Source of the DNA: Pseudolabrys sp.
GTDB lineage: Bacteria > Pseudomonadota > Alphaproteobacteria > Rhizobiales > Xanthobacteraceae
Assembly: GCA_009694265.1 (NCBI GenBank)
Contig: SHVM01000010.1
Location: 1 to 44,170, forward strand
Length of the DNA: 44,170 nucleotides
Reading direction: 5' to 3'
Below, piece after piece: positions 1 to 44,170 of this stretch. Numbering within the stretch: position 1 is the first letter of the stretch; every line of letters starts with the position of its first letter. The notes beneath the pieces are model-generated. The model searched no databases and was not told the DNA's origin. It saw only the letters and a program-made list of their open reading frames with translations. The position numbers and the translations under genes were made by a program.

Positions 1-1
1 C

Positions 2-478
2 GAGGTCGGGCATATCTTTTATTTCGGCACCAAATATTCTGAGCCGATGAAGGCCGTGGTCTCCACCGGCGCGGGCGGTGACAAGCCGGTGCATATGGGT
101 TCTTACGGCATCGGGCCGAGTAGGCTGGTCGCCGCCATCATCGAGGCCTCGCACGACGCCGCCGGCATTATTTGGCCGGAGGCGGTCGCGCCCTTCAAGG
201 TCGCGATCCTCAATCTCAAGCAGGGCGATGCCGCCACCGATGCGGCGTGCGAACAGCTTTATCGCGATCTCACCGCCAAGGGCGTCGAAGTTCTCTACAA
301 CGATCTCGACGAGCGGGCGGGCGCCAAATTCGCCGCGGCCGACCTGATCGGTGTGCCCTGGCAGGTCATGGTGGGCCCGCGCGGGCTGGCCGAAGGCAAG
401 GTCGAGGTCAAGAAACGCGCCGACGGAGCTAAGGAACTGATGACGCCGGCGGCGGCGCTCGATTTGCTGGGCAAGTGA
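2..478 (+). CDS. proS: Prolyl-tRNA synthetase, C-terminal part (5' truncated by window edge)
   Basis: The reading frame is open from the first complete codon of the window and ends at TGA 476-478, so only the last 158 or so residues are present. ProRS is a cytoplasmic class II aminoacyl-tRNA synthetase that charges tRNA-Pro. The start of the fragment has the class II catalytic-core ending with motif 3 (FGTKYSEPM, then [17 protein letters not shown]). The rest ([12 protein letters not shown] to LDLLGK) is the C-terminal anticodon-binding domain. It ends directly after that domain, as in the short alphaproteobacterial ProRS. lolC follows on the same strand after 173 bp, the order usual in Rhizobiales. 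The first methionine in the fragment (47) is internal, not a start. Confidence 0.95.
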
Positions 479-479
479 T

Positions 480-560
480 CGAATAGCGAGTAGCGAGTGG
501 CGAATAGGGCGGCAAAAGCTGTCCTATTCTTTCTATTCGATACGCGCTATTTGCTAGTCG
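480..560. repeat. Inverted array of 7-bp repeats between proS and lolC
   Basis: Four head-to-tail heptads of the form CGARTRG run from 480 to 507 (CGAATAG, CGAGTAG, CGAGTGG, CGAATAG). After a short spacer, the complementary heptads appear in degenerate form at 524-560 (CTATTCT, CTATTCG, CTATTTG, CTAGTCG). Arms 491-507 and 533-549 match at 14 of 17 positions when one is reverse-complemented, and GAATAGG 502-508 pairs perfectly with CCTATTC 523-529. In RNA this would be a long imperfect hairpin just after the proS stop, so it could act as a transcript end or stabiliser. There is no clear T-tract. Confidence 0.6.
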
Positions 561-651
561 CGCCTCAACAAACCTGTGCGCTCTCAAAGGTTTCGCCCAC
601 GAATCCGCCAGAATCGTGTGAAAACTTCGGTGGCGTGGGAACCAAGCCTCA

Positions 652-1920
652 ATGACCGAGACCGACGGGACGCGGCCCTTCTCGCCGTTCGAATGGATGC
701 TGTCGCTGCGCTACCTGCGGGCGCGGCGCAAGGAAGGATTCATCTCGGTCATCGCCGGGTTCTCCTTCCTCGGCATCATGCTGGGCGTCGCCACCCTCAT
801 CATCGTAATGGCGGTGATGAATGGGTTCCGCAAAGAGTTACTCGACAAGATTCTCGGCCTCAACGGCCATCTGCTGATCCAGCCACTGGAAAAGCCGCTG
901 ACCGATTGGGAGGAAGTCGCCGCCCGCATCGCCTCCGTCAAAGGCATCAAGCTCGCCGCGCCCATTGTCGAAGGCCAGGCGCTGGCGTCCTCACCGTTTA
1001 ATGCCGGCGGCGTGCTCATTCGCGGCATCCGGCTGATGGATATGGAAAAGCTTCCCTCCATCATCAACAACATCAAGCAGGGCTCGCTCGGCGGCTTCGA
1101 CGAAGGGCAGGGGGTTGCCATCGGACGCCGGCTCGCCGACCGGCTCTCCTTGCGTTCCGGCGACAATATCACGCTGGTGGCGCCGCGCGGCGCGGTGACG
1201 CCGATGGGCACCACACCGCGCATCAAAATCTACAAGATAGCGGCGGTGTTCGAGATCGGCATGTCGGAATACGATTCCTCCATGGTGTTCATGCCGCTGA
1301 AGGAAGCGCAGGCCTATTTCAACCGCGCCGGCGATGTCACCGCGATTGAGGTCTATACCGACAATCCCGACCGCGTCGACCGCTACCGGAAAGAGGTGAC
1401 CGACGCCGCCAAGCGGCCGATCTACATGATCGACTGGCGGCAACGCAACGCGACCTTCTTCAATGCGCTGCAGGTCGAGCGCAATGTGATGTTCATGATT
1501 CTAACGCTCATTGTGCTGGTCGCCGCGCTCAACATCGTGTCCGGTCTGATCATGCTGGTGAAGGATAAAGGGCAGGACATCGCGATCCTGCGCACCATGG
1601 GCGCCACACAAGGCGCCATCATGCGCGTGTTCCTGATCACCGGCGCGGCCATCGGCGTCGTTGGCACCATGGTCGGTTTCCTGCTCGGCGTGGTGATCTG
1701 CTTTAATATCGAGAGCATCCGGCAATTCATGTCGTGGCTCACCAGCACCGAGCTGTTCTCGCCGGAGCTTTATTTCCTTTCGCGGCTTCCCGCCGAGATG
1801 GATACTGGCGAGACCACCGCGGTGGTGGTGATGGCGCTCACGCTCTCGCTGCTCGCCACCCTCTATCCGTCCTGGCGCGCGGCGCGCCTCGATCCGGTTG
1901 AGGCGCTGCGCTATGAGTGA
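652..1920 (+). CDS. lolC: Lipoprotein-releasing ABC transporter permease LolC/LolE
   Basis: Inner-membrane permease of the Lol system, which extracts mature outer-membrane lipoproteins from the inner membrane and passes them to LolA. The 422-residue protein has the LolC/E N-terminus ([20 protein letters not shown]), a first membrane segment at about 31-56, a large periplasmic domain to about residue 270, and three C-terminal membrane segments in the FtsX/MacB-type permease fold ending [17 protein letters not shown]. Alphaproteobacteria usually have one hybrid LolC/E protein, and no second permease gene is seen here. The ATG at 652 gives the expected family N-terminus. The stop overlaps the lolD start by 8 bp, so the two are probably translationally coupled. 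Confidence 0.93.
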
Positions 1921-2644
1921 CACTCTCGCCGATGCGAATGTCGAGGCGGCCGAGGGAGAGCAGGACATCCCGATCCTGTTTCTGCAAGGGGTCGAGCGTC
2001 ACTACCAGCAGGGTGACGCCACGCTGCATATTCTCAACGGCGCGGAACTGGCAATCTGGGCCGGGCAATCGGTGGCGCTGGTGGCGCCGTCGGGCGCCGG
2101 CAAATCGACGCTGCTGCATATCGCCGGACTGTTGGAGCATCCCGACCACGGCGACGTCTTTATCGACGGCCGCGCCACCGCGGGCCTGCCCGATCATGAG
2201 CGCACGCGCATCCGCCGCAACGAAATCGGCTTCGTCTATCAGTCGCACCATCTGCTGCCGGAATTCACCGCGCTGGAAAACGTGCTGCTGCCGCAGATGA
2301 TCCGCGGCCTCACGCGCGACGAGGCACGCAAGCGCGCGGTGGAACTGCTTGGCTATCTCGGCCTGCAAGCCCGGCTCAATCACCAGCCGGCGGAACTCTC
2401 CGGCGGCGAACAGCAGCGCGTGGCGATTGCGCGCGCGGTCGCAAATGCCCCAAGGATTTTGCTGGCCGACGAGCCGACCGGCAATCTCGACATCCGTACC
2501 GCCGATCACGTTTTCGCCGCTCTGACGCAGCTCGTGCGCGCCTCGGGTCTGGCCACCATCATCGCCACCCACAACATGGAACTCGCCGCCCGCATGGACC
2601 GGCGGGTGACGTTGCGGGACGGGCAGGTGGTGGAGATGGAGTAG
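1913..2644 (+). CDS. lolD: Lipoprotein-releasing ABC transporter ATPase LolD
   Basis: Cytoplasmic ATPase that powers LolC/E. The 243-residue protein shows all ABC signatures in order: Walker A (PSGAGKST, about residues 63-70), Q-loop ([12 protein letters not shown]), signature [14 protein letters not shown], Walker B with catalytic Glu ([12 protein letters not shown]) and the switch His (IIATHNMEL). I chose the ATG at 1913, which lies inside the last codons of lolC, giving MSDTLADA. An in-frame start at 1898 would add only five residues and deepen the overlap. The gene ends a two-gene operon; the next transcription unit begins in the SOS-type promoter about 100 bp downstream. Confidence 0.95.
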
Positions 2645-2737
2645 GGGGCGTGGACTAACCCGAAGCAACACATTTCGTATATAACCAATTGAAATAAATA
2701 GTATTTTTGGCGGTTACCGGGCGCCGATATTTGGCGT

Positions 2738-2766
2738 TTGACAAAGAACATAACAGGAACTATGTT
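2738..2766 (+). promoter_or_regulatory. SOS promoter: -35 and -10 boxes flanking a LexA box
   Basis: TTGACA at 2738-2743 and TATGTT at 2761-2766 are separated by exactly 17 bp, an excellent sigma-70-type promoter. Its spacer is almost entirely a GAAC-N7-GAAC element (GAACATAACAGGAAC, 2746-2760), the reverse complement of GTTC-N7-GTTC, the LexA operator of Alphaproteobacteria. LexA bound there would block RNA polymerase. Transcription would begin near 2773, just before the ribosome binding site of the 32-codon ORF. An AT-rich stretch at about 2676-2712 could serve as an UP element. Confidence 0.8.
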
Positions 2767-2792
2767 CCCTGTCCGTTCTGGGGAGATATTCC

Positions 2793-2891
2793 ATGTTCAA
2801 AGCCGTTGTTCAAGAAGCCGCCGCCCTCGCATCGCTGACGTTGTTCGTGAGCATGATCGCTATCTGGTCGCAGGTCTTCAGTAACCTGTGA
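2793..2891 (+). CDS. SOS-controlled single-pass membrane microprotein, SidA-like candidate
   Basis: A 32-codon ORF (ATG 2793, TGA 2889) with a strong Shine-Dalgarno run GGGGAGAT at 2780-2787, seven bases before the ATG. The peptide begins MFKAVVQEAA and has a hydrophobic helix from about residue 9 to 29, with one Lys near the N-terminus, Trp25 and Gln27 near the far end, and the C-terminus SNL. This fits a small inner-membrane protein. It stands alone behind a LexA-box promoter, between lolD and dnaE. Caulobacter SidA is an SOS-induced inner-membrane peptide of about 29 residues that blocks division at the late divisome (FtsW/FtsN). Size, topology, regulation and, as far as I recall, location next to dnaE all match. 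Homology and function are inferred, not shown. Confidence 0.75.
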   Translation: MFKAVVQEAAALASLTLFVSMIAIWSQVFSNL

Positions 2892-2919
2892 AAACGTTCA
2901 GCAACCTCTAATCCGTAAT

Positions 2920-3022
2920 CGTCATGGCCAGGTCCCGGCCATCCACGTCGTTGGTTTCGCGTTGAGTTTAAAGATGTGGATGCCCGGCCCAAGGTTGAAG
3001 GGCCTTTGGGCCGGGCATGACG
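2920..3022. repeat. Large intergenic palindromic repeat upstream of dnaE
   Basis: The outer arms are CGTCATGGCC (2920-2929) and GGGCATGACG (3013-3022). An inner pair, 2935-2949 against 2973-2987, matches at 13 of 15 positions and contains ATCCACGTC / GATGTGGAT. The right half also folds on itself: GCCCGGCCCAA (2982-2992) is perfectly complementary to TTGGGCCGGGC (3006-3016). Two alternative folds are therefore possible. The sequence resembles a dispersed non-coding repeat class common between genes in Bradyrhizobium-type genomes (recognised by memory only). No ORF or T-tract is associated with it. Apart from this repeat, the microprotein and its promoter, I see nothing else in 2645-3147. Confidence 0.65.
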
Positions 3023-3147
3023 AACCAAGGGCACGCGCGATCCCGCGACGCGCCCTGGGAAAAGCGGGCATAGCCTGCCGATGTGCGGCTGAAGTGGTGG
3101 ACTTAGCGCGCTTGCATGCTCACTTTGGATGAGTGAGAGAATCATCC

Positions 3148-6100
3148 ATGTCCAACCTCGATTTCGTGCACTTGCACGTGCACTCGTCCTATTCGCTGCT
3201 GGAAGGCGCGCTGCCGATTGCGCGGCTCGCAGATCTCGCGAAGGCCGACAAGCAGGCCGCACTCGCGCTCACCGACACCGACAACATGTTTGGCGCGCTC
3301 GAGTTCTCTGAAAAGCTCGCGGGTAGCGGCATCCAGCCGATCATCGGCTGCGCACTGGCGATCGATTTCGGCGACACTGATCACGGCGCGCGCAACGCCA
3401 ATGCGCAGCCCGACCGTTCGCGCATCGTACTACTCGCCACCAGCGACGCCGCCTATCGCAGCCTGATGCGGCTGTCCTCGCGCGCCTTCATGGATTCAGC
3501 CCCGAACGAGCCACCGCGGCTCAAGCTCGAATGGCTCGCGGGCGAGACGGACGGCATCATCGCGCTCACTGGCGGCCCGGGCGGCCCACTCGATTCGGCG
3601 ATTGCCGCCGGCCAAAGCCAGATCGCAACCGCGCGGCTCGACGCGCTGCTCAACTTGTTTGGCGACCGGCTCTATATCGAGTTGCAGCGTCACGGCACCG
3701 CCCATGAGCGCATGACCGAGCCGGTGCTGATCGATCTCGCCTACCGCAAAAACATTCCGCTGGTCGCCGCCAACGAGCCGTATTTCGCGACCGCCGCCGA
3801 CCACGAGGCGCATGACGCTTTGATCTGCATCGCCGAAGGCCGTTTTGTGTCGGAATCCGACCGTCGCCAGCTTAATGCCGAGCATCGCTTCAAAAGCCGC
3901 GCCGAGATGCGCGAGCTGTTCGCCGATCTGCCGGAGGCGCTCGCCAATACCGTCGAGATCGCGCAACGTTGCGCATTCCGTCCGCTCACGCATCAGCCAA
4001 TCCTGCCGCGCTTTTCGCTCGGCGAGGGCGGCAGCGTGGTCGACGAGGCGGAGGAGTTGCGCAAGCGCGCCGAACTGGGCCTCACGCAGCGGCTCACCAC
4101 CGCGGGCCTGGCGCCCGGGCACAGCACGGATGAATACCGCGAGCGGCTCGACTTCGAGCTCGGCGTCATCGCCGGCATGAAATATCCCGGTTACTTTTTG
4201 ATCGTCGCCGATTTCATCCAGTGGGCGAAGGCGAAAGGCATTCCGGTCGGGCCCGGCCGCGGCTCCGGTGCAGGCTCGCTCGTTTCCTACGCGCTCACCA
4301 TTACCGATCTCGATCCGATCCGCTTCGGGCTATTGTTCGAGCGCTTCCTCAATCCCGAGCGCGTGTCGATGCCCGACTTCGACATCGACTTTTGCCAGGA
4401 CCGTCGCGACGAAGTGATCCGCTACGTGCAGGAGCGTTACGGCCGCGACCAGGTAGCCCAAATCATCACCTTCGGCACCTTGCAAGCGCGCGGCGTGCTG
4501 CGCGATGTCGGCCGCGTACTACAAATGCCCTATGGCCAGGTCGACAAGCTGTGCAAGCTGGTGCCGCAAAATCCGACCAGTCCGATCTCGCTGGCGCAAG
4601 CCATTGAGGGCGAGCCGAAACTGCAAGCCGAGCGCGACGGCGATCCGGTGGTCAAGCGCGCCTTCGACATCGCCCGAAAACTCGAAGGCCTCACGCGCCA
4701 CGCCTCAACGCACGCCGCCGGCATCGTGATCGGCGACCGCCCGTTGACGGAACTCGTGCCGCTCTATCGCGATCCGAAATCCGACATGCCGGTCACCCAG
4801 TTCAACATGAAATGGGTGGAGCAGGCGGGCTTGGTGAAATTCGATTTTCTCGGCCTGAAAACGCTCACCGTGCTGCAGACCGCAGTCGCACTGGTGGCGC
4901 GGCGCGGCATCGAGATCGATCTCACCGCCATCCCGCTCGACGACAAGGGCACCTACGATCTGCTGGCGCGCGCCGAAGCGGTCGGTGTGTTTCAGCTGGA
5001 AAGCGCCGGTATGCGGCGCGCGCTGCTCGACATGCGGCCCGACCGTTTCGAGGACATCATCGCGCTGGTCGCGCTCTACCGCCCCGGCCCGATGGCGAAT
5101 ATCCCGACCTATTGCGCGCGCAAGCACGGCATGGAGCAGCCGGATTACATTCATCCCAGGCTCGAGCCGATCCTGAAGGAAACCTTCGGCGTCATCGTCT
5201 ATCAGGAACAGGTGATGCAAGCTGCGCAAATTCTGGCCGGCTTCACACTCGGCCAGGCGGATCTGCTGCGCCGCGCCATGGGCAAGAAGATCAGAAAAGA
5301 AATGCAGGCGCAGCGCAACGATTTCGTCGAAGGCGCCATCAAGAACAATATCGAACGCTATCAGGCCGACGCGATCTTCGATCTACTCGAGCGTTTTGCC
5401 GAATACGGCTTCAACAAGAGCCACGCCGCCGCCTATGCGCTGGTCGCCTATCAGACCGCTTACATGAAGGCGAATTATCCGGTCGAATTTCTGGCTGCGA
5501 CCATGACGCTCGACATGGGCAATACCGACAAGCTCGCTGAATTTCGCGCCGAAGCCGAGCGTCTCGGCATCAAGGTCGATCCGCCGTCGATCAATCGCTC
5601 GCACGCGGCTTTCGAGGTGGACGGCAACACCATCGTCTATGCGCTGGCAGCCCTCAAAGGCGTCGGCAAGCAGGCGGTGGAGACGATCATCGAAGCGCGC
5701 TCCGCCGCCAAATTTGCCGATTTGGCTGATTTCGCGAGCCGCGTTAATCCGCGCGCCATCAACAAGCGCGTGCTGGAAAGCCTTGCCTGCGCCGGCGCCT
5801 TCGATGCGTTCGAGCCCAACCGTGCGCGCGTCATGGCCGCGGTCGATAGTGTGCTCGGGCGCGCGCAACGTGCGCATGAGGGCGCCGAGCTCGGCCAGAG
5901 CGAATTGTTCGGTGGCGGGACGCAGCGCGAGCCGATTATGCTGCCGCCGATGGAGCCGTGGCTGCCGGCGGAACGGCTGCGCCGCGAATATGACGCAGTC
6001 GGGTTCTTTCTGTCTGGCCATCCGCTCGACGATTACGCCACCGTGCTCAAAAAACTGCGCGTGCAATCGTGGGCGGAATTCTCGCGCGCGGTGAAGATGG

Positions 6101-6597
6101 GCGCGACGGCGGGCAGGGTAGCCGGCACCGTGGTGTCGCGCACCGAGCGGCGCACGCGCACCGGCAGCAAGATGGGCATTTTCGGGCTGTCCGATCCGAC
6201 CGGCCATTACGAGGCGATTATTTTCTCGGAAGGATTGGCCGAGCATCGCGATCTGCTCGAGCCTGGCACCGCGGTGCTGTTGTTTCTGTCGGCCGAGGTC
6301 CAAGGCGACGAGGTGCGCGCCCGCATCCAGTCGGCCGAGCCGCTCGATCAGGCTGCCGCCAATCTGCACAAAGGCCTGCGGGTTTTCCTGCGCGATGGCG
6401 CCCCGATTGAGGGCGTGGCTAAGCGGCTTGAGCCGGCGTCCCGCGCGAGCAACGGCGACGGCGAAGTGAGCATGGTGCTGATGCTCAAGCAAGGCACCGA
6501 GGTCGAGGTGAAACTTCCCGGCCGCTTCAAGGTCTCGCCGCAAATCGCCGGCGCCATCAAGGCGGTGCCCGGCGTGGTGCAGGTCGAGGCGGTCTAG
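3148..6597 (+). CDS. dnaE: DNA polymerase III alpha subunit
   Basis: Catalytic subunit of the replicative polymerase; 1149 residues, the usual length. The N-terminal PHP domain starts with FVHLHVHSSYSLLEGA. The C-family polymerase core follows, with GRGSGAGSLVSYA and the metal-binding Asp pair in PDFDIDF (about D410/D412). The third catalytic Asp is in VKFDFLGLKTL (D566). Fingers and beta-clamp regions include YGFNKSHAAAYALVAYQT. A C-terminal OB fold starts near RVAGTVVSRTERRT. Start choice: ATG 3148 gives the family N-terminus MSNLDFVHLH; an in-frame GTG at 3133 would add MRESS. A CTCACT/AGTGAG hairpin (3119-3137) lies over the start region. This is the housekeeping DnaE, not the mutagenic DnaE2. 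Confidence 0.96.
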   Translation: MSNLDFVHLHVHSSYSLLEGALPIARLADLAKADKQAALALTDTDNMFGALEFSEKLAGSGIQPIIGCALAIDFGDTDHGARNANAQPDRSRIVLLATSDAAYRSLMRLSSRAFMDSAPNEPPRLKLEWLAGETDGIIALTGGPGGPLDSAIAAGQSQIATARLDALLNLFGDRLYIELQRHGTAHERMTEPVLIDLAYRKNIPLVAANEPYFATAADHEAHDALICIAEGRFVSESDRRQLNAEHRFKSRAEMRELFADLPEALANTVEIAQRCAFRPLTHQPILPRFSLGEGGSVVDEAEELRKRAELGLTQRLTTAGLAPGHSTDEYRERLDFELGVIAGMKYPGYFLIVADFIQWAKAKGIPVGPGRGSGAGSLVSYALTITDLDPIRFGLLFERFLNPERVSMPDFDIDFCQDRRDEVIRYVQERYGRDQVAQIITFGTLQARGVLRDVGRVLQMPYGQVDKLCKLVPQNPTSPISLAQAIEGEPKLQAERDGDPVVKRAFDIARKLEGLTRHASTHAAGIVIGDRPLTELVPLYRDPKSDMPVTQFNMKWVEQAGLVKFDFLGLKTLTVLQTAVALVARRGIEIDLTAIPLDDKGTYDLLARAEAVGVFQLESAGMRRALLDMRPDRFEDIIALVALYRPGPMANIPTYCARKHGMEQPDYIHPRLEPILKETFGVIVYQEQVMQAAQILAGFTLGQADLLRRAMGKKIRKEMQAQRNDFVEGAIKNNIERYQADAIFDLLERFAEYGFNKSHAAAYALVAYQTAYMKANYPVEFLAATMTLDMGNTDKLAEFRAEAERLGIKVDPPSINRSHAAFEVDGNTIVYALAALKGVGKQAVETIIEARSAAKFADLADFASRVNPRAINKRVLESLACAGAFDAFEPNRARVMAAVDSVLGRAQRAHEGAELGQSELFGGGTQREPIMLPPMEPWLPAERLRREYDAVGFFLSGHPLDDYATVLKKLRVQSWAEFSRAVKMGATAGRVAGTVVSRTERRTRTGSKMGIFGLSDPTGHYEAIIFSEGLAEHRDLLEPGTAVLLFLSAEVQGDEVRARIQSAEPLDQAAANLHKGLRVFLRDGAPIEGVAKRLEPASRASNGDGEVSMVLMLKQGTEVEVKLPGRFKVSPQIAGAIKAVPGVVQVEAV

Positions 6598-6652
6598 CGC
6601 ATCCATTTTTAAGTGCTAGTCTCCACCGGGCTCCATCCGGGAGAGGCTCATC

Positions 6653-7712
6653 ATGCGCCGCCATGGTCTGTCACGCCGCGAACTTCTCAAAGCATCCGTA
6701 GCACTTGGCCTCACCGCCTATGCCGCGCCCGTGCGCGCTGCGCTGCCCCTGCGGAGACAATCACGCCGGCGCTGATCGAGGCGGCGAAAAAGGAAGGCCG
6801 CGTGGTCTGGTACACCTCGGCCGATCTGCAACTTGCCGAAACCGTCGCCAAAGCCTTCGAGAAAAAATTAGGCGTCACTGCCCGCGTCGAGCGCGCCGGC
6901 GCCGAGCGCATTTACACCCGTATTGGCCAGGAATACTCCGTCGGCATCCACTCGGTCGATGCGGCTAACACCGGCACGCCGCGCAATTCACCGCCTGGAA
7001 GCAGCAGAAACTGCTCGTGGCCTATGTGCCGGAGGATGTCGCCAAGAATATTCCGGCCGAGCATCGCGACCCGGATGGTTTTTTTGCCATTGTGCGCTCG
7101 ACGCTCTGCGTGATCGCCTACAATCCCGACATGATCAAGCGCGAGCAGGCGCCGAATAGTTTTGCCGATCTGCTCGATCCGAAATGGCTGGGCAAGATGG
7201 TCAAGGCGAACCCGAGCTACAGCGGCACGATTATCACCTCGACCTATCAATTGGTACGCAATCTCGGCTGGCCCTATCTGGAAAAGCTGTCCAAGCAAAA
7301 AGTGATGCAGGTGCAATCGGCGACCGACACGCCGAAGAAGGTTATCCTCGGCGAACGCCCGGTGATGTTCGACGGCAATGAATATAATGTTCTCATTGCG
7401 AACGAGAGCGGCAAGCCGATCGTGCCGGTCTATGCCACCGAAGGCTCGCCGCTCGTCGCCATGCCGTCGGCGATCTTTGCGGCGGCGCCGCATCCTAATG
7501 CCGCGCGGCTGTTCCAGAGCTTCCTGTTCAGCGCCGAGGGCCAGCAATTGTTCGTGGACACGGGCGGTTTGCGTTCGGTGCATGCGCAGGTCAAGGATAA
7601 GCCCGGCCGCACAAAGCTGGCCTCGATCAAGATCATGAATACCGATCCGGCCGGCATGATCGCCCAGATGGACGACATCAAGCGGCGCTATTCGCAGTAT
7701 TTCGGGGTGTGA
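6653..7712 (+). pseudogene. Tat-exported iron-type ABC substrate-binding protein, broken by two frameshifts
   Basis: The gene reads as one protein only if the frame changes twice. Frame A starts at ATG 6653 with a twin-arginine signal (SRRELLK at residues 7-13, then a hydrophobic stretch ending AAPVRA). It stops at a TGA near 6776. Frame B carries ETITPALIEAAKKEGRVVWY to HSVDAANT, and frame C carries AQFTAWKQQKLLVAYVPEDV to RRYSQYFGV. One base restored near 6743 and one near 6976 would give an intact 353-residue protein of the family 1 / Fe(3+)-type extracellular solute-binding group. No permease or ATPase gene is adjacent, so it is an orphan. It may be a recent pseudogene or carry two sequencing errors. 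Confidence 0.8.
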
Positions 7713-7727
7713 CGTCTTTAGCACGCC

Positions 7728-7756
7728 TTGCATCCCCCAAATCGCGCCTATATAAG
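7728..7756 (+). promoter_or_regulatory. Predicted rpsB-tsf promoter
   Basis: TTGCAT (7728-7733) and TATAAG (7751-7756) are 17 bp apart, in the gap between the solute-binding protein gene and rpsB. This would start transcription near 7763, leaving a leader of about 110 nt before the rpsB ATG. The match is good for a sigma-70-type promoter, but it is predicted by eye only. Confidence 0.55.
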
Positions 7757-7762
7757 CGCGCC

Positions 7763-7872
7763 CATCACTCACGCGGACCGTGGCTTTAGGCCCCGACAAT
7801 GGGTCAAAAAGGCCGTCCGGTGGTCCCTTCACGGGGCTCACAACGTCCGCGGCGGATCAACCGGAGAAACTT
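7763..7872 (+). promoter_or_regulatory. Possible structured 5' leader of rpsB
   Basis: A GC-rich untranslated stretch between the predicted promoter and the rpsB ATG. It can pair GGACC (7775-7779) with GGTCC (7822-7826) around nested GGCC elements (7789-7792 and 7811-7814). The ribosome binding site GGAG lies at 7863-7866. Ribosomal protein S2 is known to repress its own mRNA through the leader in other bacteria, so an autoregulatory role is plausible. The fold has not been tested against covariation. An open frame in phase with rpsB runs back to 7780, but I consider it non-coding. Confidence 0.35.
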
Positions 7873-8871
7873 ATGGCGCTTCCTGAATTCACCATGCGTC
7901 AGCTATTGGAAGCTGGCGTGCATTTCGGCCATCAGGCCCACCGCTGGAACCCGAAGATGGGTCAATACATCTTCGGCACCCGCAACAACATTCACATCGT
8001 CGATCTCGCCCAAACCGTGCCGATGCTGCATCGCGCGCTGCAGGCGGTGAGCGATACCGCGGCCAAAGGCGGGCGCATCCTGTTCGTCGGCACCAAGCGC
8101 CAAGCGCAGGACGCCATCGCGGACGCCGCCAAGCAGTCGGCGCAGTATTATGTCAATTCGCGCTGGCTCGGCGGCACGATGACCAACTGGAAAACGATTT
8201 CCGGTTCGATCTCGCGCCTGCGCAAGCTCGACGAGATGCTCTCCTCCGGCGATCCCGGCGGCTACACCAAGAAAGAGCGCCTCACCATGCAGCGCGAGCG
8301 CGACAAGCTCGACCGCTCGCTTGGCGGCATCAAGGATATGGGTGGCGTACCCGACCTGCTTTTCGTGATCGACACCAACAAAGAAGATATCGCGATTAAG
8401 GAAGCGCAACGGCTCAACATTCCGGTCGCGGCCATCGTCGACACCAATTGCGATCCGGTCGGCATTACCTATACCATACCCGGCAATGACGACGCCGCCC
8501 GTGCCGTGACGCTCTACTGCGAACTGATCGCGCGCGCGGCGATTGACGGAATTTCGCGCGCCCAGGGCGAACATGGCGTCGACGCAGGCGCCGCCGAAAG
8601 GCCGATCATCGAGTCGGTGCCGGTCGTGCCGGCCGCCGGCGATCTCGGCTTCGAGCCGCTCGCCGGTCCGCGCGGCGTTGCCGACGACCTCAAGAAGCTG
8701 CCGGGCGTGTCGCCAGCGATCGAGAAGCAGCTCAACGATCTCGGCATCTTCCACTTGACACAGATTGCCGAACTCAACACCAAGGCCGCGCATAATATCG
8801 GCGAGGAAGTGGGACTTCCCGGCCGCGTCGACAGCTGGGTCGCCAAGGCCAAAGAATTGACCGCAGAGTAA
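7873..8871 (+). CDS. rpsB: 30S ribosomal protein S2 with C-terminal extension
   Basis: Small-subunit ribosomal protein. The S2 core is clear ([35 protein letters not shown], the [16 protein letters not shown] block, and [15 protein letters not shown] to AIVDTNCDP). The protein is 332 residues against about 240 in E. coli. The extra part is a C-terminal tail in which [18 protein letters not shown] and [20 protein letters not shown] look like a helix-hairpin-helix module, an extension I know from alphaproteobacterial S2 proteins. ATG 7873 follows GGAG at good spacing. The gene opens the rpsB-tsf pair. Confidence 0.96.
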
Positions 8872-8893
8872 CTGACGGCGGAGTAAGAGCACG

Positions 8894-9817
8894 ATGGCGA
8901 ATATCACGGCTCAGATGGTCAAGGAGCTGCGCGAGTCGACAGGCGCCGGCATGATGGATTGCAAGACCGCGCTTACCGAGACTAAGGGCGATATGCAGGC
9001 GGCGCAAGATTGGCTGCGTAAGAAGGGCCTGTCGAAAGCCGCCAAGAAATCCGGCCGTATCGCCGCCGAAGGTTTGATCGGCATTCAAGTGCAAGGCACC
9101 AAAGGCGTGGTGGTCGAGGTCAATTCGGAAACCGATTTCGTTGGCCGCAATGATCTGTTCCAGGGCCTCGTGAAGATGATCGCCGGCGTGGCGCTCAGCA
9201 CCGGCACCGATGTCGACAAGATCAATGCCGCCAAGGCGGGCTCCATCACGGTCGCCGAATCGATTGCCGACACGATTGCGAAGATCGGTGAGAACATGAC
9301 GCTGCGCCGCGCCGCCGCCCTGTCGGTGACCAAGGGTGCCATCGGCGCTTATGTGCATAGTTCGGTCAGCGACGGTCTCGGCAAGATCGGCGTCATCGTC
9401 GCTTTGGAATCGCCCGGCAAGGCCGATGAGTTGAAGGCGCTTGGCCGTCTGGTCGCCATGCATATCGCGGCCTCCAATCCGCAAGCCGTCGATTCAACCG
9501 GGCTCGACCCGGCGGTGGTGGCGCGCGAAAAGGGCGTACTGGCCGATAAGTTCAAGGCACAGGGGAAACCTGCCAATGTGATCGAGAAGATCGTCGAGTC
9601 GGGCCTCAAGACCTTCTATAAAGAGGCCTGCCTGCTCGAACAGGCTTACGTCCACGATCCGTCCAAAAGCGTTACACAGGTGCTCAAGGAAGCCGAAGCC
9701 AATGTGGGCGGTGCGATTAAGATCACCGGGTTCGTGCGTTACGGGCTCGGCGAGGGGATTGAGAAGAAGGAAACCGACTTCGCAGCCGAAGTCGCGGCCG
9801 CAGCTGGGCAGAGCTAG
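8894..9817 (+). CDS. tsf: Elongation factor Ts
   Basis: Guanine-nucleotide exchange factor for EF-Tu. The 307-residue protein has the N-terminal UBA-like domain ([19 protein letters not shown]), the core motif [10 protein letters not shown] that contacts the EF-Tu nucleotide pocket, a dimer-type core with a repeated subdomain ([19 protein letters not shown]), and the C-terminal EF-Ts block ([16 protein letters not shown], then [17 protein letters not shown]). It lies 22 bp after rpsB, with GGAG upstream, so it is surely co-transcribed. pyrH follows after 36 bp. Confidence 0.97.
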
Positions 9818-9853
9818 CCTGAACCGATCAAGCTTGAACAAGGATCGCAGCGC

Positions 9854-10570
9854 ATGAGTGATCCGGTCTACCGTCGCGTCATTGTCAAATTATCCGGCGA
9901 AGCTCTCACCGGCGCTTCCGGATTCGGTATCGACCAGGCCACCGTCGAGCGCCTGGCCGGCGATCTGGTTGCAACCGCAAAGCTCGGAGTCGAGCTTGGT
10001 GTTGTGGTCGGCGGCGGCAATATTTTTCGTGGCGTCGAAGTGTCGGCGCGCGGCGTGCCGCGCCCGGTCGGCGACACTATGGGCATGCTGGCAACGGTCA
10101 TGAATTGCCTGATGCTGGAGGCGGCTATCGAGCGGGCCGGGCGCGAGGCGCGCACGCTATCGGCGCTGGCCATGCCATCGGTGTGCGAAACTTATAACCG
10201 CAAGCGCGCGTTGAAGAATCTCGACAAGGGCCGCATCGTGCTGCTGGCCGCCGGCACCAGCAATCCGTTTTTCACCACCGACACCGCCGCCGTGCTGCGG
10301 GCGGCGGAACTCGATTGCCAAGCCGTGCTCAAGGCCACCAATGTCGATGGTGTTTATAGCGCCGACCCCAAGAAAGACCCGAAAGCCAAGCGCTACGAGC
10401 GGCTCAGCCATCAGGAAGCGATTGAAAAGGACCTGCGCGTGCTGGATGGCGCCGCCTTCGCGCTTGCCCGCGAAAACAACATGCCTATCATTGTATTCTC
10501 GATCGCCGATAAGGGCGCCGTCGAGGCCGTGCTTCGCGGCAAGGGACGCGCGACGATCATCGGCGCATGA
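9854..10570 (+). CDS. pyrH: Uridylate kinase (UMP kinase)
   Basis: Phosphorylates UMP to UDP with ATP, feeding pyrimidine nucleotides to RNA, DNA and sugar-nucleotide pools. The 238-residue protein belongs to the amino-acid kinase fold: [10 protein letters not shown] at the N-terminus, the GGGNIFRG glycine loop, and the UMP-site block [19 protein letters not shown]. The C-terminus IIGA and the stop TGA (10568-10570) fall inside the first 11 bases of a palindromic intergenic repeat, so the repeat has become the end of the gene. frr follows about 80 bp later. Confidence 0.96.
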
Positions 10571-10612
10571 TCCCGAAAAGTGGAACCGGTTTTCGGACCA
10601 GATCATGCGCAA
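10563..10612 (+). repeat. Palindromic hairpin repeat, copy 1 (after pyrH)
   Basis: Outer arms GCGCATGATC and GATCATGCGC are perfect reverse complements. The inner arms CCGAAAA and TTTTCGG enclose a core containing AACCGG. This copy has one G fewer in the core than the other three. It contains the pyrH stop codon and separates pyrH from frr. The same element recurs at 34862-34912, 40900-40950 and 41845-41895. It is similar to the short palindromes described between genes in rhizobial genomes. Confidence 0.9.
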
Positions 10613-10649
10613 GCATTAAGGATGACCGCGCGGAGTACGGGGGATCGCC

Positions 10650-11213
10650 ATGGCAATCGAAACGCACGACATCAATGACATCAAGCGCCGCATGCATGGC
10701 GCCAGCGCCGTTCTCAAGACCGAATTGTCGGGTTTGCGAACCGGACGCGCCTCCGCGCATCTGCTCGACCCGGTGATGGTGGAGGCCTACGGCGCGCAAA
10801 TGCCGCTCAATCAAGTCGCGACCACCAGCGTGCCGGAGCCGCGCATGATCTCCGTCAATGTGTGGGATCGCTCGCTGGTGCATGCGGTGGAAAAGGCGAT
10901 CGTCAATTCCAATCTGGGCCTGTCGCCGGCGACCGAGGGGCAGACCATTCGCCTGCGCATTCCGGAGCTTAACGAGGACCGGCGCAAGGAGCTGGTCAAG
11001 GTCGCGCATAAATATGCCGAGACCGCGCGCGTGGCGGTGCGCCATGTGCGGCGCGACGCCATGGATGTGATCAAGAAACTAGAGAAGGATCACAAGATCA
11101 GCAAGGACGACCACGACCGTTTCACCGCCGACGTACAGAAGGCGACCGATTCCGGCATCGGCGAAATCGACCACATGCTGTCGTCGAAGGAAAAGGAGAT
11201 CCTCACGATCTGA
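10650..11213 (+). CDS. frr: Ribosome recycling factor
   Basis: Releases ribosomes from mRNA after termination, together with EF-G. The 187 residues match the family length. Landmarks are the RRF core [18 protein letters not shown], the hinge region with [16 protein letters not shown], and [22 protein letters not shown] followed by [20 protein letters not shown] 10650 is preceded by GGGGATC. The gene lies in the usual pyrH-frr-uppS order, with only 11 bp to uppS. Confidence 0.97.
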
Positions 11214-11224
11214 GGCAACCATCC

Positions 11225-11974
11225 ATGTCCGAGGGTAAAGTTCCGCTGAGTGTCAAGCCGGCAGTGCCACGCCATGTCGCCATCATCATGGATGGCAATG
11301 GCCGTTGGGCGGCGGCGCGCGGACTACCGCGCGTGGAAGGGCATCAGCGCGGTGTTGAGGCGCTGCGGCGCACGATCCGCGCGGCCGGCGAAATTGGCAT
11401 CGGTTTTATCACCATCTTTTCCTTCAGCGCGGAAAACTGGTCGCGGCCGGCATCGGAAGTGGGCGAGCTGATGGGCCTGCTGCGGCGCTTCATCCGCAAC
11501 GATCTTGCCGAGCTGCATCAAAGCAATGTGCGCGTGCGCATCATTGGCGAGCGCGAAGGGCTCGATGCCGACATTGGCCGCCTGCTGGTGGAGGCCGAAG
11601 AACTCACGCGCGGCAATAGCGGGTTGACGCTGGTGGTGGCGTTCAATTACGGCGCCCGCCAGGAAATCGCGCGTGCGGCGCGCCGCGTTGCCGAACAAGT
11701 CACCAGTGGCGCCATCAAGAACGCGGATGTCACCATGGAAACGCTCGGCCGGTTTCTCGACGCGCCCGATGTGCCGGATCCAGATCTTATCATTCGCACC
11801 AGCGGCGAGCAGCGCCTGTCGAATTTTCTGCTGTGGCAATCGGCCTATAGCGAATTAGTGTTCGTGCCGACCTATTGGCCCGACTTCGACCGCGCTGCGC
11901 TGGAGTTGGCGATTGGCGAATACCAGCAGCGCGAGCGCCGGTTCGGCGGCCTAGTTGCCAAGACCGGATCCTGA
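11225..11974 (+). CDS. uppS: Undecaprenyl diphosphate synthase (cis-prenyltransferase)
   Basis: Condenses eight isopentenyl diphosphates onto farnesyl diphosphate to make the C55 carrier for peptidoglycan and O-antigen. The 249-residue protein has the catalytic Asp in IIMDGNGRW (D23), the [11 protein letters not shown] block, [11 protein letters not shown], and the C-terminal substrate motif [19 protein letters not shown] with the YWPDF end. uppS and the next gene cdsA are practically contiguous, and dxr nearby supplies the isoprenoid precursor pathway. Confidence 0.97.
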
Positions 11975-11978
11975 TCCC

Positions 11979-12656
11979 GTGGTGCAGACCACGAGCAATC
12001 TTACGCTGCGCATCGTCTCTGCCGTCGTGCTGGCGCCGGTCGCGTTGTTCGCGGCTTATCTCGGTGGCTGGCCGTTCGCGCTGTTTTGGACGGCCGCCGC
12101 CATTGCTGTGCTGTGGGAATGGACCACGCTGGTGACCGGCCCGGTCTGGATGATCGCCGGCGTTGGCTATGCCGGGGTCATGCTGGCGGCGCCCATGATC
12201 TTGCGGCACGACATCGATCTCGGCTTCCTCGCGATGGTTTTGTTGTTCGCGATTGTGTGGACGACCGACATTCTCGGATATTTCGCCGGCAAAGCGATCG
12301 GCGGACCGAAATTGATGCCTGCGATCAGCCCGAAGAAAACCTGGTCGGGCGCATTTGCTGGAACGCTCGGCGCGATGATTGTGGCGGTTCTGGTCGCCAG
12401 TCTTTTCGGATCGTTCAACGGGACGGCAATTGCGAGCATCGCGCTGCTGCTATCGGTGATGGCGCAGCTCGGCGATCTGCTAGAATCCTGGATCAAGCGC
12501 CATTTCGGCGCCAAGGATGCCAGCCAGCTTATTCCCGGGCATGGCGGCGTGATGGATCGCCTCGATGGCTTTTGGGCGGCAGCTTTTGTTGGCTGCGCGA
12601 TCGGATTGCTGCGCGGCGGGTTCGACACGCCCGCGCACGGATTGCTGGTATGGTGA
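11979..12656 (+). CDS. cdsA: Phosphatidate cytidylyltransferase
   Basis: Integral membrane enzyme that makes CDP-diacylglycerol from phosphatidic acid and CTP, the branch point for phospholipids. The C-terminus has the full CDP-alcohol signature: S-W-I-K-R, then A-K-D, then [14 protein letters not shown]. Several membrane helices precede it ([19 protein letters not shown] and on). Start: GTG 11979, four bases after the uppS stop, gives 225 residues. A TTG at 11955 in the same frame would overlap uppS by 20 bp. The protein is shorter than the E. coli enzyme (about 285) but keeps the catalytic end. dxr follows after 4 bp. Confidence 0.93.
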
Positions 12657-12660
12657 GCGC

Positions 12661-13875
12661 ATGACACCAACCGGCCTTGCCAGATCGAAACCGCTACCGG
12701 CCGCCGCGGTGCGTAGCGTCACCATTCTCGGCGCGACCGGCTCCATCGGCGCCAGCACCATCGATCTGATCAAACGCGAACCCAACCGCTATCGTGTCGA
12801 AGCGATCAGCGCGCGCCGCAATGCGGGTGCGCTGGCGAAAATCGCCCGCGAGGTCGGCGCACGGCTCGCCGTGGTTGCCGACCCGGACTACTACAGCGAA
12901 CTCAAGGATGCGCTGGCCGGTAGCGGCATCGAGGCGGCGGCGGGTGAGGGCGCCCTGGTCGAAGCAGCCCAACGTCCGGCCGATTGGGTGATGGCGGCGA
13001 TCAGCGGCTCGATTGGACTTAAACCCACACTGGCTGCCATCGAGCGCGGCGCGACCGTTGCGCTGGCCAACAAGGAATGCCTGGTGTGCGCCGGGGCGTT
13101 TTTCATGCGCCGGGCGGCCATTGCCGGCGCCACCGTGTTGCCGGTCGATAGCGAGCACAATGCGGTGTTCCAGGCGCTCGGCGCGGGAAGACGCGAAGAC
13201 GTCAAACGCGTGATCTTGACGGCCTCCGGCGGCCCGTTCCGCACCTGGACACTGGACGCGATTAAGGCTGCGACACCCGAGCAGGCGCTGTGCCATCCGA
13301 ACTGGTCGATGGGACCGAAGGTCACCATCGATTCCGCGACCCTGATGAACAAGGGCCTCGAACTGATCGAAGCGCATCATTTGTTCGCGCTGGCGCCGGA
13401 TGAGATCGACGTGCTGGTGCATCCGCAATCGGTGGTGCATGGGCTGGTGGAATTTCGCGACGGTTCTATGGTGGCGCAGCTAGGCAGCCCCGACATGCGC
13501 ATCCCGATCGCCCATTGCCTGGCCTGGCCGCGGCGGATCGATGGCCCGGCGGCGCGGCTCGACCTGGCGCGGGTGCGCGAATTGACCTTTGAAGAACCGG
13601 ACCTCGCCCGTTTTCCAGCGCTTGCGCTGGCGCGGCAGGCCATGGAGACGGGTGGGGCGGCGCCGACCGTTCTCAATGCGGCCGATGAGGTCGCCGTTGG
13701 CGAATTCATCGCCGGGCGTATTGGTTTTGCGGCCATCGCCACGGTTGTGGAAGCAACCCTGGAAGCGACCGCCGCTCGCGGGCTCTTGGGGGAACCGGCC
13801 GGGCTCGATGCGGCTCTCGCCATTGACCATATTGCGAGAAGTTTAGCCCAGGAACTTGCGGGAGCTCTTGCCTGA
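12661..13875 (+). CDS. dxr: 1-deoxy-D-xylulose 5-phosphate reductoisomerase
   Basis: NADPH-dependent enzyme of the MEP isoprenoid pathway that forms 2-C-methyl-D-erythritol 4-phosphate. The 404-residue protein starts with a Rossmann NADPH loop ([11 protein letters not shown], about residues 23-33). It has [10 protein letters not shown], the metal and substrate block [12 protein letters not shown], and [22 protein letters not shown], then the helical C-terminal domain. ATG 12661 follows the cdsA stop by 4 bp. An in-frame ORF extension to 12565 is the overlapping end of cdsA and not part of this gene. Confidence 0.97.
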
Positions 13876-13950
13876 AATTGCCTTAAAGTCATCGTAGTAA
13901 TCTTTAGGTAAGGACGTGGCCCGTAGGGTTGGGACGAGGGTGTGGTGAAT

Positions 13951-15102
13951 ATGGATTTTCTGGGAACTTTGGGCTCTTACGGTGGCTGGCTTGCCGGCCA
14001 CGTGATCCCGTTCTTGTTCGTTCTCACAATTGTCGTGTTTTTTCATGAACTTGGGCATTTTTTGGTGGCGCGTTACTGCGGCATCAAGGTGATGGTGTTT
14101 TCGATCGGTTTTGGCCCCGAAATCGTTGGCTTCAACGACCGCTACGGCACGCGTTGGAAGATCTCCGCCGTCCCGCTCGGCGGTTATGTGAAATTCTTCG
14201 GCGACGACAATGCGGCAAGCATCCCCGATCATGGGGCTGCAGCTGTTATGAGCGAAGCCGAGAAGCGCGACAGCTTCATACACAAGCCGGTCGGTTCGCG
14301 CGCTGCCGTGGTGGCAGCCGGTCCGATTGCAAATTTCATCCTGGCGGTTTTCATTTTCGCCGGCCTCCTTATGACCGTGGGCGAACAATCCACCACCGCG
14401 CGCGTCGATACGATTGATGCAAATAGCGCTGCTGAGCGCGCAGGCTTCCAGCCGGGCGATCTGGTAGTGTCGATCAATGGCGACAAGATCAATAATTTCG
14501 CTGACATGCAGCGCTTCGTCAGAACGAGTGCGGGGGAAATTCTAACTGTTGTAATTGAGCGCGGCGGCGCGCGCGCGACGCTCAAGGCGACCCCAGAGCT
14601 GAAGCAAATTAAGGATCATTTTGGAAACGTGCATCGGCTCGGCGTCCTAGGCATCAGCCGCTCAATGGCGCCTGGAGACGTTAAGACGGAGGTATTTGGG
14701 CCCGTGGCTGCCTTGGTTGAGGGTATGCACAAGACTTGGTCAGTAATCGACCAAACATTTTCCTACATCGGGGGGGTGGCCACTGGGCAGAAGGATGCTG
14801 ATCAACTTGGTGGTCCGATCCGGATCGCTCAGGTGTCCGGTCAAGCCTGTCAGACCTTCCCCGCCTGCATGAGCCTCACCGCCGTGCTGTCGGTTTCAAT
14901 TGGGCTTCTCAACCTGTTTCCGATCCCGCTGCTCGACGGCGGTCACCTTTTGTTCTATGGAATCGAGGCTGTCCGTGGGCGGCCTTTATCCGAGCGGGTC
15001 CAGGAGGTCGGGTTCCGTATTGGGCTCGCCCTGGTCCTCATGTTGATGATTTTTGCAACCTTTAATGACATAAAAGGCATCTTCTTCTTGGGGGCGTCCT
15101 GA
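13951..15102 (+). CDS. rseP: RseP/MmpA-type site-2 membrane metalloprotease
   Basis: Intramembrane zinc protease that cuts membrane-bound anti-sigma factors or other single-pass proteins; the Caulobacter counterpart is MmpA. The zinc motif HELGH is at residues 32-36 in the first membrane helix. A periplasmic PDZ domain follows (about 130-210, AERAGFQPGDLVVSINGD). The second active-site motif, with D329 in PLLDGGHLLFY, is in a later helix. ATG 13951 lies ten bases after GAGGG. An in-frame GTG at 13942 would add three residues but sits too close to that site. Codon use here looks less GC-biased than in its neighbours. Confidence 0.95.
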   Translation: MDFLGTLGSYGGWLAGHVIPFLFVLTIVVFFHELGHFLVARYCGIKVMVFSIGFGPEIVGFNDRYGTRWKISAVPLGGYVKFFGDDNAASIPDHGAAAVMSEAEKRDSFIHKPVGSRAAVVAAGPIANFILAVFIFAGLLMTVGEQSTTARVDTIDANSAAERAGFQPGDLVVSINGDKINNFADMQRFVRTSAGEILTVVIERGGARATLKATPELKQIKDHFGNVHRLGVLGISRSMAPGDVKTEVFGPVAALVEGMHKTWSVIDQTFSYIGGVATGQKDADQLGGPIRIAQVSGQACQTFPACMSLTAVLSVSIGLLNLFPIPLLDGGHLLFYGIEAVRGRPLSERVQEVGFRIGLALVLMLMIFATFNDIKGIFFLGAS

Positions 15103-15265
15103 AAGCGTTGCCTACCGTTAACTTTTTGAGGGGAAAGGGAAACTTGGGCTGGGAGTATCGTTTGCAGTGCGGCTAAAACGCTGTACAAAGCGGACGAAAG
15201 CCTAGCCCGGCAGAGCCGATTCCGCAGCGGGGGCGGCCACTTAGGATCATAAGGGCGCGTTGAGA

Positions 15266-17668
15266 ATGGGACGTTGTGTGCGGGTTGTTCGGGGACTGCT
15301 TGTTTGTTGTGCTCTCCTCGGCGGTATCCTTGTCGGTACCGGCTGGGTGATGGTTGCGTTCTCGGGCGTTGCTGTCGCGCAGACCGCCAATTCCATCGTG
15401 GTGCAAGGCAACCGGCGGGTCGAAGCCGACACCGTGCGCTCCTATTTCAAGGGCGGCCCGGGCGGCCGGCTGGGACCGCAGGAAATCGACGAGGCCCTCA
15501 AATCGCTCTACGCCACCGGGCTATTTTCCGACGTCCGTATCAATCATTCCGGCGGCCGATTGGTGGTCTCGGTGGTCGAAAATCCGGTGATCAACCGGGT
15601 TGCTTTCGAGGGCAATAAGAAGGCCAAGGACGAACAACTCAAAACCGAAGTGCAGTCGAAGGCGCGCGGGACTCTGTCGAGGCCGACCGTGCAGGCCGAC
15701 GTGCAGCGGATCATCGAAATCTATCATCGCAGTGGCCGCTTCGATGTGCGGGTCGAGCCCAAGATCATCGAACTTCCGAACAACCGCGTCGATCTGGTGT
15801 TCGAGGTCAAAGAGGGCGACAAGACCGGCGTGAAAGATATCCGTTTCGTTGGCGCCAAAGCTTTCTCGTCGGGCCGCCTCAAGGACATCATCAAAACCAC
15901 GGAAAGCCATTGGCTTAGCTTCCTGCAATCGACCGACATCTACGATCCTGATCGCGTTGAAGCCGACCGCGACCTGTTGCGGCGGTTCTATCTCAAGCAC
16001 GGCTACGCCGATGTACGAATCGTGTCGGCGGTCGGCGAGTACGATCCCGCCAAGAAGGGATTCATCGTTACCTTCACCATCGATGAGGGCAGCCAGTATC
16101 GCGTCGGTACCCTCGACGTGGTCTCGAACGTGCAGGCGATCGATCCGGGATCGCTGCGAAGCGGCCTCAAGCTCAGTGCCGGTAGCGTGTACAACGCCGA
16201 CTTGGTCGAAAAGAGCGTCGAGAGGATGACAGTCGAAGCCGCCAAGCGCGGCTATGCCTTCGCCAATGTGCGTCCGCGCGGCGACCGCAACTTCCAGACC
16301 AAAACCATTAATCTCGTTTTCGTGCTCGAGGAAGGCACGCGCGCTTATATCGAACGCATCAACATACGCGGCAATATCCGGACCCGGGATTACGTGATCC
16401 GCCGTGAATTCGATATCGGCGAAGGCGATGCCTATAATCGCGCGTTGATCGACCGCGCCGAACGCCGGTTGAAGAACCTGAGTTTCTTTAAATCGGTAAA
16501 GATCACCAACGAGCCCGGCTCGGCGCCCGACCGCATCGTTATCAATGTGGATGTTGAGGAATCGGCGACCGGTGAGTTCTCGATCTCCGGCGGCTTTTCG
16601 ACCACCGACGGTTTCATCGCCGAAGCCAGCATCGTCGAGCGAAACCTCATGGGCCGCGGCCAATTTGCCAAGGCGTCGGTGACGTATGGCCAGCGCACGC
16701 GCGGCATCGACCTGTCGTTCATCGAACCTTATTTGCTCGGCTATCGCATGGCCGGCGGCATCGACCTTTTTGCGAAATATACTACGTCCTCGTCATATGT
16801 GTCGTACGATACCAAAACGATAGGCACCAATCTGCGTCTTGGCTTTGACCTGACCGAAGAAGTTACGCTGCAGCCGCGTTATTCAATCTACCGGCAGGAG
16901 GTCACGCTACCGACTCAGTTCAACAACTGTTCGCTAAGCAATCCGGCGCCCGGCTGTTACTCCGACGGCGAGGCTTCGCTGGCGGTGCGCAAGGAAATGG
17001 CGGCAGGTGCAGTCCTGGTTTCATTGGTCGGCTATTCGCTGGCCTATAACACCCTCGACAACAACAAGGTGCCCACCAGCGGTCTGTATGCCGACCTCAA
17101 GCAGGATTTTGCCGGCGTCGGCGGCGACGTCAATTTCGTTCGCTCGTCGTTTGAAACGCGCAATTATTACGAAGTGTTGTCCGACGTCGTCAGCGTTTTC
17201 AAATTGCAGGGCGGCCACCTCGCCGGCTGGGGCAGCAAGGACCTGCGCATGCTGGATCACTTCCAGATGGGCCCGAACCTTGTGCGCGGCTTTGCGCCCG
17301 CGGGCTTTGGGCCACGCGATCTGACCCCAGGGGCAACCACCAACGACTCGCTCGGCGGCACGATGTATTGGGGCGCGGCCGTAGAGGCGCAAACGCCGCT
17401 CTATTTCCTGCCAAAGGAGATCGGCATCAAGTTGGCGGCTTTTGCCGACGCCGGTTCAGTCTGGGATTATAAGGGTCCGACGACTTGGAACGTGACGGGT
17501 GAAACACTCACCGTCGCCGATTCCAAATCGATTCGCTCGTCAGTCGGCATGGGATTGATCTGGGATTCGCCGCTCGGTCCATTGCGGTTCGATTTTGCAT
17601 TCCCGCTGACCAAGGAATCATACGACCGCACGCAGGTATTCCGTTTCAGCGGGGGCACGAAATTCTGA
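15266..17668 (+). CDS. bamA: Outer membrane protein assembly factor BamA
   Basis: Central outer-membrane component of the BAM machine that inserts beta-barrel proteins. The 800-residue precursor has a long signal peptide (cleavage likely after AVA, residue 38), five POTRA repeats to about residue 420 (the first starts [18 protein letters not shown]), and a C-terminal 16-stranded barrel. The barrel carries [14 protein letters not shown], corresponding to the conserved VRGF/Y loop 6 motif. The last residue is Phe (FRFSGGTKF), the usual outer-membrane signal. ATG 15266 is preferred over an in-frame TTG at 15260. It lies in the conserved rseP-bamA-lpxD order. Confidence 0.96.
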
Positions 17669-17714
17669 ACGAAGTCCTGATGATGGCCGCGATCGACGGT
17701 ACAGCCCGGGCAGC

Positions 17715-18779
17715 ATGAGTGAACCGGTATTCCTGCGACACAGCCGCGGTCTCACGCTTGATGAGATCGTCGCACTGACGGGTGCGACGCTGGCGCGCCC
17801 GCCGGCACATGCGCCTCGCATCGTCAATATTGGACCACTTGATCGCGCGGCGCCTTCCGAACTTACATTTTTTGACAACAGGAATTATGTGGCTGCCGCG
17901 GCTACGACTCATGCCGGCGCTTGCTTGACTACGGCAAGCCTCGCCAAGAAACTGCCGGCTCATGTGCCGGCGCTGGTGGTGGGTGAGCCCTATCGCGCCT
18001 TTGTCATGGTCACGCGCGAATTATTTCCGCATTCGCTGCGGCCGTCCTCGTTGTTTGCGAATGGCGAAGCGACGGGCGCGCATGTGCATCCGAGCGCGCG
18101 GCTGGAAAATGGCGTCGCCGTCGACCCAGGCGCGGTCATCGGACCCAATGCCGAGATCGGCAGCGGCACCGTGATTGGAGCCAATAGCGTGATCGGCGCC
18201 GAGGTGCGGATCGGGCGCGACTGCTCGATCGGGGCCGGGACGATCTTGGCCAATACGTTGATTGGCGACCGCGCCATCATTCATCCGGGATGCAAAATCG
18301 GACAAGATGGTTTTGGCTTCGTGATGGGCCGGACCGGAAGCCTCAAGGTCCCGCAGGTCGGGCGCGTCATTATCCAGGACGATGTCGAGATCGGGTCTGG
18401 AACCACTATCGACCGCGGCGCCATTCGCGACACGATTATCGGCGAGGGCACCAAGATCGACAACCTTGTCCAGGTCGGCCACAATGTCCATATCGGCCGG
18501 CACTGCGTGTTGGTGGCGCAAGTCGGGATTGCAGGAAGTTCGACTTTGGAAGACTTTGTTGTGTTGGGTGCGCGTGTCGGACTAAATACCAATGTGACCA
18601 TCGGCGAGGGGGCGCACCTTGCCGCGACCGCTAACGTCCATGGCGATGTGCCGGCCGGCGCGCGCTGGGGTGGAACGCCGGCAAAGCCGGTAAAGCTGTG
18701 GTTCCGCGAAATGACGATGATCACGCGACTGGCGCGCAAAAAAGGCGGTGCCGGTCCCGAAGCGGCAACGGACGAGTGA
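17715..18779 (+). CDS. lpxD: UDP-3-O-acylglucosamine N-acyltransferase
   Basis: Third step of lipid A synthesis: transfers a hydroxyacyl chain from ACP to the 2-amino group of UDP-3-O-acylglucosamine. The 354-residue protein has an N-terminal uridine-binding domain with LTFFDNRNY, then a left-handed beta helix of hexapeptide repeats ([20 protein letters not shown] and on). The catalytic His is in QVGHNVHIG (H256). The C-terminus is a helical tail that binds ACP. It starts the lpxD-fabZ-lpxA-lpxI-lpxB run, with 46 bp after bamA. Confidence 0.97.
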
Positions 18780-18789
18780 GACGATTGCC

Positions 18790-19248
18790 ATGCATGACGC
18801 CGTAAAAAAGCTGGAAGCGGCCGAGATCGCGGATGTGCTCAAATTACTGCCGCATCGCTATCCGTTTCTCATGGTCGATCGGGTGATCGATATTCAAGGC
18901 GATGAACACGGCATCGGCATCAAGAATGTGACGTACAACGAGCCGCATTTCCAAGGCCACTTTCCCGGCAATCCGGTATTTCCCGGTGTGTTGCTCATCG
19001 AAGGCATGGCGCAAACGGCCGGCGTGCTTTGCATCTTGTCAATTGTGACGCCGCCGCCGAAGTCGGTGTTTTTTTTGACCATCGACAAGGCGAAGTTCCG
19101 CAAGCCGGTTCGGCCGGGCGACACCATCGAGTATCACATGACCAAGATCGCCCATCGCAAGACCATGTGGTGGTATCGCGGCGTAGCCAAAGTGGCGGGC
19201 CAGATCGTGGCCGAAGCTGAGCTCGGCGCCATGATATCCGACACATGA
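18790..19248 (+). CDS. fabZ: 3-hydroxyacyl-ACP dehydratase
   Basis: Dehydrates 3-hydroxyacyl-ACP in fatty acid elongation; it competes with LpxA/LpxD for the same hydroxyacyl-ACP, which explains its place in the lipid A cluster. The 152-residue hot-dog protein has the central motif [12 protein letters not shown] with catalytic H57 and E71 (LIEGMAQ), and [13 protein letters not shown] near the start. ATG 18790 gives [10 protein letters not shown]. An upstream in-frame start at 18748 would overlap lpxD and is unlikely. The stop overlaps the lpxA start by 4 bp (ATGA). Confidence 0.96.
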
Positions 19249-20060
19249 GCGCCAGTATGATCGATCCCTCGGCGCGGATCGAACCCGGGGCGAATATTGG
19301 ACCGGACGTTTCGATCGGCCCCTATTGCACCATCGGCCCGCATGTGTCGCTCGGTGCCGGCTGCCGGCTGTTCGCCCATGTGAATCTGACCGGCCACACC
19401 ACAATTGGCGCGCGCACCGTCATTCATCCTTTCGCCTCGCTTGGCTCTCCGCCGCAGTCGTTCAGTTATCGCGGCGGACCAACGAAACTCGCGGTCGGCT
19501 CCGATTGCGATATCCGAGAGAGCGTGACCATGAGCACCGGTTCCGAGGATGGCGGCGGCGTGACGCAAGTCGGAGACCATTGTTTCCTCATGGTCGGCAC
19601 ACATATCGGGCATGATTGCAAAGTCGGCGACCATGTCGTGTTCGGCAACAACACTCTGCTCGGCGGCCACGTTACCATCGGTGACCATGTTGTGTTCGGC
19701 GGCGGCGTAGCGGTGCGCCAGTTCGCACGCATCGGCGACGGGGCGATGATCGTAGGCTTAAGCGGTGTTCGCGCCGATGTCATTCCCTACGGCATGGCGC
19801 AAGGCCCGCTCGCCAATTTGGTCGGGCTCAATGTGGTCGGCATGCGCCGGAGCGGCCTTGCCAAGGCCGACATCCATAAGCTTCGCGCCGCCTATGAGAC
19901 GCTATTTTTCGGCGGTGGCGAGTTTGCCGCGCGGCTTGCGCGCGTCGCGGCGGATTATGGCGGGGATACGCAAGTCGACAAGATGATCGACTTCATTCGC
20001 GCCGGAAAGCGCCCGCTCACCATGGCGGTGAAACGCAACGACGCCGGCGAGGACGCATGA
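19245..20060 (+). CDS. lpxA: UDP-N-acetylglucosamine acyltransferase
   Basis: First step of lipid A synthesis: 3-O-acylation of UDP-GlcNAc from hydroxyacyl-ACP. The 271-residue protein is a left-handed beta helix, starting [20 protein letters not shown]. The catalytic His is in THIGHDC (H123, E. coli H125). Further landmarks are [13 protein letters not shown] and [14 protein letters not shown], followed by a helical C-terminal domain ([20 protein letters not shown]). Overlaps of 4 bp with both fabZ and lpxI point to tight translational coupling. Confidence 0.97.
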
Positions 20061-20929
20061 GCGGAGCCGCCACAGCAGGGCAGCAAAGCCCGCTCGCAAT
20101 CATTTGCGGCGGAGGCTCCCTGCCTTTGGCGGTGGCGAAATTTGTATCCGGCCGCGGACGGCCGGTCGTGCTGTTTCCGCTGCGAGGCGCTGCCGATCCG
20201 GCCATGGTCGTGCGCTACCCGCATCATTGGCTCCGTATCGGTCAACTCGGCGGTTTCGCGCGGCTGGCCCATGCGGCCGGTTGCCGCGACGTGGTGTTTA
20301 TCGGATCGCTGGTGCGGCCCACCTTGTGGAAGCTGCGTCCCGATCTGAAGGCGCTGCTGCTGCTGCCGAGCATCATGGCGGCCTATCGCGGCGGTGACGA
20401 TCATCTGCTGTCTGGTGTCAGCAAAATTGTTGAGCGCGAGGGCTTCCACTTGCTCGGCGCGCACGAGGTGGCGCCGGAAATATTGGTGCCGGAAGGTACG
20501 CTCGGCCGCGTGCAAGCGTCGGATCGTGACCGTGCCGATATAGCGTTCGGCCTCGATTATCTGCGCGCCACAGGGCCCTTCGATGTCGGGCAGGCCGTCG
20601 TGGTGGCCGGTAAGCATGTTCTGGCGGTGGAGGCGGCCGAAGGTACGGATCAGATGCTGTTGCGCGTTGCCGAATTGCGCACCGGCGGGCGGATCGGTGC
20701 GCCGGCCGGCAGCGGGGTGTTGGTGAAATCCCCCAAGCCGGCGCAAGACCGCCGCTTCGACCTGCCGTCAATCGGCCCGCTCACCGTTGAGGGCGCCGCG
20801 CGAGCGGGCCTGGCAGGCATTGCCGTCGTGGCGGGATCAACGATCGTTGCCGAGCCCGGACAGCTGGTGCAGGCTGCCGATCGCACGAATATTTTTGTCA
20901 TTGGCACGCCCGCTGGACCCGAGCGATGA
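20057..20929 (+). CDS. lpxI: UDP-2,3-diacylglucosamine pyrophosphatase LpxI
   Basis: Hydrolyses UDP-2,3-diacylglucosamine to lipid X and UMP, the step done by LpxH in gamma-proteobacteria. The 290-residue protein is of the former DUF1009 type: LAIICGGGSLPLAVA at the N-terminus, then RIGQLGGFARLAHAAGC, then the C-terminal catalytic region with DVGQAVVVAGKHVLAVEAAEGTD and LVKSPKPAQDRRFDLPSIG. LpxI between lpxA and lpxB is the standard alphaproteobacterial solution. It overlaps lpxA and lpxB by 4 bp each. Confidence 0.93.
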   Translation: MSGAATAGQQSPLAIICGGGSLPLAVAKFVSGRGRPVVLFPLRGAADPAMVVRYPHHWLRIGQLGGFARLAHAAGCRDVVFIGSLVRPTLWKLRPDLKALLLLPSIMAAYRGGDDHLLSGVSKIVEREGFHLLGAHEVAPEILVPEGTLGRVQASDRDRADIAFGLDYLRATGPFDVGQAVVVAGKHVLAVEAAEGTDQMLLRVAELRTGGRIGAPAGSGVLVKSPKPAQDRRFDLPSIGPLTVEGAARAGLAGIAVVAGSTIVAEPGQLVQAADRTNIFVIGTPAGPER

Positions 20930-22125
20930 GCCCGCATGTTTTTCTGGTGGCCGGTGAGGAATCGGGCGACCGGCTAGGCGCCGCGCTGATCGCCGCGATC
21001 AAACGGCGGACGCAAAGCCGCGCGCGGTTTTCCGGCGTCGGCGGTACGCATATGGCGCAAGAGGGCGTGCAGAGCCTGTTTCCGCTCGGCGATCTGGCGA
21101 TCATGGGCTTTGCGGCGATTCCGGCGAGCTTGCCGAAAATATTGCGCCACATTCGTGAAACGGCGGATGTGGTGATCGCCGCCCGGCCGGACGTACTGGT
21201 CATCATCGACAGCCCGGAATTCACCCATCGAGTGGCGCGGCGGGTGCGGAAAATCGCGCCGAAAATTCCAATCGTCGATTATGTCTGCCCGTCGGTGTGG
21301 GCATGGCGGCCGGGACGGGCGCGCGCCATGCGCGCCTATGTCGACCATGTGCTGGCGCTGCTGCCATTCGAGCCGGCAGCGATGCAGCGGTTAGACGGGC
21401 CGCTATGTACTTTCGTCGGTCATCCGTTGAGCGAACGAGTAGATCAGATGCGTCCGAGCGCCGAAGAGGCGCGCAGGCGACTTGGCGATCCGCCGCGGCT
21501 GTTGGTCTTGCCAGGTAGCCGCTCCGGCGAAATCCGCCGCATGGCGGGTGTGTTCGGCGATACGGTGGCGCTGGTCGTCAACCGCATCGGCACGATCGAT
21601 GTTGTGGTGCCGGCGGTGCCGCGACTGGCTGACGCCGTAGCGGCCGCGATTTCGTCCTGGCGCGTACCGACGCGGATCGTGACTGAGCAAGGCGACAAAG
21701 ATACCGCCTTCCGCACGGCGCGGGCGGCACTGACCAAATCCGGCACCTCAACCCTCAAACTGGCGGTCGCAGGCGTTCCCATGGTTGCTGCCTACAAGGT
21801 TCCCCTGCTGGAGGAGATGATCGGCCGCATGCTGATCACAGCCCCAAGCGCGATCCTCACCAATCTGGTTTTGGGCGAGAACGTGGTGCCGGAATTCCTG
21901 CAGCGGGACGCCACGCCTGAGCGGCTTTGCGGCGCGCTGCTGCCACTATTGGCCGATACGTCGGAGCGGCGCCGGCAGGTCACCGCCTTTGCCCGGCTGG
22001 ATAGCATCATGGAGATCGGTCACGCGGTCCCCAGCGACCGCGCCGCCGCGGTGGTTCTCGATTGCGCCGGCGGTCTTAACCAACTTAAGCGCGAAACAGT
22101 AGCATCCGCGCCGTCAACAGCGTAG
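20926..22125 (+). CDS. lpxB: Lipid-A-disaccharide synthase
   Basis: Peripheral membrane glycosyltransferase (GT19) that joins lipid X to UDP-2,3-diacylglucosamine, forming the lipid A disaccharide. The 399-residue protein has VFLVAGEESGDRLGA at the N-terminus, FSGVGGTHMAQEGVQSLFPL, PDVLVIIDSPEFTHRVAR, YVCPSVWAWRPGRAR, and the nucleotide-site region LVLPGSRSGEIRRM. The SGTSTLKLAVAGVPMVAAYK block follows. It is the last gene of the lipid A run; the next gene starts 33 bp on. Confidence 0.96.
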   Translation: MSPHVFLVAGEESGDRLGAALIAAIKRRTQSRARFSGVGGTHMAQEGVQSLFPLGDLAIMGFAAIPASLPKILRHIRETADVVIAARPDVLVIIDSPEFTHRVARRVRKIAPKIPIVDYVCPSVWAWRPGRARAMRAYVDHVLALLPFEPAAMQRLDGPLCTFVGHPLSERVDQMRPSAEEARRRLGDPPRLLVLPGSRSGEIRRMAGVFGDTVALVVNRIGTIDVVVPAVPRLADAVAAAISSWRVPTRIVTEQGDKDTAFRTARAALTKSGTSTLKLAVAGVPMVAAYKVPLLEEMIGRMLITAPSAILTNLVLGENVVPEFLQRDATPERLCGALLPLLADTSERRRQVTAFARLDSIMEIGHAVPSDRAAAVVLDCAGGLNQLKRETVASAPSTA

Positions 22126-22158
22126 TTTGCCGCCCGCCCGGCCCATCGGCCATATATT

Positions 22159-23229
22159 ATGGCAGAAAGTTTGGAAACCAAGCCTTTGACCATTCCTGTC
22201 CGCGCCGCAATCACCGCCGTCCATGGCTATGTGCCGCCGGACCTGCTCACCAATGCAGAGCTGGCGGTCATGGTGGACACCAGCGATGCCTGGATCACCG
22301 AGCGCACCGGCATCAAGGAGCGCCACATCCTGAAAGGCGAGGGGCTCGGCACCTCGCATATGGCGGCGGAAGCGGTGCGCGGGCTCTTGCAAAAAACCGG
22401 CACCAAACCGGAAGAGGTTGATCTGCTGATCTGTGCGACCACCACGCCGGACATGCAATTTCCCTCCACCGCCAATCTGATCTGCGACATGGTCGGCATT
22501 CGCGATATCGGCAGCTTCGACGTGCAAGCGGCCTGTTCGGGATTTCTCTATTCGCTGTCAGTTGCTTCGCAATTCATCGCCAACGGCACCGCGCGCAAGG
22601 TGGTGGTGGTTGGCGCCGACAAGATGTCGTCGATCATCGACTACACCGACCGTGCGACCTGCGTCTTGTTCGGCGACGGCGCAGGCTGCGTGCTGCTCGA
22701 GCCGAGCGATAGCGGCTACGGCATTATGGACTCGATTATTCGTTCCGACGGCGCCGGCATGATTCATCTGCATCAGAAGGCGGGCGGCAGCCGCATGCCG
22801 GCGAGCGCCGAAACCGTGGCCAACCGCCTGCACTATGTTCATCAGGAAGGCGCGGCGGTCTACAAATATGCCATCGCGCGCATGGCGGAGGTCACCGGCC
22901 AGATCATGGCGCGCAACAATCTGCGCGGTGACATGATCGACTGGCTGGTGCCGCATCAGGCCAATAAGCGCATCATCGAGTCGACGGCTGAGCGCATGGG
23001 CATGCCGATGGACAAGGTGATGGTGACGATTCACAAATATGGCAACGTCACCAACGCCACCATCCCGCTCTGCTTGTGGGATTACGAGCCGCAGCTCAAA
23101 GCCGGCAACCGCTTGCTGCTGGCAGCCTTCGGCGGCGGCTTCACCTGGGCCGGCGTTTATGTGACCTGGGCTTACGACGGCGCCAAGGCGCCGAAGCTCA
23201 ATGGCAAGGGCAAAAACGGCAAAATCTAG
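22159..23229 (+). CDS. Beta-ketoacyl-ACP synthase III family protein (FabH-like)
   Basis: Thiolase-fold condensing enzyme that would join an acyl-CoA starter to malonyl-ACP. The 356-residue protein has the catalytic triad expected for KAS III: C126 (AACSGFLYS), H266 (PHQANKRI) and N296 (GNVTNAT), plus GDGAGCVLLE and the FGGGFTWAG end. The region after the Asn (TIPLCLWDYEPQLKAG) resembles Bacteroidetes-type FabH more than the proteobacterial GNTSAAS type. The lysine- and glycine-rich tail (about residues 343-356) is extra. In related bacteria the housekeeping fabH sits with plsX, so this may be a second, acquired copy. It converges on gltA with 9 bp between the stops. Confidence 0.88.
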   Translation: MAESLETKPLTIPVRAAITAVHGYVPPDLLTNAELAVMVDTSDAWITERTGIKERHILKGEGLGTSHMAAEAVRGLLQKTGTKPEEVDLLICATTTPDMQFPSTANLICDMVGIRDIGSFDVQAACSGFLYSLSVASQFIANGTARKVVVVGADKMSSIIDYTDRATCVLFGDGAGCVLLEPSDSGYGIMDSIIRSDGAGMIHLHQKAGGSRMPASAETVANRLHYVHQEGAAVYKYAIARMAEVTGQIMARNNLRGDMIDWLVPHQANKRIIESTAERMGMPMDKVMVTIHKYGNVTNATIPLCLWDYEPQLKAGNRLLLAAFGGGFTWAGVYVTWAYDGAKAPKLNGKGKNGKI

Positions 23230-23238
23230 CGCCGCAGC

Positions 23239-24561
23239 TTACTTCCGTCTCGAAATCGGCACGTAATCGCGGGTCGTCGCGCCGGTGTAGAGCTGGCGCG
23301 GACGGCCGATCTTCTGCTTCGGGTCCTCGATCATTTCCTTCCACTGCGCGATCCAGCCGACCGTGCGCGCGACCGCAAACAACACGGTGAACATGGTGGT
23401 GGGGAAACCCATCGCCTTGAGCGTGATGCCCGAATAGAAGTCGATATTGGGATAAAGCTTTTTCTCCACGAAATAGTCGTCATGCAGCGCGATCTTCTCC
23501 AGCTCCATGGCGACGTCGAGCAGCGGATCGTCCTTGATGCCGAGCTCGGCCAGCACCTCGTGGCAGGTCTTCTGCATGATCTTGGCGCGCGGATCGTAGT
23601 TCTTGTAGACGCGGTGGCCGAAGCCCATCAGCCGGTATGAATCGGTCTTGTCCTTGGCGCGTTTGACGAATTCCGGAATGCGGTCGACCGTGCCGATCTC
23701 GCGCAGCATGTTGAGCGCTGCTTCATTGGCGCCGCCATGCGCCGGCCCCCAAAGACAGGCGCAGCCGGCGGCGATGCAGGCAAACGGATTGGCGCCGGAT
23801 GAGCCGGCCAGCCGCACCGTCGAGGTCGAGGCATTCTGCTCGTGGTCCGCATGCAGAATAAAGATGCGGTCCATGGCGCGCGCCAGCACCGGGTTCGGCT
23901 TGTAATCCTCGGTCGGCACCGCATAACACATGCGCAGGAAATTGGTCGAATAGTCGAGATCGTTCTTCGGATAGACGAACGGCTGGCCGACCGAATATTT
24001 GTAGGCCATGGCGGCCAGCGTCGGCACTTTCGCGATCATGCGCAGTGAGGCAATCATGCGCTGTACCGGGTCGGCGATGTCGGTCGAGTCGTGATAGAAC
24101 GCCGACAGCGCGCCGATCGAGCCGGTCATCACCGCCATCGGATGCGCGTCACGGCGGAAGCCCTGGAAGAACCGGCTCATCTGCTCATGCACCATCGTGT
24201 GGCGCGTCACGCGATAGTCGAAATCGGCTTTCTGTGAGGGCGTCGGCAATTCGCCATAGAGCAGCAGGTAACAGGTCTCCAGGAAATCGCCGTGCTCGGC
24301 CAGTTGCTCGATCGGATAGCCGCGATAGAGCAACACGCCTTCGTCGCCATCGATATAAGTGATCTTGGATTCGCAGCTCGCCGTCGAGGTGAAGCCGGGG
24401 TCGTAGGTGAACATGCCGCTTTCGCCGTAGAGCTTGGCGATATCGAGCACGTCAGGGCCGATCGTGCCGCTGTAAACCGGGAAGTCCCAGTTCTTATTGC
24501 CGACGGTGATCGAACCGGTCTTCTTCGTGGCGCCCGGCTTCTGGCTGGTTTTGGCGTCCAT
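23239..24561 (-). CDS. gltA: Citrate synthase
   Basis: Condenses acetyl-CoA with oxaloacetate in the TCA cycle. The 440-residue protein is the large hexameric type with an N-terminal beta domain ([19 protein letters not shown], then [19 protein letters not shown]). Key blocks are [35 protein letters not shown] with the first active-site His, [17 protein letters not shown] with the second, and [11 protein letters not shown] with the active-site Asp. Length and motifs are normal. The 215-bp region upstream (24562-24776) contains a perfect inverted repeat that may be an operator. Confidence 0.97.
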
Positions 24562-24724
24562 GGTCGAGCCCTCGAATTAGCGGCGAGCGTCACAATCCTG
24601 TAGCCGGGGGAGGCGTAACGCCAGGTCAGGCGTGCAAAGCCCCGCGTCGTTTTGGGTAGCCCAATCAAGTGGGCGCTGCAAGATAGCGCAGGGCGCGCAT
24701 TTGCCCGCTATATAGGCATGTCTT

Positions 24725-24743
24725 GTGACAATGCACCTGTCAC
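24725..24743. promoter_or_regulatory. Inverted repeat GTGACA-N7-TGTCAC upstream of gltA
   Basis: GTGACA at 24725-24730 and TGTCAC at 24738-24743 form a perfect 6-bp inverted repeat with a 7-bp spacer, 34 bp after the gltX stop and about 165 bp before the gltA start. A further palindrome, TCATGA within GTCATGACAG, lies at about 24754-24763, adding another TGACA half-site. The rest of the gltX-gltA gap shows no ORF and no convincing T-tract terminator. The arrangement suggests a regulator binding site, but the regulator is unknown. Confidence 0.4.
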
Positions 24744-24776
24744 TGGCGCCCGTCATGACAGTTGCTGTGGAAAATT

Positions 24777-26210
24777 CTAAGGCGCGGTGCCGCCGCCCTG
24801 ATCGCGCAGGCGCGCCAGGCTCTCGTCCTTACCCAGCACGGCGAGCACGTCGAAAATCGGTGGCGAGGTGGTCCGGCCGGTGAGCGCGGCCCGCAGCGGT
24901 TGCGCCACGGCGCCCAGCTTTTGCCCGGCGCGTTCGGCATAGGGCCGCACCACCGCCTCGATCGCCGTGGATGTCCATTCGGTGACTGCCGTCAGTTCGG
25001 GCAGCAGCGTGGCGATCAAGACCTTGGCTTCGGGCGTGAGCAGGGCCTTGGCCTGGTCGTTGATATCGAGCGGGCGGCTCGCCCACAGGAAGCGGGACGC
25101 CTCGAACAACTCGACCAGAGTTTTAGCGCGCTCCTTCAATCCCGGCATGGCGGTGAGCAATTTGGCGTGCATGGCTGGCGTCATCTTGCTGACGAGTTCT
25201 TGGCCGCCCGCGATATGCGGTAGTAACCGCTCGAGCGCGGCGATCAGGTCGGCGTCGTTGCTGGCCCGGATGTAATGACCGTTGAGGTTTTCCAGCTTGG
25301 CGAAATCGAAACGCGCCGGCGAACGGCCGATGGCGGGCAGGTCGAAGGCCGCCACCATTTCCTCGGTGGTGAACATCTCCTGGTCGCCACGCGCCCAGCC
25401 GAGCCGGACCAAGTAGTTGCGCATGGCCGCCGGCAGATAGCCCATGGCTCGGTAGGCATCGACGCCGAGCGCGCCGTGACGTTTGGACAGCTTGGAGCCG
25501 TCCGGCCCGTGGATCAGCGGGATATGCGCCATGATCGGCACGTTCCAACCGAGCGTTTCATAGATGTGCTTTTGCCGGGCGCCATTGGTGAGGTGGTCGT
25601 CGCCGCGAATGATATGGGTGATGTTCATGTCGTGGTCGTCCACCACCACGGCCAGCATATAGGTCGGCGTGCCATCGGAGCGCAGCAGCACCAGGTCGTC
25701 GAGATCGGAATTCTGCCAAACCACGCGGCCCTGCACCTGATCCTCGATCGCGGTCTCGCCGGTCTGCGGCGCCTTCAGGCGGATGACCGGCTTGACCCCG
25801 GGCGGCGCTTCGGAGGGGTTACGGTCGCGCCAGCGTCCGTCATAAAGCTTGGCGCGGCCCTCGCGACGGGCGGCCTCGCGCATCGCCGTGAGTTCCTCCG
25901 GCGAGGCATAGCAGTGGTAGGCCTTGCCTGCGGTGAGCAACTGCTCGGCGATCTGGCGGTGTCGGGCCGCGCGCGAGAACTGGAACACGATGTCGCCGTC
26001 CCAGGAAAGCCCCAGCCAGGTCAGGCCGTCGATAATGGCGGCGATGGCGGCCGCGGTCGAGCGCTCGCGGTCGGTATCCTCGATTCGCAGCAGCATCTTG
26101 CCGCCAAACCGGCGCGCATAGAGCCAGTTGAACAGCGCGGTGCGCCCGCCGCCGATATGGAGGAAGCCGGTGGGGGAAGGCGCAAATCGGGTGACGATGG
26201 GCTCGCTCAT
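24777..26210 (-). CDS. gltX: Glutamyl-tRNA synthetase
   Basis: Class I synthetase that charges tRNA-Glu. The 477-residue protein has the HIGH-type motif in [18 protein letters not shown] (about residues 8-25), [11 protein letters not shown], and the second class I motif KLSKR at K240-R244. The helical anticodon-binding domain follows to residue 477. In bacteria without GlnRS a GluRS also mischarges tRNA-Gln for the amidotransferase route. Here the divergent gene encodes a GlnRS, so this enzyme may be discriminating, although I cannot judge that from motifs. The gene precedes gltA on the same strand. Confidence 0.96.
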
Positions 26211-26323
26211 CGCGCGCCCTGTACCACAGTTGCGGGGAAAGGTGTCAGTGCAATTGACATTGAGCCAAGCGGCACGTCATGGCATAGGGCCGCAGAGAGG
26301 GTTGCAGGTGAAGCCGAGGAAGC

Positions 26324-28036
<1,713 letters not shown>

Positions 28037-28084
28037 GCGCGACGCCACACCGCGCACGGACGATTTAGAAATCGGAGATTAGAT

Positions 28085-28798
28085 CTAATATCGCCTGAAC
28101 AGCCCGACCAGCTTGCCCTGGATGCGCACGCGGTTGGGGGGCAGGATGCGCACCTCATAGGCGGTATTGGCGGGCTCGAGTGCGATGGACGCGCCGCGGC
28201 GACGGAAGCGCTTGAGGGTGGCTTCCTCGTCGTCGATCAGCGCCACCACGATGTCGCCGGTCTCGGCCGCCTCGGTGCGGCGGATCAGCGCCAGATCGCC
28301 GTCGAGAATGCCGGCCTCGATCATGCTGTCGCCGCGCACTTCCAGGGCGAAATGCTCGCCGGCTGACAGTAGGTCGGCCGGCATGTTGATGACATGGCTG
28401 CGGGTCTGAATCGCCTCGATCGGCGTGCCGGCGGCGATGCGTCCCATGACGGGCACGGCAATAGGCCGGCCGCTATTGTCGTCGTCGGGGTTGCCGGAGG
28501 CGGCGCGCACCCGGCCGAGGTCGCCCTCGATCACGCTGGGGGTGAAGCCGCGCGAGCGGCCGCCGCTGATGCCGTGGGCGACGGAGTCGGGCAGCTTGAT
28601 GACTTCGATGGCGCGCGCCCGGTTGGGCAGGCGGCGGATGAAGCCACGCTCTTCCAGGGCGGTAATGAGACGATGGATACCCGATTTGGAGCGCAAATCG
28701 AGGGCGTCCTTCATCTCGTCGAAGGAGGGGGGTACCCCGGATTCTGTCAGGCGCTCGTGGATGAAACGCAGGAGCTCAAATTGCTTGCGGGTCAGCAT
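28085..28798 (-). CDS. lexA: LexA repressor, SOS response regulator
   Basis: Represses SOS genes and cleaves itself when RecA filaments form. The 237-residue protein has an N-terminal winged helix ([20 protein letters not shown], then [20 protein letters not shown]), a linker, and the S24 peptidase domain. The Ala123-Gly124 cleavage bond is in GRIAAGTP, the catalytic Ser158 in GDSMIEAG, and Lys196 in EATLKRF. ATG at 28798 has GGGAGAA upstream; the longer in-frame ORF to 28855 adds an unlikely Arg/Lys-rich leader. Its own promoter region contains LexA half-sites, so it is autoregulated. It is the last gene of the trp-moa-moe strand run. Confidence 0.97.
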
Positions 28799-28874
28799 CG
28801 GTTTCTCCCGGTCTCTTTTTCGTCTGGCAGATTTTGGTCGGGCCCATAAGGGCAACCGGCCACAAACAAATCAT

Positions 28875-28909
28875 GAACGAACACTATCTGTTCTATATGT
28901 GTTCCGCAA
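28875..28909 (-). promoter_or_regulatory. lexA promoter with overlapping LexA half-sites
   Basis: On the plus strand GTTC 28890-28893, N7, GTTC 28901-28904 is a perfect GTTC-N7-GTTC LexA box. The GTTC at 28890 is also spaced seven bases from GAAC 28879-28882, and another GAAC abuts it at 28875-28878. Three half-sites thus repeat every 11 bp, one helical turn. On the minus strand a weak promoter, TTGCGG (28909-28904) N17 TAGTGT (28886-28881), would have the box in its spacer, as in the microprotein promoter at 2738-2766. The rest of the moeA-lexA gap (28799-28943) holds nothing else recognisable. Confidence 0.75.
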
Positions 28910-28943
28910 CCATTTAATTTGAAGTGAACAAGTCGAAAGGCCG

Positions 28944-30152
28944 CTACAGGCCTAGCTTAAGGATGACACAGGGTGAACCGGCCTTGGCCGCGGGCGCATT
29001 GGGCTCCCGAATCAGCAGGCAGGAGGCCTCGGCCAAAGGCGCCATCAGGGAGCTATCCTGGGCCGGCAAGGGGGTCGCAACCAGGCCATCCGGGCCTGCA
29101 CTCAGCGTTGCCCGCAGGTAATCGGCGCGCTCGTCATTGGCCGGCATATTGCAGCCCAGCCGGGCCGGCTCCGGCGCTCGCTCGACATCGTCGCGGCCGG
29201 CGAGCCGCCGGATCAGCGGCACCAGAAAAAGGAATGCGCAGACGTAAGAGGAAACCGGATTGCCCGGCAGACCCAGCACCTGCATGGCACCCACTTTGCC
29301 GTGCATCATCGGGCGGCCCGGCCGCAGCGCCACCCGCCAGAACGACAGCTCCAGCCCTTCGCTCGCCAGCGCCCGTTGTACCAGGTCGTGCTCGCCGACC
29401 GAGGCGCCGCCGCTGGTCACCAAGATGTCGGCGCCCCAGTCGCGCGCGCGCCGCACCGCCGCGGCGATCATCTCGACCCGGTCGCGGACGGTGCCGAGAT
29501 CGTTCACCTCGGCGCCTTCGCTGCGCGCCATCGCCAGAAGCGCAAAGCCGTTGGAATAGACGATCTCGCCAGGCCCGGGCGTGGCGCCAGGCGGCACCAG
29601 TTCGTCGCCGGTGCCAAGCACGGCCACCTTGGGCCGCCGGTGCACGCTCAAGCGCGGATGGTTCATGGCGGCGGCCAGCATCAAGTCACGGCCGGTGAGG
29701 CGGCGGCCTTTGCGCAGCAGGACCTGGTCCTTGGCGAAGTCGATGCCTTGGCCGCGCACATTGCGGCCCTTCGCGGTCGGTTTTTGGATGGTGACGGTGT
29801 CGCCATCGCGCGCGGTCAGTTCCTGGATCACCACGGCATCGCTGCCGGCCGGCATCACGCCGCCGGTAAAGATGCGCGCGGCTTGTCCAGGGCCGACCTC
29901 GCCATCGAACGGATGGCCGGCGGCGACTTCGCCAATCAGTTTAAGTGTGACTGGCGCGTTTCCAACATCGCTCGCGCGCACGGCATAGCCGTCCATCGCC
30001 GACACGGCTGCCGGCGGCTGGGTGCGTAGCGCAATGACATCGTCGGTTAGTACGCGGCCGAGCGCGTCGTTGAGCGTCACTAGCTCGGCTGGCAATGTGC
30101 TGGCTGCGGCGAGCACGCGCTGCAAAGCTTCGGCGACCGGCATCAATGGCAC
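28944..30152 (-). CDS. moeA: Molybdopterin molybdenumtransferase
   Basis: Inserts molybdate into adenylylated molybdopterin, the last step of Mo-cofactor synthesis. The 402-residue protein has the MoeA blocks AVSAMDGYAVRASD, IFTGGVMPAGSDAVV, VAVLGTGDELVPPG, VTSGGASVGEHDLV and LGLPGNPVSSYVCAF, followed by the C-terminal beta-barrel domain IV. Start: GTG 30152 has GGAG at ideal spacing and lies 3 bp after moaC; ATG 30143 would lack a ribosome site. It follows moaC, so both cofactor genes are co-transcribed, probably with the trp genes upstream. Confidence 0.95.
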   Translation of the reverse strand: MPLMPVAEALQRVLAAASTLPAELVTLNDALGRVLTDDVIALRTQPPAAVSAMDGYAVRASDVGNAPVTLKLIGEVAAGHPFDGEVGPGQAARIFTGGVMPAGSDAVVIQELTARDGDTVTIQKPTAKGRNVRGQGIDFAKDQVLLRKGRRLTGRDLMLAAAMNHPRLSVHRRPKVAVLGTGDELVPPGATPGPGEIVYSNGFALLAMARSEGAEVNDLGTVRDRVEMIAAAVRRARDWGADILVTSGGASVGEHDLVQRALASEGLELSFWRVALRPGRPMMHGKVGAMQVLGLPGNPVSSYVCAFLFLVPLIRRLAGRDDVERAPEPARLGCNMPANDERADYLRATLSAGPDGLVATPLPAQDSSLMAPLAEASCLLIREPNAPAAKAGSPCVILKLGL

Positions 30153-30155
30153 TGG

Positions 30156-30755
30156 TTACGTCTCCGCGCGGTAATCGCCCGACTTACCGCCAGTCTTTTC
30201 AAGCAGGCGAATGCCTTCGATGCGCATGCCCTTCTCGATCGCCTTGGCCATGTCATAGATGGTCAGGCACGCGATCGAGACCGCCATGAGCGCTTCCATC
30301 TCGACGCCGGTTTGCCCATTCACCTTCACCGTCGCTTGCACCAGGAAGCCAGGCAGCGAATGCTCCGGATTGATATCGATCTCGACCTTGGTGATCGGCA
30401 GCGGATGGCAGAGCGGGATCAGCCCGTGGGTACGCTTGGCCGCCATGATGCCGGCAAGCCGCGCGGCGCCCAGCACGTCGCCCTTCGTGGCATTGCCGGC
30501 GACCACGATGTCGAGCGTTTCCTTGCGCATGATCACGCGGCCTTCGGCGATGGCGAGCCGTTCGGTCGCATTCTTGGCGGAGACATCGACCATATGCGCT
30601 TGCCCGCGCCGGTCGATATGGGTGAGTTCGGCATTTGCGAGCAGCGGCGGGCGCTTGGTGCGCTTCGGCCGTTTGACAAGTCTCACGCGTTGCACGCGTT
30701 TCGCGGGTTTGGAATTTTTCTTTGCGCGCGCTGCGGTTTTTTTACGCTTGGCCAC
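30156..30755 (-). CDS. moaC: Cyclic pyranopterin monophosphate synthase MoaC, with basic N-terminal extension
   Basis: Forms cyclic pyranopterin monophosphate from the MoaA product, the first committed step of Mo-cofactor synthesis. The MoaC core runs from [18 protein letters not shown] to the end, with [17 protein letters not shown], the active-site KTGGKSGDY, and [20 protein letters not shown]. The protein has 199 residues against about 160 for the family. The first 38 or so are Lys/Arg-rich ([11 protein letters not shown], then [14 protein letters not shown]), low-complexity and probably disordered. GTG 30755 has GGAG at good spacing, supporting that start. It overlaps the end of trpC by 14 bp. 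Confidence 0.94.
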
Positions 30756-31572
30756 TGGCTACTCCGTCGCGGTGCGGCGCGGCGCGCGCCAGAAGCGCGC
30801 GGGTCGCCGCCGTGACGTCGTCTTGCCGCATCAGGCTTTCGCCGACCAGGAAGGTTGAAATCCCGATCCGCGCGAGACGCGCCAGATCTGCCGGCGTATT
30901 GAGACCGCTTTCGGCAATCGCTATGCGCTCGCGCGGAATTTTTGGCGCCAGCCGCTCGCTCACCGCCAGCGAGGTCTCGAAGTTGCGCAGATCGCGGTTA
31001 TTGATGCCGATGAGACGCGACTTGAGTTTGAGCGCGCGCGCAAGCTCGTCGTCGTTATGAACTTCCAGCAGCACATCCATGCCGAAAGCGAAGGCCGCGT
31101 CCTCGATCGCCTTGGCCGCGGCATCGTCAACTGCCGCCATGATGATCAGAATGCAATCGGCGCCGAGCGCGCGCGATTCAACCACCTGATAGGGCTCGTA
31201 GATGAAATCCTTGCGCAGTGCGGGCAGGGCACTGGCGTTGCGTGCTTGTCCCAAAAATTCCGGCTGACCCTGGAACGAGGGCGCATCGGTCAAGACCGAC
31301 AAGCAGGTGGCGCCGCCGGCCTCATAGGCCTTGGCGAGTTGAGACGGATCGAAGTCAGAGCGGATCAGGCCCTTCGACGGGCTCGCTTTCTTGATCTCGG
31401 CAATCAGTGCAAAATTACCGCCCGCGATGCGGCGCTCGATCGCGGCGACAAAACCGCGCGGCGGCGTTGCCGCTTTGGCTTGCGCCTCAAGCACAGCCAG
31501 CGGGTGTGCGCGTTTCGCCACCGCTATCTCCTCGCGTTTGTATTTTTCGATCTTCGCGAGGATATCTGACAC
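30742..31572 (-). CDS. trpC: Indole-3-glycerol phosphate synthase
   Basis: Closes the indole ring in tryptophan synthesis, converting carboxyphenylaminodeoxyribulose phosphate to indole-3-glycerol phosphate. The 276-residue TIM barrel has [17 protein letters not shown] with the catalytic Lys, [29 protein letters not shown] with another catalytic Lys, [25 protein letters not shown], and [15 protein letters not shown]. It is not fused to trpF. It follows trpD with one base between stop and start, and its own end overlaps moaC. Confidence 0.97.
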
Positions 31573-31573
31573 G

Positions 31574-32599
31574 TCAGCTCTCCGCGACGTTCGATATCGC
31601 GATCAGCCGGTCGAGCCTGCCTTCGGCCTCGCCGCTGTCGATCGCCTTGGCCGCCAGCGCGGCGCCGTCCTTCAAATTCTTCGCCTTGCCGGCGACGATC
31701 AAGGCCGCCGCCGCGTTGAGGATCGCCACGTCGCGGAATGGGCCTTTTTTACCCTTGAGCACGTCGAGCAGCGCCTTGGCGTTTTGCTCCGCGTCGCCGC
31801 CCTTCAATGCTTCGGGCTTCACGCGCGGCAAGCCGGCGTCCTCGGGCGTGACTTCAAAGAGGCGGACCTTGCCGTTCTCCAGCGCGGCCACGCTGGTCGG
31901 ACCGGATGTGGTGATCTCATCAAGCCCGTCGGAGCCGTGCACCACCCAAACACATTCCGAGCCGAGATTGCCCAGCACCTGCGCCATTGGCTCGATCCAT
32001 TGTTTGGAAAACGCACCGATCATTTGCCGCTTGACGTTCGCCGGATTCGACAGCGGCCCGAGTAGATTGAAAATCGTGCGGGTGCCGAGTTCGACGCGGG
32101 TCGGTCCCACATTCTTCATGGCCGGGTGATGCGCGGGCGCGAACATGAAACCGATGCCGGCCTCGGCGATGCAACGGGCGACCTGGTCGAGGGTCAGATC
32201 AATCTTAACGCCGAGCGATTGCAGCACGTCGGCGGCGCCGGATTTCGACGATAGCGCGCGGTTACCGTGCTTGGCGACCGGCACGCCGGCGCCCGCCACG
32301 ATGAACGCAGCGCAAGTCGAGATATTGAACGAGCCGGAAGCATCGCCGCCGGTGCCCACCACATCGATGGCATCGGGCGGCGCTTTCACGCCCAGCATTT
32401 TGGCGCGCATGGTGGTCACCGCGCCGGTGATCTCGTCCACGGTTTCCCCGCGCACGCGCAGGCCCATCAGCAGCGCGCCCATCTGCGAAGGCGTCGCTTC
32501 TCCCGACATCATGCGGTCGAAGGCGTTGGCCGCTTCCGCGCGCGTGAGGCTGGCGCCGGTTGCGACCTTGGCGATGAGTGATTTGAAATCGTCGACCAT
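31574..32599 (-). CDS. trpD: Anthranilate phosphoribosyltransferase
   Basis: Transfers phosphoribosyl from PRPP to anthranilate. The protein has the TrpD PRPP-binding motif [40 protein letters not shown], and [17 protein letters not shown], with the N-terminal helical domain ending at MGLRVRGET. Start: ATG 32599 has GAGG nine bases upstream and gives [11 protein letters not shown] (341 residues). A GTG at 32614 overlapping the trpG stop as GTGA would add five residues and cannot be excluded. Confidence 0.96.
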
Positions 32600-32610
32600 G
32601 GCGTTGCGCC

Positions 32611-33249
32611 TCACCCGACCGCGTGTGCGGGCGATTTGCGCGCCGGCGCAGCACGCGACAGCCTTCCGCGCTGCGCATTCCAGGCGGTGGCGAGGTCGAG
32701 AAAATTCTTCAGCAGCAGATGACCGTGTTCGGAGGCGATGCTCTCGGGATGAAATTGCACGCCGTGCACGGCTAAGCTTTCGTGCATCAAACCCATCACG
32801 AGATGATCGCCGGTCTCGGCATTGGCGATCAGCTCAGCGGGCAGGCTGGTGCGCTCGACCACCAGCGAATGATAGCGCGTCGCTTTGAACGGCCCGTTGA
32901 TGCCGTGGAAGACACCTGATCCCGTATGTTGAATTTCGAAAACTTTGCCGTGGGCGGGCGTCGCGCGCACGACTTTGCCGCCGAACGCCTGTCCGATGGC
33001 CTGATGACCGAGGCAGACGCCGAGGATCGGAATGGTGCTGGCGGCCTTGCCGATCAGATCGAGACAGATGCCGGCTTCGTTCGGTGTGCAGGGGCCGGGC
33101 GAGAGCACGATGGCGTCCGGCTCTAATGCCATCACATCGGCCACTGAAATCTTGTCGTTGCGATGCACGACGACATCCGCCCCCAGCCCTCCCAAATAAT
33201 GGAACAGATTGAAGGTGAAGCTGTCGTAGTTATCGATCAGGACGATCAT
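32611..33249 (-). CDS. trpG: Anthranilate synthase glutamine amidotransferase component
   Basis: Supplies ammonia from glutamine to TrpE; a related enzyme can also serve aminodeoxychorismate synthase (PabA). The 212-residue class I amidotransferase starts [14 protein letters not shown] and has the oxyanion motif [12 protein letters not shown], the catalytic Cys79 in [10 protein letters not shown], and the His167/Glu169 pair in [10 protein letters not shown] 33249 gives the family N-terminus; the in-frame ORF extends to 33297, but the extra residues are not family-like. It is separate from trpE, whereas several Rhizobiales have a fused trpE(G). Confidence 0.95.
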
Positions 33250-33317
33250 GTTTGCTTGCCCGCTCAAGGTCTTAAGACGAGCCCTGAGGGGGGTCAAGCA
33301 GCCCGATTTCAGGCTGG

Positions 33318-34835
33318 TTACTGCCCGCGCTTGGCGGCACTGGCGAAGCGGCGGGCCTCTTCGGCGGCGTGGAACAGGGCCTTCGCCTTATTGACGCATT
33401 CCTGCTGCTCGGCGTCCGGATTGCTGTCGGCGACGATGCCGGCGCCGGCCTGCACATACATGATGCCGTCCTTCACCAGCGCGGTGCGCAGCACGATGCA
33501 GGTGTCCATTTCGCCGGCAGCCGAAAAATAGCCGACGCAGCCGGCATAGAGCCCGCGCTTTTCCTTTTCCAGCTCGTCGATGATCTGCATGGCGCGCACT
33601 TTCGGCGCGCCCGACACCGTGCCGGCGGGAAATCCGGCGGCCAGCGCATCGAGCGCGTCGCAGTCGGGATTAAGCTTGCCCTCGACATTGGATACGATGT
33701 GCATCACGTGGCTGTAGCGCTCGACGAAGAACTGATCGGTGACGGTGACGCTGCCGATCTGCGCGACGCGTCCGACATCGTTGCGCCCGAGATCGAGCAG
33801 CATCAGATGCTCGGCGCGCTCCTTCGGATCGGCGAGCAATTCCTCTTCCAGCGCCTTGTCCTCGTGCGGCGTGAGCCCGCGCGGGCGTGTGCCGGCGATG
33901 GGGCGGATGGTGACGGTGTCGCCGCTCACTTTGACGAGAATTTCGGGGCTGGAACCGGCAACGGAAAATCCGCCGAAGTCGAGGAAATAGAGATAGGGCG
34001 ACGGGTTGGTCCGCCGCAGCGCGCGATAGAGCGTGAACGGCGGCAGCGTGAACGGCGCCTCGAAGCGTTGCGCCAGCACGATCTGGAATGCGTCGCCGGC
34101 GGCAATGTAGTCCTTGGCCTTGAGCACCATGGCCTTGTATTCGGCCGGTGTGGTGTTGGATTTGGGAGCAACGTCGAGCGGACCGGCGTCGACTTCGGCC
34201 AGCGACATATCGAGCGGGCGGTCCAGGCTCTCGACGATGCCCGACAGCCGTTCGGTCGCGCGAGTGAAGGCGGTCTTGGCGTCGACGCCGGCTTCCGTGC
34301 GCACCGGGGTCACAACGGTGATCGAATCCTTCACCGCATCGAACACGACGATGATGGTCGGCCGCACCAATATGGCATCGGCTATGCCGATCGGATCGGG
34401 ATTGGGCGGGGCTAACTCTTCCATCAGCCGCACCATGTCGTAGCCGAAATAGCCGAACACGCCGGCGGCCATCGGCGGCAGACTGTCGGGCAAGTCGATA
34501 CGGCTTTCCCTAATCAGCGCGCGCAGCGCCTTGAGCGGCGGCTCGGGGCAGGCAACGAAGGTATCGGGTTTGGTGCGCGCGGTACGGTTGACTTCGGCTT
34601 TCGCGCCTTTGGCGCGCCAGATCAGATCCGGCTCGATGCCGATGATGGAATGGCGGCCGCGCACCGCGCCGCCTTCCACCGACTCCAGCAGAAAGCTCAT
34701 CGGCCGCCCGCCGCCGAGCTTTAGAAATGCCGAGACCGGCGTCTCCAGGTCGGCGACCAGCGTGGTCCACACCACCTGCCCCTGACCGCGGCCGTAGCGT
34801 TCGGCAAATGCGCTTTGCGACGGCTCGATCTGCAT
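33318..34835 (-). CDS. trpE: Anthranilate synthase component I
   Basis: Makes anthranilate from chorismate, the first step of tryptophan synthesis. The 505-residue protein has the tryptophan feedback motif LLES followed ten residues later by Ser (SFLLESVEGG), GYFGYDMVRLMEEL, and the chorismate-binding core: AGDAFQIVLAQRF, IRPIAGTRPRG, LGRNDVGRVA, and GTVSGAPKVRAMQIIDELE. ATG 34835 starts MQIEPSQ. The in-frame ORF to 34895 includes a translated piece of a palindromic repeat and is not real. Only 80 bp, mostly repeat, separates it from ppiD, leaving no room for a Trp leader peptide. Confidence 0.96.
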   Translation of the reverse strand: MQIEPSQSAFAERYGRGQGQVVWTTLVADLETPVSAFLKLGGGRPMSFLLESVEGGAVRGRHSIIGIEPDLIWRAKGAKAEVNRTARTKPDTFVACPEPPLKALRALIRESRIDLPDSLPPMAAGVFGYFGYDMVRLMEELAPPNPDPIGIADAILVRPTIIVVFDAVKDSITVVTPVRTEAGVDAKTAFTRATERLSGIVESLDRPLDMSLAEVDAGPLDVAPKSNTTPAEYKAMVLKAKDYIAAGDAFQIVLAQRFEAPFTLPPFTLYRALRRTNPSPYLYFLDFGGFSVAGSSPEILVKVSGDTVTIRPIAGTRPRGLTPHEDKALEEELLADPKERAEHLMLLDLGRNDVGRVAQIGSVTVTDQFFVERYSHVMHIVSNVEGKLNPDCDALDALAAGFPAGTVSGAPKVRAMQIIDELEKEKRGLYAGCVGYFSAAGEMDTCIVLRTALVKDGIMYVQAGAGIVADSNPDAEQQECVNKAKALFHAAEEARRFASAAKRGQ

Positions 34836-34861
34836 GGCTTTTAGCTTGGGCTTAGAGTTGT

Positions 34862-34912
34862 TTGCGCATGATCTGATCCGAAAACCGGTTCCCATTTTTC
34901 GGGATCATGCGC
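34862..34912 (-). repeat. Palindromic hairpin repeat, copy 2 (between ppiD and trpE)
   Basis: The same element as at 10563-10612, in minus orientation, so again oriented with its GCGCATGATCCCG end next to the upstream gene, here ppiD. It begins three bases after the ppiD stop. The inner arms CCGAAAA / TTTTCGG and outer 10-bp arms are intact. It occupies most of the ppiD-trpE gap and could act as an RNA processing or stability element, or a weak terminator, between the two genes. Confidence 0.9.
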
Positions 34913-34915
34913 TTG

Positions 34916-36829
34916 CTATCGATTGGCGGTGCCGCCGCCGATGACCTGGTTCACCGCCGCCTGGTTGAGGGTGATACCGATTTCGTTTTCGAGCCGTCCG
35001 ATATATTCGCCGATGATGTCGTCGGCGAATGAGTTCTGCAACGTCTTCGACAATTGTTTGGCTTCCGGCGAGGCCGGGTCGAGCTTGGCATCGATCACGC
35101 CGGTCACACGGTAGACGAAACGCTGGGTCTGGCTTTCGCCTTCAATCGTGCCGGCCGCGTCTTTCGGCGTCTTGAACACGGCATCGACCGCCTTGACCGG
35201 GATGAAGCCGGAAGGCTTGCTGCGTTGCAGGTCGGATGCCGTCTGAACCTGGAGTCCATTCTCGCGTGCGAGCTGCGCCAGCGCGGCGCCGGTCTTGATC
35301 TTGCCGGCCATCTCGTCGGCTTTGGCCTGCAGACGCTTGCCGATCTCGTCGTCGCGCCAGCGCGCCGCCACCAGATCTTTCACTTCCTCGAGCGTGCGTT
35401 CGCGCGAGCGCGTGATCTCGGTGACGTCGTACCAGAGCAGGCCGTTACCCGGCAGTGGCAGTGCCTCGGTATCGACGCCGATATCGGTGGTGAAGGCGGC
35501 GTTGACCACATCGGGGGTCTTCGGCAGATCGACGACCGGCTTGCCATCCAGGCCGCGGCCGGCGCGATCGATAGCGTCGAAGGTGATGAACTTGAGGCCG
35601 AGCTTCTTGGCGACTTCCGCCAAAGTTGACCCGGCGGCGCGTTCATCCTCGATCTTGTCGCGCAGAACGCCGATCTCGGTCTTGGCGCGCGCTTCGGCGG
35701 TCTCGCGCTTGATCTGGGCCGCGACCTCCTCGTAGGTCTTCTGGCTGCCGGGCTCGATCTTGCCGACTTGCAACAGCACCGTTCCAAACTTGCCCTTGAC
35801 CGGCGCGCTGATGTCGCCGGATTTGAGCGCGAAGGCGGCATCGGAGACCGCCGGGTCGATGATGTCCGTCTTCGTCACCATGCCGACATCGGTATCGGAA
35901 TCCTTCAAGCCGCGCTCTTTCGCCAAATCGGCAAAGCTCATGCCCTTGGCGATGCGCTCGCGCGCAGCCGCGGCCTCTTCTTCATTGGGGAATACCATCT
36001 GGCGCAGCTCGCGGCGATCCGGCGCGCCGTAGCTGGTTTTGTTTTTCTCGTAATAAGCCTTGGCGTCGGCGTCAGGCACGGTATCCGGCTTGGCGATCTC
36101 GGCCGGCGACAGGGAGAGCAGCGTGACTTTGCGATATTCCGGCGCGCGGAACAAAACCTTGCGCTCTTCGAAATATGTGACGAGAGCCTCCGGCACCGGC
36201 GCCGCAAGGTTGCCGGCCTGCGCGGCGGTCAGTGCCAAATATTCGATGCTGCGTTTCTCATTTTGAAACTGATTGATGGCCGCCATCGCAGCGGACGGCA
36301 CGGTTAATTCGCCACTGACGCTATGCGCGATCTGCCGGCGCAACAGCACGTTGCGCTGCTCTGCGACATAACGGCTTTCAGTGTAACCGGCCTGCCGGAT
36401 GACCTGCTCGAAGCGCTGCTGGTCGAACTGGCCGTTGGGCCCGAGGAAGTTCAGATCGCTGGTGATGCGTTGCGCGATATCGGCGTCGGCAAGGCCGAGG
36501 CGAAGCTTTTTGGCCTGCTCGTCGAGCGCCGCCTCCGCGACCATCTGACCGAGCAGTTGCCGGTCGAGGCCAAGCGTGCGCGCCTGGTCGGGCGAGATCG
36601 GCCGGCCGAGGCGGCGGCTGATCTGTTGCAGGTGGTCGGTGTAATACTGGCGGAACTGCTCGATCGATATTTCCTTGCCACCGATCTTGGCCACCGAATT
36701 GGCGCCGAAGCCGCGGAAAATGTCGCCGATGCCCCAGATCGCGAAACTGACGATCAGTAAGCCCATGATCACCATCAAAACGGCCTTGCCGAGCCAATTC
36801 GAGGAGGCCTTGTGGATACCGCGGAGCAT
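34916..36829 (-). CDS. ppiD: Membrane-anchored periplasmic chaperone / peptidyl-prolyl isomerase PpiD
   Basis: Inner-membrane-anchored folding helper that meets proteins leaving the Sec translocon. The 637-residue protein starts with a cytoplasmic stub and one membrane helix (about residues 15-34, AVLMVIMGLLIVSFAIWGIG). A SurA-like chaperone domain follows (VAKIGGKEISIEQFRQYYTD; ITSDLNFLGPNGQFDQQRFE). A parvulin-type domain lies at about 265-360 (RRELRQMVFPNEEEAAAARE, then FADLAKERGLKDSDTDVGMV), and a second helical segment closes the protein. The parvulin domain looks degenerate, as usual for PpiD, so isomerase activity is uncertain. It is divergent from tpiA. Confidence 0.92.
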   Translation of the reverse strand: MLRGIHKASSNWLGKAVLMVIMGLLIVSFAIWGIGDIFRGFGANSVAKIGGKEISIEQFRQYYTDHLQQISRRLGRPISPDQARTLGLDRQLLGQMVAEAALDEQAKKLRLGLADADIAQRITSDLNFLGPNGQFDQQRFEQVIRQAGYTESRYVAEQRNVLLRRQIAHSVSGELTVPSAAMAAINQFQNEKRSIEYLALTAAQAGNLAAPVPEALVTYFEERKVLFRAPEYRKVTLLSLSPAEIAKPDTVPDADAKAYYEKNKTSYGAPDRRELRQMVFPNEEEAAAARERIAKGMSFADLAKERGLKDSDTDVGMVTKTDIIDPAVSDAAFALKSGDISAPVKGKFGTVLLQVGKIEPGSQKTYEEVAAQIKRETAEARAKTEIGVLRDKIEDERAAGSTLAEVAKKLGLKFITFDAIDRAGRGLDGKPVVDLPKTPDVVNAAFTTDIGVDTEALPLPGNGLLWYDVTEITRSRERTLEEVKDLVAARWRDDEIGKRLQAKADEMAGKIKTGAALAQLARENGLQVQTASDLQRSKPSGFIPVKAVDAVFKTPKDAAGTIEGESQTQRFVYRVTGVIDAKLDPASPEAKQLSKTLQNSFADDIIGEYIGRLENEIGITLNQAAVNQVIGGGTANR

Positions 36830-36883
36830 GGGCTGCGTTCTTCCCGGCTGACAGTGACGCTTGAATGAAGGGCTGGCCGCGAC

Positions 36884-36912
36884 CTTATAGGGAGCAGACC
36901 AACTCCTTGCAA
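36884..36912 (-). promoter_or_regulatory. Predicted ppiD promoter
   Basis: On the minus strand TTGCAA (36912-36907) is followed after 17 bp by TATAAG (36889-36884), then about 55 bp to the ppiD ATG. Both hexamers fit sigma-70 consensus well. The -35 hexamer is self-complementary and also fits the divergent tpiA promoter. Confidence 0.5.
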
Positions 36913-36935
36913 CTCAAGAAGGATCGGCTTTAAAC
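36907..36935 (+). promoter_or_regulatory. Predicted tpiA promoter sharing its -35 with ppiD
   Basis: TTGCAA (36907-36912), 17 bp, TTAAAC (36930-36935) on the plus strand, about 60 bp before the tpiA ATG. The -10 is weak (three of six consensus bases). Because TTGCAA equals its own reverse complement, this is the same hexamer used for ppiD on the other strand, so the two promoters would be mutually exclusive. Confidence 0.35.
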
Positions 36936-36995
36936 CCGGCCCGCTCTGGCGTGGGCCGAGCGGGTCTGATAACCGCAGCGGAAAGGGACCATAGC

Positions 36996-37739
36996 ATGGC
37001 GGCCAATCCGCGCCCGCTGGTCGCGGGCAACTGGAAAATGAACGGGCTTGCCGCCTCTGTGGGCGAGCTGGCCAAGATCATCAAGGGTGCATCCGGCATT
37101 GCCGCCGATCTCATGGTGTGCCCGCCGGCCACCTTTATTGCGAGTTTCGTTCACGCCGCTCGCGGCTCTACCGTGACCATCGGCGGGCAGGATTGTCATG
37201 CCGAGCCATCGGGCGCCCATACCGGCGATGTCGCCGCCGAGATGCTCAAGGATGCCGGCGCGGTAAGCGTGATCGTCGGCCACTCCGAACGCCGCACCGA
37301 TCATCACGAGACCGACGCGCAGGTGCACGCCAAGGCGATGGCCGCGCGGCGGGCGGGATTGACGGCCATTGTCTGCGTCGGCGAGCAGCGCGCCGAGCGC
37401 GAAGCGGGCAAGACCCTCGATATCGTCGGCCGCCAGCTCGACGGCTCGCTGCCCGATGGCGCCGGCGAACTGGTCATCGCTTATGAACCGGTCTGGGCGA
37501 TCGGCACCGGCCTGACGCCGACAGCGGCCGACGTGGGCCAAGTCCATGCCTTCATCCGCAAGTGCCTGGGCGAGCGCTACGGCGTCGCAGGCGGCAGCCT
37601 TCGCATCCTGTATGGCGGATCGGTCAAGCCTTCCAATGCCAAGGAGTTGCTCACCATCGTTAATGTGAATGGCGCGCTGGTCGGCGGCGCCAGCCTGAAA
37701 GCCGAGGATTTCCTCGGTATTGCGGGGGTTTACCGCTAA
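36996..37739 (+). CDS. tpiA: Triosephosphate isomerase
   Basis: Interconverts dihydroxyacetone phosphate and glyceraldehyde 3-phosphate in glycolysis and gluconeogenesis. The 247-residue TIM barrel has the substrate Lys14 in GNWKMNG, the electrophile His96 in VIVGHSERR, the catalytic Glu164 in [12 protein letters not shown], and the phosphate loop [14 protein letters not shown] 36996 is preceded by GAAAGGGA. The in-frame ORF upstream to 36951 lies in the promoter region. secG follows after about 125 bp. Confidence 0.97.
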
Positions 37740-37865
37740 CCATCGCGAGGGTGGAAAAGCGCCGGACGATGGTGTAGAGACCGCGGCGAATTCCTATATT
37801 GACGGCTGAGCGCCGCCTGGGCGGTTCGCCTGGAACGACTTGTGTATGGAACGGATTTTGGCCGC

Positions 37866-38261
37866 ATGCAGCACGTGATCATTGTCATCCATCTGATGCT
37901 GGTGCTCGCCTTGATTGGCGTCGTGCTGCTGCAACGCTCCGAAGGCGGCGGGCTCGGCATTGGCGGCGGTGGCGGCGGCGGCGGTTTCATGTCCAGCCGC
38001 GGCACGTCCAACCTGCTCACGCGCGCGACCGCGATCCTCGCCGGCCTGTTCTTCGTGACCAGCCTGGTGCTCTCGATCCTGGCCAGCGTCAGCCGCAAAC
38101 CGACATCGATTATCCAGGGCGGCCAGAGCGGGCCCGTCGCGCCCGGTGCGCCGGCGCCGCTCGGCGGCAGCGATGGCGGCGGGCTGCTCAAACAATTGCA
38201 GGGCGCCCCCGCGGCGCCGCCGGCCACCCCATCGGGGCCGCAGGCACCGCAGTCGAGATAA
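37866..38261 (+). CDS. secG: Preprotein translocase subunit SecG
   Basis: Small inner-membrane subunit of SecYEG that helps protein export. The 131-residue protein has two membrane helices (VIIVIHLMLVLALIGVVLLQ and ATAILAGLFFVTSLVLSILA) flanking the SecG loop QRSEGGGLGIGGGGGGGGFM. A Pro/Ala/Gly-rich C-terminal tail of about 55 residues follows, usual for alphaproteobacterial SecG. ATG 37866 gives MQHVIIVIH; an in-frame GTG at 37842 is less likely. A hairpin with weak T-run lies just after the stop. Confidence 0.92.
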   Translation: MQHVIIVIHLMLVLALIGVVLLQRSEGGGLGIGGGGGGGGFMSSRGTSNLLTRATAILAGLFFVTSLVLSILASVSRKPTSIIQGGQSGPVAPGAPAPLGGSDGGGLLKQLQGAPAAPPATPSGPQAPQSR

Positions 38262-38272
38262 ACTTACAGGGA

Positions 38273-38300
38273 GGGCCGGGAAACCGGCCCTTCGGCGTTT
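38273..38300 (+). terminator. Probable terminator after secG
   Basis: GGGCCGG (38273-38279) and CCGGCCC (38284-38290) form a perfect 7-bp GC stem with a GAAA tetraloop, 11 bp after the secG stop, followed by TTCGGCGTTT. The T-run is interrupted, so termination may be partial. It separates tpiA-secG from pyrG. Confidence 0.6.
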
Positions 38301-38309
38301 AGGGACTAG

Positions 38310-40097
<1,788 letters not shown>

Positions 40098-40100
40098 TTT

Positions 40101-40907
40101 TTGGTCCGCGGTCTCGATCATATCGCTCATGCCGTGCACCATCTCGACGCGGCGGCGGAGCTCTACGCCCGCCTCGGCTTCACCGTCGGCGCGCGCAACA
40201 AACATCCGTGGGGTACGCATAACCGCATCGTGCAGCTGCCGGGTTTTTTCATCGAGCTGCTAACGCTGGCCGAACCGAATAAATTGGGCAGCGATGGATT
40301 TTCCAAATTGTTCGGCGCCTATACCGGAGAATTCCTGACGCGCGGCGAAGGGCTGGCGCTGCTGCTTCTGGAGTCGCGCGATGCGCGCGCCGATGAAGTG
40401 GCGTTCCGCGCGGCCGGGATCGCGGCCTCGGCGGGGATGAAGTTCGAGCGCGAGGCCAAGCGGCCGGACGGCTCGCCGGTGAAAGTCGGCTTCTCGCTCG
40501 CGTTTGCCGAGGACCGGCTCACGCGCGATATTCATTTCGCCACATGCCAGCAGCATTTTCCGGAAAATTTCTGGAATCCGGCGTTCCAGCAACACGCCAA
40601 CGGCGTCACGGGAATTGCCGGCGTCGTGCTGGTGACAGATGAACCGACCCGGCATCGCGAATTTCAGCTGGCCTTTAGCGGCGCCGATCGCGCCCGCGAC
40701 AGTGGCGACGGATTCATCATCGACTTGCCGCGTGGGGTCATCGACGTGATGACGCCGGCGGCGTTCGTCCGCCGCTTCGGGTTGCCCGCGCCCGGCACCA
40801 CGCGCGGCGCACGGCTGGCGGCCCTGCGGTTTACGGTCAGCGATAAGGCTGTTGCTGGCATTCATGCAGCCATGGGCGCTGTTCTGGTATTTGAACCCGG
40901 CGCATGA
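40101..40907 (+). CDS. VOC-family / glyoxalase-like protein
   Basis: 268-residue cytoplasmic protein of the vicinal oxygen chelate superfamily, of the glyoxalase-like type with GLDHIAHAVHHLDAAAELYA, LGFTVGARNKHPWGTHNRIV and FFIELLTLAEP in the first half. HFATCQQHFPENFWNPAFQQ starts the second half. Substrate is unknown. The start appears to be TTG 40101, three bases after the pyrG stop, with no clear ribosome site, so translation probably depends on coupling to pyrG. Its last codons and TGA (40905-40907) lie in copy 3 of the palindromic repeat. It sits between pyrG and kdsA, as I recall from relatives. Confidence 0.85.
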   Translation: MVRGLDHIAHAVHHLDAAAELYARLGFTVGARNKHPWGTHNRIVQLPGFFIELLTLAEPNKLGSDGFSKLFGAYTGEFLTRGEGLALLLLESRDARADEVAFRAAGIAASAGMKFEREAKRPDGSPVKVGFSLAFAEDRLTRDIHFATCQQHFPENFWNPAFQQHANGVTGIAGVVLVTDEPTRHREFQLAFSGADRARDSGDGFIIDLPRGVIDVMTPAAFVRRFGLPAPGTTRGARLAALRFTVSDKAVAGIHAAMGAVLVFEPGA

Positions 40908-40950
40908 TCCCGAAAAGTGGGAACCGGTTTTCGGACAAGATCATGCGCAA
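40900..40950 (+). repeat. Palindromic hairpin repeat, copy 3 (VOC gene / kdsA)
   Basis: An intact copy of the 51-bp element with perfect 10-bp outer arms and 7-bp inner arms. It provides the last codon (GCA) and the TGA of the VOC-family gene. On its far side the repeat is in frame with kdsA, creating a false upstream extension that would translate as [11 protein letters not shown]. Confidence 0.92.
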
Positions 40951-41006
40951 GTAAGTTGACCGGGGGCTTTCCCCGTTTCATGGTCGCGCCGCGAGGACAA
41001 AGTATC

Positions 41007-41852
41007 GTGGATAAAGCTGAGACACCTAACGCGACAGTCGCCATCGGCGCCGTGCGCTTCGGCAATGCCTTGCCGTTGGCGCTGATCGCCGGTCCCTGCG
41101 CGCTGGAAAGCCGCGTGCATGCGCTGGAAATGGCCGCCGCGCTCAAGGAGATCGCAGCCCGCACCGGCATCGGTCTTGTCTATAAAACATCGTTCGACAA
41201 GGCCAACCGCACCTCGGCCAAGAGTGCCCGCGGCATCGGGCTCGATGCGGCGCTGCCCATATTCGCCGAAATCCGCGACACACTGAAAATTCCGGTGCTC
41301 ACCGACGTGCATGACGCCGAGCAATGCGCGCGCGTGGCAGCCGCGGTCGATGTGTTGCAGATCCCGGCGTTCCTGTGCCGGCAAACTGATCTGTTGATTG
41401 CGGCAGCCAAGACCGGGAAAGCCGTCAACGTCAAGAAGGGCCAGTTCCTGGCGCCCTGGGACATGCAGAACGTGGTCGCGAAGATCACGGCTGCTGGAAA
41501 TAAGAACGTGCTGGTGACCGAACGCGGCGTGTCGTTCGGTTACAACACGCTGGTCTCCGACATGCGCGCGCTGCCGATCCTCAAGCGCACCACGCTGGCG
41601 CCGGTGATTTTCGACGCCACGCATTCGGTGCAGCATCCGGGCGGGCAGGGCACGTCGTCGGGCGGCGAGCGCGAATTCGTAGCCGTGCTGGCGCGCGCGG
41701 CGGTCGCGGTCGGCGTCGCCGGTGTGTTCATCGAAACCCATCGCGATCCCGACAAGGCGCCCTCCGACGGACCCAACATGCTGCCACTCAAGGAGATGGA
41801 GCCGCTGCTGCGTACGCTGGTCGAATTCGACCGGCTGGCCAAACGCGCATGA
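41007..41852 (+). CDS. kdsA: 3-deoxy-8-phosphooctulonate (KDO-8-phosphate) synthase
   Basis: Condenses phosphoenolpyruvate with arabinose 5-phosphate, giving KDO-8-P for the lipopolysaccharide inner core, so it complements the lipid A genes. The TIM-barrel protein has [90 protein letters not shown], and [21 protein letters not shown] 41007 has GAGGA at ideal spacing (281 residues, near the E. coli length). ATG 40980 without a good ribosome site is the alternative. The C-terminus KRA and TGA are in copy 4 of the repeat. Confidence 0.95.
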
Positions 41853-41895
41853 TCCCGAAAAGTGGGAACAGGTTTTCGGATTAGATCATGCGCAA
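41845..41895 (+). repeat. Palindromic hairpin repeat, copy 4 (kdsA / MFS gene)
   Basis: The fourth copy, with one core change (AACAGG instead of AACCGG) and ATTA before the right arm. It contains the kdsA stop TGA (41850-41852) and ends 28 bp before the MFS gene start. Copies 3 and 4 bracket kdsA at nearly 1 kb distance in direct orientation, so recombination between them could delete kdsA. Confidence 0.9.
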
Positions 41896-41923
41896 ACAAA
41901 AAATACCTGGCGCGCGCTGATCT

Positions 41924-43084
41924 ATGGGCAGCGTTCTCAACCTCATGGCGTTCGTCGTGTTCGCGACATCGCTGTTCATGCGCTCGGTCGATCCGGTCAT
42001 TCCGCAAATCGCCGAGGGGCTGAATGTGGCGCCGGCCACCGCGGCGCTGCTGTCGACCGGTTTCACGCTGCCCTATGCGCTGGCGCAGCCGGTGCTCGGT
42101 GCGCTGGCCGATATGTTCAGCAAGACGCGGCTGATCGCGATCTGCATGCTTATTCTTGGGCTGGCCACGCTCGCCTGCGCCTTCGCGACCAATTTCGAAA
42201 CGCTGATGGCTTTGCGCGTCGTGGCCGGGATCACCGCCGGCGGCGTGTTTCCCATCACGATGGCCGTTGCCGGCGACCGTGTTCCGGTCGCGCAGCGCCA
42301 GGTCGTGATCGCAAAGCTTTTGTTTGCCGCGATGAGCGGAAATCTTCTGGGCGCATCGGGCGCCGGGGTTATTGGCGACTTAATTGGCTGGCGCGGCGTG
42401 TTCTTTGCCACGGGCATCATCTGTCTGATCGCGCTTGCCGTCGCCATGTTCGGCTTCCTCCGCATGAATGAGAGCGCCGGGCGCTTCGATCTATCGTCGC
42501 TGGTGCCGAACTATCGCGCGATTTTTCGCAATCCGATGGCGAAATTCTGCTTCGGCGCCGTTTTCGCCGAAGGCGTATTTCTGTTCGGCGTGTTTCCCTA
42601 CGTGGCCGGCATGTTGCACAGCGATGGCGAAATGCGCGCTTCAATTGCCGGAACCGTGATCGCCGGCTTCGCCATTGGCGGCGCCATCTACACCTTCATG
42701 GTGTCGTGGCTGCTGGCCAATTTTGCCGAGAAACGTTTGATGGCGGCCGGCGGCACGACGATGGCATTTTGCCTCATCGTGATTGCGCTGTGGGCGCCGT
42801 GGCCGATTGAGTTCGTCAATTTCATGCTGCTCGGCTTCGGCTTCTACCTGCTGCACGGCTGCATCCAGGTCTATGTCACCGAACTGGCGCCGGCCGCGCG
42901 CGCATCGGCGACCGCGGGGCATTCGGCGTTTTTCTTTCTCGGACAGGCGGCAGGTCCCGTGGTCTACGGCCTCGGCCTCTCCAGCAGCATCGGCCTGGTG
43001 CCGGTGCTGCTCACGGGCGCTGTCGTGCTGGCGGCGACCGGCTGGCTTTGCGCCTTGCGCATGCGGCGGACCGTGGCGAGCTAG
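41924..43084 (+). CDS. Major facilitator superfamily transporter
   Basis: Inner-membrane transporter of 386 residues with about 12 hydrophobic segments, of the drug/metabolite efflux type. The first segment has FVVFATSLFMRSVDPVIPQI, and the loop 2-3 motif is GALADMFSKTRL, a DHA-type motif A. The protein starts very close to its first helix, as in short MFS proteins. Substrate cannot be told. It lies 71 bp after kdsA, separated by copy 4 of the repeat. It ends 42 bp from the convergent hydrolase gene with no obvious terminator between them. Confidence 0.85.
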   Translation: MGSVLNLMAFVVFATSLFMRSVDPVIPQIAEGLNVAPATAALLSTGFTLPYALAQPVLGALADMFSKTRLIAICMLILGLATLACAFATNFETLMALRVVAGITAGGVFPITMAVAGDRVPVAQRQVVIAKLLFAAMSGNLLGASGAGVIGDLIGWRGVFFATGIICLIALAVAMFGFLRMNESAGRFDLSSLVPNYRAIFRNPMAKFCFGAVFAEGVFLFGVFPYVAGMLHSDGEMRASIAGTVIAGFAIGGAIYTFMVSWLLANFAEKRLMAAGGTTMAFCLIVIALWAPWPIEFVNFMLLGFGFYLLHGCIQVYVTELAPAARASATAGHSAFFFLGQAAGPVVYGLGLSSSIGLVPVLLTGAVVLAATGWLCALRMRRTVAS

Positions 43085-43126
43085 ACCGTGTACAAATAAA
43101 TTAAAGCACGATCAAAGTTGAAATTA

Positions 43127-44098
43127 TTACTTCGGGGGGACAATCGACACGCCGGTCTTGTCAACATTGAAACTCATTAAGTCTTCACTGACGACAGGCG
43201 GTCCAGAATAGGTCGTCCGCGTCTTGTTAACGACATCATCTTCCGTCGGTGCCGGGAATTGTGGAGTTCCTTGGAGCACGATATGGTAGAAGACGGCGAG
43301 CTTCGGCTTGCTGCGCGTAAAGACGACGCCGGCTTCCTCGGGCTTGGTATGATGCGCAAGGATCGCGCGCACGATGATCGATGTCTGCAGCAGTTCTTCC
43401 TTCGCCATCGCGACCTGATGGATCAGCAGATCGACGCCGCTGGCGAATTTGATCAGGTTCTCCGAAAATTTTGTATCGCCCGAAATGACGACCGAGCGCC
43501 CGTCATAATCGATGCGGTAGCCGAATGCGGGCTTGAGCAACGGGCCGTGGTCCACTTCGAAAGCGGTCACCTTGACGCCATTTCGCTCATAAACGACGCC
43601 CTCGCTAATTTCAGTCGCCTCGATCGCTACACCCGCCTTGGGCAAATTCTGATCGGCGGTCCTTGCTTGGATGTCCCACGCGTAGGCTTGTTCAAGACCA
43701 TCCATCATCCCCTTCGTGCCGGCCGGTCCCCAGATGCGAAACGGCGACTGCCGCTGCGCATAGGCAGTGGGAAGCCAACCCGTCAGCCATAAATCGGGAA
43801 TGCCGACGATATGGTCGGAGTGGAGATGCGTGATGAACACAGCGTCGATGGATCCAAGTCGCACGCCGGTTTGCATCAGGCGTTGCGTTGCTCCGCGTCC
43901 GGCGTCGAACAAGAGCGTCTCCCGGCCGGCCCGAACGAGTGTGGCCGGTCCGAAGCGCTTGAGTGTGGGTGGCGGGCTCCCAGTCCCAAGCGTCACGACA
44001 TTGAAATCCGGCGCGGTCGGTTGTTGCGCCTGTGCTTCCATCGTAACCGAAGCGAAGGTAACTAAAATAGCCGCCGTAACGATAGACCGTGACCGCAT
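43127..44098 (-). CDS. Exported metallo-beta-lactamase-fold hydrolase
   Basis: The 323-residue protein has a Sec signal peptide (likely cut after AQA, residue 24) and a metallo-beta-lactamase fold of the RNase Z / arylsulfatase AtsA-like type. The zinc motif is H91-L-H93-S-D95-H96 in FITHLHSDHIVGIPDLW; further metal ligands lie in VDHGPLLKPAFGYRIDY, VISGDTKFSENLIKF, and AHHTKPEEAGVVF. Export argues against tRNA processing; an esterase, sulfatase or lactonase role is possible. Codon use is somewhat less GC-biased than in core genes, in line with accessory status. Confidence 0.85.
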   Translation of the reverse strand: MRSRSIVTAAILVTFASVTMEAQAQQPTAPDFNVVTLGTGSPPPTLKRFGPATLVRAGRETLLFDAGRGATQRLMQTGVRLGSIDAVFITHLHSDHIVGIPDLWLTGWLPTAYAQRQSPFRIWGPAGTKGMMDGLEQAYAWDIQARTADQNLPKAGVAIEATEISEGVVYERNGVKVTAFEVDHGPLLKPAFGYRIDYDGRSVVISGDTKFSENLIKFASGVDLLIHQVAMAKEELLQTSIIVRAILAHHTKPEEAGVVFTRSKPKLAVFYHIVLQGTPQFPAPTEDDVVNKTRTTYSGPPVVSEDLMSFNVDKTGVSIVPPK

Positions 44099-44122
44099 GG
44101 CATCATGTCCTTCTAACGAAGT

Positions 44123-44170
44123 CTAACCGCGCCCGCGATAGGGAACGACTCCCTGGTCCGGCACCCACAC
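44123..44170 (-). CDS. Possible 3' end of an upstream gene cut by the window edge
   Basis: On the minus strand a frame open from the window edge gives VWVPDQGVVPYRGRG and then TAG (44125-44123), 24 bp before the hydrolase start. Fifteen codons are too few to prove coding. If real, it would lie upstream of the hydrolase in the same operon. I cannot assign a family. Confidence 0.25.
   Translation of the reverse strand: MWVPDQGVVPYRGRG

Follow-up and report, generated by a model that had tools for sequence, protein, structure and literature searches.

In the window, by which we mean the whole 44,170-nucleotide stretch of DNA that was analysed, a 32-codon ORF lies between a lolD-like ABC ATPase gene and dnaE, on the strand of both (Table 1). 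It is preceded by a sigma-70-type promoter that can be read directly as TTGACA (2738-2743), a 17-nt spacer (2744-2760) and TATGTT (2761-2766); the promoter scan found 1 site, and shuffled sequences give 0.3 on average. A first-pass annotation of the sequence had already recognized this promoter and an exact GAAC-N7-GAAC box in its spacer, and had proposed control by LexA through that one box. The box is indeed present, but a second exact box, opposed to the first, had been overlooked; it begins within the -10 element, and the two boxes together span the spacer and the -10. The predicted ribosome-binding site lies five bases from the ATG, or seven, as first reported, when the count starts from GGGGAG. 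Downstream, dnaE starts 256 nt beyond the stop codon of the mini-ORF, and no terminator-like site was found by a scan of the + strand between the two. The same interval contains a perfect 13-nt inverted repeat (2980-3018), which did not score as a terminator and could be a palindrome of the interspersed type.

Table 1. Features of the mini-ORF locus and of the lexA locus in the window.
Feature	Position	Strand	Basis
lolD-like ABC ATPase, upstream neighbour (name from finding and context)	1913..2644	+	PF00005
Sigma-70-type promoter TTGACA-N17-TATGTT	2738..2766	+	sequence reading and promoter scan (10/12 matches)
LexA box 1, GAACATAACAGGAAC, GAAC-N7-GAAC, inside promoter spacer	2746..2760	-	motif scan
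LexA box 2, GTTCCCTGTCCGTTC, GTTC-N7-GTTC, opposed to box 1	2764..2778	+	motif scan
Ribosome-binding site GGGGAGAT, purine-rich, predicted	2780..2787	+	sequence reading
Mini-ORF of 32 codons (proposed sidA); product SidA-like, a predicted membrane peptide with a single helix	2793..2891	+	conservation, dN/dS, model
dnaE (DNA polymerase III alpha), downstream neighbour	3148..6597	+	TIGR00594 1200 bits, over cut-off
lexA ORF, coordinates excluding its stop codon	28088..28855	-	TIGR00498 187 bits, over cut-off (L256:699-1466)
LexA box GTTCTATATGTGTTC ahead of lexA	28890..28904	+	motif scan

Translation of the mini-ORF gives a peptide of 32 amino acids, MFKAVVQEAAALASLTLFVSMIAIWSQVFSNL, for which the structure model predicts one helix (residues 2-31, mean pLDDT 96.5), in agreement with the single hydrophobic helix of the first-pass annotation. 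The peptide matches no model of Pfam, NCBIfam or PHROGs.

The sequence GTTCN7GTTC is listed as the LexA box consensus in Table 1 of PMC9578287. This motif occurs 4 times in the window, where 1.3 occurrences would be expected (a count of 4 is reached in 3 of 100 shuffles), and 51 times in the genome of the organism, against 78 matches of a reversed control pattern, so that there is no enrichment. On these counts a single box is weak evidence. In the organism's genome, however, copies of the motif are found ahead of lexA, recA and uvrA, and its SOS genes can therefore be said to carry the box. The lexA gene with its own box is situated about 25 kb from the peptide gene in the same window; the ORF in Table 1 uses the first start, and the likely true start, MLTRKQ, is 19 codons further in. 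At places selected by us (44 of the 51 were examined, with AT-rich cores picked and ten adjoining ORFs scanned), boxes also precede ORFs matching RadA, ParC and, below cut-off, RecD2. Four genes with a box in their vicinity are possible SOS members: one for a radical SAM protein of the PA0069 type (L248), one for a RecD2-like helicase (L260), radA (L270) and parC (L274).

Conservation of the peptide and its box pair within the family

Of 198 genomes of the window's family, its own genome included, 148 were matched by the peptide at E<=10 and about 146 at E<=1e-3. Among the best 30 loci (window included), every peptide has exactly 32 residues, both exact boxes are present in 28, dnaE is on the strand of the peptide ORF in all 30, and a lolD match is found upstream in 22, in flanks no longer than 1.5 kb. 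Forty further stretches, picked because their identity was low or their genus label differed, consisted of 37 ordinary matches, two second copies and one diverged form (L350), and dnaE is on the peptide strand in 36 of them. The 30 best loci and the 37 ordinary matches make up a set of 67 loci, from which the two second copies and L350 are excluded. In this set, which contains the window's locus, both exact boxes occur within 80 nt of the ATG in 59 loci, the exact layout GAACN7GAACN3GTTCN7GTTC in 53, and TTGAC with a GAAC no more than 12 nt after it in 61. It is the conserved box pair, rather than either box alone, that exceeds chance.

Across 2211 pairs of peptide genes from the 67 loci, pN/pS is 0.37, and dN/dS is approximately 0.32 over the 797 pairs with pS<0.6; the entropy per codon position is 0.86/0.34/1.36, third positions being the most variable, and the 96 nt downstream of the ORF are not conserved (unaligned entropy, 1.89 bits). 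By these sequence measures the ORF is evolving as a protein. Conservation by chance, or of a non-coding kind, was considered and is ruled out by the codon-level evidence together with the box pair. The first-pass annotation had named, as the outcome that would speak against it, a peptide that is not conserved in relatives or is kept only as DNA; the matches across the family and the excess of synonymous over amino-acid-changing substitutions are the reverse of this. W25 and L12 are found in all 63 distinct family peptides, and an acidic residue at position 8 and K/R at position 3 in 62 of the 63 each; a test for a conserved face of the helix gave P values of 0.04-0.29.

The 50 family genomes without a match and two with a poor match were searched for dnaE, which is present in 44 of the 52, and 30 of these loci were examined. 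A diverged 32-residue peptide with both boxes was found at three, and a similar peptide fragment, truncated by the edge of the stretch, at one (L296); two others comprised one with just 28 nt upstream and one where the dnaE motif was absent. At the remaining 24 the 600 nt in front of dnaE contain no exact box, a criterion that an altered box or a longer gap would escape. Several genera of the family thus seem, from these sequences, to lack the peptide ahead of dnaE; the family loci with neither an exact box in that range nor a peptide match include L282-L284, L289, L290, L292-L295 and L301-L309. Relocated copies were sought with the pattern GAACN7GAACN3GTTC in 36 peptide-less family genomes and were rejected, as the 13 matches, in 12 genomes, compare with 9 for the reversed control, and the first ORFs listed in the 260 nt around them include no similar peptide. 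At one of these places (L361), a 47-residue hydrophobic ORF lies 185 nt past the start of the box.

The dnaE upstream region in other families and the probable sidA locus of Caulobacter

Since a 19-row family profile failed to reach outside the family in 385 class genomes, where it found only the window peptide and one other family member (the rest being partial matches with E>0.01), the locus rather than the sequence was used to reach SidA. dnaE was found in 185 of 193 genomes of the class, the window's own included, and 89 of the other 184 were examined (29 returned loci and 60 further down the list, smaller genomes and some others being omitted). An exact minus-strand box is located 100-560 nt ahead of dnaE in 17 of these 89 other-family genomes and in none of the other 72. 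At 16 of the 17, a hydrophobic ORF of 25-50 residues (ATG or GTG) starts within 80 nt of the box; dinucleotide shuffles yield, per 89 genomes, 0.62 boxes and 0.017 pairs of box and mini-ORF. When only ATG starts are counted, hydrophobic mini-ORFs accompany 15 of the 17 loci with a box, as opposed to 4 of the 72 without one (Fisher P 1.2e-11, with limits fixed after a first look and with related genomes that are not independent, the 16 loci spanning 10 family labels). A LolD-like sequence is found upstream at 16 of the 17 box loci, and at 15 of the 16 that also have a mini-ORF; lolD alone is of little informative value, because 41 of the 72 box-less loci have such a match as well. The peptide had initially been thought of as a feature of a single order, a restriction that has to be given up, as the arrangement is present in 16 of the 89 other-family genomes and 14 of these 16 belong to other orders.

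SidA is described in PMC4211646 as an inner-membrane, SOS-induced division inhibitor of 29 aa that interacts with FtsW. For Caulobacter and Phenylobacterium, PopZ served as the marker and gave 80 loci; ten of their genomes were searched, and dnaE was found in nine. All nine have a hydrophobic ORF of 29-30 residues just ahead of dnaE, approximately 135-160 nt from the dnaE match and with one hydrophobic stretch, although in four of them the mini-ORF requires an internal ATG of a longer frame. An exact LexA box is present at seven of the nine loci, and a lolD-like match within the 1.5-kb flanks at three. The comparison with SidA made in the first-pass annotation is thus upheld at the level of the locus. 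In C. vibrioides OR37 (L364) a permease gene and lolD are followed by a nucleoside hydrolase gene on the opposite strand, the mini-ORF and dnaE, which differs from the window in that the hydrolase gene separates lolD from the peptide; the hydrolase gene probably starts some 100 nt away from the LexA box.

The Caulobacter mini-ORF is probably sidA itself, an assignment made from its size, its box and locus numbers. One passage of PMC10769358 gives sidA as CCNA_02004; dnaE and recN appear as CC1926 and CC1983 in PMC1839093, and recN as ccna_02062 in a passage of PMC12700426. Should the resulting numbering offset of 79 apply here too, the locus numbers of sidA and dnaE would differ by about one. 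The window locus resembles that of SidA in its promoter and predicted LexA sites of the form GTTCN7GTTC, in peptide size (32 versus 29 aa), in the single hydrophobic helix predicted by the model, and in its position just ahead of dnaE and downstream of lolD. It differs in that most loci of the window's family have two opposed boxes, compared with an exact box at seven of the nine Caulobacter and Phenylobacterium loci, and in that the peptide sequences are only weakly similar. A literature search, mostly of open-access journals, listed no report of a SidA or SOS peptide outside Caulobacter. To judge by paper titles, the name SidA is also borne by other proteins.

The similarity of the sequences was assessed with a profile of the 63 distinct family peptides. 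Against eight distinct Caulobacter and Phenylobacterium peptides, permutation P values range from 0.008 to 0.16, with six of the eight below 0.02 and seven sharing one register; hhalign with the seven 29-residue peptides gave P 0.00067 and a probability of 27% over 26 columns. Fourteen of the 16 other-family mini-ORFs were scored (L085 is identical in sequence to L075, and L088 is close to L087). The score of a further sequence, L299 (g10), was not used, being inflated by the presence of the same sequence (L350) inside the profile. P values below 0.05 were obtained for 8 of the 14 with full shuffles and for 7 with hydropathy classes kept, and three (L069, L199 and L235) show no similarity to the family profile (P>0.38). 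From another family of the same order, L061 gave P 0.0002 and L063 P 0.085. The best registers of the other-family mini-ORFs vary, and that of L075 differs from the one in the MAFFT alignment. In this alignment the cores of the window-family, Caulobacter and other peptides are joined without internal gaps, and Caulobacter and window-family peptides share a common AL.S...F..M pattern. An acidic residue occupies one column before the helix in all window-family rows shown (one column earlier in the g10 row), in the Caulobacter set and, by eye, in 10 of the 14 other-family mini-ORFs. Given so weak a resemblance to the Caulobacter sequences, the case for orthology is built on locus, control, size and hydropathy; the evidence for shared descent is moderate from sequence and strong from context. 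We infer common descent with the Caulobacter ORF despite this weak similarity. Two points are new here, the link to SidA that the locus provides for the peptide and the recurrence of this arrangement across several families of the Alphaproteobacteria.

Proposed role of the peptide and alternative explanations

The mini-ORF very probably encodes a SidA-type SOS inhibitor of cell division. In such a model, LexA bound to the two opposed boxes over the promoter would silence the peptide gene, and DNA damage, through RecA-driven cleavage of LexA, would free the promoter. The 32-residue peptide would then be made and inserted into the inner membrane as one helix, presumably with its N-terminus in the cytoplasm and K/R3 on the inside. 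Its helix may contact FtsW, for which there is one match in the organism's genome, and the FtsW/I/N complex, as in the case of SidA. Holding this complex inactive would delay septal wall synthesis until repair and so arrest division.

Small membrane peptides with comparable functions are known from other bacteria. YneA of Bacillus, SosA of Staphylococcus and ChiZ of Mycobacterium are described in PMC13396833 as SOS- or damage-induced small membrane division inhibitors; in this 2026 study YneA interacts with TM7 of FtsW, and an FtsW interaction is predicted with low confidence for SosA, ChiZ and SidA. YneA and ChiZ are reported to have a LysM domain, whereas the window peptide consists of the predicted helix alone. 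DidA of Caulobacter is likewise small, has a single helix and inhibits division through the FtsW/I/N complex, but is described as 71 aa long, SOS-independent and DriD-induced (PMC4211646). SulA of E. coli provides an SOS division checkpoint too, but acts on FtsZ, according to the same paper. The first-pass annotation had stated that Rhizobiales lack the SulA checkpoint, and PF03846 is indeed without a match in the organism's genome (91% complete), the E. coli control being detected.

Alternatively, the peptide could be a membrane toxin under LexA control, similar to TisB and DinQ, which would depolarize the membrane or slow growth under SOS conditions instead of acting specifically on the divisome. 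Its size, hydrophobicity and predicted SOS control are like those of DinQ- and TisB-type single-helix peptides. Such peptides are paired with antisense RNAs, as reported for DinQ, but no promoter-like site was found by a simple consensus scan of the opposite strand at 2600-3200, and Rfam has no match in 2500-3300, so that there is no sign of a type I antisense RNA at the window locus, although a new RNA might escape both searches. The strict conservation in the helix (W25, L12 and the acidic residue 8) is better explained by a protein partner, and the Caulobacter ORF occupies the same locus. A toxin of this kind is therefore unlikely.

The LexA promoter might instead serve a damage-inducible dnaE, with the mini-ORF as a leader peptide or translational coupler. 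The strand, the distance of dnaE and the lack of terminator-like sites described above are compatible with this arrangement, but the ORF is conserved as a protein and the 96 nt that follow it are not, in other families the box lies anywhere between about 194 and 454 nt from the start of dnaE, and around two second copies of the peptide no match to dnaE is seen over about 1 kb, all of which makes a leader function quite improbable. Least likely of all is an SOS-induced single-helix regulator of another membrane target that independently replaced SidA at the locus, since the weak similarity to the Caulobacter peptides, and its absence for 3 of 14 others, has to be set against cores that MAFFT aligns without gaps, a shared acidic column before the helix, and the repeated invention at one locus under 10 family labels that would be required in place of simple descent.

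On balance the evidence leans towards SidA being an old SOS division checkpoint that is shared among Alphaproteobacteria and not peculiar to Caulobacter. It would have been retained in a lolCD-sidA-dnaE block and would have escaped notice by falling below gene-calling limits and diverging beyond the reach of sequence searches, with some copies carried by prophages and perhaps stopping division of the host. Such a checkpoint would fill a gap in the understanding of how Alphaproteobacteria that lack SulA halt division upon DNA damage. The rule of the locus (a LexA box and a hydrophobic mini-ORF ahead of dnaE) yields candidates where sequence searches fail, and the highly diverged natural variants obtained with it could be tested against FtsW for the positions that matter.

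Further copies of the peptide were encountered away from this block. With the 32-residue consensus, tblastn found no match in phage or plasmid collections, nor did the prophage-type peptide find one in phages, searches in which the low-complexity filter may mask such peptides; a degenerate pattern had no match in viral_contigs. One second copy (L365, G120:C6:111165-111254) overlaps the end of an ORF of the ProQ/FinO family and lacks an exact box throughout 5 kb of sequence, and a further one (L368, G114:C34:6034-6123) has neither GTTC nor GAAC in the preceding 120 nt. A second SidA-like peptide in another genome, MIRLMAKEVAALLSLLAFCGMISVWAMVLS (L366, G140:C1:2803263-2803352), is flanked by genes for a CI-like repressor and a phage integrase, with the nearest LexA-type box about 2 kb upstream, beside the repressor; judged from its sequence surroundings, this is a copy in a prophage-like region.
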